A DNA stretch of 64,000 bases from Cytophagaceae bacterium (GTDB taxonomy: Bacteria; Bacteroidota; Bacteroidia; Cytophagales; Flexibacteraceae), in contig CANGYH010000001.1 in assembly GCA_947458545.1 (NCBI GenBank), positions 1,426,001 to 1,490,000 on the forward strand. Direction: 5' to 3'. A model generated the notes under the pieces. It saw only the letters and a list, made by a program, of their open reading frames with translations, did not search any database and was not told the DNA's origin. The translations under genes and the position numbers were made by a program. This document shows, piece by piece, positions 1-64,000 of this stretch. Numbering within the stretch: the first letter of the stretch is position 1; every line of letters starts with the position of its first letter.

Positions 1-3000
1 AGGTTTGGTCTTCGCCATCGGCGCTGGCCTCTAGGGTAATCGCATTGTGTGCCGGGTTGGGATACAGGTTGAAGCGTAGCGCTGGGGCAGGCGTGGCTAC
101 ACTGCTCGGGCTGTCGGCATCTTCTTGCTCTTCTACACCTTCTCGTGCGGTGCCGGTGGGCATAGTAGAGAGGCGGCTGCCGGGGATTGGTGTCTCTGTC
201 ATACCGCTGGGCAGTGTCCAGGCAAGGGTAACGTTGTCTGAGCCTGTGCCCTCGCGGTGGCGGATCTCGATGTAGTAGCGCTTGTTGGCGATCATATCCA
301 CCGTTACGCGCTGTGCGGGGTTTACGCCAAAGTTGCGGTAACCGGTAGAGGCGCTGACAGAGGCCAGGCGTACGGCGTTGGCAGCCAAGTCGTTATTGGA
401 CATCCAGAACTCGGCCTGGTCGTCGGCAGAGAGCATAAAGGTGTAGCGGCCGGTAACAGGCGCACAGATAAAGCCACGAAGGCGCTGGGCATAGTTGTCT
501 GCAAAGTCGCGGGGCGGCTCGGTGCTGTTGTTGCGTCCGCGCCAGCTGGCGGCGGCGCTCCAGTTAAAGGTGCTGATGTCTCCGCTTACGTTGTTCCAGG
601 TCTCGCGGGTAATGCTGCCGCTGGCTGTGCAGGTGTAATTAATGGGTGCCGTAAAGGGCGATAGCCTTGTGCCAGGGATGGGGGCCTCCATGGCACCGCC
701 GGGCATCTGCCAACGCACAGAGACGTGGTCTGTACCAACGCCCTCTTTGTGCACCACCTCGATGTAGTACTGCTGGCCTGCAATCAGTTGGATAGGGGTC
801 GATTGCTGGGCTGCCGTAGCTGTATAGTTCCGGAATGATGTGGCCCCGTTGTTAGAGGCAATCAGGCGGCGGAAGGTACTGTCTTCGTTGGTCGAGAGCC
901 AGAGCTGGGCCTGGTCGTCGGCGGCTATCCAGAAGGTGTATGTACCCGTGGTAGGCGGGCAGATGAAGCCTCGGATGCGGCGGCCTAGGTTGTCGCCAAC
1001 GTTGGTGTTTATCTCTAGTGCGGTGATGGTGCTGGTGCTGTTGGGGTTAGCAAACGGCACGCTGGCCACGGCATTGCCGGTGATGCCCGTCCAGGTAGCG
1101 ACGGAGATGCTGCCGCTGGCGCAGGTGCTGGGCGGTGCGGGTTGCGGCGCTGCCGATACGGCTACCAGCGCCCCGGCCGAGCTGCTGAACGCACCGGTAT
1201 TGTCAACGGCACGGGCCGAGAAGGTATAGTTGCCGTTGGGCAAATTGGCCACCGTAAAGGTGTAAGGTGCACGATCTACGGAGGCTATGCGGGTGCTTCC
1301 GTTGAAAAACTCTACACGCAGTACGGTGCCATCAGCATCTGCGGCGCTGGCCGTGAGCACGGCGCTCTCGCCGGTGGCGTAGCTGGTTCTGTCTGTAGAG
1401 ATAGAAACGGCGGGCAGGTTGTTGTTGCTGAAAGGCGAAATACGGCTCGGGGCGATGGGTGTCTCTGTAACACCGTCAGGCATCTGCCAACGGACGCAGA
1501 AATGGTCTCCGCCGCTCACCTGGAGCTGACGCACCTCTATATAGTACCGCTGGTTGGCAATCAGATTTATGGCCGTGCTGCGCTGGGTAGAGTACTTGCC
1601 AAACTCGCGTGGGTTGGTCCACTTGGTGCTGGCAATGCGTACGGCATTGGCAGGGCTATCGTCGGTGCTGAGGTAGAGCTCGGCCTCGTCGTCGCCGCTA
1701 ACCCAAAAGGTATAGGCACCCGTCTGCGGCGCGCAGACGAATCCGCGTGTACGCACGGCATAGTTGGTGCCACCGGTATTGGTAGCCCCCTCTAGCGATG
1801 TCAGGTTGCTGGTGCTGGTGGGTGCACTGGCAAATGGCAATCGGTCCGTCTGCCAAATGAAGTAGTTGGTTTGGTTGCTCCACAGCTCGCGGACGATGCG
1901 GCTTTGGCCTGTGCACGACGCAGGCGTGGCAAAAAATGCACTGGCAGACCATGCAGCCGTGGTGGCGGCACCTACGGCCTGTACCTGCCATTCGTACTGG
2001 GTGTTTGGCACCAGGCCGTTTAAGTCCATCCAGGTAAACAAGACGTTGTTGACGCTCGTCCAGGTAGTGGTGCTTGTGGCGCGGTAGCGGACGTTGTAGC
2101 GCACGGCCCCGCGCGTGTGGCGCCAGCGTAGCTGCGTAGTGCGTTGCAGGGTAAAAGGCACAGACAGACCCGAGGCTACCTCCAGGCTTGCGGTAGCGGC
2201 GTAGGCATCAACCAGATGCTCCATCTGTCCGTTTTGGAACAACACGCCGGGCATCTCTGCGCCCGTGCCCCCCCAAGGGTACCACACGCGGGCCGCAGAG
2301 CTAACCCCGGTGCCGTTTGTCGGATACGGCCGCACACCCGGCGCCGTGCGGGTATAGATGCTTGTGATGTAGTCACTCTTCCAGAACTTGTTGGGTACTG
2401 AGAAAAGCACGTCCCACACGAGCTCTACGTTGGCTACCTCGCCGTAGCTGTCCAGGCGCTGGTTGGCGGTTACGGTTCGGTCGTAAATGGCCGGGTTGGC
2501 CTGGATGTTGTGGCAATACTTTTCTACGGCCAGGCGTAGGGTTTTAGGTGCGCCACCGGTGGGTACCTGGGTGCCGTGGAGGCCCTCGCGGGTTTGGTAA
2601 TTGTAAATCTCAAAGTCGCCGCGGCGGGCGCCCATGTCTGCTAGCAGAATGGCCTGCCAGAGGTTGATGGCACTGTAGGCCATACCTTGTTGTGGAAGGG
2701 TATAGTCGCCATTACGCTCGTACTCGCCTTGGGTGCCGTCGGGATAAACCGAGTAGCGAATCCACTCTTTGGTGTACTGCTTGGCCTGGAAGATGAGGCT
2801 GGTATTATTGAGATAATAGCCTGCTACGCCCACAAAGGTGGCCTTGTCTGCATTACGGTTGTTCCAGTCTAGCGCCAGGTACGAGATTCTGTTGCCCAGC
2901 GTGCCATTGGCATTTACATGCGTGTACTGGAAACCGTCTGGGTAATTACCGCGGGGCCAGATGCCGTAAGACTCGCCGCCGGGCTTGGCATCGGCAGAAA

Positions 3001-3664
3001 CGGTGGTGTAATCGTCGAAGAGGCGGCGCGGAAAGTTCTTACCTGGGCCCATAGACTGGATCTGGGCAGCCATAAAGTTGGCCTGGCGCAGCAGGTAGGC
3101 ATCAATAGCTGCCTTATCGGCGGCGGCCAGGTAGTCTTTCACATAGTCTGCCGCGATGGTGAGGCGGGTATAAAACCGGCTCTCGTTCACGCCGTCTTCG
3201 TTGGTATTGTTAAGGTTCCACCATGCGGCAATGTCTGCGTTCCGGATGGTAATCTGCTGCATAAGCCCATTGCGTACGGCAGCCGCATACTGGTTGGCCA
3301 AGGTAGCGTTGCTTTCTCGCATCAGCAGATAGCAGAAGGCTGCCTGTTGCAATTTGATGCCCTCGTACACGGGGTAGTTGTCGCCTTGGGTGGCCGAGCC
3401 CTGCCAGAGGTTGGCCGTAGGGTTGGCCAGGTACTCGTCGGCGTATTGCTTTATCCGGGCCCAATCGCCAGGGGTGCCGTTGTCTCCTGCCGTGGCGTAA
3501 TTGACGTCGTTGGCACCGGCCATACGCTGCCGCCAGATGGCGACTTCTTCGGCCGAGTAGTTGATGCCTAACCGGGTTTGACCCTTAGCAATGGGTGCAG
3601 CTGCGAGCAGTGCGGAGAAAAGCGCCGGCAAAAAGAGGAGCAGGCTGGATGTTCTTCGTGTCAC
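1..3664 (-). CDS. Secreted alginate-lyase-like protein with FN3, Ig-like and three PA14 domains plus T9SS sorting domain (3' end outside window)
   Basis: The reading frame is open from about 3740 to the left edge, about 1221 codons, so the stop codon lies outside the window. I start it at GTG 3664 because this gives a good signal peptide (two Arg pairs, then SLLLFLPALFSALLAAAP); no ATG lies upstream before the in-frame TAG. Residues about 30-500 form an alpha-helical enzyme region with GTQGEYER and YSAINLWQAILLAD stretches resembling the alginate lyase superfamily. It is followed by an FN3-like domain (500-580), PA14 copies at about 585-740, 846-1000 and 1012-1166, each with the YTFW/YYIEV pattern, and an Ig-like domain (745-833) between the first two. 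LYPNPA near residue 1200 opens a T9SS type A sorting domain. Inferred role: extracellular polysaccharide degradation. The substrate is uncertain. Confidence 0.72.
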   Translation of the reverse strand, partial: MTRRTSSLLLFLPALFSALLAAAPIAKGQTRLGINYSAEEVAIWRQRMAGANDVNYATAGDNGTPGDWARIKQYADEYLANPTANLWQGSATQGDNYPVYEGIKLQQAAFCYLLMRESNATLANQYAAAVRNGLMQQITIRNADIAAWWNLNNTNEDGVNESRFYTRLTIAADYVKDYLAAADKAAIDAYLLRQANFMAAQIQSMGPGKNFPRRLFDDYTTVSADAKPGGESYGIWPRGNYPDGFQYTHVNANGTLGNRISYLALDWNNRNADKATFVGVAGYYLNNTSLIFQAKQYTKEWIRYSVYPDGTQGEYERNGDYTLPQQGMAYSAINLWQAILLADMGARRGDFEIYNYQTREGLHGTQVPTGGAPKTLRLAVEKYCHNIQANPAIYDRTVTANQRLDSYGEVANVELVWDVLFSVPNKFWKSDYITSIYTRTAPGVRPYPTNGTGVSSAARVWYPWGGTGAEMPGVLFQNGQMEHLVDAYAATASLEVASGLSVPFTLQRTTQLRWRHTRGAVRYNVRYRATSTTTWTSVNNVLFTWMDLNGLVPNTQYEWQVQAVGAATTAAWSASAFFATPASCTGQSRIVRELWSNQTNYFIWQTDRLPFASAPTSTSNLTSLEGATNTGGTNYAVRTRGFVCAPQTGAYTFWVSGDDEAELYLSTDDSPANAVRIASTKWTNPREFGKYSTQRSTAINLIANQRYYIEVRQLQVSGGDHFCVRWQMPDGVTETPIAPSRISPFSNNNLPAVSISTDRTSYATGESAVLTASAADADGTVLRVEFFNGSTRIASVDRAPYTFTVANLPNGNYTFSARAVDNTGAFSSSAGALVAVSAAPQPAPPSTCASGSISVATWTGITGNAVASVPFANPNSTSTITALEINTNVGDNLGRRIRGFICPPTTGTYTFWIAADDQAQLWLSTNEDSTFRRLIASNNGATSFRNYTATAAQQSTPIQLIAGQQYYIEVVHKEGVGTDHVSVRWQMPGGAMEAPIPGTRLSPFTAPINYTCTASGSITRETWNNVSGDISTFNWSAAASWRGRNNSTEPPRDFADNYAQRLRGFICAPVTGRYTFMLSADDQAEFWMSNNDLAANAVRLASVSASTGYRNFGVNPAQRVTVDMIANKRYYIEIRHREGTGSDNVTLAWTLPSGMTETPIPGSRLSTMPTGTAREGVEEQEDADSPSSVATPAPALRFNLYPNPAHNAITLEASADGEDQT

Positions 3665-3777
3665 GCGGGGGCAGTGGGGGCTTGGGTGAGAGGAGAAGAC
3701 GATGCGGGCAAAATGCCCAAAGGCTGGAGGAGGAAGCAGTAGGGCCAAAGACTAAGACCAGAACTTGGAGACAGCTG

Positions 3778-3785
3778 CAAAGTCA
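3778..3785 (-). promoter_or_regulatory. Candidate -7 box (TGACTTTG) upstream of the alginate-lyase-like gene
   Basis: On the minus strand the octamer TGACTTTG, followed by C, resembles the Bacteroidota -7 box TAnnTTTG and the (T/G)ACCTTTGC variant common in this window. It lies about 110 nt before the chosen GTG start. No convincing -33 element is visible. Confidence 0.3.
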
Positions 3786-3808
3786 ACCATGAGCTGTCCA
3801 AAAAAATG

Positions 3809-4434
3809 GACTAATCTTAGTTAAACTTTAATTTGATTATTACGCAACGTTTCAAAATAATGTGGCGACAATGGAAGCGACAATGAGGCGTAGGCGATTT
3901 TGGCTTTTGTAGATACTGCGCCTCATCGGCCTGTTGCTTTACTGACAATGCAAAAATGTGGCCTTTTGTGCAAATTAGGTGGCCTGGCGATAGGTCAACA
4001 GTGCAATTCGCAGGCATTTATTCGGGCATCTTGGCAGCAAAAGTGCAAACCATATAGCACTTTACTTAATGTTGAATAGTACTTAGCAGATGCCAAAAAA
4101 TATGATTTTCGCAGGGTGATGCATGGCCCGGCAACGGCTTTTTAAAGCTATATATGTTAAATTTTAATGAATTTTGTACAAGTATATTACATGACTCTTA
4201 CCTGACATAGTCCATAACACAGTCTACACTGGCCTTAGCCTAGACAATAGGGATGACAATAGACCTTATCCAATATTTGCACTCAATTTCTATTTATTGC
4301 ACTAATAGTAGAGGCCTGGCAGGTGCTTACCGTCTTCCTTGGGCCTGCCCATACACCTAAAAGCTACCCAAGTTTGGTGTAAGGTTTTTTTAGCAATCGT
4401 AACAATAAAGAACCAGCCTCAGCCATTCTGCATA
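3809..4434. other. AT-rich intergenic region without recognised gene
   Basis: This stretch separates the alginate-lyase-like gene from the ispH terminator and is clearly more AT-rich than its surroundings. Short ORFs exist on both strands but none has a recognisable product or a convincing start. I see no tRNA, no repeat and no IS remnant. It may hold upstream control sequence for the secreted enzyme. Confidence 0.5.
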
Positions 4435-4472
4435 GCAAAAGCGCACTTACCCATCGCCAGGCAAGTGCTCTT
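4435..4472 (-). terminator. Rho-independent terminator of the crt-ispH operon
   Basis: On the minus strand a stem of about 12 bp with one mismatch (AGAGCACTTGCC paired with GGGTAAGTGCGCT) and a 7-nt loop is followed by TTTTGC. It begins about 22 nt after the ispH stop codon. Confidence 0.8.
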
Positions 4473-4493
4473 AGATGCTTGATTGTAAATCGT

Positions 4494-5342
4494 TTATCCG
4501 AAAGATTCTATTTGCCCCTTCACATCTTCCATCAGCCACATGGGGGTTGAGGTTGCCCCGCAGATTCCAACCGAGGTTGCACCTAAAAACCACTCTGGCA
4601 GCACCTCGGCGGCGTTGGTTACAAAGTATGTCTGCGGATTGACGGATCGGCAAACCTCGAACAATACCCGGCCATTGCTGCTCTTTTTGCCCGATACAAA
4701 CACAACCACGTCAAACTGTGTGGCAAACGTCCGCAGCTCCACATCTCTGTTAGATACCTGGCGGCAGATGGTGTCGTTGGCATCCACCTCGATACCGGCA
4801 GATTTCATGGCCTCTAACGTATTGTAGAAGCGGTCGGTGCTCTTGGTAGTCTGGCTGTATAGCGTGAGCTTTCTCGGCAGGGTGGCCAGGTCTAGCTCGC
4901 CTACATCTTGGAAGACACGGGCTTTTTGGTCTGTCTGGCCCAGCAGGCCCTCTACTTCTGCATGGCCTGGCTTTCCGAGGATGAACAGGTCTTGCCCTTT
5001 CTCAAAACTGTTGCGGATGCGGTTTTGCAGCTTGAGCACCACCGGACAACTGGCATCTATCAGCTCCAGGTCGTTGTCCAGAGCCAACTTGTAAGTGCTG
5101 GGCGGCTCACCATGGGCACGGATAAGAACCTTTTCGCCATGGAGGCCGGCCAGATCTGCATGGTTGATGATGCGCAATCCTTTTGCCTCTAGCCGCGAGA
5201 CTTCTTCGTCGTTGTGGACGATGTCTCCCAGGCAATAGAGGTGGCCTTGCTCGTCAAGAATCTCTTCGGCCATCTCGATGGCATAAACAACGCCGAAGCA
5301 AAAGCCCGAGTTGGAATCTATCTCTACGCGCAGTGTGGCCAT
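4494..5342 (-). CDS. ispH: 4-hydroxy-3-methylbut-2-enyl diphosphate reductase (IspH/LytB)
   Basis: IspH catalyses the last step of the MEP pathway, reducing HMBPP to IPP and DMAPP with a [4Fe-4S] cluster. The 282-residue protein carries the three cluster cysteines at C15 (GFCFG), C99 (DASCPVV) and C193 (TICRQVSNRD), the AHGEPP and PGHAEVEG stretches, and a C-terminal GATSTP motif, and it has the normal length. The ATG at 5342 directly precedes the conserved N-terminus. It is the last gene of the crtI-crtB-cyclase-ispH transcript, 23 nt after the cyclase stop, and is followed by a terminator. The arrangement couples isoprenoid precursor supply to carotenoid formation. Confidence 0.95.
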   Translation of the reverse strand: MATLRVEIDSNSGFCFGVVYAIEMAEEILDEQGHLYCLGDIVHNDEEVSRLEAKGLRIINHADLAGLHGEKVLIRAHGEPPSTYKLALDNDLELIDASCPVVLKLQNRIRNSFEKGQDLFILGKPGHAEVEGLLGQTDQKARVFQDVGELDLATLPRKLTLYSQTTKSTDRFYNTLEAMKSAGIEVDANDTICRQVSNRDVELRTFATQFDVVVFVSGKKSSNGRVLFEVCRSVNPQTYFVTNAAEVLPEWFLGATSVGICGATSTPMWLMEDVKGQIESFG

Positions 5343-5365
5343 GGGTGAAGGGGGGAGGGCCGACG

Positions 5366-6148
5366 CTAGGCCGCAGCGGCCGAGGCATCGGAGGTAAAAC
5401 GATGATGGACAGTGGTTTGTTTAGGCTCTACCTGGCCTGCACGGCGATGGGGCCCAGGCACCAGGTTCATAAAGAACACGGTGAGCGTGAGCATCATCAG
5501 GCTGTAGAAGTTGTCTTCTATGGGGATGTTGAAGAGCGGTACACCCGTTATGGCCGACATGCGTATGCCCAGGTTTTCGGCATCGTTGTACATAACAACA
5601 GGCAGGTAGGTGAGCACCCCGTTTACCAGCAACAGCGGAATCTCTGTAAGCAAATAGGCCAGCAAGAAGTTGGGCAGGTCTCGCTTGTTGGTGAGCAGCA
5701 GATACGCGGCAAAGAAGACAGCCGCCGACCCTACTTTGACGAAGGTGTAGGCCTTGTCTGTATTGAGCAATGCCGTGGCGCCTGCCACCGCCACCAGTGC
5801 CCACCCAAAGGCAAGCCAGCCCCAGTGGTAAGGTATCCGCAGCAGCGTTTTGACGCAGGCGTAAATAAACACGCAGGCAAACGGGATGCAGACGAAGAAA
5901 AGCCATTCTTCTAGCGGCAGGCCTGCCAGCCGCGTGCCTAGCGTGTAAGCGTCAGAAAAGCTCCAGATACCCTTGGCTGTAAACCAGATGTCGGTTGGCA
6001 GAAAGTAGAGGCCATTGGCCAGAATGCCCACTGCCAGCGCAGGCCACCAACCGACAAAATGCACCCGATGCTCAAAACTGCGCAACAGCGGAAACGCCAT
6101 CGAGCCCAGGTTGAGGGCCAGGTAGGTGTAGTGTGGGTCCCACTTCAT
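5366..6148 (-). CDS. Lycopene cyclase of the CrtYcd/CarR integral-membrane type
   Basis: A hydrophobic protein of 260 residues with about six or seven membrane segments and two internal repeats of the lycopene cyclase domain. Each repeat shows a P-(L/I)-E-(E/D) motif, PLEEW in the first half and PIEDN in the second. This fits the fused form of the heterodimeric CrtYc/CrtYd cyclases known from Bacteroidota, actinobacteria and fungi (CarR domain). It would close the ends of lycopene to give beta-carotene. I start at ATG 6148 (MKWDPHYTY) and not at an upstream in-frame start, because the longer form would overlap crtB with a polar extension. It lies 35 nt downstream of crtB in the same operon. 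Confidence 0.88.
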   Translation of the reverse strand: MKWDPHYTYLALNLGSMAFPLLRSFEHRVHFVGWWPALAVGILANGLYFLPTDIWFTAKGIWSFSDAYTLGTRLAGLPLEEWLFFVCIPFACVFIYACVKTLLRIPYHWGWLAFGWALVAVAGATALLNTDKAYTFVKVGSAAVFFAAYLLLTNKRDLPNFLLAYLLTEIPLLLVNGVLTYLPVVMYNDAENLGIRMSAITGVPLFNIPIEDNFYSLMMLTLTVFFMNLVPGPHRRAGQVEPKQTTVHHRFTSDASAAAA

Positions 6149-6183
6149 GGCGAGGCGTCTTGAGGGCAGCGGTTGGGGCTTGG

Positions 6184-7089
6184 CTAGATAAGATGCAATT
6201 GCTTGCGGACCATGCAACCCGCCAGCAGCCAAAGCTTGGTGCTGTCTGGCACCCGGATGCGCGTCTGCAGAATCCGCTCCGGCCGCGTGGCCCGGATGCG
6301 GTCAAACAGTTGGCGGTAATACACATACGCCAGGTAAACACCAGTGCGTGCGCCGATGGGCAGTTGCTTGATGCCGCGCAAGGCGTGGTCAAAATCGGCG
6401 GCGATGTCTGCCTCGATCTCGGCCTTGGTGCCTGCATCAAAGCGGCTTAAGTCTACACCTGGGAAGTACACCCGGCCCCGGTCTGCATAGTCGGCCTGGA
6501 TGTCGCGCAAGAAGTTAACTTTTTGGAATGCCGCGCCCAGCGCCTGGGCGGCGGGCTTCAGCCGCTCGTATTCTGCCGCATCTCCATTGCAAAAAACGCG
6601 CAGGCACATCAGGCCTACCACCTCGGCGCTGCCGTAGATGTAGGTATGGTACAGGGCAGGGTCGTAGGTTTGGTCTGCCAGATCCATCTCCATAGAGTGG
6701 AGGAAGGCTGCCGTCAGCTCGTTGGGTATCTGGTAACGATGTACCACGTCTTGGTAAGCATCCAGCACTGGGTTCAGGCTGATGCCGTCGGCCAGGGCCT
6801 GCCAGGTGTCGCGGACAAATGCGTCGAAGAGGCGGCGCTTGTCGTAGGCATGGAAGGTATCTACAATCTCGTCGGCATAGCGCACAAAGCCGTAAATGGA
6901 GTAGATGGCCTCGCGGTACTCGGCCGATAATGTTCGGATCCCCAGCGAGAAGCTCGTGCTGTAGCGCTGGGTTATCAGCTTGCTGCACTGCCGCGCAGTT
7001 GCATGGTAGAGCTCTACCGCACCGTCTATGGTGCCGCCGCGGGCCCTGCCCGCTGCCGTTTGTGGGGTGCTAGGCTGCTGGGTAAGCAT
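6184..7089 (-). CDS. crtB: Phytoene synthase CrtB
   Basis: This enzyme joins two geranylgeranyl diphosphates to phytoene, the first committed carotenoid step. The 301-residue protein has both Asp-rich metal-binding motifs of the squalene/phytoene synthase family: DEIVD at residues 73-77 and DIQAD at 196-200, the latter followed by GRVYFP. The start ATG 7089 overlaps the end of crtI by 20 bp, suggesting translational coupling. The first 25 or so residues are low-complexity and non-conserved. Confidence 0.94.
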   Translation of the reverse strand: MLTQQPSTPQTAAGRARGGTIDGAVELYHATARQCSKLITQRYSTSFSLGIRTLSAEYREAIYSIYGFVRYADEIVDTFHAYDKRRLFDAFVRDTWQALADGISLNPVLDAYQDVVHRYQIPNELTAAFLHSMEMDLADQTYDPALYHTYIYGSAEVVGLMCLRVFCNGDAAEYERLKPAAQALGAAFQKVNFLRDIQADYADRGRVYFPGVDLSRFDAGTKAEIEADIAADFDHALRGIKQLPIGARTGVYLAYVYYRQLFDRIRATRPERILQTRIRVPDSTKLWLLAGCMVRKQLHLI

Positions 7090-8551
7090 GGGCTATTTTG
7101 TCTGTGGCAAGTTTAGACGAGATAACCGTGATGGGCAATCCTGTGCCAGGCACGGTGCTGGCCCCAACGTAGAAGAGGTTGGCAAAGAGCTCGTCTTGAT
7201 TGGCGGGGCGCAGGCCGCCAACCTGGTTGAGGCCATGGGCCAAGCCCAGGCCGCTGCCTTTGTAGAGGTTGAACATCTTGGCCCAGTCAACGGGATTCAA
7301 GATGGTCTGGGTTATCAGGTTGGCTTTAATGTCGTAGCCGCAGCGGCTGCTCAGGTCTGCAATTATCCGGTCTGCCAGGGCTTGAGAATCAGACCAGTCT
7401 GCCTTGTAGCGCAGGTCTGGCACGGGGCAGAGTACAAACAGGTTTTCGCAACCCTCTGGCGCAGAGCCTGGGTTAGACTTGGAGCTTACGTTGACGTAGT
7501 AGTAAGGCTGCTCTGGCGCGACGCTAGTCTTGAAAATGTTGCTGGCATACTCGTTGAAGTTGGAGCCCAAAAAATAGCTGTGGTGGTGCAGGCCCTCGAT
7601 TTTGCCGCGTACGCCCAGGTAAAGCGTAAAGGGGGCCAGCGTCCAATCCATGGCATCCAGCTTCTCTTCGGTAAACTTCTTGCGGTGCAGCATCTGCCCG
7701 CGGAAGGAGGCTGCGTCTCCGTTGCAGACATACACGTCTGCCCTGTAAATGTTGCCTTGCTTATCGACAAAGCCTTCGATGTTGTCACCAGTGGCACGCA
7801 TGCCGACAATCTCTGTGTTGTAGCGGATTTGTACGCCTTTGGCCTCTAGCAGGCGCACCATCTCTTCTACGATGCGGTACATGCCGCCTTGTACGTTCCA
7901 GTAACCGTCGTGCTCTAGCTCTGTGTAGTTGAGCAGGCTGTAAACGGCTGGCGTATCAAAAGGTGTTGCGCCTAAAAAGAACGCCACCAGCGAGAAGATG
8001 ACCTTTACGTCTTGGCTGTTAAAGTGGCGGCCGAGTTCTTTCCACATAGAGCGCAGCAGCAGGGGCGCATGCCGCAGCGGCACGCGAGACAGCGCCATGC
8101 CATAGTCTAGCAGTCCGCTGTAGTTGCGCTTGACGATGCGGTACTCCGTATCATGAAATAGCAGCTTGGCCTGATCTAGGTAGCCGCGCACCTTGCGGCG
8201 GAAGTCTGGCTCTATATCAGCAAACTCGCCGGCGAGCTTATCCAGGTCTGTGTAGACTTTATAAGGCTTGTCTCTGTGGGCAAACCAGACAGCATAGAGT
8301 GGGTCGAGCTTGTTGAACTGAAGCGGGTTGGCTACCCCGCAGCTTTTGAATAACTCCTCAAACTCGTAGCTCATCGAGAAAAAGGAAGGGCCTACGTCGA
8401 AGGTGAAGCCCTGGTCTTTGATCTGGTTGAGGCGCCCACCTGCCTGGTGGTGCTTTTCAACCATCTCTACCTGGTAGCCTTGGGTAGCCAGGCGCAGGGC
8501 AGTGGCTAGGCCTCCCATTCCCGTCCCGATGATAAGAACTTTTTTAGCCAT
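7070..8551 (-). CDS. crtI: Phytoene desaturase CrtI
   Basis: An FAD-dependent carotenoid desaturase of 493 residues, first gene of the crt operon. The N-terminal dinucleotide-binding motif GTGMGG is at residues 9-14, followed by VEMVEKHHQAGGRL. The C-terminus carries the typical FYVGASTVPGTGLPITVISSK stretch in which the family binds FAD. I chose ATG 8551 (MAKKVLIIG), because the seven residues upstream are not part of the fold. With CrtB and the cyclase the predicted product is beta-carotene. No ketolase or hydroxylase gene is present in the window. Confidence 0.93.
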   Translation of the reverse strand: MAKKVLIIGTGMGGLATALRLATQGYQVEMVEKHHQAGGRLNQIKDQGFTFDVGPSFFSMSYEFEELFKSCGVANPLQFNKLDPLYAVWFAHRDKPYKVYTDLDKLAGEFADIEPDFRRKVRGYLDQAKLLFHDTEYRIVKRNYSGLLDYGMALSRVPLRHAPLLLRSMWKELGRHFNSQDVKVIFSLVAFFLGATPFDTPAVYSLLNYTELEHDGYWNVQGGMYRIVEEMVRLLEAKGVQIRYNTEIVGMRATGDNIEGFVDKQGNIYRADVYVCNGDAASFRGQMLHRKKFTEEKLDAMDWTLAPFTLYLGVRGKIEGLHHHSYFLGSNFNEYASNIFKTSVAPEQPYYYVNVSSKSNPGSAPEGCENLFVLCPVPDLRYKADWSDSQALADRIIADLSSRCGYDIKANLITQTILNPVDWAKMFNLYKGSGLGLAHGLNQVGGLRPANQDELFANLFYVGASTVPGTGLPITVISSKLATDKIAHAYPAA

Positions 8552-8568
8552 GGGCATTTGGCCGGTTA

Positions 8569-8580
8569 GCACAGCTGTGC
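8569..8580. promoter_or_regulatory. Perfect 12-bp palindrome GCACAGCTGTGC before crtI
   Basis: The palindrome lies 17 nt upstream of the crtI start codon in the only non-coding stretch ahead of the operon. Its symmetry without a loop suits a dimeric DNA-binding protein better than a hairpin. An operator role is inference from position alone. Confidence 0.35.
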
Positions 8581-8640
8581 GTCAGCCTGTATATTAAGTA
8601 GAAAGGTAACGCGCAGACGGTGGTTTGGGGATGTGGTGCC

Positions 8641-8669
8641 TAAAACAAACGAGCCGCTGGCGCGGCTCG
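8641..8669 (-). terminator. Rho-independent terminator of the ECF sigma gene
   Basis: The minus strand shows a perfect 8-bp stem CGAGCCGC/GCGGCTCG with loop GCCA, followed by TTTGTTTTA. It starts 16 nt after the sigma factor stop codon and separates that gene from the crt operon. Confidence 0.85.
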
Positions 8670-8685
8670 TTGGGCAGCATGGGGC

Positions 8686-9192
8686 TTATCGTTTGTAGGC
8701 AGCCAGTGCCTCTTTAAGCTCCTTTCGGGCCAGGTGGATACGGTTTTTAACGGTGCCGATGGGCAGCCGGAGCATGTCGGCAATCTCGTGGTACTTGTAG
8801 CCGGTAAAGTACATTACGAAGGGCTTGCGGTAGTTCTCCTCTAGCTTGGCAATGGCACGGTGGATGTCTTGCATGATGAAGTTGCCTTCGCCGCCGTTGT
8901 GGGTAACGTAGCTGGGCGCGTTCAGATAATGCAGGTTTTCGGTGGTGTCAACAAAGGTTTTCTTGCGGGCAAGGCGTTGGTAGTTGGTTATGAAGGTGTT
9001 CTTCATAATCGTGTACAGCCAAGCCTTCAGGTTGGTGCCATCGGTAAACTTTTCGCGGTGGATGTAGGCCTTCAGCAAGGTCTCTTGCAGAAGGTCGTTG
9101 GCTTCTTCCGTGTCGCGTGTAAGCCGGACGGCGAAGGGCCGGAGCGACTTGGAGGACTGGGCAATGTGATATCCAAACTCAAGAGCTGTCAT
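8686..9192 (-). CDS. ECF-family RNA polymerase sigma factor
   Basis: A 168-residue sigma-70 family protein with region 2 (DTEEANDLLQETLLKAY, then AWLYTIMKN) and region 4 (YHEIADMLRLPIGTVKNRIHLARKEL). It lacks regions 1 and 3, as is normal for extracytoplasmic-function sigma factors. The ATG at 9192 is preferred over an upstream TTG (9234), which would add a Leu/Asn-rich extension. There is no adjacent anti-sigma gene. It lies directly upstream of, and in the same orientation as, the carotenoid operon but has its own terminator. Control of the crt genes by this sigma is possible but not shown. Confidence 0.93.
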   Translation of the reverse strand: MTALEFGYHIAQSSKSLRPFAVRLTRDTEEANDLLQETLLKAYIHREKFTDGTNLKAWLYTIMKNTFITNYQRLARKKTFVDTTENLHYLNAPSYVTHNGGEGNFIMQDIHRAIAKLEENYRKPFVMYFTGYKYHEIADMLRLPIGTVKNRIHLARKELKEALAAYKR

Positions 9193-9240
9193 GGCCGGTA
9201 GGCGGGTTAGATTTTGTTTAAGCAAATTAAGCAAAGCCTA

Positions 9241-9277
9241 AACAATAAATGAGCCAAACGCGAGCCACTTTGTCAAA
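9241..9277 (-). promoter_or_regulatory. Candidate promoter of the ECF sigma gene
   Basis: The minus strand has TTTGACA at 9277-9271 and an AT-rich ATTTATTGTT at 9250-9241, with a 20-nt spacer. The fit to the Bacteroidota pattern (TTTG, then TAnnTTTG) is partial. It would give a leader of roughly 40 nt. Confidence 0.35.
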
Positions 9278-9628
9278 CTTTTCGACGAAATGACTCAACA
9301 AAACCTTACGCCGACCGTCGTCTCCTTCACCGAACGCCACAGTTCCCCTTCACGCTTGCACCGTCGCCGCACCTTATCGCTATAACCTACTCTTTTTCAG
9401 AGTTGTCGGTAGCCCAACTTCTTTAAAGCACTGCCTTTTGTAAGGCCAAAATTGCTTGCGCTCCATCTTGGCCTATGCCTGGAATGCGGTCACAAGGTAC
9501 ACCATGAATGCACTACGTCTCGCAGAGATGGCCAGAAAATCTGAGGTTTATGGCCGACACATGGCCAAACAAGCCTAAAAATCGACCAATGGCTCTACAA
9601 TTTTTTGTGGAGCCCTGGCGGGTCTAAC
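9278..9628. other. Intergenic region with a hairpin downstream of rfbC
   Basis: No gene is supported here. At 9591-9614 a 10-bp stem (GGCTCTACAA/TTGTGGAGCC, one G-T pair) with an AT-only loop lies 15 nt beyond the rfbC stop. No T-tract follows on the rfbC strand, so it may be an RNA-stabilising hairpin or an atypical terminator. The rest shows no repeat or RNA gene. Confidence 0.45.
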
Positions 9629-10177
9629 CTAAAACACGAGGGTTTCGGCAGCTACATGGGCCAGCACCGGCAGTGCCAGATCCTTTTCAGACACGATGGG
9701 GTTGCGCGTTTGCCAAGGTATGCCCAATTGCGGGTCGTCGTAGCGGATACCGCCTTCGCTGGCTTTGTCGTACAGGGCAGAGCATTTGTAGAGGAAGATG
9801 GTATCCTCTAGCGCCTCAAAGCCATGTGCGTAGCCTTCGGGCACAAGCAACTGCTGGCCCCGCTCAGACGATAGCTCTACCTGCAAATACTGCCCGAAGG
9901 TGGGGCTTTCAGGCCGCACGTCGGCCACCACGTCTATGACCCGGCCTTTTAGCACGCTTACCATTTTGGCCTGGGCAAAGGGAGCGCGCTGGTAGTGCAA
10001 CCCACGTACCACGCCCTTGTGGCTGTAGCTCAGGTTGTCTTGCACAAAGGCATAGTGTACGCCTGCCTTACGATAAGCATCGGTTTTGTAGAGCTCTTCA
10101 AAGTAGCCGCGCTCGTCGGGAAACCGGCGCGGGCTTAGCAACAATACACCGGGCAGTGCAAGTTCTTCTACGGTCAT
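9629..10177 (-). CDS. rfbC: dTDP-4-dehydrorhamnose 3,5-epimerase-type enzyme (RmlC family)
   Basis: A cupin-fold sugar-nucleotide epimerase of 182 residues. It shows FPDERGYFEELY, the VVRGLHYQ stretch holding the catalytic His, the GRVIDVVADVR core and VPEGYAHGFEAL, all typical of RmlC. It would epimerise C3 and C5 of dTDP-4-keto-6-deoxyglucose in rhamnose synthesis. The start ATG 10177 lies 14 nt after the Wzc-like kinase gene in the same orientation, so the two are probably cotranscribed. RmlA, B and D are not in the window. A second, distinct family member lies at 52694-53248. Confidence 0.9.
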   Translation of the reverse strand: MTVEELALPGVLLLSPRRFPDERGYFEELYKTDAYRKAGVHYAFVQDNLSYSHKGVVRGLHYQRAPFAQAKMVSVLKGRVIDVVADVRPESPTFGQYLQVELSSERGQQLLVPEGYAHGFEALEDTIFLYKCSALYDKASEGGIRYDDPQLGIPWQTRNPIVSEKDLALPVLAHVAAETLVF

Positions 10178-10191
10178 GCAGGTATGGGCGG

Positions 10192-12648
10192 TTAGGCGCT
10201 CTTGTTAAGGATGTTTTTGAACCAGTCTGAATCTACGGGCTTGGCGTCTTCGTCTTCGCTGTAATAGCCTGATCCGTATCCATAGCCATAGCCATAGCCG
10301 TAGCCGTACGTCTTAAAGTTGTCCAGACCATTCAAGATTACAGAAAGCTTGCGGAAGCCTGATATGCGCACGAGCTTGTTGATGTTTTTGAGGTACACCT
10401 TCTTGCTGTACTCCGACCTTACCACATATATAGGTAAGTCTACCCGCTGCATCACCAGAATGCCGTCGGTTACCAGGCCCACCGGCGGAGAGTCTATCAC
10501 CACGACGTTGTAGGTCTCGTAGAGTTTCTCGAGCAGCTTAGAGAAGCTCTCGCCCATAATCAGCTCCGAGGGGTTGGGTGGTACAGGCCCGGCCGGGATG
10601 ATGTCCAGATTCTCCATCGGCGTGCGGTGAATACAATCTACCAGCTCGTGGCGGCCGATGAGCAGGGTGCTCATGCCCTTGTCGTTGCTGAGGTTGAAGG
10701 CCTGGTGCAGCTTGGGTTTGCGCATGTCCAGGTCTAGCATCACTACCTTTTGGGCATAGGCCGCCAGAATGCCCGAGAGGTTAATGGCTATGAATGTTTT
10801 ACCCTCGCCGGCTACGGTGCTGGTTACCGAGATAGACCGCGCCGTATTGCGGGGCACCATAAAATCTACGTTGGTACGGATGGAGCGCAGAGACTCTGAG
10901 ATGGCCGACTTGGGATTGCGGTCTACTACCATCCGGGCCAGCTTCAGCTTCTCTTTGGTATAGACGGGCACTACACCCAGCACGGGGGCTATGCAGCCCT
11001 TTTCTAGTTCCTTCTGGGTAACGACGGTGTCTTGCAGCAGGTAGCGCACCACCACCAAGGCAATGCCAGAGATTAAGCCGATGATGATCCAGGTGGTATA
11101 GACCGAGCCCTTTACGGGGTGGAATGGAGCTGAGGGGTAATTGGCCTCTTGCAATACGGTGAAGTTGGGCGTGGTGCCTGCCTTGGCAATGGCAAACTCG
11201 GCCTGTTTCTCCATCAGCAACGTGTAGAAACGCTCGTTGAGGTCGTAGTACCGTTTAATGCGAGACATCTCGGTGTCGCGCTCGGGCAGGTTGGTAAAGG
11301 TAGATTCAAACCCCTTGCGCTGAGACTCCAGCACGTTGATTTTGCTGGTTACGATGCGGCGGTTTTCTTGCACCAGTTGCAGCAGCTCGTCTCGTACCTC
11401 GCGCAGGCGGCGTTGGGCAATCTGGTAGGCGCTGGTTCTGTCTGTGCTGGTGATAGAAAGTGCCTGGGTGCCCTGCCGCAACTGCGATAGCTCTCTGGCC
11501 AGGTTGGTTACTTCTTGATCTTCGATGTATTTGAGCGATGGCAAGGTGGCTTTATTGTTGCGCTCATCTACCACCATGCGCTCCAGCTCGTTGAGCTGGG
11601 CCATTTGTAGAGACAGCTCTGCCCGTTGCTCGGCCAACTTGTCTAGGCGCTCAACCGTACGCCCAAGCTCGCCTTTCACATCATCGGAGCGGTTGCGCCT
11701 TATAAATGCCTCTACCTCTCGCTCGCTGAGCTCTAACTTTTTGCTTGTCTCATCTAGCTGCGCATTCAAGAAGACGAGGGTTTGCTCGTTGGCCTTGTTG
11801 CGCTTCTCAAGCGATTGCTCCAGGTAAATCTTAATGACGGTAGAGACAATCTCTTGGGCCTTAGTAGGGTTATGGTCTCTGAAGCTGACACGGATGATGT
11901 TTGCAACAGCACTCTGGATGATGGCCGTAAGGTTGGTACCCAGATACCCCAGCAGGTGGTTGCGGCTGTTGATCATGAACTGAAATTTTTGCCCGGCAAG
12001 TCCGGCAGAGAAAAATTCAGTCTTGACGAGTTTAAAGCGCAGGTACGAGTTCTCGTAATACCGCCCGAAGCGTAACTCTTCTGTAAACTCCTCGCCCATC
12101 AAAATGTAGCGCAGGCGGAACTCCTTGTCCGACAGTACGTCTACATAGATGGGGTTGTCGTAGAAAACGGGGTTTTTAACCTCGTACTCAATCTTAAAGG
12201 GCGATGTTTTGTACAGCTCCGTAGCCAACACGTTGCCCAACTGGGTGTAGGTAACGTTAAGGTCCATGGAATCTACCACACGCTGATAGGTAGCGTCAGA
12301 TTTGATGATCTCTATCTCGCCGCCGAGGTTGGGGCCTGTCTCGCCCATGGCGCCTGCGCGTATGCCAAGCACGTTGGCCTTTTGGTCTACCTCCATCTTT
12401 AAGACGGCGTTAGACTCGTAGTTGGGCTTGGTATACCGTAAGAAAAGGTAGGCACCCAACAATGACAGCAGAATAAAGAAGATAATCCACCACAAGCTTC
12501 TGTTTAGAATAGACAGAAGCTTGTCGAAATCAACGGCTGCCGCCGCACCACCGATGGAAGGGCCTTGGCCCGCCCCCATGGTAGCTTGGAAGTCTTGTAA
12601 AATGGAGGCCCGGTCGGCGTCCAGTTGGGTATTTGCCTGCTGCTGCAC
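10192..12648 (-). CDS. Wzc-like polysaccharide co-polymerase with cytoplasmic tyrosine kinase domain
   Basis: An inner-membrane protein of 818 residues that would control capsule/exopolysaccharide chain length and export. It has a Wzz domain between two membrane segments (about residues 55-75 and 510-530) with a long coiled-coil periplasmic part. A cytoplasmic BY-kinase domain follows, with Walker A AGEGKTF near 610-616, Walker A' VVMLDLDMRKP near 634-644 and Walker B VVVIDSPP near 712. The C-terminus has the Tyr cluster YGYGYGYGYGYGSGYY that such kinases autophosphorylate; the strict (YG)6 repetition is unusual. Start GTG 12648 is the first codon of the conserved frame. No Wza-type exporter or phosphatase gene is adjacent. 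Confidence 0.9.
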   Translation of the reverse strand: MQQQANTQLDADRASILQDFQATMGAGQGPSIGGAAAAVDFDKLLSILNRSLWWIIFFILLSLLGAYLFLRYTKPNYESNAVLKMEVDQKANVLGIRAGAMGETGPNLGGEIEIIKSDATYQRVVDSMDLNVTYTQLGNVLATELYKTSPFKIEYEVKNPVFYDNPIYVDVLSDKEFRLRYILMGEEFTEELRFGRYYENSYLRFKLVKTEFFSAGLAGQKFQFMINSRNHLLGYLGTNLTAIIQSAVANIIRVSFRDHNPTKAQEIVSTVIKIYLEQSLEKRNKANEQTLVFLNAQLDETSKKLELSEREVEAFIRRNRSDDVKGELGRTVERLDKLAEQRAELSLQMAQLNELERMVVDERNNKATLPSLKYIEDQEVTNLARELSQLRQGTQALSITSTDRTSAYQIAQRRLREVRDELLQLVQENRRIVTSKINVLESQRKGFESTFTNLPERDTEMSRIKRYYDLNERFYTLLMEKQAEFAIAKAGTTPNFTVLQEANYPSAPFHPVKGSVYTTWIIIGLISGIALVVVRYLLQDTVVTQKELEKGCIAPVLGVVPVYTKEKLKLARMVVDRNPKSAISESLRSIRTNVDFMVPRNTARSISVTSTVAGEGKTFIAINLSGILAAYAQKVVMLDLDMRKPKLHQAFNLSNDKGMSTLLIGRHELVDCIHRTPMENLDIIPAGPVPPNPSELIMGESFSKLLEKLYETYNVVVIDSPPVGLVTDGILVMQRVDLPIYVVRSEYSKKVYLKNINKLVRISGFRKLSVILNGLDNFKTYGYGYGYGYGYGSGYYSEDEDAKPVDSDWFKNILNKSA

Positions 12649-12949
12649 GGAATAGCTAGAAAAACAATCTTACAACGGGCCCAACGAGGCTGCCGTAAGC
12701 TTGCCGGAAGGCGCTTTTCAGCCCCTAAAGATACATGGGCGGCGTGTTGCGCTGTGTTGGCAGATGAAATAGGGCATTTTGTCTAAGCCAAGAACCTGCC
12801 TGCGGGCAGGTTCGTTCGCTCGGCTATATCTACTTGGCCGGGCTAGGTACCTTGGGCCATGTGATGCCATCTATATCCAGAAACATGATTTAGGTAACCC
12901 AGGCACGGCCGCAAGGTCAGTAATGATTCAAAATCGCCTTTGCCACACC
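12649..12949. other. Divergent intergenic region between the wzc-like gene and wecC
   Basis: A perfect hairpin (GAACCTGCC, loop TGCG, GGCAGGTTC) lies at 12792-12813. On the minus strand TATCTTTA near 12739-12732 resembles a -7 box for the kinase gene. No gene or RNA is recognised. Confidence 0.45.
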
Positions 12950-12957
12950 GACCTTTG
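12950..12957 (+). promoter_or_regulatory. -7 box GACCTTTG of wecC
   Basis: The octamer followed by C matches the (T/G)ACCTTTGC consensus seen before many genes here, and ends 12 nt before the wecC ATG. Confidence 0.5.
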
Positions 12958-12969
12958 CAGACTACAACC

Positions 12970-14172
12970 ATGCAAAGAGTCTGTGTTATAGGGCTGGGCT
13001 ACATTGGCCTGCCAACCGCTGCGCTACTGGCCAACTCGCACTACCAGGTACACGGGGTAGATGTGGTGCCCCACGTGGTAGATACCATCAACCGTGGGCA
13101 AATCCATATTATAGAACCAGACCTGGACACGTTTGTGCGGGCAGCCGTAGGCTCGGGCAGGCTGGCGGCCGCGCTGACGCCCGCCCCGGCAGACGTTTTC
13201 ATCATCGCCGTGCCCACACCCTTTCATGAAGGGTACGTGCCCAATGTTGACTATGTGGTATCGGCCACGCAGGCCATTGCCCCCTATGTGCAGCCAGGCA
13301 ATCGCATCATCTTAGAGAGTACCAGCCCCGTTGGCACTACCGAGCTTGTTGAGCAGACGCTGCGCGAGGCAGGGGTAGATACGGCCGGCCTCTTCATTGC
13401 CTACTGCCCCGAGCGCGTGCTGCCCGGCCATGTGATGCGCGAGCTTATCGAGAACGACCGCGTGGTAGGTGGTATCAACGCAGCATCTACGGAGGCTGTG
13501 GCGGCTTTTTACCGCACCTTTGTAACCGGCCAGGTGCTGGAGACAGACGCCCGCACCGCCGAGATGACCAAGCTGACCGAAAACGCCAGCCGAGACGTGC
13601 AGATAGCTTTTGCCAACGAGCTCTCTATGATCTGCGACGAAATCGGCATCAACGTCTGGGAGCTGATCAACCTGGCCAACAAACATCCGCGCGTCAACAT
13701 TCTGCGCCCGGGGCCTGGTGTGGGCGGGCATTGCATAGCCGTTGATCCATGGTTTATCGTCCACCGCTCGCCTGCGCGCAGCCGGCTGATCAGGCAGGCG
13801 CGCGAGGTAAACGTTTACAAGCAGCAGTACGTGCAAGAGAAGGTGCTGCGGCACGCCGCCGAGCTCCGCGCCGCGCTTGGCCGCCCGCCTGTTGTTGCTG
13901 CTATGGGCCTGGCCTTTAAGCCCAACATAGACGACCTGCGCGAAAGCCCCGCCCTAGAGATTGCCCACCACCTGGCACACCAGCCCAACCTGCGCCTGCT
14001 GGCCGTAGAGCCGCATATAGAGCATGCCCCCGCAGGCCTAGAGCTGGTATCAGCCGAGGATGCCCTGGCCCAAGCAGACTTGGTGGTGTATCTGGTGGCT
14101 CATACCAGGTTTAAGCAACTAGACCTTAGGCCCGGCCAAGCGGTGCTAGACGTTTGCGGCCATCTGGCATAG
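12970..14172 (+). CDS. wecC: UDP-N-acetyl-D-mannosamine dehydrogenase (WecC/UDP-sugar dehydrogenase family)
   Basis: A 400-residue NAD-dependent enzyme that oxidises the C6 hydroxyl of a UDP-HexNAc to the uronic acid for surface polysaccharides. The NAD fold starts with IGLGYIGLP at residues 7-15, a conserved TENASRDVQIAFANEL stretch lies in the middle, and the catalytic cysteine is C255 in GGHCIAVDPWF. The sequence follows WecC/WbpA more than UDP-glucose dehydrogenase; the exact HexNAc substrate is not certain. I start at ATG 12970, downstream of the -7 box and not at an in-frame ATG at 12940. The O-antigen ligase-like gene follows after 19 nt. Confidence 0.9.
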   Translation: MQRVCVIGLGYIGLPTAALLANSHYQVHGVDVVPHVVDTINRGQIHIIEPDLDTFVRAAVGSGRLAAALTPAPADVFIIAVPTPFHEGYVPNVDYVVSATQAIAPYVQPGNRIILESTSPVGTTELVEQTLREAGVDTAGLFIAYCPERVLPGHVMRELIENDRVVGGINAASTEAVAAFYRTFVTGQVLETDARTAEMTKLTENASRDVQIAFANELSMICDEIGINVWELINLANKHPRVNILRPGPGVGGHCIAVDPWFIVHRSPARSRLIRQAREVNVYKQQYVQEKVLRHAAELRAALGRPPVVAAMGLAFKPNIDDLRESPALEIAHHLAHQPNLRLLAVEPHIEHAPAGLELVSAEDALAQADLVVYLVAHTRFKQLDLRPGQAVLDVCGHLA

Positions 14173-14191
14173 CTGCCCAGGCCAATTGCCC

Positions 14192-15421
14192 ATGCAACAA
14201 ACCACCAACTTACCCTTTTATCAAGACTTGCGCGGCAACCGCCTGCAGGCTGACGGGCACCTGGTGTTGTTTGGGGTAAACATGTTGCTGGTGCTTGCAG
14301 GCTACACGCTGGCAGTGCGCTTTGGCTTTGGTGTGTTGCCCCTGGTGCGGGCCGTGCGGACGGCCCTGGCCTTTGGAGGGCTGCTGTGGCTTTTGCTGGC
14401 GCAGATACCCGCCCGCTGGCCCAGGCTGCCTGCCCGCCATGCCCGGCTGGCAGCCTACGCGCTGGCGGCATTGGCTACCACGCCTTTTGCCGCCGAGCCC
14501 CTAAATGCCTTTGGCCGATGGTACACCGTAGCACCCTTTTGGGCCTACGTGAGCCTACTGGCCGCACACATGCAAACCCGCTATGGCCCGGCAGACGGGC
14601 TGCGCCGGTTTACGGCCCTGGTGCTGTGTGTGTACCTCTTTCCGGTGCTGACGTTTTACTTGCAGGGCAATCCGTTTGCCAGGCTCAACATCTACGGAGA
14701 CGATACGCGCGGCTTCTACTCCAATCAGTTTGGGTGGGCCTCAGCCATTTGTATGGCTGCCTTGCTAGACCTGCGCCGCCATTTGGGCCGATCGGTATGG
14801 CGGCAGGTTGCATGGGTGGTAGGTCTGGGAGCTTGCGCCTGGCTGGTGCTTATTTCAGGGTCTCGGAGCAGCTACTTTGCTGTTATCCTTTCCATAGGTG
14901 TGGTTGTGGCGCTGGGCCGTGGTGTCTCGCTTTGGGCGCGGGTGGGCATTCTGGCGGCAGCTGTAGGCCTGAGCTTCTACCTGCTAGATGCTGAAGACTC
15001 GGCTCTTAATTTGCGCTTGCGCAAAACCCAGCAACAATACCGCACCGAGGAGCCTCGTGTCCGCGCTCTTAAAACAGGTTTCCATGTGATGGAAACGCAA
15101 GAGCACCGCATCATTACGGGGATTGGGTTCGATTCATTTCTGGAGTCCATCCGGATTTTAACGGGCAAGCCCTCCGTAGCTCCCCACAACAGCTACCTAG
15201 AGATCTTGATAGACACGGGTGCGCTGGTATTTGCCCTCTTCTTAGTATTGCTGGTGCTGCCTGCCTTATACAAATACATTCGGTACGACGTGCCCCGGTT
15301 TTCGCTGGCGCTGCCCCTGCTCATCATCCCCTACTTCGAGAACAACCTTGGGCCGGGGCAGTACATGTTCTTTCCGTGGATGTTCTTGCTCTGCTGGTAC
15401 ATGCACGACGCCCGGCCCTAA
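14192..15421 (+). CDS. O-antigen ligase/polymerase family membrane protein
   Basis: A 409-residue protein with about ten membrane helices and a large loop near residues 275-330 that contains ALKTGFHVMETQEHRIITGIGFDSFLE and ends in VAPHNSYLEILIDTGA. The G-x-G-x(n)-PHNSYLE arrangement is the usual signature of the Wzy_C/WaaL ligase family. It would act in the inner membrane, joining or polymerising lipid-linked glycans on the periplasmic side. It follows wecC closely and is probably cotranscribed. Ligase and polymerase cannot be separated by sequence inspection. Confidence 0.82.
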   Translation: MQQTTNLPFYQDLRGNRLQADGHLVLFGVNMLLVLAGYTLAVRFGFGVLPLVRAVRTALAFGGLLWLLLAQIPARWPRLPARHARLAAYALAALATTPFAAEPLNAFGRWYTVAPFWAYVSLLAAHMQTRYGPADGLRRFTALVLCVYLFPVLTFYLQGNPFARLNIYGDDTRGFYSNQFGWASAICMAALLDLRRHLGRSVWRQVAWVVGLGACAWLVLISGSRSSYFAVILSIGVVVALGRGVSLWARVGILAAAVGLSFYLLDAEDSALNLRLRKTQQQYRTEEPRVRALKTGFHVMETQEHRIITGIGFDSFLESIRILTGKPSVAPHNSYLEILIDTGALVFALFLVLLVLPALYKYIRYDVPRFSLALPLLIIPYFENNLGPGQYMFFPWMFLLCWYMHDARP

Positions 15422-15470
15422 AAAACGCACGAGCCGCACCCCCTTGGATGCGGCCCGGCCAAGAAATAGT
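15422..15470 (-). terminator. Possible terminator of the outer-membrane protein gene
   Basis: On the minus strand a GCCGCA...TGCGGC stem lies 40-60 nt beyond the 15511 stop and is followed, after 7 nt, by six T residues. The gap between stem and T-run weakens the call. Confidence 0.35.
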
Positions 15471-15510
15471 GAGCCCTGCCGGCCCAGATGGTGTGTTGAC
15501 AACCCTCGCC

Positions 15511-16185
15511 TTAAAAAACAAAGGCGACGTACAGGCTCACGTTCTGGTTATAGCCGCTGCCTGTAATGGCCCGGCCCGCCGTAGAGTTGCCGATGTTGCG
15601 CAGGCCCAGGTTGTAACGGATACCCAGATCTACATAACGAAAGTTGAGCTCTACGCCAGCGGCACCACCTACGTCTATGCGATTAAACGAATCTGCATTG
15701 AGCTTCTGGGCGTTGTCGTTGTCTATGTTGCCGACGGCGTCAATCTCTTCGTTTGACAGGTTGGCGTTGATCAGGTACGAAGCGTAAGGCCCGATGTGGA
15801 AGCTGGCTATGGAGACAGGGTTCACCTTTAGCAACAGCGGCAGTTGGATGTAGTTGAGGTTCAGGTTGCCAGAGCGGCGGCCGATGCTGGTGCTGCTGTA
15901 GCCCAGCTTGCCCCCCAGGTTGGTGTAGAGCAACTCAGGCTGGAAGCTGAAGACAGAGCCAAACGGCGTGCGGACGAAAATGCCTGCCATTACCCCGGGC
16001 TTGATGCCGTTGTCTGATAGCTCGTCGCCGTTCCAGGTGTTGGAGAGGTTGAGGCCTCCTTTGATACCGAAGCGCACCTCGGGCAGCTCGGCGTAGCGGT
16101 CGTTGGTTTGTGCTTGGGCCGTGGCACCCAGCCCCAGGCAAAGCGCTGCTGCGGCAGCGCAGGCGGTAACTTTCAAAATGTTCAT
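15511..16185 (-). CDS. Outer-membrane beta-barrel protein (PorT/OMP_b-brl-like)
   Basis: A 224-residue protein with an Ala-rich signal peptide (MNILKVTACAAAAALCLGLGATAQAQ) followed by FGIKGGLNLS and alternating amphipathic strands, ending in an aromatic residue (YVAFVF). This is the usual form of the eight-stranded porin-family barrels of Bacteroidota. I chose ATG 16185 because it starts the signal peptide; an upstream start would add a polar stretch. The specific role is unknown. It faces the O-antigen ligase-like gene convergently. Confidence 0.8.
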   Translation of the reverse strand: MNILKVTACAAAAALCLGLGATAQAQTNDRYAELPEVRFGIKGGLNLSNTWNGDELSDNGIKPGVMAGIFVRTPFGSVFSFQPELLYTNLGGKLGYSSTSIGRRSGNLNLNYIQLPLLLKVNPVSIASFHIGPYASYLINANLSNEEIDAVGNIDNDNAQKLNADSFNRIDVGGAAGVELNFRYVDLGIRYNLGLRNIGNSTAGRAITGSGYNQNVSLYVAFVF

Positions 16186-16538
16186 GGTTTTGTGGTTTGG
16201 GTTTATGGAATAACCAAGCACATGTACGGCCAAGCACTGCTGTTGTTGCCAGCTGGGCTACAGATGTAAGTTTGGGCACGCCCCAACACCCACATTCTTA
16301 GGGCTTACCAGCCTACTCACTGGTATGCAATGGCCTAAAAATGAAATAAATAGCCCGCATGGCCAAAAACAATGCATAACACGCATAAAGGGTTTGGCTC
16401 CTTTGTGCAGCAACGGTTACCTTGCAGCTCCAACCAGTATGTAAGGTCAGAGCAGGATTTTATATCTGCTGGCATCCCCAAAGCCTGCCATTGCTCTGCC
16501 AGCCTGGTTTGCAGGCATTTACCTTGTCACTTTTATAC
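16186..16538. other. Intergenic region between the OMP gene and a small membrane-protein gene
   Basis: This stretch is AT-richer than the neighbouring genes and should hold the promoters of both. I recognise no gene, RNA or repeat in it. Confidence 0.4.
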
Positions 16539-16724
16539 ATGAAACGCGGACGCTTTTACGACCCACCTTTCGTGCTCAAGATTGCATTGTTGCTATGCCT
16601 GGTCATTATTGGCCTGGCACAGCGCAAAGGGTGGATGTCGCGGCCGGCCTACACAAAGGCACCGCAAGAGGCGACGATAGCCCCTGCCCCGACCTACCCA
16701 TCGAGCCAGGCACCCCAGCGCTAG
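16539..16724 (+). CDS. Small single-pass membrane protein, uncharacterised
   Basis: A 61-residue ORF starting at ATG 16539: a basic N-terminus ([10 protein letters not shown]), one hydrophobic helix ([21 protein letters not shown]), and a Pro/Ala-rich tail. The charge pattern fits a membrane anchor with the tail outside. It ends 55 nt before the thiolase start on the same strand. No family is recognised. The coding potential rests on the clear topology and an upstream region without other genes. Confidence 0.45.
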
Positions 16725-16779
16725 GCAGCGCTGCGGCTGCACGAGTGGCGTATGCCTGCCAACTTTGCAGCCGCACACC

Positions 16780-17973
16780 ATGAAAGTTTACGTAGTAGAT
16801 GCCCTGCGCACGCCCATAGGTCGTTTTAACGGTGCACTGGCCAACGCCCGCCCCGACGACCTGCTGGCCCACACCATCCGCGCACTGCTGGCCCGCAACC
16901 CCTGGCTAGACGCGGCCGAGATCGAAGATGTGGTAACTGGGGCCGCCAACCAGGCAGGCGAAGACAACCGCAACGCTGCCCGCATGGCCAGCCTGTTGGC
17001 AGGCTTGCCCGAGTCTGTAGCCGGGGTAACCGTAAACCGCCTATGTGCCTCTGGGCTAGATGCTATGGTGCAGGCAGCCCGCGCCATCCATGCCGGCGAG
17101 GGGCAGATTTACCTGGCAGGCGGGGCCGAGAGCATGACGCGTGCGCCCTACGTGCTGGGCAAAGCCCTCAACCCATACGACCGCAGCCAGCAACTGCAAG
17201 ACACTACCCTGGGCTGGCGCTTTACCAACCCCACGCTGGCGGCACAGTATCCCCCCATCAGTATGGGCGAGACGGCCGAAAACGTGGCCGAGCGCTACGG
17301 CATTAGCCGCGAGGCCCAGGATGCCTACGCCCTGCAAAGCCAAGATCGCTATCAACAAGCCTTGGCCGCTGGTGCCTTTGCCCAAGAGATTGTGCCCGTA
17401 GAGGTGCCCGATGGCAAAGCAACCAAAACCGTAGCCGCCGACGAGCACCCCCGCGCCACCAGCCTAGACAAGCTGGCTGCCCTCAAGCCCGTCTTCCGTG
17501 CAGGCGGCAGCGTTACGGCAGGCAACGCCGCCGGCCTCAACGACGGTGCCGCCATCTCTGTGCTCGTGTCTGAAGACGTGGTTCGTAGCCGGCACCTTCA
17601 GCCCTTAGGTATTCTGCGCGCAGCCGCCGTGGCAGGGGTAGATCCCAGCTATATGGGCATAGGCCCAGTGCCCGCCATCCAAAAGCTATTGGCGCGTACG
17701 GGCCTCACCCTGGCCGACATTGGATTGATTGAGATCAACGAAGCTTTTGCTGCCCAGGTGCTTGCCTGCCAGCAAGAGCTAGGGTTAGATACTGCCAAGC
17801 TTAACGTAAACGGCGGTGCCATTGCCGTAGGCCACCCGCTTGGCATGAGCGGCACGCGCCTGGCCCAGAGCCTGCTGCGTGCCATGCGGGCCCGCGGCGT
17901 ACGCTACGGCATAGCTGCCATGTGCATAGGCGTGGGGCAGGGCATGGCTGCCTTGTTTGAGGTAGAAAACTAG
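16780..17973 (+). CDS. Acetyl-CoA C-acyltransferase (thiolase)
   Basis: A 397-residue thiolase with the nucleophilic cysteine C89 ([11 protein letters not shown]), the catalytic His H352 ([14 protein letters not shown]) and the second cysteine C382 (CIGVGQGMA). The sequence resembles the acetyl-CoA acetyltransferase/3-oxoadipyl-CoA thiolase branch. It would act in fatty-acid or aromatic-acid breakdown or in acetoacetyl-CoA formation. ATG 16780 is preferred to an in-frame start five codons earlier, since a -7-like box (CAACTTTG, 16760-16767) lies just before it. It converges with purF, leaving 16 nt. Confidence 0.92.
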
Positions 17974-17989
17974 CGTGAGGACCAGGCCG

Positions 17990-19882
17990 CTAATATGCCC
18001 GCACGGCCTTGCCTTCCATATAGTTCATAAAAGCTCGGTTGGCTACACGGTTGCCGCCGGGCGTAGGGTAATTGCCTGTAAAGTACCAGTCGCCTCGGTG
18101 TTGGGGGCAGGCCTGGTGCAGGCCTTCAATTGTTTGATAGACGACCTCGACCTCGGCTCTGGTGCCGGGCGGGGTCACGATCTGGGCCACCATCTGGCTG
18201 ATCTGCTCGTGCGTGTAGCGGGCATAGAGAGCCTGCACATGGTTCTGCTCCGTGGCCGTACCGTCTGCCTCAGAGGCAATGCAACGGTCGTAGGTTTCCT
18301 CCAGCAAATGCTCTTGCCCGTCGCGCCGCAGCAGGGCTACCAGTGCCCGGAAGGCTACAAACTCGCCCATCTTGCTCATGTCTATGCCATAACAGTCTGG
18401 GTAGCGGATCTGCGGGGCCGAGCTAACGATGACGATCTTTTTGGGCTCCAGCCGCTCTAGCATCGTCAGGATGCTGCGCTCTAGTGTGGTGCCACGGACG
18501 ATAGAGTCGTCTAGCACGACCAGGGTGTCTTGCCGTTTGCGGATAAGCTCGTAGGTCATGTCATAGACATGACTCACCATCTCGCCGCGGGCATCGTCTC
18601 CGGTAATGAAGGTGCGCAGCTTTACGTCTTTGTGCACCAGTTTTTCTATCCTTGGCCGCAGGCTCAAGATGCGGTCCAGGTCTGGCCCGCCCAGGGTCTG
18701 CTCGCGGATGCAGCGCTTAAAGTAGGTGGCCAGGTAGTCGTCCATGCCAGACATCAGGCCCAAAAATGCCGTTTCGGCGGTGTTGGGTATGTAGCTAAAG
18801 ACGGCTTGCTCCAGGTCGTGCCCGATAGCCTCCAGTATCCGGTCTGTCAGTTGGTAGCCCAGGGCCTTGCGCTCGCGGTAGATGTCAGGGTCAGACCCAC
18901 GGCTAAAGTAGATGCGCTCAAAGCTGCAGCTCAGCTTTTGCCGAGGCTCGGTAAAGGCATGCTGGGCGCAATGCCCATCTTTGCCGATGATGAGCGCGTG
19001 GCCGGGGCTTATCTCTTGTATCTGGCCATAGTCCACATTAAAGACGGTCTTGATGGCAGGCTTCTCAGAGGCTACTACCACCAGCTCGTCGTCTTCGTAG
19101 AAGTAGGCCGGGCGGATACCGTTGGGGTCTCTGGCCACAAAGGCAGCCCCGTAGCCCAGCAAGCCTGCCATGGCATAGCCACCGTCAAAATCGCGGCAGC
19201 TGCGCTGCAGCACACGGGCCAGGTCTATATGCCGCTCCACCAGCTCAGAGAGCTCGTGGCCGCGGGCCTGGTCTTTGAGGATCTCAAACTGGCGTTGGTT
19301 TTCTTCGTCCAAAAAGTGGCCTATTTTTTCCATCACCGTCACGGTGTCGGCCTTTTCGCGCGGGTGCTGGCCCAGGTCGAGCAGTTTGTCGAAGAGCTCG
19401 TCCACGTTGGTCATGTTGAAGTTACCCGCCATGGCCAGCGTGCGGCTGCGCCAGTTGTTTTGCCGCAGAAACGGGTGGCAGCGCTCGGCCGACAGGTCGC
19501 CGTGGGTACCGTAGCGCAGGTGCCCCAGCCAAAGCTCGCCGGTGAAATCCACGTGTGTCTTGGCCCAGGCGGCGTCCTTTAGCAGGGCATTGCCGTGGCG
19601 CTCGGCGGCTTTCCGAAATGTTTTATTGACCTTGCGAAAAATATCCTGAATGGCCTGCTGCTTTACCGACCGGATGCGCTGTATGTATGGCTGCCCGGGG
19701 GGTACGTCTAGCTTTATGTTGGCGATACCAGCGCCGTCTTGCCCGCGGTTGTGCTGCTTTTCCATAAGCAGATACATCCGCCCGGCAGCCCACCGGGCAG
19801 AGCCATAGCGGTCTATATAGTACTGCAGAGGTTTCTTCAGCCTAAGCAGCGCAATGCCGCACTCGTGTTTGATGGGCTCCAT
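17990..19882 (-). CDS. purF: Amidophosphoribosyltransferase (PurF), Bacteroidota type
   Basis: This enzyme performs the first step of purine synthesis, PRPP plus glutamine to phosphoribosylamine. The 630-residue protein is longer than E. coli PurF (about 505). The glutaminase cysteine is C8 in HECGIALLRLKKPLQYY, not residue 2, so the start Met is not followed directly by Cys; this is the form I know from other Bacteroidota. MEKQHNRGQDGAG and LWLGHLRYGTHG are glutaminase motifs, and VVLDDSIVRGTT is the PRPP loop. ATG 19882 is chosen over a TTG seven codons upstream. Confidence 0.9.
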   Translation of the reverse strand: MEPIKHECGIALLRLKKPLQYYIDRYGSARWAAGRMYLLMEKQHNRGQDGAGIANIKLDVPPGQPYIQRIRSVKQQAIQDIFRKVNKTFRKAAERHGNALLKDAAWAKTHVDFTGELWLGHLRYGTHGDLSAERCHPFLRQNNWRSRTLAMAGNFNMTNVDELFDKLLDLGQHPREKADTVTVMEKIGHFLDEENQRQFEILKDQARGHELSELVERHIDLARVLQRSCRDFDGGYAMAGLLGYGAAFVARDPNGIRPAYFYEDDELVVVASEKPAIKTVFNVDYGQIQEISPGHALIIGKDGHCAQHAFTEPRQKLSCSFERIYFSRGSDPDIYRERKALGYQLTDRILEAIGHDLEQAVFSYIPNTAETAFLGLMSGMDDYLATYFKRCIREQTLGGPDLDRILSLRPRIEKLVHKDVKLRTFITGDDARGEMVSHVYDMTYELIRKRQDTLVVLDDSIVRGTTLERSILTMLERLEPKKIVIVSSAPQIRYPDCYGIDMSKMGEFVAFRALVALLRRDGQEHLLEETYDRCIASEADGTATEQNHVQALYARYTHEQISQMVAQIVTPPGTRAEVEVVYQTIEGLHQACPQHRGDWYFTGNYPTPGGNRVANRAFMNYMEGKAVRAY

Positions 19883-19990
19883 AGTAGGGTCTGCTAATTT
19901 CAACCCAAAGCCATGGCTTTAATCTTGGGCTGACAAAAACTTAACACGAAGCGTTGTGCCGAATGTTCGCGTACGGGGCCGCAGCAGGGC

Positions 19991-20536
19991 TTAGGGTTGG
20001 GGTGGTCTGGGGTCTAGCGCATGGGCCCTGGCCTCGTTGTACCAGCGGCTGAAAAGCGGCGCGGCCTGGCTCAAGAGGTAGAACTCTGCGTTGCCAATCT
20101 GCACCACGTCTGCAGCCAGATAGCTCTCTTGGGCGGCGCTGCGCAGCGTTTTCAGGTGTAGCAGGCCTGCCAGCCAAAAGACGGCACTCACCAGCAGGCT
20201 GGCCTTTACCAGGCCCAGCACCGCGCCCAAAAACTGGTCTGCCATGCCCAGGGCCGTAAGCCTGAAAGCCGAACTAGCCGCTTTGGCCAGCCAGGCCCAC
20301 AGCCGCCAAACCACCACGGCGGTTACGGCAAAGGCAAAAATCTTGACGGCCCAGCTTGGTGCCTTGCCGGCACCTAACAGGCCCGCCACCACGTCGTGCA
20401 GCATAAAGCCTGCCACCACACCTACCAGCAGGCCTACCGTGTTGAGCAGCTCTACCACCAGGCCCTTGCGCCAGCCTGTGTAGGCGGCAAAGGCCAGCAG
20501 CCCAAAAAGTAGAATATCAAGCACATGGGTACGCAT
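19991..20536 (-). CDS. CvpA family membrane protein
   Basis: A 181-residue protein with four membrane segments and the CvpA pattern (DILLFGLLAFAAYTGWRKGLVVELLNTVGLLVGVVAGF). CvpA proteins are linked to colicin V production, purine genes and envelope stress in other bacteria, but their mechanism is unclear. It lies 24 nt after murQ and 108 nt before purF on the same strand, the order murQ-cvpA-purF. The cvpA-purF link is also seen in Proteobacteria. Confidence 0.82.
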   Translation of the reverse strand: MRTHVLDILLFGLLAFAAYTGWRKGLVVELLNTVGLLVGVVAGFMLHDVVAGLLGAGKAPSWAVKIFAFAVTAVVVWRLWAWLAKAASSAFRLTALGMADQFLGAVLGLVKASLLVSAVFWLAGLLHLKTLRSAAQESYLAADVVQIGNAEFYLLSQAAPLFSRWYNEARAHALDPRPPQP

Positions 20537-20560
20537 AACGCTGTGGGCTGATGGAGGGGT

Positions 20561-21367
20561 TTAGGCAGTACGGGCGGCCAGCACGGCGGCCACGCTACCG
20601 TATTGACGCAGCAATGCTGCGGCCTGGTCAGAGTCTATGCCTAGCTCGGCCTGCAACATGCGGGTGCCGCGGTCTATCAGCTTGTGGTTGGTAAGCTGCA
20701 TGTGTACCATGCGGCTGCCCTTCACCCGGCCCAGGCGGATCATGGCCACCGTGCTGATCATATTGAGCACAAGTTTCTGGGCCGTGCCTGCCTTCAGGCG
20801 GGTGGATCCGGTTACAAACTCGGGCCCGACAACGACCTCTACCGGAAATTCAGCCTCGGCCGCCACGGCAGAGCCGGTGTTGCACACGACGCAGCCCGTC
20901 AGCAGGCCGGCGGCACGGGCCTGGCGCAGGCCACCCACCACGTAAGGGGTGCGGCCACTGGCAGCAATGCCGATCAGCACATCGCCTGGTTGGGCACCAT
21001 GGGCTTGCAGGTCTTGCCAGGCCTGGGCCTCGTCGTCTTCTGCAAACTCTACGGCCTTGCGGATGGCGCCGTCTCCGCCAGCTATCAGGCCCGTAAAGAG
21101 CTCGTGCGGCACGCCGAAGGTAGGCGGCAGCTCGCTGGCATCTACCACGCCGAGGCGGCCGCTGGTGCCTGCACCAATGTAAAACACCCGCTTACCTGCT
21201 TGCAGGGCGGCCACCATAGCCTCTACCAAATGCTCTATGGCTGGCAGGGCCGCAGCTACAGCCAGTGGCACGGTTTGGTCTTCGGTGTTCATAGCGGCCA
21301 ACAGGTCGGCCGTGGTGCGGCGGTCCAGGTCGGCATGGCGGCTGTCAGACTCGGTGGTGGCAAACAT
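20561..21367 (-). CDS. murQ: N-acetylmuramic acid 6-phosphate etherase MurQ
   Basis: MurQ cleaves the lactyl ether of MurNAc-6-phosphate, giving GlcNAc-6-phosphate and lactate in peptidoglycan recycling. The 268 residues contain the SIS sugar-phosphate fold with GAGTSGRLGVVDASELPPTFG and GIAASGRTPYVVGGL, and the C-terminal TGSTRLKAGTAQKLVLNMIST motif. The length is slightly short of the usual 300 because of a brief N-terminus. The -7 box GACCTTTG ends only 4 nt before the ATG, so the transcript is probably leaderless. Confidence 0.93.
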   Translation of the reverse strand: MFATTESDSRHADLDRRTTADLLAAMNTEDQTVPLAVAAALPAIEHLVEAMVAALQAGKRVFYIGAGTSGRLGVVDASELPPTFGVPHELFTGLIAGGDGAIRKAVEFAEDDEAQAWQDLQAHGAQPGDVLIGIAASGRTPYVVGGLRQARAAGLLTGCVVCNTGSAVAAEAEFPVEVVVGPEFVTGSTRLKAGTAQKLVLNMISTVAMIRLGRVKGSRMVHMQLTNHKLIDRGTRMLQAELGIDSDQAAALLRQYGSVAAVLAARTA

Positions 21368-21371
21368 GGCG

Positions 21372-21379
21372 CAAAGGTC
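21372..21379 (-). promoter_or_regulatory. -7 box GACCTTTG of murQ, 4 nt from the start codon
   Basis: The minus-strand octamer, followed by C, is the common variant in this window. With only 4 nt to the ATG the transcription start should coincide with or fall beside the start codon. Confidence 0.5.
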
Positions 21380-21449
21380 AACTTCGGGCCTCGATTAGGC
21401 CCAGAGCGCTAATCTAATGGCCGACATACGACCTTTGGCAGCAACGTAT

Positions 21450-21692
21450 ATGGACGACGCCTTCGCCACCTTGCTGGCCAAACGCAACATAGAGGCACAA
21501 GCCCTGCAAACCCACCTGCCCGAGGTGTACGCCCGTTGGCGCGGCCTCTTCGACGATCATCACCCAGAGAGTTTTCTGGCGCAGATCCGCTTCGAGATCA
21601 ACGCCACCAGGCGGCGCTTGCAGGGCCTAGCTACGCCGCAACCGCTGCCAGGCCCGGTAGCCGAGGGCGATACGGGCGTTTTGCCGCTCTAG
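21450..21692 (+). CDS. Small uncharacterised protein
   Basis: An 80-residue, mostly helical, charged protein (MDDAFATLLAKRN...). I take ATG 21450 and not ATG 21417, because a GACCTTTG box (21430-21437) lies between the two and ends 12 nt before 21450. Its last 66 nt overlap the 3' end of the convergent glycosyltransferase-like gene. No family is recognised; the coding call rests on position, promoter box and codon use. Confidence 0.5.
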   Translation: MDDAFATLLAKRNIEAQALQTHLPEVYARWRGLFDDHHPESFLAQIRFEINATRRRLQGLATPQPLPGPVAEGDTGVLPL

Positions 21693-22526
21693 CGTATGGC
21701 GGGCTAAAGCAGGTGTTGTTGCATACCGGGCCAACACCTGCTTGGGCCGCGCCCCCTGGAAGTGTAAGGTGTGCATGCGCACGCGCCTGCCGGTATCATG
21801 CTCTGTTGCCAGAGCATGGCCTTGGGGTGTAATCTCAATGTCTTTGAGGCCCTCTTGCAGGGCCATGCCCTGGTGGTAGTCCATGGTAATGTCGAAAGCA
21901 GTGGGGCCAGCAAGGCCCTCCACCACTTGGCTGATGTCTGCCACCAGCCCCGGATTCGCCTCTCTGAACCAGGTAAAAAAAGACATATCTGATATGCCCC
22001 CGGCACTATGGGTCTGGCAGAAGAGGTGGTAGCGCTCCTCTAGTTCGGCAATGCCGCCGGGGCGGGTGTACTGATCTAGGATAAACGCACCAAAAGCCTC
22101 CAGCACGGCTGCCTTGCCCACAAAGTTGGTATGGCCGCTGATGCCAGACACCGTAAGCCCGGCCCCTGCGGGAACGCTGCGTCGGGCCTCCTCCACGTCT
22201 GAGTACAGCATCACGTCAGAGTCTAGATAAAGGCACTCGTCTAGCCGATGGGCGCGCATCCATGCTGCCAGGGCCAGCCAGCGTTGCAGGCAAATAAGCT
22301 CGAAGCCCGCCGAATTGCTGCTGAAGTTTACAAAGACCCTGGCCAGCTTGCGGGCATCCTTCCAATAATCGGCCAGCGGCTCTCGGCGTACCACGCGGCC
22401 AAGGGCCAGGCTGCCCCAGTCTCCCAGCAAAAACCTATCTGAGCGGGGGCTGGCATGGGCCGCCTGCAGCAGTGTGGTCGGCAGGTAAAAGCTGGTGCCT
22501 GTGTGTATAAAGACAATCGGTAACAA
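21627..22526 (-). CDS. Putative glycosyltransferase-like protein with DSD motif
   Basis: A 299-residue protein starting at TTG (LPIVFIHTGTSFYL), the only start that keeps the first beta-strand. CLYLDSDVMLYSD resembles the DxD metal-site strand of GT-A glycosyltransferases, and SAGGISDMSFFTWF may belong to the acceptor region. It probably acts on a sugar nucleotide in the cytoplasm, but no precise family or substrate is recognised. No polysaccharide gene is immediately adjacent. The 3' end overlaps a small gene on the other strand. Confidence 0.6.
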   Translation of the reverse strand: MLPIVFIHTGTSFYLPTTLLQAAHASPRSDRFLLGDWGSLALGRVVRREPLADYWKDARKLARVFVNFSSNSAGFELICLQRWLALAAWMRAHRLDECLYLDSDVMLYSDVEEARRSVPAGAGLTVSGISGHTNFVGKAAVLEAFGAFILDQYTRPGGIAELEERYHLFCQTHSAGGISDMSFFTWFREANPGLVADISQVVEGLAGPTAFDITMDYHQGMALQEGLKDIEITPQGHALATEHDTGRRVRMHTLHFQGARPKQVLARYATTPALARHTLERQNARIALGYRAWQRLRRS

Positions 22527-22927
22527 TGCCCTATGCGCTTAGATGCAGGTTGCCAAGCACCCTGCCTTTAGGCCGCAAGATGGCCCCCAAACCTGAAATA
22601 GCCTTACGATGAGCATTTTGTACCCTTTTGCCACATTTTGGAAAACCAGGCTACACTTTGTGCATTTTTTAGCCACTCATGGCACTAAAGCGCACCTAGA
22701 CGATGCATTCGTCGGACAAATCCTTCCATTGGTCGAACAGATTGCTCTTTTTTTGGCTTTTCATTTGGAGGCAACCAAACTGTACTTCAATTTTGCCCAA
22801 AGGATTAACCCCAAAGGTTTTTCCTCCATAGCTGGTTGAAAGATCTTGGAGCCGGGGCAATGCCCCGGTTTTCAAGTTTATGGGCATGCCAACCGTGATG
22901 GTGTAGGCCAGGGGTTGCCGCAAGGCG
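22527..22927. other. AT-rich intergenic region with a hairpin
   Basis: Apart from a perfect hairpin at 22852-22868 nothing definite is seen. Short ORFs on both strands lack a recognisable product. The region is AT-rich at 22600-22840. Confidence 0.45.
22852..22868. repeat. Perfect 7-3-7 hairpin, GGC-AAT-GCC core
   Basis: CCGGGGC, loop AAT, GCCCCGG, then TTTTC on the plus strand. It could terminate transcription read on the plus strand, but no plus-strand gene ends nearby. Its geometry is shared by hairpins at 42841-42857, 63820-63836 and 63849-63865. Confidence 0.6.
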
Positions 22928-25750
22928 CTAGCGCCTGCTGTAGGCTTTATCAAAAAAGCGCTTGTAGCCTGCCAGGTCTTTGGTCCGCATGAGCTCGCGG
23001 TAGTTCTCTGGTGTGATGATGAACTGCTGGATGCGAGGCTCTATATAATCAAAAGCGCCATCCAGACCTTGCTGCTTATCCAGGTAGAGCTTGGCTATCA
23101 GCTTAGAGCGCAGGTCTCCGGCGCGGGCTAAGAAGAACTGATCGTTGAGTAAGGTGGTGCTCACCGTCAGGTTCTCTTGCGGGTAGAAAAGATCATTGAA
23201 TCCCTTGAGCTGCTCTTGCGCCTCAGACTCAGTTATGCCACCCAGCGTCAAGATAGCTATGTAAACGTGGGGGCCCTCGGTACGATCTTCCCACTGGGCA
23301 GGCCCGCTACGGGCATTGGCCCCTAGGTTGACGGCTTGCCCGGCGTTGGGGTCTGCCGAGCGGCTGGTATCGTTAGAGGCTACGGGAGGCGGGGCAGGGC
23401 GGCCAAACTTGTCGGCCGTGGCAATCATTTGCCGCAAGGTGGGTTGCAGGTCGCTCTTGGGGTAACGCTCGGCCACGGCCTGCAGGCTGTCTTTATAGAC
23501 GGTGGGGTCTATCGTTTTGGCGGCCAGCAGGGCGGCCAGCAGATCTACCCTGTCTCTAAAGCTGTTCTCCGGATACTGCCTGCGTATGCCTGCAATGGCG
23601 GTGCTGGCTTCAATGTAGCGGCCCTGCTTATAGCTCTCGTAGGCCTGGCGGTACATGCCTTTGGCGGCCTCGGTTTGGGCGCGGTTCTTGGCCAGATACT
23701 CAGGGTCGTCGGCCAGTTTGGCAAACACGCTGGTGGGGTGCTTGGCCACCAAAATGCGCTTAACCGAGTCTGCCTGTGGCTTGGCTGGTTTGCGTTGATA
23801 TAGGCGGTAAAGGTTGTAGAGGGCCTCAGGGTCTTTGTCGAAGTCTGGGTAACGGCTGGTAAGGCGGGCAAAGCTGGCCAATGCATTGCCGGGCTCCTCC
23901 AGGTTTTGGTCATAAATCTTGCCTATGGCAAACAGGGCAGGCTGCAGCTTATCGTCGCTGGCCTTCAGGGCCTCTTTGGTGGTAGGCAGGCCTTGCCGGT
24001 AGGTAGCCACCAAGGCGGCCACGGCCTGGGCTTCTTCGGCACGTGCGTCTGTGGTGTTGCCGCCTTTGCGGCCTGCTGGCTTGGTGCCGGCTTCGGCCGC
24101 AGGTTTACCCGTAGAGTCTGATTTGGAGGCCTGGTTGGCTGCCACTACGTCTTCTCCACCGCCTGCATCCATCTCTTTCTTGGCACGGCGCCAGTTATCC
24201 TCTAGGGGGCGGCGGCCCCATTTGCGCTGGAACACCTGCTTGCCCCGGGCCACCTGGGCCTGGTTGTAGAAATACCAGACGGGTGCCTGGCCGGGCATGG
24301 TGAGCGGAGCATTTGGATCTTGGCCCATACCTCCACCAGGCGGCGGCATACCCCCCGGCGGGGCCAGTGGATTGAGGCCGTTGCCTGCCGCTGCGAGGCG
24401 GTTGGCCTCTTCTCGCTCGGCCTTGCGGGCGGCCTTTTCGGCGGCGGCGGCCAGGGCAGCGTCGGCGCGCACCTTGGCGGTAGCCAATTCTGTCAGTTTC
24501 CGGTTCAGCGATATGGAGTCTAGCGCGGCCAGGCCACGGAGCGAGTCTTCCTTTTGGATAACCTGGTAGTGCTCCACAAAGTCTTTGAGCACCTTCTGCC
24601 GCTTGACGATGGCCTTGTAATTCTCCTCCGTCGTATCGAGGGCGGCCACGGCCGAGTCGTAGTAGAGCTTGGCCAGGTCGTAGCGCTTCACCTTCTCGTA
24701 GTAGATCTGGCCCCGCAGCAGGTAGGCATAGCCCTTCATGCCCACCGTCTGCCCGCCCGACTTGAGGCTGGCCTGGTCGTACTCCAGCGCTTTGGCCACA
24801 TCGTTCTGCTTCAGCTCGAACCGGGCCATCTCATAGTAGATCTTATCCTTATACTCCAGGTTCTTCTCGTCCTTGAGCTGCTTGCGGAAGTACTTGCGGA
24901 TGCGTTGGGCCCCGGCCACATCTGAGGCGGCCATGGTTTGGGCGGCGTTTACCTGGGCATTGAATGCCAGCTCGTAGGTGGGCTTGCAGCGGGCCACCAT
25001 GGCGTAGTGCTTGTAGGCGGCGCTGTCATCGTTCATGCGCTGGCGTAGTTGGCCCGCCAGAAACTCCATCCGCCCACGGAAGATGTCGCGCCGCATCAGC
25101 GGCAGCGCTTCTTCTATGTACCCAAGTACCTCTGGCCACTCGCGGAACTTGCTGTGGTAGTGGGCCATGGCCAGGTAAAAATCTTTGCGATTTTGCGCAT
25201 TGAGCACCTTGCTTAAGGCAGCCTCTGTGGCCTGCCGCGCATACGAATACTCTTTCATATCCGTGTAAGTGCGCAGCAGCCAAATCATGGCAGCGTGCTT
25301 TACGGCCTCGTCTTTGGCCTTGGCATTGAGGTACTTAAAGGTGTGGACGGCGTTCTCGTAATCGTCTTGATAGTACCGCGCCTTGCCAATGAGCAGGTAC
25401 GAATCATCTACCCAGTTGGAGTTCTTATGCCGCTGGATAGGTATGGAGGCCTTCTTGACGATCTCGTCTAAGGCGGCGGTTTGGCTACTGGCTTGGCCGG
25501 GCGGGGGCAACACGGCCAGGGGCCGGTTGTAGTTGTCTTTCATCCCGCTCCAGGTAGAAAGCTCCACGTCGCGCAGTTTCTCTTTGGCCAGAAAGTAGCT
25601 GTTGTAGTAGGCCAGCAGGTTGTGCCAGTTGCGGGCCACCACCGTCTCTTTTTCTGCAGAGCAGGCTGCAAGCGTCCAGACGGCCAGGCCCAACACGGCA
25701 ATTCGCCGGGCCAGGGTCTGTAAGGTAGTAGGGCGGTTGGGCAGCGTCAC
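22928..25750 (-). CDS. sprE: TPR lipoprotein SprE/PorW, gliding motility and type IX secretion
   Basis: A 940-residue lipoprotein: signal peptide ending in LAAC (cleavage before Cys near residue 29), then ARNWHNLLAYYNSYFLAKEKL, typical of SprE/PorW, and many TPR-like helical repeats. A Pro/Gly-rich linker with PPGGMPPPGGGMGQ near residue 480 separates two repeat blocks. In Flavobacterium johnsoniae SprE and in Porphyromonas gingivalis PorW are needed for type IX secretion; PorW is reported to bridge outer-membrane parts to the PorLM motor. The start is GTG 25750: TATTTTTG, a perfect -7 box, lies 9 nt upstream, so an in-frame TTG inside that box is unlikely. Confidence 0.82.
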   Translation of the reverse strand: MTLPNRPTTLQTLARRIAVLGLAVWTLAACSAEKETVVARNWHNLLAYYNSYFLAKEKLRDVELSTWSGMKDNYNRPLAVLPPPGQASSQTAALDEIVKKASIPIQRHKNSNWVDDSYLLIGKARYYQDDYENAVHTFKYLNAKAKDEAVKHAAMIWLLRTYTDMKEYSYARQATEAALSKVLNAQNRKDFYLAMAHYHSKFREWPEVLGYIEEALPLMRRDIFRGRMEFLAGQLRQRMNDDSAAYKHYAMVARCKPTYELAFNAQVNAAQTMAASDVAGAQRIRKYFRKQLKDEKNLEYKDKIYYEMARFELKQNDVAKALEYDQASLKSGGQTVGMKGYAYLLRGQIYYEKVKRYDLAKLYYDSAVAALDTTEENYKAIVKRQKVLKDFVEHYQVIQKEDSLRGLAALDSISLNRKLTELATAKVRADAALAAAAEKAARKAEREEANRLAAAGNGLNPLAPPGGMPPPGGGMGQDPNAPLTMPGQAPVWYFYNQAQVARGKQVFQRKWGRRPLEDNWRRAKKEMDAGGGEDVVAANQASKSDSTGKPAAEAGTKPAGRKGGNTTDARAEEAQAVAALVATYRQGLPTTKEALKASDDKLQPALFAIGKIYDQNLEEPGNALASFARLTSRYPDFDKDPEALYNLYRLYQRKPAKPQADSVKRILVAKHPTSVFAKLADDPEYLAKNRAQTEAAKGMYRQAYESYKQGRYIEASTAIAGIRRQYPENSFRDRVDLLAALLAAKTIDPTVYKDSLQAVAERYPKSDLQPTLRQMIATADKFGRPAPPPVASNDTSRSADPNAGQAVNLGANARSGPAQWEDRTEGPHVYIAILTLGGITESEAQEQLKGFNDLFYPQENLTVSTTLLNDQFFLARAGDLRSKLIAKLYLDKQQGLDGAFDYIEPRIQQFIITPENYRELMRTKDLAGYKRFFDKAYSRR

Positions 25751-25759
25751 GATAAAGGG

Positions 25760-25767
25760 CAAAAATA
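25760..25767 (-). promoter_or_regulatory. -7 box TATTTTTG of sprE/porW
   Basis: A perfect match to TAnnTTTG on the minus strand, ending 9 nt before the GTG start. It decides the start codon, because the upstream TTG overlaps the box itself. Confidence 0.55.
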
Positions 25768-25931
25768 ACCCGCCGCACCGCAGGCAGGGATGCGCAAGGG
25801 CAACAACGCAAGGTGGGCTGGGTTTAGTTTGCCTAAGCGGGCAGTTTGCGGGCCCTCTGCGGTTTTGTGGGCAAGCTGTATGTGGGGGCGTTTGATTAGC
25901 CCATTATCCGCACCCCACGCCCTCCGTGTGA

Positions 25932-26019
25932 GCGGTCTGGAGACCGCGGGGTAACGGCTGCCTAGGTCCCGGTCAGAGACCGGTACCAGCGCGTTGGGGG
26001 GAGACCGGGACCAGCGCTA
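25932..26019. repeat. Cluster of short inverted and direct repeats
   Basis: Includes GCGGTCT-GG-AGACCGC (25932-25947), CCGGTC-AGA-GACCGG (25969-25983) and two direct copies of GACCGG(T/GA)ACCAGCGC-type sequence near 25978 and 26003. It lies between the divergent promoters of sprE and scoB. No ORF is present. It looks like a dispersed intergenic repeat. Confidence 0.6.
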
Positions 26020-26053
26020 CACTTTCAACTCTCAACTCTCAACTTTCAACTCC
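26020..26053 (+). repeat. Heptad array (CAACTYT)4 upstream of the scoB promoter box
   Basis: CAACT occurs at 26026, 26033, 26040 and 26047, exactly 7 nt apart, with a degraded copy before. The last CAACT begins 14 nt, two periods, before CCTTTG of the -7 box. The same arrangement recurs at 63728-63762. Confidence 0.8.
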
Positions 26054-26058
26054 CCTCC

Positions 26059-26066
26059 TACCTTTG
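26059..26066 (+). promoter_or_regulatory. -7 box TACCTTTG of scoB
   Basis: A perfect TAnnTTTG match ending 23 nt before the ATG at 26090, with the heptad array just upstream in place of a normal -33 region. Confidence 0.55.
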
Positions 26067-26089
26067 CAGCCACCGCACTCACACCCCCT

Positions 26090-26752
26090 ATGCTCGACAA
26101 ACACGGAATCGCCCGGCGCATCGCCCAAGAGCTACAAGACGGCTTCTACGTCAACCTGGGTATTGGCATACCGACGCTGGTGGCCAACTACATACCGGCC
26201 GGTATTTCCGTAGAGCTGCAGAGCGAAAATGGTCTGCTGGGGATGGGGCCCTTCCCTACCGAGGATGAGGTGGATGCAGACCTTATAAACGCCGGCAAGC
26301 AGACGGTGACGATGACGGCCGGCGCAAGCCTCTTTAGCAGTGCTGACAGCTTTGCTATGATCCGCGGCGGGCATGTGGACCTGACAGTGCTCGGCGCGAT
26401 GGAGGTATCCGAAAACGGCGACATTTCCAATTGGAAGGTGCCCGGCAAAATGGTAAAAGGCATGGGCGGCGCCATGGATCTGGTGGCTTCGGCCAAAAAC
26501 ATCATCGTGGCCATGCAGCACCGCGACAAGGCTGGCAACAGCAAACTGCTGCCCGCCTGCACGCTGCCCATCACGGGCTTGCGCTGCGTCAAAAAAATCG
26601 TAACCGAGCTGGCCGTGCTAGACGTGCTACCCGAGGGCGGCTTCCACCTGCTGGAGCGGGCCCCCGGCGTGAGCGTGGAGGAGATCAAGTCTGCCACAGC
26701 CGGCCGGCTGGTGATTGACGGCGATGTGCCGGAAATGACAATAGGCTCCTGA
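26090..26752 (+). CDS. scoB: 3-oxoacid CoA-transferase subunit B
   Basis: A 220-residue beta subunit of succinyl-CoA:3-ketoacid (or acetoacetate) CoA-transferase. It has VNLGIGIPTLVANYIP, the catalytic glutamate in SENGLLGMGP and the GGAMDLV(A)SAKNIIVAMQH stretch typical of ScoB/AtoA-type subunits. It would transfer CoA between succinate or acetate and a 3-oxoacid. I chose ATG 26090, as upstream in-frame codons translate the repeat array. The alpha subunit, usually directly upstream, is absent; it must lie elsewhere or be lost. A CPCC-type gene follows after 3 nt. Confidence 0.92.
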   Translation: MLDKHGIARRIAQELQDGFYVNLGIGIPTLVANYIPAGISVELQSENGLLGMGPFPTEDEVDADLINAGKQTVTMTAGASLFSSADSFAMIRGGHVDLTVLGAMEVSENGDISNWKVPGKMVKGMGGAMDLVASAKNIIVAMQHRDKAGNSKLLPACTLPITGLRCVKKIVTELAVLDVLPEGGFHLLERAPGVSVEEIKSATAGRLVIDGDVPEMTIGS

Positions 26753-26755
26753 CTT

Positions 26756-27025
26756 TTGGAAAAGCACACCACCAACGACTACGGCAAGCACCTGTGCCCC
26801 TGCTGTAAGTACTTTACCTTGAGCCAGCCCGGGGCCGACACGCGCGAGACCTGCGATGTGTGCTATTGGGAAAACAACGCCGCCCAAACCGCCGACCGAG
26901 AGCTGGTGCTACCACCCAATGCCGTGAGCCTGAACCAGGCCCGGCGTAACTTCCGCAAGTTTGGCGCTTGTAGCGATCTGGCCCGGGCCAGCGTGCGCCC
27001 TCCGCGGCCAGACGAACTACCATAG
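26756..27025 (+). CDS. Cysteine-rich CPCC-family protein
   Basis: An 89-residue protein with two cysteine pairs forming a probable zinc site: LCPCCKYFTL near residues 13-22 and CDVCYWENNA near 33-42, a layout known from the CPCC domain family. The C-terminal half is charged and variable. Translation likely begins at TTG 26756, 3 nt after the scoB stop, since no ATG lies before the CPCC motif; it is therefore probably coupled to scoB. Its function is unknown. Confidence 0.7.
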   Translation: MEKHTTNDYGKHLCPCCKYFTLSQPGADTRETCDVCYWENNAAQTADRELVLPPNAVSLNQARRNFRKFGACSDLARASVRPPRPDELP

Positions 27026-27102
27026 CAGGCGAGCACCTCATTGGTACTACCTTGTAGGCAAAACGACATTCTTAATTTCTCATTTTTATTTAAGCCTAAG
27101 TC

Positions 27103-27801
27103 ATGCCCGCAGCCCTGCGATTGCTCCACTTGGTAGGCATTTTCAGCCTGGGGCTGATGCTCTGGAGTGGCCTGCTCATCTACTGGGCACACGACCCGTA
27201 CAGAATTACCGTGCTGGGTTATGAGGTGTTCCACTTTTTCCCAAAGGGATTTTACCAGTTTCTGGGGGCCGAGCGTAAGCTGGCCCAGGGCATGGGCTGG
27301 CACTTTGCCGTGCAGTGGATATTTATGGCCAACGGGTTGCTTTACACCGGCTGGCTCTGGGTATCGGGCCGCTGGCGAGACCTGGCTCCACGGCGCTGGG
27401 GCGAGTTGGCCGATGCCGTACACGTAGCCTTGCACGACGTAGGGCTGCGCAAGCAAGCACCCCCGCAAACGGGGCGTTACAACGCGGCCCAAAAGCTGGC
27501 CTATGCCAGTATCCCGCTGCTGGGAGCTATGGCCACGCTCTCGGGCTGGGCCATCTACAAGCCGGTGCAGATCGGGTGGCTGCTGGGGTTGTTTGGCAAC
27601 TACGAGAATGCCCGGCTGGTACACTTTTGCACGGCACTAGCCTTTACGGGCTTTATCGGCATCCATGTAGCGCAGGTGTTGCGGCAGGCGCTGCAGACGG
27701 GCTGGGGGCACCTGGGGGCCATGTTTCTGGGTACGGCAGATCCTGCCGAAGACCAAGCGCGCCCCGCGCCACACGCTGAGCCCGATCCGCTCACTGCCTG
27801 A
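27103..27801 (+). CDS. Cytochrome b561/Ni-hydrogenase-type membrane cytochrome b
   Basis: A 232-residue protein with four to five membrane helices and likely haem-ligand histidines within helices (RLLHLVG, MGWHFAVQW, ARLVHFCTA, IGIHVAQVL). The arrangement fits the b561-like cytochromes that pass electrons between quinone and a periplasmic or membrane oxidoreductase. Usually such a gene sits beside a molybdopterin enzyme or hydrogenase; none is present here, so the partner is unknown. It converges with folD with 7 nt between stops. Confidence 0.78.
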   Translation: MPAALRLLHLVGIFSLGLMLWSGLLIYWAHDPYRITVLGYEVFHFFPKGFYQFLGAERKLAQGMGWHFAVQWIFMANGLLYTGWLWVSGRWRDLAPRRWGELADAVHVALHDVGLRKQAPPQTGRYNAAQKLAYASIPLLGAMATLSGWAIYKPVQIGWLLGLFGNYENARLVHFCTALAFTGFIGIHVAQVLRQALQTGWGHLGAMFLGTADPAEDQARPAPHAEPDPLTA

Positions 27802-27808
27802 GCCAGCC

Positions 27809-28705
27809 CTATTCGGCGGCTTTCAATTGGCGGCTCTTGCCATCGTAGGCGCGCATGGTGTTCTCTAGCAGGCCGCAGATGGTCATCAGGCCAACGCCGC
27901 CGGGCACTGGGGTAATGTAGCTGCACTTAGGGGCTACAGTGGCAAAGTCCACGTCGCCAGCCAGGCGGAAGCCTGCCTTTTTTGAGGAGTCTTCTACCCG
28001 CGTCAGGCCCACGTCTATCACTACGGCACCTTTCTTTACCATATCGGCCGTCACGAAACCCGGCTGGCCTATGGCGGCAATCAGAATGTCGGCCGAGCGT
28101 GTAACCTCAGCCAGATTGCGTGTGCGCGAGTGGCAAAGCGTAACAGTGGCGTTGCCCGTGCGCGTGGAGCGCTGCAAAAGCACAGACATCGGCAAGCCCA
28201 CAATCTGGCTGCGACCCAGCACCACGGCATGGGCACCGGCAGTCTGTATCTGATAATGCTCTAACAGCCGCAAAATACCCAGCGGCGTTGCCGCAATAAA
28301 CCCACCCAGGCCCTTGGCCACTCGCCCAAAGTTCTCCGGATGGAAGCCGTCCACATCCTTCATCGGGTCTATGGCGATGGTAACCTTGTGGGGGTCTATG
28401 TGGGCCGGTAGGGGCAACTGTACAATCAGCCCATCTATCCCAGGGTCGTTGTTAATCTCGGCAATTTTTGCCAGTACCTCGCCCTCCGATACGCTCTCCT
28501 CAAACCTGATGAGGGTACTGTCGTACCCCACCTCGGCGCACCGGCGAATTTTGCTGGCTACATACGTCTCGCTGGCGCCGTTGTGGCCGATGAGCATCGC
28601 CACCAGGTGGGGCGGCCGCTTACCTGCGGCACGTAGCCGCTCTACTTGCTCGGTTAATTGCTGTAGAATCTGAGCAGATACTAGGCGGCCGTCCAGCAGT
28701 TCCAT
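27809..28705 (-). CDS. folD: Bifunctional methylenetetrahydrofolate dehydrogenase/cyclohydrolase FolD
   Basis: A 298-residue cytoplasmic enzyme of one-carbon metabolism. It shows SETYVASKIRRCAEVG with the catalytic Lys of the YxxxK motif, DGLIVQLPLP, the DVDGFHP motif, VVLGRSQIVGLPM for NADP binding and the C-terminal TPVPGGVGLMTI. ATG 28705 is chosen because the TACCTTTG box lies only 3 nt upstream; the longer in-frame start lies upstream of the box. The transcript is probably leaderless. Confidence 0.95.
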   Translation of the reverse strand: MELLDGRLVSAQILQQLTEQVERLRAAGKRPPHLVAMLIGHNGASETYVASKIRRCAEVGYDSTLIRFEESVSEGEVLAKIAEINNDPGIDGLIVQLPLPAHIDPHKVTIAIDPMKDVDGFHPENFGRVAKGLGGFIAATPLGILRLLEHYQIQTAGAHAVVLGRSQIVGLPMSVLLQRSTRTGNATVTLCHSRTRNLAEVTRSADILIAAIGQPGFVTADMVKKGAVVIDVGLTRVEDSSKKAGFRLAGDVDFATVAPKCSYITPVPGGVGLMTICGLLENTMRAYDGKSRQLKAAE

Positions 28706-28708
28706 GCG

Positions 28709-28716
28709 CAAAGGTA
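28709..28716 (-). promoter_or_regulatory. -7 box TACCTTTG of folD, 3 nt from the ATG
   Basis: A perfect TAnnTTTG match followed by CGC and the start codon, the shortest distance of the window together with the box of the gene at 43122. Confidence 0.55.
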
Positions 28717-28806
28717 CCCATTGCAAGGGCAGCCCTTTGTTACTACAAAAGACAGGTGCGTGTTACCAAAAGGTAAACACCCAGCCATGGCAAGGCTAGT
28801 TATAGC

Positions 28807-29151
28807 CTAGATTGCTCCTTCGCGCTCTTCCTTTATAAATCGTTGAGCCAGGTTTTCGAGCGTTTTGCTCATCTCGCGGTAGCTTACCTCATCGCCGGTG
28901 CTGGCCATCAGTGTTTCAGTTAGGCCTGCTACGGTTTGCAGGTAAAATTTCTTCATCTCACCCATCATCATAGCCTGCGTCCAGAGGTTGATGTTGAGGG
29001 TCTGGTTTGTGTCTTGCTCCCAGACAGAGAGGGCAAAGCAGCGGGTGTCGGGGTTGGCATCGGCAGGGGCATCGTCGGCGGCCCAGCGGATGTCGGTGGG
29101 CATGTTTTGCTCGTCGAGGGAGATCGTCAGGCGGATTTCGGTTGTACGCAT
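28807..29151 (-). CDS. gldC: Gliding motility protein GldC
   Basis: A 114-residue soluble protein matching the GldC pattern: MRTTEIRLTISLDEQNMPTDIRWAADDAP, then FALSVWEQDTNQTLNINLWTQAM and EMKKFYLQTVAGLTETL. In F. johnsoniae GldC supports but is not essential for gliding. The window also carries sprE/porW, but gldB, often next to gldC, is absent. The -7 box GACCTTTG at 29159-29166 ends 7 nt upstream of the ATG. Confidence 0.85.
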   Translation of the reverse strand: MRTTEIRLTISLDEQNMPTDIRWAADDAPADANPDTRCFALSVWEQDTNQTLNINLWTQAMMMGEMKKFYLQTVAGLTETLMASTGDEVSYREMSKTLENLAQRFIKEEREGAI

Positions 29152-29253
29152 CTGGCTGCAAAGGTCGTAGGCCTGCGGCTACTGTGCTACACGCGCACCT
29201 GCCATTATTGGCAAAATGCCTGCTTGTCCGTATCTTGGCCGTTGCACTACGGT

Positions 29254-31263
29254 ATGCCACCCGACCCCCAACCTCCCCGAAGTCCCGGCCGAAGTAGGCC
29301 CAAGGCGCAGTCTGCTGCCAGCAAGCTAAACCTAGCATGGGAGCTGGCCCGAAACATGGGCCCAAGGTACATCGCCTTCCGAGCCTGGTGGGAGTTGCGC
29401 CGACGGATGGGTTTGCTGAAGCGCGCCTTCCCCACCGAGCCACAGCGGCAAGACTTCATTGGCCTGCAAGCCTGGCTAGCAAACCCCGGCTTAGCCTTGC
29501 TAGCCGAAGACGTACGCACCCAGCTACCCCAGGCAGATGAAGCAACCCGCGAAAGGCTGGCCGCAGAAGCCGAACGGATTCTGGATGGGCAGTTACGCTT
29601 TTTCTCTGCCTCGTGGCACGACCTGGGCAACGACTGGGACTGGCACACCCACCCCGAAACCGGCTACCGATACCCCAGCAACCACTGGACGGCCATCGAA
29701 GACCTCTCGGCACGCGCCGGAGACATCAAGTACGTTTGGGAGAAAGCCCGCTTTGCCTGGGTGTACACGCTAGCCCGGGCCGAGGCCCACACAGGCCAAG
29801 ATCATGGCGGCTACGTCTTTGGCCAGATTGCGCACTTTCTGGCGCTCAACCCCCTCAACCAGGGCCCCCAATACCGTTGCAGCCAAGAGATTAGCCTCCG
29901 ACTGCTGGCCTGGAGCTTTGCCCTGGCCTACTGGCGCCACCACCCTGCCCTAACCGATGATCTGTTTGGGCAGATAATGCATGCCGTGCGCTGGCAGTTG
30001 CACCATGTGCGGCAGGCCATCCACTTCTCGCGGATAGCCGTGCGCAACAACCACGCCATCACAGAGTGCGCCATGCTGGCCCTGGCAGAGCGCCTCTTCC
30101 CCTTCTGGCCAGAATCGTCCACCTATGCCGTAGAGGGCAAAGCCTGGCTAGAGGCAGAGCTGGCCTTCCAGATCTACCCCGGCGGTGCTTACTTGCAACA
30201 CAGCCACAACTACCACCGGGCCGTGGTGCAGGTAGCCACGCTAATACTCTCTCCGGCTGGGTTAGGGCCAGATGCCTTGGGCGCCGTTGCCAAAGAGCGC
30301 CTGAGCCAGAGCCTGGATTTTTTACTGGCCTGCCAAGACCAGACCTCTGGCTGGCTGCCCAACTACGGCAACAACGACGGGGCCCTGTTCTTTCCCCTTA
30401 GCGCCACGCACTATCGCGACTACCGGCCGGCTCTGCACGCTCTGGCGCTGGCCTTAGGCAGGCCAAGCCCCTACCCCACCCCAGGCCCTTGGGAAGAGGA
30501 AGCTGCCTGGTGGAGCCTGGGCCCGGCTACCCAGACCTCGGCAACGCCTCATCTAGTAGATGGGGCCATCGTTGTTAATGGCTACGGCATTCTGCGACAC
30601 AATGAGGGGCAAACCCTAACCTGCCTGCGGGCCGCCGCCTACCATGATCGCCCCGCCCAGGCCGACAACCTCCACCTGGACATCTGGCATCGAGGGCGCA
30701 ATCTGCTGCGAGACGCCGGCACGTATAAGTACAACGCCGAGCGCAGCACACTGCTGGCCTTCGGCGGGTCTGCCGGGCACAATACCTGCACCTTAGAGGC
30801 AGAGCCGCACATGCTAAAAGGCAGCAGGTTCATCTGGTATTACTGGCCCAAAATGGCCAGACTAGAGTCTTCTGCAGACGGCCGTACGCTGCGGGCGCAG
30901 GTACAGGCTTACCGGCACCTCCATCCGCAAGGCATAACCCTTGCCCGGACGGTGACCGTAGAGCCCGATGCCTGCACCTGGCATATTACTGACTGCGCCG
31001 ACAACACACTGGGCAAATCCTTCTGCCAGCATTGGCACCCTGCCCCCGGCTGGGAGGGTATCCTGAGCATCGAGGCGGTAGATGCGAACGGAGATCCCTT
31101 GGAGGCTACCGTGGCAGACGGTTACTACGCCGGGTACTACGGGCGTAAACAGCCCGCACCGCACCTGACCTTCGCCACCAATACCGGACAAATCCGTACG
31201 ACCATCATGCTTTTGCAGGCCCTGCCCCCGGCCCTCTATCCAGACCAGGCGCTAGACGAGTAG
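29254..31263 (+). CDS. Heparinase II/III family polysaccharide lyase-like protein
   Basis: A 669-residue protein with an N-terminal alpha-helical toroid and C-terminal beta-sandwich. Conserved segments include FSRIAVRNNHAITE (Asn/His of the active site), LQHSHNYHR, LPNYGNNDGALF and QADNLHLDIWHRGRNLLRDAGTYKYN. Heparinase II/III folds cleave uronate-containing glycans by beta-elimination; in many bacteria related proteins sit in exopolysaccharide loci, so substrate and direction of use are open. No signal peptide is evident, which is odd for an extracellular lyase. ATG 29254 follows a TATCTTGG box; ATG 29356 is an alternative start. Confidence 0.8.
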   Translation: MPPDPQPPRSPGRSRPKAQSAASKLNLAWELARNMGPRYIAFRAWWELRRRMGLLKRAFPTEPQRQDFIGLQAWLANPGLALLAEDVRTQLPQADEATRERLAAEAERILDGQLRFFSASWHDLGNDWDWHTHPETGYRYPSNHWTAIEDLSARAGDIKYVWEKARFAWVYTLARAEAHTGQDHGGYVFGQIAHFLALNPLNQGPQYRCSQEISLRLLAWSFALAYWRHHPALTDDLFGQIMHAVRWQLHHVRQAIHFSRIAVRNNHAITECAMLALAERLFPFWPESSTYAVEGKAWLEAELAFQIYPGGAYLQHSHNYHRAVVQVATLILSPAGLGPDALGAVAKERLSQSLDFLLACQDQTSGWLPNYGNNDGALFFPLSATHYRDYRPALHALALALGRPSPYPTPGPWEEEAAWWSLGPATQTSATPHLVDGAIVVNGYGILRHNEGQTLTCLRAAAYHDRPAQADNLHLDIWHRGRNLLRDAGTYKYNAERSTLLAFGGSAGHNTCTLEAEPHMLKGSRFIWYYWPKMARLESSADGRTLRAQVQAYRHLHPQGITLARTVTVEPDACTWHITDCADNTLGKSFCQHWHPAPGWEGILSIEAVDANGDPLEATVADGYYAGYYGRKQPAPHLTFATNTGQIRTTIMLLQALPPALYPDQALDE

Positions 31264-31318
31264 GCGGGCCTGCGGCTATCTTGCGCACAAGCATCTCCGT
31301 TGCCCCGTATAGCTCGAT

Positions 31319-32167
31319 ATGTCTGTGCCCCAAGCCGACCCCAACCCCGGGCTGACGACCTGGCACCAGTTAGAGGCAGATGGCCTTCGGCTACGTTACT
31401 TGGCCGTAGAAGGCCCACCCGGCGACGCATGGATAATCTTCCACGGGTTTGGGCAAAAGCCTGCCGAATGGCTGCCGCATGCCCAGGCGCTTTGCCACCT
31501 GGGGCGGGTGCTGGTAGTAGAGCTGCCTGCCCACGGCCAAAGCAGCGCCTTACGGCAAGACAAGCCCATCAGCCAGGCCGCATGGGAGCATTGGATTACG
31601 GCCCTCTGCCGCAAAGAGCGTGTGCAAACCTGCAACCTACTGGGCTACAGCCTTGGGGGCAGGCTGGCGCTGGCATCGGCGCATGCGCTCAAAGGCCGGG
31701 TTGAGCAGTTGGTGCTTTGCGCGGCAGAAGGGGCCGGCCATAGCCTTTGGTATGCCCTGGCCACGCGCTGGCCGCTTGGCCGCCGTCTGCTAAAGGGCAT
31801 GGTTTTCAACCCCAAGTGGGTTCTAAGCACTTTAAAGCTGTTGGCGCGTATTGGCCTGCTCAATAAGAGCCTGGCGCGCTTTGCCACAGGCCAACTGCAA
31901 ACCCGCGCCCAGCGCCGGCTAGTGGCCCGCAGTTGGCTGGCGCTCAGGCACCTGCCTGGCAGCCTTACGGCCCTTGCAGAGGTGCTCAATAGGCACACCA
32001 TTCCGCTTTTGATTGTTGCAGGCAAGCACGACAAAACCGTGCCAATGGCCCGAATGCTGCCCTTGGCCCGGCTTGTGCCCCATGCGGGGGTCCAGGTGCT
32101 ACCGGTAGGCCACAACCGCCTGCCAGAGGCCACCATAGGTCTATTGCTAAAAGAGCACTTTGATTAG
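31319..32167 (+). CDS. Alpha/beta hydrolase
   Basis: A 282-residue serine hydrolase. The nucleophile elbow is GYSLGG, the oxyanion region is FHGFGQ, an acid lies in AGKHDKTVP, and the His is probably in VGHNRLPE near the C-terminus. The substrate cannot be predicted. It starts at ATG 31319, 55 nt after the heparinase-like gene, and its stop shares the tetranucleotide TTAG with the convergent lpxH stop. Confidence 0.85.
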   Translation: MSVPQADPNPGLTTWHQLEADGLRLRYLAVEGPPGDAWIIFHGFGQKPAEWLPHAQALCHLGRVLVVELPAHGQSSALRQDKPISQAAWEHWITALCRKERVQTCNLLGYSLGGRLALASAHALKGRVEQLVLCAAEGAGHSLWYALATRWPLGRRLLKGMVFNPKWVLSTLKLLARIGLLNKSLARFATGQLQTRAQRRLVARSWLALRHLPGSLTALAEVLNRHTIPLLIVAGKHDKTVPMARMLPLARLVPHAGVQVLPVGHNRLPEATIGLLLKEHFD

Positions 32168-32949
32168 GCTGGCTGCGGCAGAGGCCCCGCGGCCAAGGGC
32201 ACGGGGCGGTGTTGCTCAGTAAAAACCTCTACCTGCCCATTTGCCAGCCGGGCATACATACCGGTGCCGAACCAGTCGCCGAGGTTGAGGTAATGAGCTG
32301 TAGAGCCCACTGGCAGCCACATGGCCAGATGCCTATGGCCAAAGAGATAGAGATCTGGCCATGCATCTATGGCATGCTGTGCCTGGGCCCATTGCCAGAT
32401 ATACTCTTGCTCGCCTTTAAAGGACTGGTCTGCCGGGCCATGGCTGCGGCGGCTGTTGTTGCTCCAGTTCTGGGCTATCCACATGCCCACGTTGGGGTGC
32501 AAAAAGCCGAAAGCCTGCTGGCAGAGCGGGCTTGCAAAAGCCTTCTTAAGCACTTTGTAGAGCCGCTCGCCCGGGCCCAGGCCATCGCCATGGCCTACGA
32601 GGCAGCGCAGACCCTCGGCCTCTAGCCGGGTGGGTTGGCGGTACAAATGCAATCCGGTTTCGGTGGGGAGGTAGTCAAATATCCACATGTCGTGGTTGCC
32701 CGTCCAGGCCGAAACCTGTACCCCCGCATCGTGCAGGCGGGCCAGGCTACCCAGCAGCCGGGTAAACCCCTTTGGCACAGCCCGTCGGTACTCAAACCAG
32801 AAGTCGAACGTATCGCCCAAGAGCCAAATTTGGCTGGCGCCTGCCTCGGCGCAATGCTCTAGCCAGCGCACCACGCGTTGCTCCCTGGCTCGGCTTTCTC
32901 CATAAGAAGGGCTACCCAGGTGGAAGTCGGTGGCGGCAAATACAGGCAT
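32164..32949 (-). CDS. lpxH: UDP-2,3-diacylglucosamine diphosphatase (LpxH family)
   Basis: A 261-residue calcineurin-like metallophosphoesterase with the metal motifs DFHLG (residues 8-12), LGDTFDFWFEY, TGNHDMW and LVGHGDG...FGHRHLAMW. LpxH hydrolyses UDP-diacylglucosamine to lipid X in lipid A synthesis at the inner membrane; the family is common in Bacteroidota. The frame is open 59 codons further upstream, but MPVFAATDFHLGS at 32949 is the family start and the -7 box TACCTTTG (32970-32977) lies 20 nt before it, inside the upstream open frame. Confidence 0.87.
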   Translation of the reverse strand: MPVFAATDFHLGSPSYGESRAREQRVVRWLEHCAEAGASQIWLLGDTFDFWFEYRRAVPKGFTRLLGSLARLHDAGVQVSAWTGNHDMWIFDYLPTETGLHLYRQPTRLEAEGLRCLVGHGDGLGPGERLYKVLKKAFASPLCQQAFGFLHPNVGMWIAQNWSNNSRRSHGPADQSFKGEQEYIWQWAQAQHAIDAWPDLYLFGHRHLAMWLPVGSTAHYLNLGDWFGTGMYARLANGQVEVFTEQHRPVPLAAGPLPQPA

Positions 32950-33143
32950 AAGTTGCGGGTGCGGCAGCGCAAAGGTATGGCTCGACCCATAGCCCCCCTC
33001 GATTTTGGCCGTCGACTGGCCATGGCCACCCTTGCAGGGCCACACAAGGGATATCCTTAAGCTACCTTTGTTGCTTAAACATCCGAATTTTTTGCAACGG
33101 CGGGTCTGCTCCAGGCCAGCGGTCACTTTCGGTTAATTGGTTA

Positions 33144-33995
33144 ATGCCACAGTCTTCCTTCATCTACGACACCGCGGCCGATGTCCGGCTGACAGATATC
33201 GTTTCTAAAGCCGTGGCCTGGGGGCGGCGAAACCTCATTTGGTTGATACTAGGTACGCTGGTGGGCGCTGGTGCATCGCTTTTGCTCAACAGCCAAAGCC
33301 CGAAACAATACACCAGCTCATTCATCGGCTATGGCAACAACCTGTCAGACCTGCGGGTGCGCGAGTCTTTGATGCACCTCAATACCCTGCGCGTGCTCAA
33401 CCAAACAGACGAATTGGCCGCCCGCCTGGGTTTGACACCCGCTGAAGCCAAGCAGATCGTCGCCATCGCAGGCCTGCCCAACAACACGCTGGAGGCCGAG
33501 CTGCCTCCCTTCCCCGCCCGCGAGAACGAAATTTACCACTGGCAAATCCAGTGTACGGTTACAGACCCGCAGATCTTCCCCAAGCTGGAGCGTGGTATCG
33601 TCAAATACGTTGACGGACTTCCGTTTATACAGAAGGTGTTAGGCGAGCAACGCGCCGCCCTAAAGCGCCGCATTGCGCAAAACGATGCCCAGGTGGCCTA
33701 CCTAGAGGGCATCAAGCAAAATATCTCCGAAAACATGGGGCGCATCAGCGTGCTAGACGTTGGCACCGTCTCGCGACACATCGTAGATATTGCCGAGAAA
33801 ACCGAGGAGATGCGCCTAAAGCTCCTCAAGATGGATCATGAGCTTGTGGTTATGCGGCCTATGGAAATTATCCTCAAGCCAAGCTCGCCGGGGCCTTACC
33901 GTGCCGCAGCATACGGTGCTGCCCTTGGCCTGGTGATCACGCTGGTGGTGCTGGGCTTTATCGGCCTGCTCAGGCTGAGCAAATCTGTGGCTTAG
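33144..33995 (+). CDS. Wzz-like chain-length determinant protein without kinase domain
   Basis: A 283-residue protein with two membrane helices (about residues 31-50 and 255-275) enclosing a periplasmic region that includes a coiled coil (ALKRRIAQNDAQVAYLEGIKQNI). The Pro-rich stretch EIILKPSSPGPYR before the second helix is the usual Wzz motif position. It would set glycan chain length in the inner membrane. No polymerase gene is adjacent. Its stop shares TTAG with the convergent gene. Confidence 0.7.
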   Translation: MPQSSFIYDTAADVRLTDIVSKAVAWGRRNLIWLILGTLVGAGASLLLNSQSPKQYTSSFIGYGNNLSDLRVRESLMHLNTLRVLNQTDELAARLGLTPAEAKQIVAIAGLPNNTLEAELPPFPARENEIYHWQIQCTVTDPQIFPKLERGIVKYVDGLPFIQKVLGEQRAALKRRIAQNDAQVAYLEGIKQNISENMGRISVLDVGTVSRHIVDIAEKTEEMRLKLLKMDHELVVMRPMEIILKPSSPGPYRAAAYGAALGLVITLVVLGFIGLLRLSKSVA

Positions 33996-34372
33996 GGGCC
34001 CAGCAATCCCAGCGCGGCCAGATAGTCGGCCAAGGCAGTCATAAGGTAGGTTTCTTGGTCTGGCAAGGCCAGCATCGGCATGGGCACCCCAGGTGCAAAA
34101 TGCGGCCAGCCTTCTGCATCGGGGCCTAGTGGTTCCCAATGGCCTAGGGGTGCCAAAATGGTACAGATGCCTAAGTGCATCAAATCCTGCTTTTCTTCTT
34201 TGCTGAAGGCACGGCTGCCCTGCCCCAGCTCTTGCACGCCGATTAAGAACAGCATGCCATTCAGGTCTGGCGCTTTCCCCGTCAGGTGTTCAAAAAAAGC
34301 CTGCACCATGGGCCAACGAGGTTCTGGGCGAGGGGCAGTATCCGCATCCGTAGGTTCTGGCAGATCAGTCAT
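33992..34372 (-). CDS. Conserved hypothetical protein
   Basis: A 126-residue, soluble, acidic protein. The core LNGMLFLIGVQELGQG...SKEEKQDLMHLGICTIL followed by DAEGWPHF looks like a conserved Bacteroidota protein of unknown function that I have seen described only as hypothetical. Start ATG 34372. It lies 28 nt after the RNA methyltransferase gene on the same strand, suggesting cotranscription. Confidence 0.7.
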   Translation of the reverse strand: MTDLPEPTDADTAPRPEPRWPMVQAFFEHLTGKAPDLNGMLFLIGVQELGQGSRAFSKEEKQDLMHLGICTILAPLGHWEPLGPDAEGWPHFAPGVPMPMLALPDQETYLMTALADYLAALGLLGP

Positions 34373-34400
34373 GGCAGGGAGTAGTCATCAATGGGTATGG

Positions 34401-35528
34401 CTACACGGAGGCCGGCTTTAGCGTCAGCAGCGCAAGCACCTCTACATGGTGCGTTTGCGGAAAGAAATCGTAGGGCGTTAGGCACTCAACAGCGTAGCCA
34501 ACTGCTTCTAGCATAGCCAGGTCTCGGGCCAGCGTGCCGGCAGAGCAACTCAGATAGGCCAGGCGGCTGGGCTGCCCCTCGTGGGCCAGGTAATGCAGAA
34601 CTTCGGGCTCCAGGCCGGTGCGGGGTGGGTTTACATAGGCCAAGCGCATAGGCCTGGGCACGGCCTGCCACCAGGCACGAACCTGCGGCAAGCGATGGAG
34701 GCAGTTGCCACGCAATACCTGGGCGGCAGGTGCGTTTAGCCCGGCACAGGCTACGGCAGCCCCACCTGCCTCTACACCCAAAGCACTGGCTCCAGCCTCG
34801 GTAAACAGCCGAAGGCTGCGGCCTGCGCCACAGTAAAGATCTACAACGGCATGGCCAGGGCTGGGCTTCAAATGGCTTACGGCCTGTGCCAGTGCCTGGC
34901 GGTGCAGCCCCGGCAGCAACTGGGCAAAGGCTGCGGGGCCATACCACAAGCCATCGTCGTCTTGGCTCAGGGCTTGGCCTGCCAGCAAATGCCAGCCACT
35001 ATCGGCCAGCAGTCGCTTGCCTGCCGAGGGGTGGAAGTGCAGCCAAAGGCCCTCTAACAGGCCAGGCACCAATGCCTGCGCACGGGTATGCAGCTCAGCC
35101 AGTGCCTCTGCAGGCAAGGCCTTTTGCTTCAGCACCACCACGGCCTGCTTGCCACTGTGCAGATAATAGGCTGCCTGGGCCACATTGGGCGGGGGCAATA
35201 AGGCGCAAACGGCTTGGCAAGCCTCATTTACCAGGGCCGCCTGCACGGGGCAGTCGGGTATGGCTATAAAGTCGTCGCGGCGCATCATGCCTGCCTGCCA
35301 ACGGCTTGCCAGGTACTGCAATTGTAGGGTGCATCGGCGGCGGTAACCCCAACGCTCGGCCTCGGCTACAGACCGGATATCCGTCAGCGCTGCCTGCCAC
35401 AAGGCAAGCGTGCGGGCCAGATAGCCTTGCTTTTGGGCCAGGCTATCTTCCATGGGCCACTGCCGGTGGCGGCAGCCGATGCAGGCCGGGTTGCAGCCAT
35501 ATGGCAGGGGGAGCAGGGTCTCGGGCAC
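34401..35528 (-). CDS. TrmA/RlmD-family 23S rRNA/tRNA (uracil-5-)-methyltransferase
   Basis: A 375-residue SAM-dependent RNA methyltransferase. CNPACIGC near the N-terminus and a later CPVQ form the [4Fe-4S] site of the RlmCD/RlmD type; VVDLYCGAGRSLRLF binds SAM; YVNPPRTG, the nucleophile in LSCSAGTLARDL, and FPQTHHVE complete the catalytic set. The TRAM domain typical of RlmD is absent at the N-terminus, which agrees with shorter relatives. The start is taken as GTG 35528, 6 nt after the -7 box TACCTTTG (35535-35542); a TTG within the box is unlikely. Confidence 0.88.
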   Translation of the reverse strand: MPETLLPLPYGCNPACIGCRHRQWPMEDSLAQKQGYLARTLALWQAALTDIRSVAEAERWGYRRRCTLQLQYLASRWQAGMMRRDDFIAIPDCPVQAALVNEACQAVCALLPPPNVAQAAYYLHSGKQAVVVLKQKALPAEALAELHTRAQALVPGLLEGLWLHFHPSAGKRLLADSGWHLLAGQALSQDDDGLWYGPAAFAQLLPGLHRQALAQAVSHLKPSPGHAVVDLYCGAGRSLRLFTEAGASALGVEAGGAAVACAGLNAPAAQVLRGNCLHRLPQVRAWWQAVPRPMRLAYVNPPRTGLEPEVLHYLAHEGQPSRLAYLSCSAGTLARDLAMLEAVGYAVECLTPYDFFPQTHHVEVLALLTLKPASV

Positions 35529-35534
35529 GGGCCG

Positions 35535-35542
35535 CAAAGGTA
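35535..35542 (-). promoter_or_regulatory. -7 box TACCTTTG of the RNA methyltransferase gene
   Basis: A perfect TAnnTTTG match, 6 nt before the GTG start, located between that gene and the terminator of the upstream T9SS gene. Confidence 0.5.
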
Positions 35543-35570
35543 CGGCTACCGGCTATGGGCCGAGCCTTGC

Positions 35571-35611
35571 CAACAAAAAGCCCGGCCCCTACCGAAGGCA
35601 GAGGCCGGGCT
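35571..35611 (-). terminator. Rho-independent terminator of the GEVED/PKD gene
   Basis: On the minus strand a 9-bp perfect stem AGCCCGGCC/GGCCGGGCT with a 15-nt loop is followed by TTTTTG, about 22 nt after the stop codon. Confidence 0.9.
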
Positions 35612-35633
35612 AAGTTGGGTAGCGCTGGGCTGC

Positions 35634-38600
35634 TTAGCGGGCTACCACCAGGCGTTTTAGCACACGCTGGCTGCCTTGTTGCAGCACAGCCTGGTACACA
35701 CCAGCGGGCAAGGCAGACAGGTCGAGGCTTTCGTCAACCTGGGCGGTGGCAAAGCTGCGCGCAAGCAGGGTACGGCCAGTGGCATCTACTAGCACAAGCG
35801 TGGCGGCTTGGGCAGTGGGCAATGTGGCCGTCAGGCGTACCTGGTTGGCGGCTGGGTTAGGCATAAGGTTGGCTGTGAGGGCAGCTACCGCTGCCTGCGC
35901 CTTGGCCTGCACGGTCTGGTCTACTTGTAGGCCGTAATCTTCGGCCTGGCCGTTGAAGACATTGCTGCAATTAGGTGCCGTCGAGCCTTGGCGATACTCA
36001 ATCACGCGCAAGCGTAGCAGGCCATCGGCAGCATCGGCAGGTACGTTAAAGCGAAGGGTTGTAGCATTCGGCTGTTGGAAGCTGCCCGTGCCCGTTACCA
36101 TAAGTTCTGCCGCATCCAGGTTGCCGTCGTTGTTCAAATCCAGGTAAACCTCTACCACGCGGGCTACCTGCTGCTGAAGGGGCGGTGCGGTTACCGCAAT
36201 GGCTATGCGCTGATCGCGTGCCGCACGTACGCTTAGGTTACAGGTACGGTCGATGATGCCATCGTTGCCTGCAGGCGCCGTGTTAGACACTACCTGTTGG
36301 CGCGTAGCCTCGTTTAGGATGCTGACGCGGGTCATACCTTCTTGCGTAAGCAGTACCCCATTCTCTGACTGTGGCGTGGGCATGCAAGCCGCAGCGGGCG
36401 GCGCGGCATAAATCCTGACGGTGTCGCTGGTTGTGTCGGCACCGAGTGCATTGCTCACGATGAGCGTTACGGTGTAAATGCCAGGCGAGCCAAAGTTGTG
36501 CGATACGATGGGGGTGTTGTAGGTGGTGCCTCCAACATCCCAAGTGAACTGCGTGGGGCCACCCGTGCTGGTGCTACGCAACTGTACGGTGCTGCCGCAA
36601 CCGTTGGCCTGGAAGGCCACAAAGCCAGCCACCGGCGCAGATACCTGCACCCGCAGGGCCAGATCTACACTCTGGCCAGCCGTATTGGTGGCGCAAGGCT
36701 GCCAGGTGCTGCCACCCTGCTGGGCAAGCACCATCAGGCGCAAGCGTAGCGGGGTATTGAGGGTAGCGGTGGCTGGCATCAAAAATTTGCCTGTGTAGCT
36801 GGTGGTGTTGCCTTGCCTGGTAAAGCGGGCTACCACAGCCTCGGTTGCATCAAAGGTGCCGTCGGCGTTAAGGTCTAGCCAGGCCGTAATGCCTGCCGCC
36901 GGGCCTTGTATCTGAGGCGTGGTGGCTACGATGGTAACGCTATCTCCGGCATCGACCGTAGTGACGGGTGCCGTGCAAGAGAGGTCTAGGTGCCGGCCAG
37001 GAGCAGCCGCTTGGTTAAGTACGACCGCATTGCGAATTGTAATCCTGAGGAAGCCCAGCGTCTGGCCACCGGTGAAGGTAGGCAAGCAGCTAACGGCCGC
37101 CAGGCCCTGCAGCGGCGTGAAGTTGATATAGTTGGGCCGCACAAGCGTGTCAGACCCGGCAGAGTTGCTCACGATAAGGGTAACCGTAAAGGTGCCTGCC
37201 GTGGTGTACTGGTGGCTAGGGCTGGCGGTAGTATCGGTGTTGCCGTCGCCGAAGTTCCACAACCAGCGGGTAGGTACACGGGTAGAGCTATCTAAGAACT
37301 GTACCAGGCCCGTGCAGCCAACCCGGCCCGTGGCCGAAAATCCTGCCACCGGCGGCGATTGCACCACAGCGCGGAGGATGACAGCATAATCTTCTACCTG
37401 GCCTACGTTCAGGTTGCGGCAAGGTGTCAGTGCTGTGCCGCCGCCTGGGCCTTGCGTAATGTCTGACATGACCCGCATGCGCAGCCCTCTGTTGCCAACC
37501 GCAGAGCCAGGGAAACGTACCGTGGTGGTGTATTGGCCGCCAGTGGCCTGGCCGTTGCCTACAAGCTCGTTTGCATCAAACTGGCCATTGGCATTGTAGT
37601 CAATCCAAATAGCTACAGACTCCGTAGGGCCCCCGCCTTGCGACCCGGCCACGTTCACCGTAATCTGAAGGGTGGTATCTATGGGCAGGGTAATTACTTG
37701 GGTACACGTGTAATCTTGATAGCCGTCGTTGCTGGGGGTGGCATGGTCTATTGTACCAAATCGTACCCGCGCTATGCCAAAACCGTTAAAGGTTTGCTGC
37801 GCAACAGGCTGGCATGGCGCGGCGGGCAGGTTGAGGTTAGGCAGTATGGTGATATAACCAGCCCGTACCAGCGTATCGGCCCCAAAGCGGTTTTGCACCA
37901 CAAGGGTTACGGTGTAGGTGCCGGCGTTGGCATAGGTATGCTCGGGGGCGGCGGTGGTGTCTGTATTGCCGTCTCCAAAAGACCACAAGTAGCGGTCGGC
38001 ATTGATGGAGGTATTGGCAAACTGGATGCGCCCGTCGCAGGCCGTGCGGTTAATGGCCGTAAACTGGGCCGTAGGCGGGGCCGTGTTGGCCAACACCACC
38101 ACCGAGTAATCTTCTACCTGGCCGAAGTTGACACCTGCACAAGGGCTCTCCGTTTGTTGGCGGGCCGACAGTATGCGCATACGCAATGGCACGCCGGTGA
38201 TAGCGGTATTGGGCAAGGTTATGCTGCCGGTGCGCTGGCCGCGCACGTTGTTTTCAGCAAAAAACAGTTCCGTCGCATCAAAGTTGCCGTCGTTGTTGGT
38301 GTCTATCCAGACCCGGATTGACTCTGGCTGCTGGGTGCCCACCGTAACAATGATGGCATTGGGAATGGCTGCCGTCAGGGTTGTAGAGCCTTGGCAGGTA
38401 AAGTCTTGGTAGCCCTCGGTAGCGTCGCCGCTCGTCACGTTGATGGTGCCGAACCGTACGTTGGTGATGCCGATATTGCAGCACGTTTGGATGGTAGCCG
38501 GGTTACCGCATGCCGAGGCAATTGGGGCCTGTACGTAGGTTACGGCGTTAACCACCACGGCGGTGTCTCGGCCATAGGGGCCTACCACCACCAGCGACAC

Positions 38601-40049
38601 ATTGTAGTTGCCGGGCGCGGTGTAGCTATGCGTGGCGGTAGCACCGCTGGTGGTATCTATGGAGCCATCGCCGAAATGCCACCGATATTGGGTAATGGCA
38701 TTTTCGCTGATAGAGCGGAAGGTGTAGGTGCTGTCGCAGTTGCTGCCAGCCGAGCGCACAAAGGCGGCCACGGGGGGCAGGGTATTGGGCACCACAAGCA
38801 CGGTGTAATCTTCTACCTGGCCCAACTGAGGGGCACGGCAGGCGCCAAGGGGTGTACCCGTACCGTCTGAGACGATGCGCAGGCGGATAGGGCGGCCTAC
38901 CCCCGCGCCTGTGGGTGCCGGTAGCAAAAACGTATCAGCGGGGTTGATGCTATTAAGACGCTCGAAGATGACCTCGCTGGCCTCGAAGGTGCCGTTGCCG
39001 TTCAGGTCTAGCCAGGCGCGGGTGTCTTGGGGCTGGGTGGGGTTGGTGGCCAGGTTCACGCGGTAGCGCAGACCCTCTACCAGGCGCACGCGTACCTGGC
39101 AGGTAAAATTCTCGTAGCCTGCCGCGCCGTTGGCACTGGCATTATCTAGTGCAGCCGGGCCAGTGCCAATCAGCGGCCTGATGGTAGCGCGGGTTATGCC
39201 AAAGTTGCAGCAATAAGCCACCGTGTTGACGGTGGTACAAGCAGCCACGGGCACTGTATCGTTAAAACGGACATAGTTGGAGCGCAGCAGAGAGTCTGCC
39301 CCGTTGGCATTACGCACTACCAGCTTTACACTGTAGGTACCCGCTTGGGCATAAAAGTGCGTAGGGTTTTGCAGGGCAGACGTGTTGCCGTCGCCAAAGT
39401 CCCACCGCCATTGGCTTGGGCCGCCTGTGCTTTGATCTGTAAACCGCACCGAGCCTGAGCAGGTTACCGTGTCCGGCGAGAAGAAGGCCGCCACCGGAGG
39501 CACCTGGCTGGTGGTGGCTATGATGTAAAAGTCTTTCGTTTGGCCATACTCGGGCGTACGGCAAGGGGTGGGCAGGGCAGAAATGTCGGCATCGGTGGCT
39601 ACCCGCAGGCGCAACCGCTGGTTGAGCAGGGCCGAGGTAGGCAGCGTAAAACTGCCTGTATGCACAAAAGCGCTGTTAGAGCTAAAGACCAGCTCGCTCG
39701 TAGGCCCGGTAGAGTCGAAGATGCCGTTGTTGTTGATGTCGAGCCATACGCGCACGTTCTCTGTAAGCGTTGTACCCACGGTAACCTGTATGCCCACAGA
39801 GCTACCTGCAATGGCACTAATGCCCTGCCTGCAGCTGGAGTCTCGGTACCCTTCTGCAAAGCCGGTGCTGGCAAAGTTGGCCGTACCCAGCCGCACATTG
39901 TAGATACCGGGGCTTACGAAAGGGGCCGACGAGTTGGTGGCCGTACCAGGGCTGCAAGTCGGCGTGGGGCACTGGGCCGCTGCCGTGAGGCCTCCAAGGC
40001 CCAACCAAGCCAAAAGCCCGAAGAGTAAAAGCGTAGATTTAGTATGCAT
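35634..40049 (-). CDS. Giant secreted protein with alternating GEVED and PKD domains and T9SS sorting domain
   Basis: A 1471-residue protein. Signal peptide MHTKSTLLLFGLLAWLGLGGLTAAAQ, then six GEVED-type units (each with VWIDLN/D-N-G-x-FD and GQVEDY-like motifs) alternating with five PKD units (W-x-FGDGN-T), in order GEVED-PKD x5 and a last GEVED. The end is a T9SS type A sorting domain: LMPNPAANQVRL, then LPAGVYQAVL and VLKRLVVAR. Each GEVED has a likely calcium-binding DxNxDGxxD-like loop. The protein is presumably exported by T9SS and anchored at or released from the surface. No catalytic domain is seen, so adhesion or structure is the likelier role. ATG 40049 begins the signal peptide. 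Confidence 0.88.
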   Translation of the reverse strand: MHTKSTLLLFGLLAWLGLGGLTAAAQCPTPTCSPGTATNSSAPFVSPGIYNVRLGTANFASTGFAEGYRDSSCRQGISAIAGSSVGIQVTVGTTLTENVRVWLDINNNGIFDSTGPTSELVFSSNSAFVHTGSFTLPTSALLNQRLRLRVATDADISALPTPCRTPEYGQTKDFYIIATTSQVPPVAAFFSPDTVTCSGSVRFTDQSTGGPSQWRWDFGDGNTSALQNPTHFYAQAGTYSVKLVVRNANGADSLLRSNYVRFNDTVPVAACTTVNTVAYCCNFGITRATIRPLIGTGPAALDNASANGAAGYENFTCQVRVRLVEGLRYRVNLATNPTQPQDTRAWLDLNGNGTFEASEVIFERLNSINPADTFLLPAPTGAGVGRPIRLRIVSDGTGTPLGACRAPQLGQVEDYTVLVVPNTLPPVAAFVRSAGSNCDSTYTFRSISENAITQYRWHFGDGSIDTTSGATATHSYTAPGNYNVSLVVVGPYGRDTAVVVNAVTYVQAPIASACGNPATIQTCCNIGITNVRFGTINVTSGDATEGYQDFTCQGSTTLTAAIPNAIIVTVGTQQPESIRVWIDTNNDGNFDATELFFAENNVRGQRTGSITLPNTAITGVPLRMRILSARQQTESPCAGVNFGQVEDYSVVVLANTAPPTAQFTAINRTACDGRIQFANTSINADRYLWSFGDGNTDTTAAPEHTYANAGTYTVTLVVQNRFGADTLVRAGYITILPNLNLPAAPCQPVAQQTFNGFGIARVRFGTIDHATPSNDGYQDYTCTQVITLPIDTTLQITVNVAGSQGGGPTESVAIWIDYNANGQFDANELVGNGQATGGQYTTTVRFPGSAVGNRGLRMRVMSDITQGPGGGTALTPCRNLNVGQVEDYAVILRAVVQSPPVAGFSATGRVGCTGLVQFLDSSTRVPTRWLWNFGDGNTDTTASPSHQYTTAGTFTVTLIVSNSAGSDTLVRPNYINFTPLQGLAAVSCLPTFTGGQTLGFLRITIRNAVVLNQAAAPGRHLDLSCTAPVTTVDAGDSVTIVATTPQIQGPAAGITAWLDLNADGTFDATEAVVARFTRQGNTTSYTGKFLMPATATLNTPLRLRLMVLAQQGGSTWQPCATNTAGQSVDLALRVQVSAPVAGFVAFQANGCGSTVQLRSTSTGGPTQFTWDVGGTTYNTPIVSHNFGSPGIYTVTLIVSNALGADTTSDTVRIYAAPPAAACMPTPQSENGVLLTQEGMTRVSILNEATRQQVVSNTAPAGNDGIIDRTCNLSVRAARDQRIAIAVTAPPLQQQVARVVEVYLDLNNDGNLDAAELMVTGTGSFQQPNATTLRFNVPADAADGLLRLRVIEYRQGSTAPNCSNVFNGQAEDYGLQVDQTVQAKAQAAVAALTANLMPNPAANQVRLTATLPTAQAATLVLVDATGRTLLARSFATAQVDESLDLSALPAGVYQAVLQQGSQRVLKRLVVAR

Positions 40050-40790
40050 GTGCGCGTCTGGGGATAGCTGCACGGGCCAGGCCAGGCCAAGCCTGCAGCT
40101 TAGAAGTTTACCGCCCGGCGGTTGGGTCTGGGGGTGGTACCACCAAACCTTCTACCGAGGCAATGCTTCTAAGACAAAGAAAGCATATCTCTCGGTTGGA
40201 AAAGGCCAAACAGCCTTCAAACATAGCAAATCAGCAGCCTGCACCCAAAGAATCAGACACTTGGGAGCCCCAATCGATGTAGGCTCGCTTTGCTGCAATT
40301 ATTATTCACACAAAGAATAACCACTTTTTTTTAGACACAAGGCTGCATCTGGACAGCGGCCTAATTTTTCCAGAGGGCGGAAGACGGGCATTCTGTAAGG
40401 GTATTGACGCGTTGCGCAAGAAAGCAATCTATAACACAGGCCAACCCAACAGGTCAGCTTCAAGTCGCCATCGGGTGGCGAAACCTTGCCAATGACGGCT
40501 GTTTAAGCACCGCTCGTAACACTTTAACACCGGCAAGAACTTACCGCCCCCAACTTGCCCAATCCAGCAGCAGAAACAAGTCTGCCCCTTTGGCCCATCG
40601 GTTGGGGAGCAAGCTATTAGCCAACCGCCAAATGCGCACTACCCGTGTAAGCGCCCACTTTTCCCTCCCTCCAGGCTGCACGCCTCCATGTTTTGATGTA
40701 CAGGCTAAGCGGTGCTGGGCTCGCATTAAAAGGTTAACCACATGCTACTGGGCATATGCGCCAAACTTTTTAGCCCAAGGCAGAACAAGT
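40050..40790. other. Long intergenic region without recognised gene
   Basis: About 740 nt, AT-rich at 40190-40340. A plus-strand ORF from 40404 runs into the antisense of the next gene and has no recognisable features. I see no tRNA or repeat. It may hold the promoter of the GEVED/PKD gene, but no clear -7 box stands out. Confidence 0.45.
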
Positions 40791-40819
40791 AAAAGCCCCT
40801 GCCAGGGATGGCAGGGGCT
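40790..40819 (-). terminator. Rho-independent terminator of the 40851 gene
   Basis: On the minus strand the stem AGCCCCTGCC/GGCAGGGGCT (10 bp, short loop) is followed by TTTACTTG, about 32 nt after the stop. Confidence 0.85.
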
Positions 40820-40850
40820 CGGTGCTGAGGCAAGCTTTGGCTCTGGCGGA

Positions 40851-42242
40851 CTACCTGGTAAAGTAATCTTCAATCTCGCCCACCACCCAATCTGGTACGC
40901 GGAGGTCAAGGTCTCGGGCTTCAAAGGGGGCGCGCTTGTCGCCTTTGCCGCTACGCTCGCCTGCAGCCAGCTTTAGCGTATAACTAATTCCTGTCAAAGC
41001 AAGGCCACTTGTTTGCTCAAACTGGCGGAATTTGGCATAAGCTTTGGCCGGATCCCCTTTCAGATAAGCCAGCACGGCCGAGGCCTCCAGCAGTTTCATC
41101 TCGTCATTAGGCGACTCTGGGCGGTGCTTGGTAAGCAATGCTTCGGCTTCGGCAAAGCGCTTGGCCGTGGCCAGAGCTATGATTTCGGTAGGCACGTCGT
41201 GCCAGGGCGACTTCGGTCTGCGGTTCAGCTCGTGTGTAATCTCTGCCCAATACATGTGTTGCTGGCCATAGGGCAGCATATCTACCACCGTAGGCAACAG
41301 CAGATCCAGGTTGGGGTACTGTGTCTCGGTCAGGGCCTTCATCTTGGGCCAGGCGGCCCCGGCGCAAATGCCTGCCGTGTCCAACTGGTTCAGGGCGCGG
41401 TGAGCCAGCATCAGAGCCAGGTCGGCATCCAGGTCGCTGCCGGCGCTGTAGCCTGCCCGGCGCGCGATGATGAGCACCTCTTTGCCCATGGCCACGGTAA
41501 AGCCCTGGCGCACAGCCATGTCGTCTAGCAGGTAAGACTTCATTTGGCTCGCAAACACCAGCGCCTCCAGCTTGGCGGGCTCTTTGGGTAGCTTGTCGGC
41601 AATCCAGGTAGCGCCGGTGGCATTGCGCACCTGGCCACGGGTTTGTAGGTACTCGCAGGCATAGCCGTCGCTTTCCATAATAGGCAGCAGTTGGCGCATG
41701 GGGTCTTGGGTGCTTACGTCGTCGTGGTCTTTCAAGAACCTAAAGGCATTGCGCACCCAGCGGCGGCGGTTCTCTTTGGTTACGGGCCGCATGGCAGGGT
41801 CAGAGTTGATCAGATCTTGCACAAAGAGTATCTTTTGCTTGTCTGTCAAATCAGGCGAGGCCAGCAGGCTGCCTTCTACCAGGCGGGCATAGTCTGCCGT
41901 TTCGATTTTACCATGGCCAGACTTGATGAAGATTACCGCTGCCTGCTCCCGCACATCGTCTGTATAGGCAGCCAGGCTGGGGTTTAGCCTGCGGATTTCG
42001 GTGTAGGCAGGCGTCTGGCCCGCGCGGTATTTACCTATAAGGCCTTCCACAAAGGCGGCAGAGCTTTCAATCTTGTTGTTGGGCCGCCCGGTAAGGGCAG
42101 TGCGGGGCGCCTCGGCGCTCTCCGCCTTAGAGATGGGCTTGTCAATCGGTGCCGGCCCGCTAGAGGCGGGTCCGGAGGGGGAGGTCTGGGCCGTAGCGCA
42201 CAAAGAAACTCCCAGGGCCAGGGTGCTCAACACATGTTTCAT
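40851..42242 (-). CDS. Exported uncharacterised protein
   Basis: A 463-residue protein with a signal peptide (MKHVLSTLALGVSLCATAQ), a Ser/Pro/Ala linker to about residue 55, then a largely helical body. TPR-like spacing is suggested near the C-terminus (TAKRFAEAEALLTKHRPESPNDEMKLLEASAVLAYLKGDPAKAYAKFRQ). No family is recognised. A terminator follows. TAGGTTGC about 12 nt before the ATG may be a -7 box variant. Periplasmic or surface location is inferred. Confidence 0.7.
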   Translation of the reverse strand: MKHVLSTLALGVSLCATAQTSPSGPASSGPAPIDKPISKAESAEAPRTALTGRPNNKIESSAAFVEGLIGKYRAGQTPAYTEIRRLNPSLAAYTDDVREQAAVIFIKSGHGKIETADYARLVEGSLLASPDLTDKQKILFVQDLINSDPAMRPVTKENRRRWVRNAFRFLKDHDDVSTQDPMRQLLPIMESDGYACEYLQTRGQVRNATGATWIADKLPKEPAKLEALVFASQMKSYLLDDMAVRQGFTVAMGKEVLIIARRAGYSAGSDLDADLALMLAHRALNQLDTAGICAGAAWPKMKALTETQYPNLDLLLPTVVDMLPYGQQHMYWAEITHELNRRPKSPWHDVPTEIIALATAKRFAEAEALLTKHRPESPNDEMKLLEASAVLAYLKGDPAKAYAKFRQFEQTSGLALTGISYTLKLAAGERSGKGDKRAPFEARDLDLRVPDWVVGEIEDYFTR

Positions 42243-42354
42243 AGTGGCCGCAACCTATTAGCCTGCCGGAGGCATGTCTAGCCCTCAAGCCTACGTTTGG
42301 CAACGGCGTAAGGCAAAGCCCCCTACTCCACGAATAACACAACCACCTTCCGAT

Positions 42355-42777
42355 TTATGGAGCGGGAAGGTTTGGAGACGTTGCAGATGGTGATGGTGAT
42401 CGTGGTGCCTCTAAACTGGCAAACCAATCTGCCACCACCTGCCGCAAATCCTCGGCACGGCGCTGCACCTCCGCTAAAGACCCAAGCTTAATCATCCGGC
42501 GATCCAGATACGTCCCTTCCAGCAATCCCGTCGGATTGGCAATGACCGCACCCCGCGGATACACCACCACCAAGTGCACACAGTGTTGGCTACGCGGATG
42601 AAAAGCGGCAAAGTCATAACGCCCATAGTAAAAACTAGGCACTTTCCATTTAATCCGAGCCTCCAACCGCGGATCCGCCACGCATAGAATGCGGTAGGTC
42701 TCTAGCAAAGCTTCTTTGAGGGGGTGCTCAAGCTCCTGCCAATAGCCTTCTACAGCAGCGTCAGCATACATTGGCAT
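42355..42777 (-). CDS. DUF1801-family (YdhG-like) protein
   Basis: A 140-residue protein. The pattern of an N-terminal helical part followed by IKWKVPSFYYGRYDFAAFHP, CVHLVV and a late basic-aromatic region agrees with the DUF1801 fold (YdhG/YjhX-like), whose function is unknown. A Pro/Ser-rich tail follows. Start ATG 42777. It lies next to the duplicated 42.8-43.4 kb segment. Confidence 0.7.
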   Translation of the reverse strand: MPMYADAAVEGYWQELEHPLKEALLETYRILCVADPRLEARIKWKVPSFYYGRYDFAAFHPRSQHCVHLVVVYPRGAVIANPTGLLEGTYLDRRMIKLGSLAEVQRRAEDLRQVVADWFASLEAPRSPSPSATSPNLPAP

Positions 42778-42837
42778 AATCTCATTAATTAGGAAAGTGG
42801 CAAACTCAAAGCCTGGCTTAACCTTGTTCCTTAGGGA

Positions 42838-42860
42838 GTTCGAGGGCGCAGCCCTTGAAC
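42838..42860. repeat. Inverted repeat with GGC-GCA-GCC core
   Basis: Two 10-nt arms (one G-T pair) around a GCA loop, inner part CGAGGGC/GCCCTTG. Geometry and core are like the hairpins at 22852 and 63820-63865. It lies at the distal edge of the duplicated segment. Confidence 0.55.
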
Positions 42861-42885
42861 AGCAGGGAATTTATGGGTGCCTACC

Positions 42886-43021
42886 TTAGCGAAAGGCCCA
42901 GAACAAATACCATAAAGAGGCTATGGTAGCCACGGTATTGATAAGGGTCGTGATGTAGATGGCACGTTTTACATCCCTGGTACATTTTTCCAAACCTTCG
43001 GAAAAAGACCCTTCTATGTCA
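42886..43021 (-). pseudogene. Fragment of a small membrane protein related to the gene at 43122
   Basis: An open stretch ending at TAA 42886-42888 encodes about 45 residues: a charged part (EGLEKCTRDVKRA) and one hydrophobic helix (IYITTLINTVATIASLWYLFWAF). The RxIYxTxL...A-x-IAS pattern resembles the C-terminus of the small protein at 43122 (RTIYLTSLGQLLAIVASVVAL). No ATG is in frame, only a TTG. It directly follows the duplicated E1 tail, so I read it as a decayed paralogue; a very small functional gene cannot be excluded. Confidence 0.5.
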
Positions 43022-43103
43022 TTACCAGCCAAGTAGTTCCCGCAGCCTCCCCTCTACCCTACCCTTGCTGAGATACGCCTTCTCCAGGCTGGGGGCGAAG
43101 GGG
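43022..43103 (-). pseudogene. Duplicated 3' end of the E1 dehydrogenase gene
   Basis: About 80 nt match the E1 gene end (43412-43493) with three differences, offset exactly 390 nt. Translated in the E1 frame it gives the last 25 or so residues up to LLGW, but with a TAA stop where E1 uses TAG. No E1 sequence continues upstream. Confidence 0.85.
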
Positions 43104-43121
43104 CTGGGAGGAGAAATATGC

Positions 43122-43373
43122 CTATTTCAGAATGTTCACCAAAGCTACAACGGAAGCTACAATAGCCAGCAGTTGGCCCAAAGAGGTGAGATAGATGGTT
43201 CTTAGCAGTTCAGAGCGAACGTTGTGCAAGTCCTCCTTGGTGGCAAGGATGTCTTGCTTGTCGGCAAACTTGGTTTCCACCTTGCTCTCCAAAAGAGACA
43301 CAAACGCCTCAGCTTCAGCTGTACCCAGCTTGGCCTTTAGTAACTCATACAACTTGATCTCAGATACGACCAT
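43122..43373 (-). CDS. Small coiled-coil membrane-anchored protein
   Basis: An 83-residue protein: an amphipathic/coiled-coil region (KLYELLKAKLGTAEAEAFVSLLESKVETKFADKQDILATKEDLHNVRSELLR) followed by one C-terminal membrane helix. The layout recalls DUF1640/CCDC90-type small proteins of unknown role. ATG 43373 is chosen because a perfect TACATTTG box (43377-43384) ends 3 nt before it. It is AT-richer than neighbours and lies between two copies of the E1 gene tail, which suggests insertion or tandem duplication. Confidence 0.65.
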   Translation of the reverse strand: MVVSEIKLYELLKAKLGTAEAEAFVSLLESKVETKFADKQDILATKEDLHNVRSELLRTIYLTSLGQLLAIVASVVALVNILK

Positions 43374-43376
43374 ACA

Positions 43377-43384
43377 CAAATGTA
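43377..43384 (-). promoter_or_regulatory. -7 box TACATTTG of the small gene, 3 nt from the ATG
   Basis: A perfect TAnnTTTG match on the minus strand immediately after the E1 gene stop, so the small gene has its own promoter in front of a probably leaderless message. Confidence 0.5.
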
Positions 43385-43411
43385 TAGAAGATACATTAAG
43401 CAAACAACGGG

Positions 43412-45442
43412 CTACCAGCCAAGTAGTTCCCGCATCCTCCCCTCTACCCTACCCTTGCTCAGATACGCCTTCTCCAGGCTTGGGGCGAAGGGGACGGGGG
43501 TGTCGTAAGCACCCTCCCGCAACACAGGGGCATCCAGGTGGGCAAAGCAATGCTCAGAGATCCAGGCCGCAATCTCAGCCCCTATGCCGCCGGTGAGGGT
43601 GTCCTCGTGCAGCACAAGGACTTTGTTGCAGCGCTGCACGGCGGCGGCGACGGCCTCTTGGTCCCAGGGGAGGAGGGTGCGCAGGTCCAGCACTTCTACC
43701 TCGCCGGTGCCTTCCTGGCTCAGCTTTTCGGCGGCCTCCAGGGCCCAGTGTACGGCCGCGCCGTAGGTAATCACCACGGCATCGGTGCCGGGGCGGGCCG
43801 TGGCAGCCTTGCCCAGGGGCACGGTGTAATAGCCCTGTGGCACCTGCCCGCTTACGGAGCGGTAGAGGGCCTTGTGCTCAAAAAAGACAACCGGATTCGG
43901 GTCATCAAAAGAGGCCATCAGCAGCCCCTTGGCATCATAAGGATTGCTCGGATACACCACCTTCAGACCCGGGGTGTGGAAGAACCACGCCTCGTTGCTC
44001 TGGCTGTGGAACGGGCCCGCACCCACGCCCGCACCCGTCGGCATGCGCACCACCACATCTGCGTTGGCACCCCAGCGCCAGTGCAGCTTGGCCAGGTTGT
44101 TTACAATCTGGTTGAAGCCCACCGTCACAAAGTCGGCAAACTGCATCTCCATCATCGCCTTGCGCCCTTTGATGGAAAGGCCCAGCGCCGTGCCCACAAT
44201 GGCGCTCTCGCACAGGGGCGTGTTGCGCACGCGGCCGGTGCCGAACTCATCCACAAAGCCCTCCGTCACCTTAAACACGCCGCCATATCCGGCAATGTCC
44301 TGGCCCATCAACACCAGGCCAGGGTGGCGGCGCATACTCTCCCGCAGGCCATCCTGGATGGCATCTACCAGGCGCAGCTCTTGTACCGGGGCATCGGCGG
44401 CGGGGGCCACGCCCTCCGTCACAGAGGCCGGGCTGGGGGCGTACAGATCAGCCAGCTCCTCGGCCAGGTCATATTCCGGCTCGGCCTCGGGGAAGGCAAC
44501 GGCAATGGCCGCCTCGATCTCCTCTTTGCAGGCGGCGCGCACGGCGGCCACGGCCTGCTCGGTCAGGATGCCCTCTGCCAGCAAAAAGTTCTCGAAATTG
44601 ACGACCGGGTCTTTGGGGGCCCATTCGTCGAACAGCTCGGTGGGCACGTACTTCACCCCACTGGCCTCCTCGTGGCCGCGCATGCGGAACGTCCGCATCT
44701 CCAGCAATACCGGCCGAGGGTTGCTGCGCATCTCCTCGTTCCAATAGCGGATGCGGCGGTACACGTCCAGGATGTTGTTGCCATCCAAAATTTCAGCCTC
44801 CATACCATAGCCCACGGCGCGGTCAGCCAGGGTGGCACAGCGGTACTGCTCGTTGACGGGCGTCGAGAGGCCATAGCCGTTGTTCTCGATGATGAAGATG
44901 ACGGGCAGGCTCCACACCGAGGCCACGTTCAGCGCCTCGTGGAAGTCCCCTTCGGAGGTACCCCCGTCGCCCGTGAAGGCTACGGCAGGCTCGGGCTTAC
45001 CGTCCAGTACCGAGGCCAGGGCCGCCCCACAGGCCAAAGCCAGCTGCGGCCCCAGGTGGCTGATCATGCCCACGATGCCGTACTCCAGCGCGCCGAAATG
45101 GAAGCTGCGCTCGCGGCCTTTGCTGAAGCCTGACTTCTTGCCCTGGAGCTGGGCAAAGAGGCGGGCCAGGTCCATACCCCGGCCGGTGAACAGCCCCAGG
45201 TTGCGGTGGAGGGGGAAGAGCAGCGATTCTTGCTCCAGGGCACACACCGTGCCGACCGAGATGGCCTCTTGCCCGATGCCCGAAAACCACTTGGATACCT
45301 TCCCCTGCCGTAGCAGGATGAGCATCTTCTCCTCGATCAGGCGCGGCAGCACCAGGTTGCGGTGCAGGCGCAGGAGCGTCTCTTTGTCAAGGCCTTGGGT
45401 ATCGTATTGAAGAACAGGGGCTTGGGCGGCAGAAGCAGACAT
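43412..45442 (-). CDS. 2-oxoacid dehydrogenase E1 component, fused alpha and beta subunits
   Basis: A 676-residue thiamine diphosphate enzyme decarboxylating pyruvate or branched-chain 2-oxoacids for an E2 partner. The alpha half has GQEAISVG, the TPP motif GDGGTSEGDFHEALN...ENNGYG, and MRTFRMRGHEEASG; the beta half begins near residue 350 (LVDAIQDGLRESMRRHPGLVLMGQDI) and has the transketolase pyrimidine domain and C-domain. The alpha-beta fusion is known in Bacteroidota. The substrate is not decided by sequence; no E2 or E3 gene is nearby. ATG 45442 follows the TACCTTTG box at 45467-45474 by 24 nt. Its 3' end is duplicated downstream. Confidence 0.92.
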   Translation of the reverse strand: MSASAAQAPVLQYDTQGLDKETLLRLHRNLVLPRLIEEKMLILLRQGKVSKWFSGIGQEAISVGTVCALEQESLLFPLHRNLGLFTGRGMDLARLFAQLQGKKSGFSKGRERSFHFGALEYGIVGMISHLGPQLALACGAALASVLDGKPEPAVAFTGDGGTSEGDFHEALNVASVWSLPVIFIIENNGYGLSTPVNEQYRCATLADRAVGYGMEAEILDGNNILDVYRRIRYWNEEMRSNPRPVLLEMRTFRMRGHEEASGVKYVPTELFDEWAPKDPVVNFENFLLAEGILTEQAVAAVRAACKEEIEAAIAVAFPEAEPEYDLAEELADLYAPSPASVTEGVAPAADAPVQELRLVDAIQDGLRESMRRHPGLVLMGQDIAGYGGVFKVTEGFVDEFGTGRVRNTPLCESAIVGTALGLSIKGRKAMMEMQFADFVTVGFNQIVNNLAKLHWRWGANADVVVRMPTGAGVGAGPFHSQSNEAWFFHTPGLKVVYPSNPYDAKGLLMASFDDPNPVVFFEHKALYRSVSGQVPQGYYTVPLGKAATARPGTDAVVITYGAAVHWALEAAEKLSQEGTGEVEVLDLRTLLPWDQEAVAAAVQRCNKVLVLHEDTLTGGIGAEIAAWISEHCFAHLDAPVLREGAYDTPVPFAPSLEKAYLSKGRVEGRMRELLGW

Positions 45443-45466
45443 AGGGCTTGGTGTGTGCGTAGGAGG

Positions 45467-45474
45467 CAAAGGTA
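45467..45474 (-). promoter_or_regulatory. -7 box TACCTTTG of the E1 gene
   Basis: A perfect TAnnTTTG match in the 103-nt divergent region between the E1 and HEPN genes; it fixes the E1 start downstream of an open frame extending through the promoter. Confidence 0.5.
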
Positions 45475-45545
45475 CAATGGTTGCCGCATGGGCTTTAGAC
45501 CCACTTGGCCAAGGTTGTCTGGCTTGGTAGGAATATCTTCGCCTC

Positions 45546-45962
45546 ATGGCAGAGCGTATCCGCTTAGAAGAGTTTGGCAAGCAGTTAGCATCCCTGGATC
45601 GGTCATTAAGGCTGCTGGCCGAGGAGGAGGATGCAGAAAAGAGGCTTTCATTCAGGTCTGCGGTGGTAGCGGATTTTCAGCTTGCCTTTGAACTTTGCTG
45701 GAAAGCCTGTCAAGAGCTTGCCAAGTTCGAAGAAACAGTTGTTCGCAAACCCAAAGAATCTGTAACTTTTCTAAAGGAAACCGGGCTTATTCAAAGCACC
45801 GATCTGTTTGAGGCCATGATTGATAGCCGAAACCGTAGTACCCATATTTATGGTCAGGATATGGTAGATAGCATGTTACCATATATTAAAGAAGATTTTG
45901 CCCAGCTTTTGCACGAGATTCATTATGCTCTACTACGACGTTATTCAGAGAAGCGGGCTTGA
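45546..45962 (+). CDS. HEPN-domain protein (HI0074-like nucleotidyltransferase substrate-binding, toxin candidate)
   Basis: A 138-residue helical protein of the HI0074/HEPN type. It contains the motif R95-N-R-S-T-H100, an R-x4-H arrangement that in HEPN toxins is the RNase active site. With the MNT gene that overlaps it by 38 nt it forms a HEPN-MNT module, a type known as a toxin-antitoxin system in which the MNT protein modifies or neutralises the HEPN protein. The GC content is visibly lower than in neighbouring genes, suggesting transfer. TATCTTCG shortly upstream may be its -7 box. Confidence 0.85.
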   Translation: MAERIRLEEFGKQLASLDRSLRLLAEEEDAEKRLSFRSAVVADFQLAFELCWKACQELAKFEETVVRKPKESVTFLKETGLIQSTDLFEAMIDSRNRSTHIYGQDMVDSMLPYIKEDFAQLLHEIHYALLRRYSEKRA

Positions 45963-46272
45963 AAAGCGCGATGCAGAAATTATTCAACGTGCCCTGTGGG
46001 CTTTCCCAGAGGTAGAGCGCCTTATACTGTATGGCTCAAGAGCGAAGGGTACTTTCGACCGCAGAAGCGATGTAGACCTAGCGCTATACGGCCCTAGAGT
46101 AACAGAGTATATCTCTGCCCGCTTCAGTGACGTATTGACAGATGGCCTAAATCTCTTCCGCCGCGTAGACGTTGTCTCCCCCGCGCACCTGCACAACCCT
46201 CGTTTGGTAGAGGAAATCGAGAAGTATGGCGTCGTCATCTACGAGAAAGACCCTGCCTCGCACCCCGCCTAG
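45925..46272 (+). CDS. MNT-type minimal nucleotidyltransferase (HI0073-like, antitoxin candidate)
   Basis: A 115-residue protein with GSRAKG at residues 37-42 and the metal-binding S-D49-V-D51 of the polymerase-beta fold, the minimum core for nucleotidyl transfer. In studied HEPN-MNT pairs the MNT protein AMPylates the toxin near its catalytic motif. ATG 45925 is used, since upstream in-frame codons repeat the HEPN C-terminus in another frame. Its stop shares CTAG with the convergent acyltransferase gene. Confidence 0.86.
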   Translation: MLYYDVIQRSGLEKRDAEIIQRALWAFPEVERLILYGSRAKGTFDRRSDVDLALYGPRVTEYISARFSDVLTDGLNLFRRVDVVSPAHLHNPRLVEEIEKYGVVIYEKDPASHPA

Positions 46273-47432
46273 GCAGGCACGCCTACGCTTTGGCGTTTGG
46301 CCTTGCGCAGCCGCATCACGTAGCGCTCCATGCCATAATAGCTAACCGCCGCCAGGCCGATGGTGAGCCCCGTACCCAGCACCGTATAAAGCAACGTAGC
46401 CCCAACTCCAAACGGTGCCTGGGCCAGGCCTGTAGCAGCCATCAGCGTAAAGGTCAGCGTCAGCGCCAACGGATTGTACATGTAGAGTCCGTAGCTGATG
46501 CGCCCCAGCCATTGCAACACGGGCCAACGCAGCGCAGGCACCAGGCCCGGCTGCAAGGCCAGCACCAGCAACGCCGCCGCAAAGGCCACGGCCGCCAAGG
46601 GCAAAAAGAGCTGGTACTTCATAGCCGTGGGCAGGCCGAAAAGCAGCAGCCCAGCGCTGATTACAATCCCCAGGCTCACCCGCCTATCTGCAAGGCGAGC
46701 CGCCCAGGCAGCAGGCAACGTCCCCTGCTGATAGCGGTAAAGCACATAGCCCGCCAAGGCCCCCCAGGCCATGGCATCGGCGCAGAAGAAGCTCAAAAAA
46801 GAGATGCCCACCTTGGGGTTGCCCAAGGCAAAAACCGCCACCCTTGCCACGCCAAACACTGCAATGATGCCCCACACCACGCCCAGAAACAACCGCGTCC
46901 GCAGCCGGGCCAGCCAGGGCCAAACGGCATAAAACTGCTCCTCTAGCCCGATGCTCCAGGCATGGTTCAGCAGCAGGTACCATACCGCCCAGCTCGCCTT
47001 GATTTTGAAGACGTTGGCAAAAAAAGTAAGGTACAGTCCTTGCTCCCAGCCTGTCATCTCTAGCGCGCGGGCCCGGTGTACCTCGGGCATCCACAGTGCG
47101 GCAACGTGGGGCAATAGGTAGATGCCCGTACCCACCACCAGATAGTACACCGGCCAGATGCGCAGCACCCGCTTGAGGTAAAAAGTAGAGACCGCCACCG
47201 TACCCGTACGGCTACGCTCTTGCAGCAGCAGCCAGGTAATCAGCATGCCTGAGAGGGCAAAAAATGCCACTACGGCATTGTGCCCGGCAAACACAAAACC
47301 TGCCATCGCTGGCAGCCTTGCCTGCTCGTAGATGGGCTTGTAAATCTCCAGGTGATAAAAGGCCACAGCCAGGGCCAGCAAGGCCCGCACTCCGTCTAGG
47401 GCCGGCAAATGCACCGGCGTAGCGCTATTCAT
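46269..47432 (-). CDS. Acyltransferase 3 family membrane protein
   Basis: A 387-residue protein with about ten membrane helices. The start MNSATPVHLPALDGVRALLALAVAFYHLEIYK contains the LDGVRALLA...YH motif and the later GLEEQFYAVWPWL motif of acyltransferase 3 (OafA/WecH type), which put acetyl or other acyl groups on sugars of envelope glycans. The acceptor is unknown. A TACCTTTG box (47438-47445) ends 5 nt before the ATG and directly follows the upstream gene's stop, so it has its own promoter. Confidence 0.9.
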   Translation of the reverse strand: MNSATPVHLPALDGVRALLALAVAFYHLEIYKPIYEQARLPAMAGFVFAGHNAVVAFFALSGMLITWLLLQERSRTGTVAVSTFYLKRVLRIWPVYYLVVGTGIYLLPHVAALWMPEVHRARALEMTGWEQGLYLTFFANVFKIKASWAVWYLLLNHAWSIGLEEQFYAVWPWLARLRTRLFLGVVWGIIAVFGVARVAVFALGNPKVGISFLSFFCADAMAWGALAGYVLYRYQQGTLPAAWAARLADRRVSLGIVISAGLLLFGLPTAMKYQLFLPLAAVAFAAALLVLALQPGLVPALRWPVLQWLGRISYGLYMYNPLALTLTFTLMAATGLAQAPFGVGATLLYTVLGTGLTIGLAAVSYYGMERYVMRLRKAKRQSVGVPA

Positions 47433-47437
47433 AGGTG

Positions 47438-47445
47438 CAAAGGTA
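47438..47445 (-). promoter_or_regulatory. -7 box TACCTTTG of the acyltransferase gene
   Basis: A perfect TAnnTTTG match in the 15-nt gap between the aro gene stop and the acyltransferase ATG, 5 nt from the start codon. Confidence 0.5.
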
Positions 47446-47447
47446 GG

Positions 47448-48527
47448 CTAGCGGCCAACGGCCTGCACCGTACGCTCTTGCACCTGCAGGCTGGCTACGT
47501 GCACCAACTGATAGAGGCGGGTAATCAGTTCTTTGTCAATACCCAGTGCCTCGGCCTGTGCTAGCCGGGCTGTCTGTACCTGCCGCCAACGGTCAAGCTG
47601 CAAGATGGGGATATGCTCTGCCCTTTTGATCAGCCCAATCTCGGTTACCAGGTCTAGCCGGGCAGCCAACATATCTACGATCTGGGCATCCAGCTCGTCT
47701 ATACGGGTACGCAGGGCTAGAATTTCGGCAGGTACGGGGCGGTCTTCCGGCGCCAGGGCCAGCTCGCGCAAGAGGGCTTCCAGCCTGGCTGGTGTAATCT
47801 GCTGCTTGGCATCAGAGAGTGCAGCCTGCGGATTGGGATGCACCTCAATCATAAGGCCATCGTAGCCCATATCGAGCGCGGCGTGGCTTAAAGGCTCTAT
47901 CAAGGCAGCGTCTCCGCCCATGTGGCTGGGGTCGCAAACAAGGGGCACCTGTGGCAGCCGCTCGCGCAGTTCGATGGCAATCTGCCATTCGGGCGGGTTG
48001 CGGTATCGGCTTACCTCGTACCGGCTAAAGCCCCGGTGTACGGCAGCAAGCCGGGTGATACCCGCCATGGCAAACCGCTCTAAAGCCCCGATCCAAAGGC
48101 CCAGGTCGGGCGAGACCGGGTTCTTGATCAGTACCGGCACATCTACACCACGCAGAGCGTCGGCCAGGTCTTGTACAGAGAAGGGGTTCACCACGGTGCG
48201 TGCTCCAATCCAGAGGATGTCGATACCCGCGCGCAGGCATGCCTCAACATGCTCTGGGCGGGCTACCTCGGTGGTGGTCAGCAGGCCCGTCTCTGCCTTC
48301 ACCCGGGCCAGCCAGGGCAGGGCCACATCGCCTAGGCCGGCAAACCCGCCTGGCCGGGTGCGGGGCTTCCATACCCCCGCCCTGAAAGCCTGCACCTTGC
48401 CCGTTGCAGCCAAGGCATGGGCGGTGTCCAGCACCTGACCCTCGCTCTCGGCCGAGCAGGGCCCCGCAATCACCACCGGGCCACCTTGTGGGGTAGGCAA
48501 CCACGCCTGCAACGGAGATATCATCAT
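47448..48527 (-). CDS. Bifunctional 3-deoxy-7-phosphoheptulonate synthase/chorismate mutase
   Basis: A 359-residue cytoplasmic enzyme of aromatic amino-acid synthesis. Residues about 15-255 form a KDO8P-synthase-like DAHP synthase with VVIAGPCSAES, FRAGVWKPRTRPGGFAGLG, IGARTV, NPVSPDLGLWIGALER, CDPSHMGGD and IEVHPNP. Residues about 270-355 are an AroQ-type chorismate mutase (LRTRIDELDAQIVDMLAARLDLVTEIGLIKR). Having the mutase at the C-terminus is the common Bacteroidota arrangement. The start is ATG 48527 or the next codon ATG 48524. Confidence 0.93.
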   Translation of the reverse strand: MMISPLQAWLPTPQGGPVVIAGPCSAESEGQVLDTAHALAATGKVQAFRAGVWKPRTRPGGFAGLGDVALPWLARVKAETGLLTTTEVARPEHVEACLRAGIDILWIGARTVVNPFSVQDLADALRGVDVPVLIKNPVSPDLGLWIGALERFAMAGITRLAAVHRGFSRYEVSRYRNPPEWQIAIELRERLPQVPLVCDPSHMGGDAALIEPLSHAALDMGYDGLMIEVHPNPQAALSDAKQQITPARLEALLRELALAPEDRPVPAEILALRTRIDELDAQIVDMLAARLDLVTEIGLIKRAEHIPILQLDRWRQVQTARLAQAEALGIDKELITRLYQLVHVASLQVQERTVQAVGR

Positions 48528-48604
48528 AATCAGTTAGAAAAGTTTGCGCCGCCCAACGGCTTGGGCCTTGCTCCATAACTAAAGGCCAAACCAGCCCAAA
48601 TGGT

Positions 48605-49030
48605 TTACAACACCATTTTGACGTGTTGAATACCAGCCTCCTCAAACACGGGGCCAGTGGGGGTGAAGCCAGCCGCCGCGTAAAATGCCGCTGCCGATAG
48701 CTGCGCGTGCAGATAACGAACTTTACCCTCAGCGGCTGGGTCTGCGGCAATGTCTGCCAACACGGCCTGTAATATCTTAAGCCCATAACCTTGGCCGCGG
48801 TAGGGGCCCAGCACGGCAAACCGCTCTAGCTTGATGCCAAGGTCTGTGGTGCGCCACCGGGCGGTGGCTACGGGTGTGCCACCGGGCTCAAAGGCCAGAA
48901 AGTGCCGCGAGGTAGGCTCAAAATCGTCTAGCTCTTCTTCGGCAGGCACGTGCTGCTCCTCTACAAACACCTGCCAGCGGATGGCAAAGGCTTGCTGTAA
49001 TTGCTCGGGCGTAATAATGAGGCTAACCAT
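48605..49030 (-). CDS. GNAT family N-acetyltransferase
   Basis: A 141-residue acetyltransferase of the ElaA-like GNAT type. It opens with AIRWQVFVEEQHVPAEEELDDFE, has ATARWR and KLERFAVLGPYRGQGYGLKILQ with the acetyl-CoA pyrophosphate loop (R-x-x-G-x-G), and ends in LHAQLSAAAFYAAAGFTPTGPVFEEAGIQHVKM. The acceptor is unknown. ATG 49030 is preferred, with the TACCTTTG box (49052-49059) 21 nt upstream. Confidence 0.9.
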   Translation of the reverse strand: MVSLIITPEQLQQAFAIRWQVFVEEQHVPAEEELDDFEPTSRHFLAFEPGGTPVATARWRTTDLGIKLERFAVLGPYRGQGYGLKILQAVLADIAADPAAEGKVRYLHAQLSAAAFYAAAGFTPTGPVFEEAGIQHVKMVL

Positions 49031-49075
49031 AGGGCTGCACGTAGCGGCCCGCAAAGGTAGAACCAAAGGTTAGCC

Positions 49076-50437
49076 TCAGGGAGCTTGCAATAAGTCTGAG
49101 AGGGGGTCTTGCCCTTGGGCCAGCATGGCCGCTACCCCCAGGTTGTGGCGCACGGTAAAGTTGCCAGAGAGCTCACCGTTTGGCAGAGGGCGCAGCTCCA
49201 GCTCAAGCATTTTCATCCACGGCAGCATGAGCCTTGCCACCGGATGCTGTTGCAACTGCATCAGTTGCGCCGAGCGCACCAGCCCGGCAGAATCTAAGCG
49301 GGCCCACAGACCAGTGCCGGTGCATGGCACCAGGTTGGGAAGCGTTGGGGCTTGGCCCTGGCGCACCTCCAGCCTGCGGTTGCGGGTTTGCAGGCTCCAG
49401 GCAGGTTGGCCCAACAGCTCGTAAGGAGGGTGTTTGCCTTCTAGGGCACCTCGCCTTCGCATCCGCAGCAAGGCTTGTTGGGTTTGGGTGGGCTCGTCTA
49501 TAGAGGCTACGGTGATAGCACCGGCCGGGGTAGTATGGGCATAGACGTTCTGGCCTGTGGCTTCTGCCAATTGCTGCAGCGGCACACCCAGCAAATCAGC
49601 CATGGCGGCAAATCCGCGCCACGTCCGCGAGGCAGAAAGCATGGGCACCAAGGCTGCTTTATGCACAGAGATACTCACCTGAGACCCAACGCCGCTGGCA
49701 TCTAAAGGGCGTAAGCCTATCTGATTGCGCAATAGCGGTTGGGTGCGCCAGGCATGGCCTGCCCTTGGCACAAAACGCACCTTGCCCCGGGCCACACCAT
49801 CAGCAAAATAGAAGCTGGCCGTTGTTTGCCCGGCCCAGAGCGAGTTTTGGCCTGTACCACCTGCGGCTGCCTGGCTGGCATGTATCATCAGGTGGCAGCC
49901 TGCTTGCAGAGCCTGGGCCACCTGTTGGGGTGGCTGCCAACCCCTTACATGCCCAGCGGCCATCAGTCTTAAATAAGCCTGACCCTCTGGTGCCACCGCC
50001 GCACCGGGCCTATAAACGCTCACAGAAAACGGTAGGCTAGCCATAGGCAGGCTGCTAAAACTCGGATTGCGCGTGCCAAGGCTTGTTTGGGCCGGCATGG
50101 GGTAGACAAAAAACCAATGGCCCGGCACGCCAGGTACGGTAAAGGCCCAGAAATCGCCCAAAATGAGCTGGCCGTTCCAGTTTTGGGTGCCAAGGTCTGC
50201 CCGGCGCGCGTTAAGCATCTGCCAAAATCGAGGTGATAGCAGCTCGTGAGGGCGGAGCTGGCAGCGTATCAGGGCCTCGGGCCGCACGTAGGCAACCATG
50301 TTGGCTTCAGCAGGCACCAGGTTGGCAGGCAGCGGTTGCTGGCAGCCTGGCAGCGCCCCAGCCAGCAAGAGCCAAAGCGCACTTAAAAAGCTGGCTTTGC
50401 AACCTGCTAAAACGTTTGAACGAATAAAGATTGGCAC
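49076..50437 (-). CDS. Uncharacterised lipoprotein, DUF4836-like
   Basis: A 453-residue protein with a lipoprotein signal (FLSALWLLLAGALPGC). It continues with LPANLVPAEANMVAYVRPEALI, reminiscent of DUF4836-type Bacteroidota lipoproteins that begin with a statement-like A-N-x-V/A segment, but the match is loose. The body alternates beta-strands and loops. I chose GTG 50437 as start, since the frame extends to ATG 50560 only by overlapping the divergent STAS gene. Location: envelope. Confidence 0.6.
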   Translation of the reverse strand: MPIFIRSNVLAGCKASFLSALWLLLAGALPGCQQPLPANLVPAEANMVAYVRPEALIRCQLRPHELLSPRFWQMLNARRADLGTQNWNGQLILGDFWAFTVPGVPGHWFFVYPMPAQTSLGTRNPSFSSLPMASLPFSVSVYRPGAAVAPEGQAYLRLMAAGHVRGWQPPQQVAQALQAGCHLMIHASQAAAGGTGQNSLWAGQTTASFYFADGVARGKVRFVPRAGHAWRTQPLLRNQIGLRPLDASGVGSQVSISVHKAALVPMLSASRTWRGFAAMADLLGVPLQQLAEATGQNVYAHTTPAGAITVASIDEPTQTQQALLRMRRRGALEGKHPPYELLGQPAWSLQTRNRRLEVRQGQAPTLPNLVPCTGTGLWARLDSAGLVRSAQLMQLQQHPVARLMLPWMKMLELELRPLPNGELSGNFTVRHNLGVAAMLAQGQDPLSDLLQAP

Positions 50438-50533
50438 AGCTTGAGTTGCGGATTCATCAACTACTGCGGTAAATTCATGCCGCAGGCTATTTGCGGATCC
50501 AAAGAACGCCCCGTGTAAGCCAGCAGACCTTTC

Positions 50534-50869
50534 ATGCAGATTCAATATAGTACCGAGCAAGGTTGCGCCCTCATTTCCATCTCTGGCGAGGTTGATGCCA
50601 CCTCTGCGCTAGAGCTGGATCGCATCTTACAATGGGCCCAACAGCAAGAGCATGGCAATGTATTGATTAACTGCCAAGGGCTGGCCTACATCTCGTCTGC
50701 CGGGTTAGGGGTAATCGTTAGCTACATAAAACTGCTGCAAGAGCAAAGCCGCAAGCTCATTTTGTTCGGAATTTCAAAACCTATCTACAACATTTTCAGT
50801 ATTTTAGGTCTAGAAAACCTCTTGGTAATGGCCGACTCTGAGCAAGAGGCACTAGCCTTGTGTGCCTGA
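50534..50869 (+). CDS. Anti-sigma factor antagonist, STAS domain (SpoIIAA/RsbV-like)
   Basis: A 111-residue single STAS domain. INCQGLAYISSAGLGVIVSY contains the conserved regulatory serine (S55, by alignment with SpoIIAA/RsbV) that the kinase partner phosphorylates. When unphosphorylated such proteins bind the anti-sigma kinase and free its target. The kinase-type gene follows after 33 nt on the same strand. No PP2C phosphatase gene is in the window. Confidence 0.92.
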   Translation: MQIQYSTEQGCALISISGEVDATSALELDRILQWAQQQEHGNVLINCQGLAYISSAGLGVIVSYIKLLQEQSRKLILFGISKPIYNIFSILGLENLLVMADSEQEALALCA

Positions 50870-50902
50870 GTTGCGTGCCAGGCTGCCCTATACCCCCCCG
50901 AA

Positions 50903-51367
50903 ATGAAAACGCGCTGTTTCTCTTGTGATGTACAATGCCTGCCAGAGATCCGCACCTTTGTGCGCGAATCTTTGGTGCAGTTGGCAGTGCCGCATCAAAT
51001 GGCGGCAGCAATGGTACTTGCCGTAGAAGAAATATGCACAAACGTTATCATTCATGGCAATCAGCGCAATGGCTTACGTCAGTTGCAGGTCAGCCTGGGC
51101 CGGGGCGATGGTTTTTTGGTGGTAGAAACCCGAGACAACGGCACGCCCTTTAACCCCCAGGCCTACCGCGAGCATACCATCGAAGAGCTCATCGAAGCAC
51201 GCCGCCGAGGGGGTATGGGCCTGCAACTGGCGCACCGCCTGATGGACCGGTTAGACTACCACCGCCACGGCAACCAAAACGTCTGGACGCTCTACAAGCG
51301 CATTGCGTGCAGCCATGCCGAGCACATCCGTAGCCACGGTGCAGATCATGGCCAGCTTCAGCCCTAG
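50903..51367 (+). CDS. RsbW-like anti-sigma factor serine kinase
   Basis: A 154-residue GHKL ATPase-fold protein of the RsbW/SpoIIAB group: N-box VEEICTNVI (E42 to N47), G1 box RDNGTPFNP (about 77-85) and G2 box GGMGL (103-107). It would phosphorylate the STAS protein and hold a sigma factor or other target. The usual sigma-B-type gene does not follow; bioA does. The only sigma gene of the window is the distant ECF factor at 8686-9192. The target is therefore open. Confidence 0.9.
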   Translation: MKTRCFSCDVQCLPEIRTFVRESLVQLAVPHQMAAAMVLAVEEICTNVIIHGNQRNGLRQLQVSLGRGDGFLVVETRDNGTPFNPQAYREHTIEELIEARRRGGMGLQLAHRLMDRLDYHRHGNQNVWTLYKRIACSHAEHIRSHGADHGQLQP

Positions 51368-51400
51368 CTAGGGTGGCACGGCCATAACCTTGTTGCTGCC

Positions 51401-51408
51401 GACCTTTG
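51401..51408 (+). promoter_or_regulatory. -7 box GACCTTTG of bioA
   Basis: Eight nt before the ATG at 51417; it shows that the in-frame start at 51390 lies upstream of the promoter and should not be used. Confidence 0.5.
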
Positions 51409-51416
51409 TGGCTGCT

Positions 51417-52697
51417 ATGGGCGCTGTCTGGTATCCGTTCGATGTGTATGACGATGTACCCCGGCCTGCCCTGGTCCGGGCCGAGGGTAGTACACTCTAT
51501 GCCGAAGACGGCAAGTCTTACCTGGATGCCATCGGCAGTTGGTGGGTATGTCTGCACGGCCACAACCACCCGCGCCTGCTGGCCGCCCTGCAAGCCCAGG
51601 CCCAGCAAATGGACCAGGTCATCTACGCCGGCTTTACGCATGCCCCGGCAGAGCAGTTGGCCCAGTCTCTGGTTGATCTCTATCCGGGTGCCCATAAATG
51701 CTTCTATTCTGACGATGGCTCTACGGCCGTAGAAGTTGCCCTCAAGCTGGCGCTCCATGCCCAACAGCGTAGGGGCAGGCCCGATGCCAAACGCATCCTC
51801 ACGCTGGCCAACAGCTACCATGGCGATACCATCGGGGCCATGTCTGCCGCCGAGCAAGGCGTATTTACCCACCCTTACGCGCCCTACCTGTTTGCAGCCC
51901 AGCCCCTGCGGCTGCCCTACACCACAGACATTACCAGCCCTGCCACAGAGGCCGATGAAGCCGCCCTGGCAGAGGCCGAGGCGGCCTTTGCCACCGGCGC
52001 GTTTGCCGCCTTTATCTGCGAGCCCTTGGTGCAGGGAGCAGGCGGCATGCGCTTTTACCGCCGAGAGACCCTGCGCCGCCTCTGGGAGGCTGCCCGCCGC
52101 CACGGCGTGCTCATCATTGCAGACGAGGTGATGACGGGTTTTGGTCGTACAGGCCAACTCTTTGCCGCCGAACACCTGGGCCTGGCCCCAGACCTGGCCT
52201 GCCTCAGCAAGGGCCTGACGGGCGGCATGCTCCCGCTGGGAGTGACGCTGGCTTCGGCAGAAATATGGCAGTGGTTTGCATGTGCCCCCGTGCCAGACCG
52301 CTTTCTGCACGGCCACAGCTTTACGGCCAACCCCATCACCTGCGCGGTGGCCCTGGAGAGCCTCCGGCTTTTGCAAGAGCCTGCCGAACAGGCCCGCCGA
52401 CAGGCCCTCTACCAAAACCTGAAGGCCCTGGCTTGTCGCCTGGCAGGCCAGCCCGGCTTTAAACGGGTGCGGCACCTGGGCGGCATCCTAGCCCTGGAGC
52501 TGGAAGCGCCCGGCGTGCAAGGCTACCTGAACGCCATCGGCCCCAAAGCCTATGCCCTGGCCATGGCCGAAGGCGTGCTGATACGCCCGCTGGGCAATAC
52601 ACTCTACCTGCTGCCTCCTTATTGCTTTACGGAGGCTGAGCTCGCCCGCTGCGAGCAGGTGCTCCACCACATCCGCCAGACCCTAACGGAGGCCTAG
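51417..52697 (+). CDS. bioA: Adenosylmethionine-8-amino-7-oxononanoate aminotransferase BioA
   Basis: A 426-residue PLP-dependent class III aminotransferase making DAPA in biotin synthesis. It shows the BioA-specific VWYPF near the N-terminus, GSWWVCLHGHNHP, YSDDGSTAVEVALK, SYHGDTIGAMS, FICEPLVQGAGGM and the PLP lysine K265 in CLSKGLTGG, followed by GHSFTANPITCAVA. No other bio genes are adjacent. Its stop shares CTAG with the convergent rfbC-like gene. Confidence 0.94.
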   Translation: MGAVWYPFDVYDDVPRPALVRAEGSTLYAEDGKSYLDAIGSWWVCLHGHNHPRLLAALQAQAQQMDQVIYAGFTHAPAEQLAQSLVDLYPGAHKCFYSDDGSTAVEVALKLALHAQQRRGRPDAKRILTLANSYHGDTIGAMSAAEQGVFTHPYAPYLFAAQPLRLPYTTDITSPATEADEAALAEAEAAFATGAFAAFICEPLVQGAGGMRFYRRETLRRLWEAARRHGVLIIADEVMTGFGRTGQLFAAEHLGLAPDLACLSKGLTGGMLPLGVTLASAEIWQWFACAPVPDRFLHGHSFTANPITCAVALESLRLLQEPAEQARRQALYQNLKALACRLAGQPGFKRVRHLGGILALELEAPGVQGYLNAIGPKAYALAMAEGVLIRPLGNTLYLLPPYCFTEAELARCEQVLHHIRQTLTEA

Positions 52698-53248
52698 CCG
52701 AGGGCGATACCGGCAAAGTCAGCCTCCAGCAGGGGGTACACCTGGTCCTTGTCGCTCATCACGGTTGGGGCCAGCGGCCAGGCAATGCCCAGGCGCGGAT
52801 CGTTGTAGCTGATGCCGCCCTCGGCCCCCGGCGCATACTGGGCCGAGTGCATGTAGGCCAGTTGTGTATCGTCTGCCAGCGTGATGAACCCATGCGCAAA
52901 CCCGGCCGGCACATAGATACCCCGCTTGTTGTCGGCAGACAGCTCCAGCCCCACGTGCTGCAAAAACGTAGGCGACCCTTGACGGATGTCCACAATTACA
53001 TCATACACGGCCCCAGCTATGCAGCGGATGTACTTGACCTCGGCATGGGGCGGGTGCTGGTAATGCATACCACGCAAAGTGCCGCGGCGCAGGTTCCAGC
53101 TTTGGTTGGCCTGCACAAACTCGGACACCAGGCCTTGGGCGGCAAATTCGTCTTGGCAGAAGGTGCGGGCAAAGGCACCGCGTTCGTCGGCACGGGGCTC
53201 AAGGTCTATGGCATAGGCCCCGGCCAGGGGCAACGGAGTAAAGCGCAT
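52694..53248 (-). CDS. RmlC-family sugar-nucleotide epimerase (second copy)
   Basis: A 184-residue cupin enzyme of the dTDP-4-dehydrorhamnose 3,5-epimerase family: PRADERGAFARTFCQDEF, NQSWNLRRGTLRGMHYQ with the catalytic His, GAVYDVIVDIRQGSP and VPAGFAHGFITLADDTQLAYMHS. It is clearly different from the gene at 9629-10177 and closer to the family branch with Asn-Gln-Ser before the RGMHYQ stretch, so it may act on another sugar. A flippase gene is divergent from it. ATG 53248 is chosen. Confidence 0.85.
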   Translation of the reverse strand: MRFTPLPLAGAYAIDLEPRADERGAFARTFCQDEFAAQGLVSEFVQANQSWNLRRGTLRGMHYQHPPHAEVKYIRCIAGAVYDVIVDIRQGSPTFLQHVGLELSADNKRGIYVPAGFAHGFITLADDTQLAYMHSAQYAPGAEGGISYNDPRLGIAWPLAPTVMSDKDQVYPLLEADFAGIALG

Positions 53249-53371
53249 CGGGTACGAAAGTAGCAACGGGGCGCGGGCTCTAGGGCAAGGTCAAATAATT
53301 TGGCAGAGCCCCACCCCGTTCTACCGCCAAGCCCGACCTTTGCACCCCCTGCCCCCGCGGCAGGCGCGCGC

Positions 53372-54670
53372 ATGCGGCAAATCTTTAGCGACAAACTCTT
53401 GGGCCCTGGCATGGTGGGGGCAGCCTTCAAGGTAGCCGGGGTGGGCCTGTCGTTCCTGTTCATGAAAGCCGTCACCCACATCAGCGGGGCCGAGGGTTGG
53501 GGGCTTTATTCCATCTGCGCCACGGTGGCCTTGCTGGGCGTAAGCGCCGCCCGCCTGGGGGTAGATACCGTCTTGGTAAAGCAGATTGGGCAGGCCCGGG
53601 CGCTGGGGCAGTACCACCGCCTGGGCCGGGCCCTGCGCCAAAGCACCTGGGCCGTGCTGGGCGTCAGCCTCGGGCTGGCCATTGCGCTCTGGCTGGCTGC
53701 CCCGTTGCTGAGCCAGCTCTTTGGCAAGCCGCAGTTGCGTTACTACCTACCCATCGTAGCCCTGTGGATACCCCCCTGGGCCCTGCTGTTTCTGTTTACA
53801 GAAGGTCTGCGTGGTTTTGGCAGGGCGGCGGCCTTCCAGTTTTTGCAGACGGGCATGCCCTTTTTGCTGAGCATGGTGCTGCTGGCTCCGGTTCTGCTAG
53901 GCTACCTACCTGCCTTCACGGCAGACGTCCCGCTGATAACCTACGGCCTGGGGCTGAGCGCCAGTTGTCTGGTGGCGTTTTTGGTGCTGCGTCGGGCTTT
54001 TCACCAGGCATATGGAGATTCGACACGGGCCAGGCACTCCTTCAGGGCTATGCGGCAGACGGCGCTGCCCATTCTCTCTACTTATCTATTGGCCGTTGGC
54101 CTGGGCCAGGCAGACGTGCTGCTGCTGGGCTACCTGCGCCCCTCGGCCGAAGCCGGCCTCTACGCCACGGCCCTGCGCCTTAGCTACCTGACCTTGCTGC
54201 CCGTGCAGGCCCTGGGCGGCATGGCCGCCGCCAACCTGGCCGGCCTGCACGCCACCGGCCGCGGCCGCGAGCTGGCCTACACCTTACGCCGCACGGGCCG
54301 CCTGGTGCGCCTGGGCACGCTGCCGCTCTGGGCCGGGCTCTGCCTGGCCAGTCCGCTGGCCATGGGGTTCTTCGGCGGCCAGTTCGTGGCGGCTTGGCCG
54401 GTGCTTGTTTGGCTGGCCACCAACCAGTTCTTCAACGCCCTTTGCGGCCCCATAGACGTGCTGCTGCAGATGACAGGCCAAGAGCGCTACTACCGCAACA
54501 TCATCGGCCTGGCGCTGGGCGTCAATCTGGTGGCTAATGTGGTGTTTATCCCTTGGCTGGGCCTCTATGGCGCGGCACTGGCCCAAACCCTGGGCATGGT
54601 CTGCTGGAACGTGGCCGGCCTCATCCGCATCCATCGGGCCTACGGCGTCTGGCTGCTGCGGGTGTGGTAG
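53372..54670 (+). CDS. Polysaccharide flippase (MOP/Wzx-like)
   Basis: A 432-residue protein with about twelve to fourteen membrane helices and the oligosaccharide flippase pattern (KVAGVGLSFLFMKAVTHISGAEGWGLYSICATVALLGVSAARLGVDTVLVKQI). It would carry undecaprenyl-linked glycan units across the inner membrane. The start is ATG 53372; upstream codons encode Pro-rich sequence and include a GACCTTTG box (53335-53342). It is next to the second rfbC-like gene but without a glycan gene cluster. Confidence 0.87.
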   Translation: MRQIFSDKLLGPGMVGAAFKVAGVGLSFLFMKAVTHISGAEGWGLYSICATVALLGVSAARLGVDTVLVKQIGQARALGQYHRLGRALRQSTWAVLGVSLGLAIALWLAAPLLSQLFGKPQLRYYLPIVALWIPPWALLFLFTEGLRGFGRAAAFQFLQTGMPFLLSMVLLAPVLLGYLPAFTADVPLITYGLGLSASCLVAFLVLRRAFHQAYGDSTRARHSFRAMRQTALPILSTYLLAVGLGQADVLLLGYLRPSAEAGLYATALRLSYLTLLPVQALGGMAAANLAGLHATGRGRELAYTLRRTGRLVRLGTLPLWAGLCLASPLAMGFFGGQFVAAWPVLVWLATNQFFNALCGPIDVLLQMTGQERYYRNIIGLALGVNLVANVVFIPWLGLYGAALAQTLGMVCWNVAGLIRIHRAYGVWLLRVW

Positions 54671-54675
54671 GCGCG

Positions 54676-56259
54676 TTACTCTACCACGCAGCGGATTACC
54701 TGTACGCCTTGGGCAGATTGCACCTGCACCAGATACAGCCCTGGCCGGTGAGGCGTGGGGATGCCTGCCTTGGCAAGGGAAATGCGGCGGCCCTGCGCCG
54801 GTTTTACCACGGCCTGGCCCAGCAGCTGCCCCTGGCCACTCACCAGGCGTACCGTGATGGTATCTGCCACGGCTTTTTGGGTAGATATTACCAATCCTTC
54901 GCGGGCGCTGGCAGGGGTGGGGTTCTGCAGCAGCGTCCAACGCACACCACCCGGAGCAGGCTCCGTGGGGGCCGTGGTAGTATCGTAGAGATAATGCACC
55001 CGAGAGAAGGGCACCAGGTTGGTTACGGCACTACCCTTAAATAAGGCTTCCGACTCCAAAAGCCCATCTAGATACCGCAGCCACAAGCGCGAAACGCGCA
55101 CAAGGCGGAAGGCGGCACCCACTGTATCGCGCTTATATACATCCACGGACAGTTCCTTACCATCAGGAAGCAACTTAGAAACCACGTATTGGCCTGTATC
55201 TAAGCCAGGTGCCCCGTCAACATACCTGTCTATGTAATATGCCCTTAATACAGAATCAGCCGGGTTGTATCGAGCGGCATATATGGAGGTAGTATCCCAC
55301 CTAGTACCTGACCATTGCTCAAAAAGGGAAAATTCATGGTGCGGCGGAAGCCCGGCCCGATCAATGAATCTGCGATAAAGCTGCCACTGCCCACCCTCTA
55401 GATATTCTTGCACATAACCCGTCGTGGAGTCAGTACCTCCGGCATCCCTATCATATGTGGTCCGGCTAGCGAGCTCAAATATACCTGAATGTGAATGGTG
55501 GTTATAATTATACAAGGTGTCATACATAAACTCTGCATCCGTATAGCCAAGGGTAACCTTCATCAAGGGTTCGAAGCTTCCTGGCGTAGTGCTTCCGGCC
55601 GAAAAGTCAATGCGCTCAACCAAATATTCAACAGGCCGGCCCAAAGCATCACATTCCACAAGAGTGCGCAGCCCACCCGACAGATTACCGGAGGTATCAA
55701 ATCCCGCCTGGAAAAAAGTCAGGTTCCTCCCAGGCCGCATCAAGCCCGGATATAGCATTGCAGGGCCACGGTCTATCATAAAAGTAACCCACTGGCCGTT
55801 GACGGATTGCTCTGCGGTGGAGAGCGTATCCACCAAGGTATCTCCCCCGCCAGGGATGGATATGCGTGTGGTGTATATCCGCTCTCGGAGCACCGTATCT
55901 AAGTTGGGATAGCGCAGCCAGAGGGCCTCTTTATAGCGGGGGTAAAACCGCGGGTCATAGGTATAAACCGTGTAGATAGAGTCCGCACTCCAGCCGCCAA
56001 GGGACGTGAAGTAATACGCCGTGCGCGAAGCGAACGGCAGCGGGGCCGTGGCTGTGCGGGCAGCGGGCCTAGCCGCAAGGCCTGGCCGGGTTGGCCTGGG
56101 CGTCCTGGCAGGCCATGTGGAGTTGCTCCTCTGTTGAATCGAGGCCAGCAGAAGTTCCAGCGGCGACTGTATCGCCATCGGGTTGGAGCGTTGTTGGGCA
56201 AAGGCTGGGTCTGTGGCGCACAGCCCGAAAGCCGCCACCATCCATAGAAATCGAAGCAT
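54676..56259 (-). CDS. Secreted protein of unknown function with probable T9SS C-terminal domain
   Basis: A 527-residue protein. Signal peptide MLRFLWMVAAFGLCATDPAFAQ, a Pro/Arg/Ala-rich stretch to about residue 75, then a beta-rich region with many Tyr/Asp/Thr residues in the style of YD-type extracellular proteins. The last 80 residues (LLQNPTPASAREGLVISTQKA..., ending PGLYLVQVQSAQGVQVIRCVVE) resemble the T9SS type A sorting domain. The central part is less GC-rich than its neighbours. No enzymatic motif is seen. It converges with the flippase, 5 nt apart. Confidence 0.72.
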   Translation of the reverse strand: MLRFLWMVAAFGLCATDPAFAQQRSNPMAIQSPLELLLASIQQRSNSTWPARTPRPTRPGLAARPAARTATAPLPFASRTAYYFTSLGGWSADSIYTVYTYDPRFYPRYKEALWLRYPNLDTVLRERIYTTRISIPGGGDTLVDTLSTAEQSVNGQWVTFMIDRGPAMLYPGLMRPGRNLTFFQAGFDTSGNLSGGLRTLVECDALGRPVEYLVERIDFSAGSTTPGSFEPLMKVTLGYTDAEFMYDTLYNYNHHSHSGIFELASRTTYDRDAGGTDSTTGYVQEYLEGGQWQLYRRFIDRAGLPPHHEFSLFEQWSGTRWDTTSIYAARYNPADSVLRAYYIDRYVDGAPGLDTGQYVVSKLLPDGKELSVDVYKRDTVGAAFRLVRVSRLWLRYLDGLLESEALFKGSAVTNLVPFSRVHYLYDTTTAPTEPAPGGVRWTLLQNPTPASAREGLVISTQKAVADTITVRLVSGQGQLLGQAVVKPAQGRRISLAKAGIPTPHRPGLYLVQVQSAQGVQVIRCVVE

Positions 56260-56328
56260 AAGAATAAAAAGCGGTTAGAGGCGAAGATATAGCAGAGATC
56301 CTCGTTATACCAAGCCACCGCGGGCCCC

Positions 56329-56336
56329 CAACTTTG
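56329..56336 (+). promoter_or_regulatory. -7-like box CAACTTTG before the GNAT-like gene
   Basis: One mismatch to TAnnTTTG; it ends 4 nt before the ATG at 56341. Confidence 0.4.
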
Positions 56337-56340
56337 CCCC

Positions 56341-57513
56341 ATGACGATGCGCCTGGTAGATGTAGATACCCACACCCTGGCCCAAGCCTGGATCCGCATG
56401 CCCGTGCCGCTCTATCGGCACGATGCGGCCTACATCCAACCGCTGGACGCCGACATCCGCGCCGTGTTTGACCCTGCCAAAAACGAGCGCCTGCGCCACG
56501 GGGCCGCCCGCCGTTGGCTGCTGCAAGACGGGGCAGGGGCCTACATCGGCCGCATCGCCGCCTTCTACGAGCAAGAGCGCCTGGCCGACCGCCCGCTGGC
56601 CGTAGGGGGCATGGGCTTCTTTGAATGTATAGACGATGTGGCTGCGGCCCGCCTACTATTGCAAGCGGCCGAGGCCTGGCTGCAAGCCGCCGGTATCAAC
56701 GCCATAGACGGCCCGGTCAACTTCGGCGCGCGCGACCGATGGTGGGGCTGCCTGGCCGAGGGCTTCCACCCACCGCTGTATGGGGCGGCCTACAACCTGC
56801 CCTACTACCCCGCCCTGCTGGAGGCTTGCGGCTATCAGCTCTATTTTAGGCAGTTCACCTACAACCGACCCATCTTCAAGCCGCTGCATCCCATCATCCA
56901 CGCCAAAGCCGAGCGGTTGTATGCCGACCCCGCCTACAGCTTCCGCCATCTGGAGCGCAGCGAGATTGACGCCTACGCCGAGTACTTCCGCATCTGCTAC
57001 AACCGGGCCTGGGGCAAGCACGCAGGCGTCCATGAGATGACCCCGGCCCAGGCCCGCGAGATCGTCCGGGAGCTTAAACCCATCATGGACCCGCGCCTGC
57101 TTTGGTTTGGCTTTTACCATAACGAGCCCATAGCCTTCTTTATCATGCTGCCAGAGCTCAACCAGCTCTTCAAGCACTTTGCAGGCAAGCTCCACCTGTG
57201 GGACAAGCTGCGCTTTTTGTATATGCTGCGCATTAGGCCGGTCAATGTGTCTTTCGGCGTGGTGTATGGCGTAGTGCCAGAGCACCAGGGCAAAGGGGTA
57301 GAGGCAGGCCTGGTGGTGGCCGCGGCCAAAGTGGTGCAAACGCCCGGCGCCACCCCCTACCAGCGCCTGGAGATGAACTGGATCGGCGACTTCAACCCCA
57401 AAATGGTGAAGCTGGCCGAGATGATGGGCGGCGAGCTCTACAAGACCCACCACACCTACCGCAAGATCCTGGACCCAGCCATCCCCTTCGAGCGCTGCCC
57501 CGTGATTAGGTAA
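56341..57513 (+). CDS. Conserved GNAT-like protein (YghO-type), uncharacterised
   Basis: A 390-residue protein whose second half has a GNAT-like stretch (VSFGVVYGVVPEHQGKGVEAGLVVAAAKVV, then RLEMNWIGDFNPKMVKLAEMMGGELYKTHHTYRK). DGPVNFGARDRWWGCLAEGF and YNLPYYPALLEACGY in the first half are characteristic of a conserved two-domain family related to E. coli YghO. The substrate is unknown. The start is ATG 56341 or the third codon. Confidence 0.7.
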   Translation: MTMRLVDVDTHTLAQAWIRMPVPLYRHDAAYIQPLDADIRAVFDPAKNERLRHGAARRWLLQDGAGAYIGRIAAFYEQERLADRPLAVGGMGFFECIDDVAAARLLLQAAEAWLQAAGINAIDGPVNFGARDRWWGCLAEGFHPPLYGAAYNLPYYPALLEACGYQLYFRQFTYNRPIFKPLHPIIHAKAERLYADPAYSFRHLERSEIDAYAEYFRICYNRAWGKHAGVHEMTPAQAREIVRELKPIMDPRLLWFGFYHNEPIAFFIMLPELNQLFKHFAGKLHLWDKLRFLYMLRIRPVNVSFGVVYGVVPEHQGKGVEAGLVVAAAKVVQTPGATPYQRLEMNWIGDFNPKMVKLAEMMGGELYKTHHTYRKILDPAIPFERCPVIR

Positions 57514-57524
57514 GGGTTGCTTAC

Positions 57525-57587
57525 GCTACGGTTGAGCCTGCGGCTGCTACGGTTCGTCGCCCAGCGGCTACGGTTGGGCGGGTAGGT
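57525..57587 (+). repeat. Three imperfect 21-bp tandem repeats
   Basis: GCTACGGTT occurs at 57525, 57546 and 57567, exactly 21 nt apart, with diverged GC-rich remainders. It lies 12 nt after the GNAT-like gene and before the TonB receptor. The repeats also allow a CGCCCA...TGGGCG hairpin. Confidence 0.7.
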
Positions 57588-57657
57588 GTTTCGGGCGTGG
57601 GTGGCTTGCAGGCAGTTTTGTTGGGCATAGCGCTCAAACGCCATCAACCTAAAACCG

Positions 57658-60021
57658 ATGAAATACCTTTTTACCTTTTTACTGGTGTGCCTGCCCGCTT
57701 GGGCATGGGCTCAAAACCAGGCCATCCAGGGCAGGATTACAGACGCCGTAACCCGGCAACCCTTGCCGGGGGCCTACGTCGCCATCCTGGCGCTGAAAGA
57801 CAATCAATGGGCGCCCACCGGCCAAGGCACCGTGTCTGACGAGAGCGGTTACTACCGCCTGAGGGGCGTGCCCGCCGGGCGGGTCTCGCTGCGCTACGGC
57901 ATGGTGGGTTACTTACCCACCAACGTGCTCAATACGCTGCTGATGAGCGGCAAAGAGCTCGTGCTCAACGTACCGTTGCAAGAGCAGGTCGTACAGTCGG
58001 GCGAGGTGGTGATCCAAGCCAACCAAGGTGCCCAGAAACAATTGGCCTCCAACGAGTATGCCTTCCTCTCTGCCCGGGGCTTCGATGTGGAAGAGACGCG
58101 CCGCTACGCCGGCAGCCGCCAAGACCCCAGCCGCATGGCCTCCAATTACGCCGGTGTCTCGGGCCAAAACGATGGCCGCAACGACATCGTCATCCGCGGC
58201 AACTCGCCTACGGGCCTGCTCTGGAGGCTGGAAGGGGCCGACATCTTCAACCCCAGCCATTTCGGGGCCCTGGGTGCCACGGGCGGCCCCGTATCCATGC
58301 TCAACAACAACGTGCTTGACAAGTCAGACTTCCTCACCGGCGCCTTCCCGGCCGAGTACGGCAATGCCCTGGCAGGCGTGTTCGACCTGCAGATGCGGGC
58401 AGGCAATGCCGAAAAGCGCGAGTACCTGGGCCAGGTAGGCTTCAACGGCTTCGAGCTTGGGGCCGAGGGGCCCTTCAGAAAGGGAAGCCGCGCCAGCTAC
58501 CTGGTCAATGCGCGGTACTCTACCCTGGCGGCCGTGCAGCGCCTGGGGCTCAACGTCGGCACGGGTACTGCCGTACCTTATTACCAAGACCTAAGCTTCA
58601 AGCTACACTTCCCCACGGCCAAGGCGGGTACGTTCAGCCTCTTTGGCGTGGGTGGCACCAGCCGCATCACCTTCTTGGGCAGCCAGCAAGACAGCACCAA
58701 CCTCTACAGCAACTACTACCAAGACCTGCGCTACCGCACCAGCGCCGGGGTGGCAGGCCTGCAGCATACCTACAACTTTGGCAAAAACACCTGGGGGCAG
58801 GCAGTACTGTCGTCTAGCGTGGGCACCGTCCGTAGCGACGTAGATTCGCTGGTGCCCGAGCGCCCCAGCCTGCCCACCTACCGAGACCGCAGCGGCAACC
58901 AGAAGCAGAGCTTCCGCTACACGCTGGGCCACCGCCTTAGTACCCGGCTGAGCCTGAAAGGCGGCGTGTTTGTAGACTACTACACCTTGACGATGCAAGA
59001 CTCTGTCCGGATGTCGGCAGGCAACTTTCGCGAGCTTAAAGACGTGGCCGGCAACGCCTGGCTGCTGCAAAGCTTCGCCCAAGGGCTTTACCGGATCACC
59101 GACCAGTTCTCGGCCACGCTGGGCCTGCACAGTCAGCGCTTCAGCCTCGGGCGGCAGACGGTGGTAGAACCCCGGGCCGGGCTCAGTTATGGCGTGGGCA
59201 AGTCGGTGTTCTCGGTAGCAGGCGGACTGCACAGCCAGATTCAGCCCCTGGCGGCCTACTACGTGCAGACCCCCACACCCCAGGGCTACGTCTTGACCAA
59301 CACCAACCTGAAACCCACCCGTGCCCTGCACCTGGTCGTCGGGGCCAGCCGGGCCCTCAACGCCCACACCCGCCTCAAGGCCGAGGCCTACGTGCAGCGC
59401 CTATACAATGCCCCCGTAGAGCGCCGGGCCAGCGACTATTCCATGCTCAACGAGGGGGCCAACTTCAACTATCCCAACCAGGATAGCCTGGTCAACCGGG
59501 GCCTGGGCCTCAACCGCGGGGTAGAGCTTACCCTGGAGCGCACCTTTACGGCAGGGTACTACTTCCTGGCCACGACGTCGCTGTTCGACAGCCGCTACCA
59601 GGGCTCGGATGGGGTGTGGCGCAACACGGCCTTCAACGGGCGCTACATAGCCAACCTGCTTGCCGGTAAGGAGTGGAAGGCGGGCCCCAAGAGCGTCTTC
59701 GCCCTCGACATCAAGGTTACCGGTGCTGGCGGCCGCCGGTTCTCGCCGGTAGATGTGGAAGCCAGCCGGGCCCAGGGGCAAATGGTGCTGGAGCAAGGGG
59801 CGGCCTTCAGCCAGCAACTGGCCGACTACTTCCGCGCCGACGTGAAGGTAACCTACCGCCTCAACGGCAAACGCGCCACCCAAGAGTTCTTTGTTGACGT
59901 GCAGAACGTGACCAACCGCCAGAACCCCTTCACCCAAACCTGGGACACCCGCCGCGGCCGCCTGGTAACCACCAACCAGCTGGGCCTGTTCCCCAACGTA
60001 AATTACCGCATCAACTTCTAA
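57658..60021 (+). CDS. TonB-dependent receptor with carboxypeptidase-like regulatory domain
   Basis: A 787-residue outer-membrane receptor. Signal peptide MKYLFTFLLVCLPAWAWAQ, a CarboxypepD_reg-like domain (about 23-105, IQGRITDAVTRQPLPGAYVAIL), a plug domain (about 118-235, with NDIVIRGNSPTGLLWRLEGADIFNPSHFG) and a 22-strand-type barrel ending in FPNVNYRINF. It would import a ligand bound outside with TonB energy. It has no SusD partner and is followed, after 23 nt, by LytS-type and LytTR genes, which suggests signalling linked to the receptor. Confidence 0.9.
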   Translation: MKYLFTFLLVCLPAWAWAQNQAIQGRITDAVTRQPLPGAYVAILALKDNQWAPTGQGTVSDESGYYRLRGVPAGRVSLRYGMVGYLPTNVLNTLLMSGKELVLNVPLQEQVVQSGEVVIQANQGAQKQLASNEYAFLSARGFDVEETRRYAGSRQDPSRMASNYAGVSGQNDGRNDIVIRGNSPTGLLWRLEGADIFNPSHFGALGATGGPVSMLNNNVLDKSDFLTGAFPAEYGNALAGVFDLQMRAGNAEKREYLGQVGFNGFELGAEGPFRKGSRASYLVNARYSTLAAVQRLGLNVGTGTAVPYYQDLSFKLHFPTAKAGTFSLFGVGGTSRITFLGSQQDSTNLYSNYYQDLRYRTSAGVAGLQHTYNFGKNTWGQAVLSSSVGTVRSDVDSLVPERPSLPTYRDRSGNQKQSFRYTLGHRLSTRLSLKGGVFVDYYTLTMQDSVRMSAGNFRELKDVAGNAWLLQSFAQGLYRITDQFSATLGLHSQRFSLGRQTVVEPRAGLSYGVGKSVFSVAGGLHSQIQPLAAYYVQTPTPQGYVLTNTNLKPTRALHLVVGASRALNAHTRLKAEAYVQRLYNAPVERRASDYSMLNEGANFNYPNQDSLVNRGLGLNRGVELTLERTFTAGYYFLATTSLFDSRYQGSDGVWRNTAFNGRYIANLLAGKEWKAGPKSVFALDIKVTGAGGRRFSPVDVEASRAQGQMVLEQGAAFSQQLADYFRADVKVTYRLNGKRATQEFFVDVQNVTNRQNPFTQTWDTRRGRLVTTNQLGLFPNVNYRINF

Positions 60022-60044
60022 GCCTACGCCCAGCACCCATCGTC

Positions 60045-61121
60045 ATGGCCAAGCGTGCCCTCATCCACCTGCTCCAGCAAGCGGCCGGCATCGGGGTGGC
60101 CGCCGTAGGCGCCGCCCTGGTATCAGGTGCTTATATGCGGGTGCCTTGGGGGCAGGCGTATGCCTACTCGTTGGGTTATACCGCCTTGCTCTGGACGGGC
60201 AACGTGATGCTGATGGCCCAGGCCCGCAAGCGCCTGCCTGGGGTAGAAAACACCGGCAAACGGGTAGCCTTCATGTTTGTGGCCGGCACGGCGTTTACGA
60301 TAGGGGCCGCCGTCGGGCTGGATACGCTGCTCCATGCTTTGCTGGGTACACCCTCACATCCACACCACATAGAGGCCTCCGTGCGCACCTCGCTGACGAT
60401 GACGTACCTGGTCTGCGCCATTCTGGAGGCCCAGTACTACTTCAAGCTCTGGAAAGAAGCCAACCAGCAGGCAGCCGCTCTGCAGCAAACCAACCTGCAG
60501 AGCCAGATTCACCGGTTAAAGGCAGAGCTCAACCCGCACTTCCTATTCAACAACTTCAATACGTTGGCGTCTGTCATCGAAGAAGACCCGGCCAAGGCTA
60601 CCCGGATGGTGCATGCCTTGAGCAAGTACTACCGCTACGTGCTGCAAGCCAGCCAACAGACACTTTGCACGCTGGCCGACGAACTGGCCTCGCTGGAGGC
60701 CTACACGTACCTGCTAAAGATTCGCCACGAGGCGGCCTTTCAGGTGCGGGTGCAGGTGGCAGAGCCTTGCCGGCAGCTTTGGGTGCCCCCGCTTACCCTG
60801 CAACTGCTGGCCGAAAACGCCGTAAAGCACAACAGCGCCACCACTGCCCATCCCCTGATGCTGGAGGTGGCCTGCGACGCAGCCGGCCACCTGACGGTGC
60901 GCAACAACCGTACGCCCCGGCTGGGCACGGCCCCCGGTGCTGGCATCGGGCTGGCCAACCTGCAAGAGCGGTTCCGCCTACTGGGCCTGGGGGATATACG
61001 CTTCGGCACCGGGCCTGACGGCTGGTTTACCGTAGATCTGCCCCTGCAAGCCCCTGCCGCAGAGGCACTCCCCCTGCCCAACCCAACCCATACGCCGAGC
61101 CATGCGGATACTTTTACTTGA
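60045..61121 (+). CDS. LytS/YehU-type sensor histidine kinase
   Basis: A 358-residue inner-membrane kinase with four helices in the first 130 residues, then a His_kinase domain with H165 in LNPHFLFNNFNTL, and a short HATPase region (LLAENAVKHNS, then GAGIGLANLQERFRLLG). This family phosphorylates LytTR response regulators. It starts 23 nt after the TonB receptor and overlaps the regulator gene by 20 nt, so the three form an operon. Confidence 0.93.
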   Translation: MAKRALIHLLQQAAGIGVAAVGAALVSGAYMRVPWGQAYAYSLGYTALLWTGNVMLMAQARKRLPGVENTGKRVAFMFVAGTAFTIGAAVGLDTLLHALLGTPSHPHHIEASVRTSLTMTYLVCAILEAQYYFKLWKEANQQAAALQQTNLQSQIHRLKAELNPHFLFNNFNTLASVIEEDPAKATRMVHALSKYYRYVLQASQQTLCTLADELASLEAYTYLLKIRHEAAFQVRVQVAEPCRQLWVPPLTLQLLAENAVKHNSATTAHPLMLEVACDAAGHLTVRNNRTPRLGTAPGAGIGLANLQERFRLLGLGDIRFGTGPDGWFTVDLPLQAPAAEALPLPNPTHTPSHADTFT

Positions 61122-61875
61122 AGATGAGGCCCCGGCCGCCCGCAGGCTAGAGCGCATGGTGGCCACGGTAGCCCCCCACGCCCGGGTAGAGGCCTCGCTG
61201 CCATCCGTAGGGCAAGCCCTGGCCTGGCTAGACCAGCACCCGGCCCCAGACCTGATCCTGGCCGACATCGAACTGGCCGACGGGCGCTCGTTCGACCTGT
61301 TTGCCCAGCGCCCGCCGCAAGGGGCGGTCATCTTCACCACCGCCTACGACGCCTTTGCCTTGCAGGCCTTTGAGCACAACGGCATCGCCTACCTGCTCAA
61401 GCCCATCGAGGAGGCGCAACTACAAGCTGCCTTCGACCGGCTTTACCGGCTTCGGAACACGGCCACCCCGCAGGCCGGGCCTTTGGCCCAGCATGCCCTG
61501 CAGCGGTTGCTAGAGCAAATGGCCGCCCCCACGCGCTTCCGCGAGCGGTTTTTATTGCGGTTCGGAGACCGATACCTGCCCCTTGAGGTGCAAGAGGTGG
61601 CCTACTTCGCTGCCGAGGGCAAAGGCGTTGCCGCTTGCACACACGATGGCCGTCGCCTACCCCTGGACCAAACCTTAGACCAGCTTGAGTTAGAGCTGGA
61701 TCCTTCCCGATTCTTCCGCGTTAGCCGGAGCGAGCTGGCCAGCCGGACGGCCATCCGTGGCATTGTGGCCCACTTCAACGGGCGGCTCAAGCTGACCCTA
61801 CACCCGGCCACGGCCGAAGAGGTGTACGTAAGCCGCGAGCGCGCCGCAGCCTTCCGCGACTGGATGAGCCGGTAG
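61102..61875 (+). CDS. LytTR-family response regulator
   Basis: A 257-residue regulator with receiver domain (E7-D8-E9, phosphoacceptor D55 in LILADIELADG, TTAYDAFALQAF, K in LLKPI) and C-terminal LytTR DNA-binding domain (about 150-250; VAYFAAEGKGVAACTHDGRRLPLDQTLDQLELELDPSRFFRVSRSELASRTAI). It would bind direct repeats near target promoters as a dimer. Its start lies within the kinase gene, so translation is coupled. Confidence 0.94.
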   Translation: MRILLLEDEAPAARRLERMVATVAPHARVEASLPSVGQALAWLDQHPAPDLILADIELADGRSFDLFAQRPPQGAVIFTTAYDAFALQAFEHNGIAYLLKPIEEAQLQAAFDRLYRLRNTATPQAGPLAQHALQRLLEQMAAPTRFRERFLLRFGDRYLPLEVQEVAYFAAEGKGVAACTHDGRRLPLDQTLDQLELELDPSRFFRVSRSELASRTAIRGIVAHFNGRLKLTLHPATAEEVYVSRERAAAFRDWMSR

Positions 61876-61883
61876 CTTGTGGC

Positions 61884-63074
61884 CTAGTCCACCTGCAAGA
61901 CCAGTCCCTTAAGGTACTCCCCCTCGGGGTGGTAGATATTGATGGGATGGTCTGGCGGCTGGGTGGTCTGGTGCAGGATTCGCACATGCCGCCGCGCGTC
62001 GGCCGCCGCCCCAAAGACGATCTTGCGGAACAGGTCTCGGCTTACGGCCTGCGAGCAACTGAAGGTAAACAGCAACCCACCAGGCCGCAGCCGCTTGAGG
62101 GCCTTCAGGTTTAGCTCTTTGTAGCCCCGGCTGGCATTTTTGAGGGCGCTCTCCTTTTTGGCAAAGGCGGGTGGATCTAGCACGATGATGTCCAGATCGT
62201 CTGGGGCCTGGCGGAAGTAGTCGAAGCAGTCTGCCGCCACGGCCTGGTGGCGGTCTGCCCCCCAGCCATTGAGGGCGGCGTTGCGGTGGGCCTGCTCTAC
62301 GGCTGTTTTGCTGATATCTACCGAGATGGCCTGCGCCGCCCCGCCCGCCAGCGCCGCCAGCGAAAAGCCCCCGGTGTAACTGAACGTATTGAGCACCTTG
62401 GCCCCGGCAGCGTAGGTCTTCAGCAAGGCCCGGGCATCGCGCTGGTCTAAAAAGAAGCCGGTCTTCTGTCCGCCCACCACATCTACCTCAAAGCGCATTC
62501 CATGCTCCTGCACCTCGACGACCGGCGGCCCCTCGGCCCCATACCAGCCCGGTTGCAGCGACACCCGCTCCAGCCAGGCCGAGTTCTCTTTGATTTTGAG
62601 GTAGAGATACTTGTAGCCTGCCTCGCGCAGACCCTCGGCCAGATGGGGCAGCACGCGCTCGGCCCCGAGGGTGAGCACTTGCAGCACCACCGTATTGCCG
62701 TAGGCATCGGCAATAAAACCGGGCATCTGGTCGCCCTCGGCGTGCAGTAGGCGCTGGCAGGTGGTGCCGGTGGCGGCCAGATTCAGGCGGTGCCGCAGGG
62801 CCATGGCCTGCTGCAGCCGGGCGCGCCAGTAACTGCCCTGGCCAGGGTCGGCGGCGGCGTCGTCAAACTCAAAGCAGCGCACCACAATCTGGCTCTCTGG
62901 GCTGTAAAAGCCCGTGGCCAGCCATTTCCCCTCAGCACTGTGCACCTGCACAAAGTCGCCCTCTTGGGCCTCTTTGGGCCGCCGCGCCACCGCACCTGAG
63001 AAAACCCAGGGATGGCGGTTGACTAGGCTGCGCTCGCGGCCGGGTTGCAGGGTCAAAACAGGGGCGGTGTTCAT
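61884..63074 (-). CDS. rlmI: 23S rRNA (cytosine(1962)-C5)-methyltransferase RlmI family
   Basis: A 396-residue SAM-dependent methyltransferase with an N-terminal PUA-like domain (LQPGRERSLVNRHPWVFSGAV) and a Rossmann methyltransferase (EVDVVGGQKTGFFLDQRDAR, VLNTFSYTGGFSLAAL, ISVDISK, IIVLDPPAFAK and the FTFSCSQAV catalytic cysteine). ATG 63074 is chosen; the frame extends upstream through the GACCTTTG box (63110-63117). It converges with the LytTR gene 8 nt apart. Confidence 0.92.
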   Translation of the reverse strand: MNTAPVLTLQPGRERSLVNRHPWVFSGAVARRPKEAQEGDFVQVHSAEGKWLATGFYSPESQIVVRCFEFDDAAADPGQGSYWRARLQQAMALRHRLNLAATGTTCQRLLHAEGDQMPGFIADAYGNTVVLQVLTLGAERVLPHLAEGLREAGYKYLYLKIKENSAWLERVSLQPGWYGAEGPPVVEVQEHGMRFEVDVVGGQKTGFFLDQRDARALLKTYAAGAKVLNTFSYTGGFSLAALAGGAAQAISVDISKTAVEQAHRNAALNGWGADRHQAVAADCFDYFRQAPDDLDIIVLDPPAFAKKESALKNASRGYKELNLKALKRLRPGGLLFTFSCSQAVSRDLFRKIVFGAAADARRHVRILHQTTQPPDHPINIYHPEGEYLKGLVLQVD

Positions 63075-63109
63075 GGCAGGGGCGGCGTTTTGGGCGGCAG
63101 ATGGGGCTG

Positions 63110-63117
63110 CAAAGGTC
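63110..63117 (-). promoter_or_regulatory. -7 box GACCTTTG of rlmI
   Basis: Located 35 nt before ATG 63074, between rlmI and the N-acetyltransferase gene; it argues against the longer open frame as coding. Confidence 0.4.
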
Positions 63118-63133
63118 GGGCCCGGCACGGGTA

Positions 63134-63709
63134 TTAGGATACCCGCTCCACCACGCGCCCATCCACCAGGCGGTAGACCTGGCCAGTTTCCGGACACAAG
63201 GCCTGCCCGTCGGGCCCGAAGGTCAGCTTGTGCCCATACTCAGACACCCAGCCCGCCTGCCGGGCGGGGTTGCCCATCACCAGGGCAAAGGCCGGCACGT
63301 CTTTGGTCACCACGGCCCCGGCCCCGATGAGCGCAAACGCCCCAATGCTGTGGCCGCACACGATGGTGGCGTTGGCCCCGATGCTGGCCCCCCGGCCCAC
63401 GGGCGTGGCCTTGAACTCGTCGCGGCGGATGATGGCCGAGCGCGGGTTGATCACGTTGGTAAACACGCAGCTCGGGCCCAGAAACACGTCGTCCTCGCAG
63501 GTGACGCCCGTGTAGAGGCTGACGTTATTCTGCACCTTGACGTTGCGCCCCAGCGTAACGCCGGGCGACACGACCACGTTTTGCCCCAGGTTGCACCGCT
63601 CGCCCAAGACGGCCCCGGGCATGATGTGCGAAAAGTGCCAGATTTTGCAACCGTCTCCAATGACGGCGCCCTCGTCAATAACAGCAGTAGGGTGTGCGTA
63701 GTACGACAT
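63134..63709 (-). CDS. Left-handed beta-helix sugar N-acetyltransferase (WbpD/WlbB-like)
   Basis: A 191-residue hexapeptide-repeat acyltransferase: VIDEGAVIGDGCKIWHFSHIMPGAVLGERCNLGQNVVVSPGVTLGRNVKVQNNVSLYTGVTCEDDVFLGP shows the repeats, and VFTNVINPRS and VCGHSIGAFALIGAGAVVTKDVPAFALVMGNPA complete the WbpD pattern (3-N-acetylation of UDP-diaminouronate for O-antigen). It fits with wecC, whose product starts the diaminouronate route, though far away. ATG 63709 lies 5 nt after a GACCTTTG box. Confidence 0.88.
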   Translation of the reverse strand: MSYYAHPTAVIDEGAVIGDGCKIWHFSHIMPGAVLGERCNLGQNVVVSPGVTLGRNVKVQNNVSLYTGVTCEDDVFLGPSCVFTNVINPRSAIIRRDEFKATPVGRGASIGANATIVCGHSIGAFALIGAGAVVTKDVPAFALVMGNPARQAGWVSEYGHKLTFGPDGQALCPETGQVYRLVDGRVVERVS

Positions 63710-63714
63710 AGGGG

Positions 63715-63722
63715 CAAAGGTC
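63715..63722 (-). promoter_or_regulatory. -7 box GACCTTTG of the N-acetyltransferase gene
   Basis: Five nt before the ATG and immediately downstream, on the coding strand, of a heptad array. Confidence 0.5.
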
Positions 63723-63727
63723 GGGAG

Positions 63728-63762
63728 AAAGTTGAGAGTTGAGAGTTGAAAGTTGAGAGTTG
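63728..63762 (-). repeat. Heptad array (CAACTYT)5 upstream of the N-acetyltransferase promoter box
   Basis: On the minus strand CAACT starts at 63762, 63755, 63748, 63741 and 63734, a strict 7-nt period. The last copy begins 14 nt before CCTTTG, as at 26047/26061. Confidence 0.85.
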
Positions 63763-63819
63763 TGGCGCGGGCGGTTGGCCCACCTTTGCTTCCATCCGCA
63801 TTGCTTCCAATGTTCTGTG

Positions 63820-63836
63820 CAATGGCTTTGCCATTG
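63820..63836. repeat. Perfect 7-3-7 hairpin, GGC-TTT-GCC core
   Basis: CAATGGC, loop TTT, GCCATTG, with GTG and CAC flanks that extend the symmetry. Confidence 0.65.
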
Positions 63837-63848
63837 TCACGTGCTATG

Positions 63849-63865
63849 GCGAGGCTGTGCCTCGC
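63849..63865. repeat. Perfect 7-3-7 hairpin, GGC-TGT-GCC core
   Basis: GCGAGGC, loop TGT, GCCTCGC, 12 nt after the previous hairpin. Same size and core, different arm sequence. Confidence 0.65.
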
Positions 63866-63926
63866 GTGAAGGCCAAGGCGGCAGAGATGGCAGGATGTTA
63901 GAGGGCCTAGGGGGTGCGGTTTGTAG

Positions 63927-63979
63927 CGCGGGCAGTAGCCCGCGAGGCCTGCGTATTTACCCCGGGCTAAAGCCAGGGG
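63927..63979. repeat. Two further palindromes with GGC...GCC cores
   Basis: CGCGGGC-AGTA-GCCCGCG (63927-63944) and CCCCGGGCT-AA-AGCCAGGGG (63960-63979, one mismatch). No ORF overlaps them. Together with the two hairpins before, the last 200 nt of the window are a repeat island without gene. Confidence 0.6.
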
Positions 63980-64000
63980 CTACTGAAAAGTGTCTGCTCT

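Follow-up and report, generated by a model that had tools for sequence, protein, structure and literature searches.

The window analysed here is a stretch of 64,000 nucleotides (C1:1426001-1490000) from a Cytophagaceae genome of 3.23 Mb in nine contigs that is 99.7% complete. Near its right end, a hexapeptide acyltransferase gene (63134..63709, minus strand; Pfam Hexapep, 3.7e-20) lies downstream of an array of 4.7 AACTYTC heptads found with TRF (63730..63762, minus strand), which itself stands directly upstream of ...CGACCTTTGCCCCTATG. Flush with this array is a degenerate hairpin of the REP type that we term C (GTGGCGCGGGCGGTTGGCCCACC; 63762..63784, plus strand). It falls below our pattern threshold and was recognised by manual comparison with the intact C-array junctions at the loci L010, L013, L016 and L051. 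Positions 63811-64000 hold four hairpins, each with a loop preceded by GGC and followed by GCC. Three of them have perfect 7-bp stems (63820-63836, 63849-63865 and 63927-63944) and the fourth, at 63960-63980, is imperfect (CCCC.GGC-TAAA-GCC.GGGG). Three or more stems of at least 7 bp per 190 nt occurred in 0 of 2000 first-order Markov shuffles (mean 0.08), no other separate 190-nt stretch in the window equals the stem count of this island, and its DNA fold z-score is -2.7. The original prediction, which placed four hairpins with GGC/GCC stem tops in an island free of ORFs, is thus right on the hairpins and also holds for the coding content, as the reading frames crossing the region are mechanical only and the one of 92 amino acids has no Pfam match. 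Strong intergenic hairpins could also be expected of a conserved structured RNA, a terminator or an attenuator that serves the host, but this explanation is extremely unlikely, since a search of Rfam gave no match for the hairpin element, the element was not detected in relatives and its sequence matches the ends of transposase genes.

The hairpin cluster is the left arm of a longer repeat that runs beyond the edge of the window. Searching the genome with the last 301 bases of the window returned 55 matches, most of them to a 171-bp unit with 72-92% identity and many of them forming inverted pairs 400-900 bp apart. The composite is non-coding, about 0.6-1 kb long and present at a dozen or more places, with about 40 related places in the genome. 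We defined its REP units by reading the sequences and then by pattern. In the window, the left arm (63815..64000, plus strand) comprises, all on the plus strand, unit A (63815..63868) with its hairpins A1 (63820-63836) and A2 (63849-63865), a degenerate unit B with four mismatches (63868..63893), the GTAG-tagged hairpin C (63923..63944) and D1 (63960..63983). D2 follows just beyond the window end and the element continues to about window-equivalent position 64773 (L009 2274), its right arm reading D2'-B'-A2'-A1'. Between the two inverted arms at this locus the reading frames are again mechanical, and the one tested has no Pfam match. A tetranucleotide of the GTAG type stands at the hairpin foot in C and B, and A, E, F and I start with CT or GCT.

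Across the genome, the canonical layout is A1-A2-B-C-D1-D2, a centre of Cx, Gx and either E or F, and D'-C'-B'-A'. The units follow one another at near-constant offsets in both arms (34, 19, 52-55, 35-37, and 30 or 44), the arms are inverted and the copies end at A. Two opposed arms are found at about eleven loci (L009, L010, L011, L013, L016, L017, L018, L019, L020, L024 and L025), several of which lack single units or parts. The arms align end to end with their inter-hairpin spacers included (81% over 217 bp in L010), and homology from copy to copy ends at hairpin A. Being mosaics of several REPs in alternating orientation, the unit maps have the make-up of BIMEs. The dispersed REP/BIME-like element that had been proposed is therefore borne out by the genome search, which adds a conserved order of units.

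A different account would have various REPs insert independently into shared intergenic hot spots, with no composite unit at all. REP sites are indeed clustered in parts of the genome, and ten 20-kb stretches picked regardless of repeats contained one marginal unit match and no heptad array; the F doublets at L012, L024 and L027, moreover, resemble later additions. Constant order and offsets together with homologous spacers across unrelated loci are what such an account does not predict, and neither are inverted arms with sharp ends at A, so that we consider it very unlikely. As to the genomic distribution itself, REP units and AACTYTC arrays are frequent on the ends of C1 and on C2-C9 and nearly absent from about 150 kb to 1.4 Mb of C1, outside the window. 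With dnaA at C2:77.4 kb, this empty zone may be the terminus side. Composite copies also lie close to contig ends (the ends of C3 and C9 and the start of C7), which suggests that the assembly breaks at the composite repeat.

A tree of nineteen arms contains two well-supported groups with little structure within them, close to a star. L009 and L017 each carry one arm from either group, and the two arms of L013 (1604-2347) are 98% identical to each other compared with a mean of 83% between loci, which suggests that the L013 arms exchanged sequence recently or stem from a young inverted duplication. Taken together, the mixed arms at L009 and L017 and the identity at L013 indicate that arms have exchanged sequence by recombination or gene conversion, and this process could account for part of the spread of the composite. 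The overall pattern fits a burst of spread followed by exchange between arms. Separate descent of the arms by side was rejected, as identity between loci is equal for arms of the same side (0.832) and of different sides (0.833). Nested insertion of successive REP pairs in the manner of a Russian doll is disfavoured because the spacers between the hairpins are homologous between the arms as well.

The original prediction had also pointed to a RAYT-type transposase gene elsewhere in the genome. Seven were found (L030 to L036; 89-107 bits against the NF047646 cut-off of 80), most of them flanked by their own hairpin pair, in addition to one IS200-type TnpA (L029; 75.2 bits against the NF033573 cut-off of 55). 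The predicted catalytic residues H64/H66 and Y147 are invariant in an alignment of six RAYT proteins, and the named relatives of these RAYTs are nearly all from Bacteroidota. In seven of the eight Y1-transposase genes the upstream and downstream flanks share an inverted double-hairpin repeat (E 1e-16 to 1e-25); among the RAYTs these are L030 and L032-L036. The flank comparison gave no such repeat for L031, which has related hairpins on one side only. Judged by sequence similarity, most hairpin families can be assigned a transposase of the genome. The flank of L035 (C6:80.2 kb) matches unit A of the composite copies with E values down to 4e-23, that of L036 matches E (3e-19), that of L034 matches F (1e-16), that of L029 (C1:1638.8 kb) matches D (4e-11) and that of L030 (C1:1593.8 kb) matches I (3e-13). 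The sequence pairing of A, D, E, F and I with their transposases is strong. It is weaker for B, whose link to L031 (C9:18.4 kb; best E 4e-5) rests on 26-29 bp, as L031 has no inverted repeat between its flanks. Units E and F sit inside composite copies other than that of the window. L032 matches composites only via a nearby C-type hairpin, and neither its own end (G1) nor the end of L033 (H) was present in the composites tested. No owner for C or Gx was found among the eight transposases of the genome, and a search for an owner of C among RAYTs of relatives or named loci gave none in 570 kb. Short intergenic palindromes tied to a RAYT of the same genome, as described for REPs and REPINs, are thus found strongly for A, E, F and I and weakly for B. 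L029 (1441-1914) has the Y motif YIKNQRAHH and lies between inverted double hairpins of type D. Subclass 1.2 TnpA proteins, which this motif fits, are described as generally lacking typical ends (PMC6006769), yet D-type ends are present here.

These assignments also bear on the question whether the composite is an ordinary MITE, mobilised by a DDE transposase, whose long terminal inverted repeat contains REP hairpins by chance. Arms that form inverted repeats of about 200 bp round a non-coding centre would suit such an element, but the composite terminates at the A hairpin, a sequence that also flanks a Y1 transposase gene, and we regard a DDE-moved MITE as improbable.

The window contains a second heptad array (4.6 AACTYTC copies by TRF; 26021..26052, plus strand) upstream of a CoA-transferase gene. 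Four base pairs from it lies the outer end of REP unit I (I2, I1 and a partial third stem; 25930..26016, plus strand). The second array beside a repeat cluster that had been reported at this site does exist, but the cluster belongs to family I and not to A-D. A genome-wide pattern search gave at least 33 AACTYTC arrays, some of them at loci selected for their REPs, and the counts below apply to the 33 arrays that we read. For these heptads a reversed pattern could not serve as a control, since reversal merely yields the repeat itself in a shifted register. Many arrays stand no more than tens of bases from a start codon, and an ACCTTTG box often follows directly. In 22 of the 33 arrays read, a REP unit occurs within 150 bp on the upstream, gene-distal side, and in none of the 33 within 150 bp downstream. 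Given the ten nearly empty 20-kb stretches, this pairing is far above the expectation for a uniform distribution, which is not a null model of REP-rich intergenic regions. The suspected pairing of arrays and palindromes is therefore no coincidence of two loci, but neither is it a fixed unit, as for 10 of the 33 arrays the adjoining 300 bp upstream are free of REP units.

One could nevertheless think of a single mobile element of which the heptad array is a part and which provides the gene behind it with a promoter. In keeping with this idea, the REPs keep to one side of the arrays, nine loci have REP I at a distance of 3-10 bp from their array (eight of them at 3-5 bp, in constant orientation), the exit sequence TCTCCC(G/A)ACC recurs downstream of several arrays (window, L010, L016 and L038), and the intact array pattern was found in only 1 of 38 relatives. 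The ten arrays with no REP nearby argue against it, as do the composites L011, L018, L019, L020 and L026, which lack an AACTYTC array. Furthermore, the unrelated REP families I and C both abut arrays (C at 1-8 bp at four loci), the CGACCTTTG -7-like box also occurs in the window without an array, and other heptad types exist in this genome (AATTARR, and TTATCTC inside composites) and in the family member G006, in which the composite was not detected. We therefore consider a single element of this kind unlikely, and the proposal that the repeat brought or contains a promoter is unsupported. The array is best regarded as a promoter-proximal repeat in its own right, with REPs settling at its outer edge. 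Insertion or retention would probably be favoured on the gene-distal side, and selection would remove insertions between array and gene. With regard to the other heptads, TTATCTC is a third type that lies inside some composite centres (L012 2158-2200; L011, L013 and L016), and G006 has numerous AATTAGG/AATTAAG arrays on many contigs.

Overall, the REP/BIME-RAYT reading of the island is supported. We think it probable that the composite is a non-coding repeat put together from terminal hairpins that belong to several HUH/Y1 single-strand transposases of this genome, and that it spread as a unit bounded by A. Each transposase gene would be, or would have been, an IS200-like unit with inverted hairpin repeats at its ends. 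The families A, B, C and D would then have contributed units that were linked in a fixed order to form an arm of some 200 bp, which came to be present as an inverted pair round a variable centre (Cx, Gx, E or F). The A-bounded unit may subsequently have reached at least a dozen intergenic sites, where the copies would now be diverging. Because homology between copies stops at A, RAYT-A (L035) appears to be the likeliest mobiliser of the composite; transposition of a composite this large by a RAYT is undocumented in the openly accessible literature that we searched. The most specific account, in which the ends of several single-strand transposases including a subclass 1.2-like TnpA were fused, RAYT-A mobilises the product and the heptad arrays act as sites of REP landing or retention, is put forward tentatively and as a whole is rather doubtful.

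Subclass 2.6 TnpA-REP proteins (RAYT group 5) are known mostly from Bacteroidetes, where their genes are flanked by atypical secondary structures with copies elsewhere in the genome, at a mean of 1.8 intragenomic copies (PMC6006769). Six RAYTs of the present genome approximately fit the motifs of this subclass (NH[LIV]H, with SH in two proteins; WQ; a YIH[QN]NP-like motif; SS) and are likewise flanked by hairpins with copies elsewhere. In contrast to that mean, there are six copies here, each with its own double-hairpin end, and the ends of several systems are fused in one dispersed element. Transposase genes with flanking inverted repeats, some of them double-palindromic and with copies elsewhere, have been described as TIRtrons or TIRYTs, and about 10% of REP dimers in S. 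maltophilia are hybrids of two families (PMC3733652). The genes described here resemble the former, whereas the composite differs from the latter in combining at least four families in fixed order, in its inverted arms and in being itself repeated. Ordered REPIN clusters, one of them mixing two groups, are known from SBW25 (PMC2817692, PMC3116915). Like BIMEs and REPINs, the composite is intergenic, palindromic, linked to RAYTs and organised as an inverted pair, but the elements described there consist of one or two REP families, while the composite mixes RAYT and IS200-type TnpA families and is several times the length of a REPIN. BrickBuilt, a MITE of Porphyromonas gingivalis for which promoter activity was reported (PMC4596501), is also a repeated intergenic Bacteroidota element with inverted ends and tandem repeats; its tandem array lies inside the element, whereas the AACTYTC array lies outside the element end and is separable from it. 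Direct repeats of the heptamer TAACTGA, which stand immediately before start codons in some Bacteroidetes among others (PMC4679880), are comparable to AACTYTC in position and differ in the heptamer; in the portion of that source considered here an association with REPs, as seen for the AACTYTC arrays, is not described. Likewise, no composite of four families is described in the openly accessible literature searched, which is no proof of novelty.

Searches of 38 relatives did not detect the composite, and when two candidates were scored in each of 291 genomes of the order, only matches of 23-28 bp in two genomes were obtained outside its own genome. The organisation of the transposase genes is more widespread. 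Of 76 named Bacteroidota RAYT loci whose flanks were long enough, 53 have an inverted repeat between the flanks, compared with 3 of 150 mismatched pairs, and by a strict count the repeat contains at least two hairpins at 20 of these 53 loci. Genomes of the order commonly have several RAYTs; the relatives G029 and G030 have 21 and 14 RAYT profile matches, respectively. Inverted hairpin ends are thus common around the RAYTs of Bacteroidota, a little-studied group, and REPs can settle directly beside promoter tandem arrays. In the genome studied here several RAYT systems exist side by side, most of them tied to their own hairpin, and their ends are fused in one repeat. Specificity, cross-mobilisation and the way in which BIME-like mosaics arise step by step can thus be tested directly.
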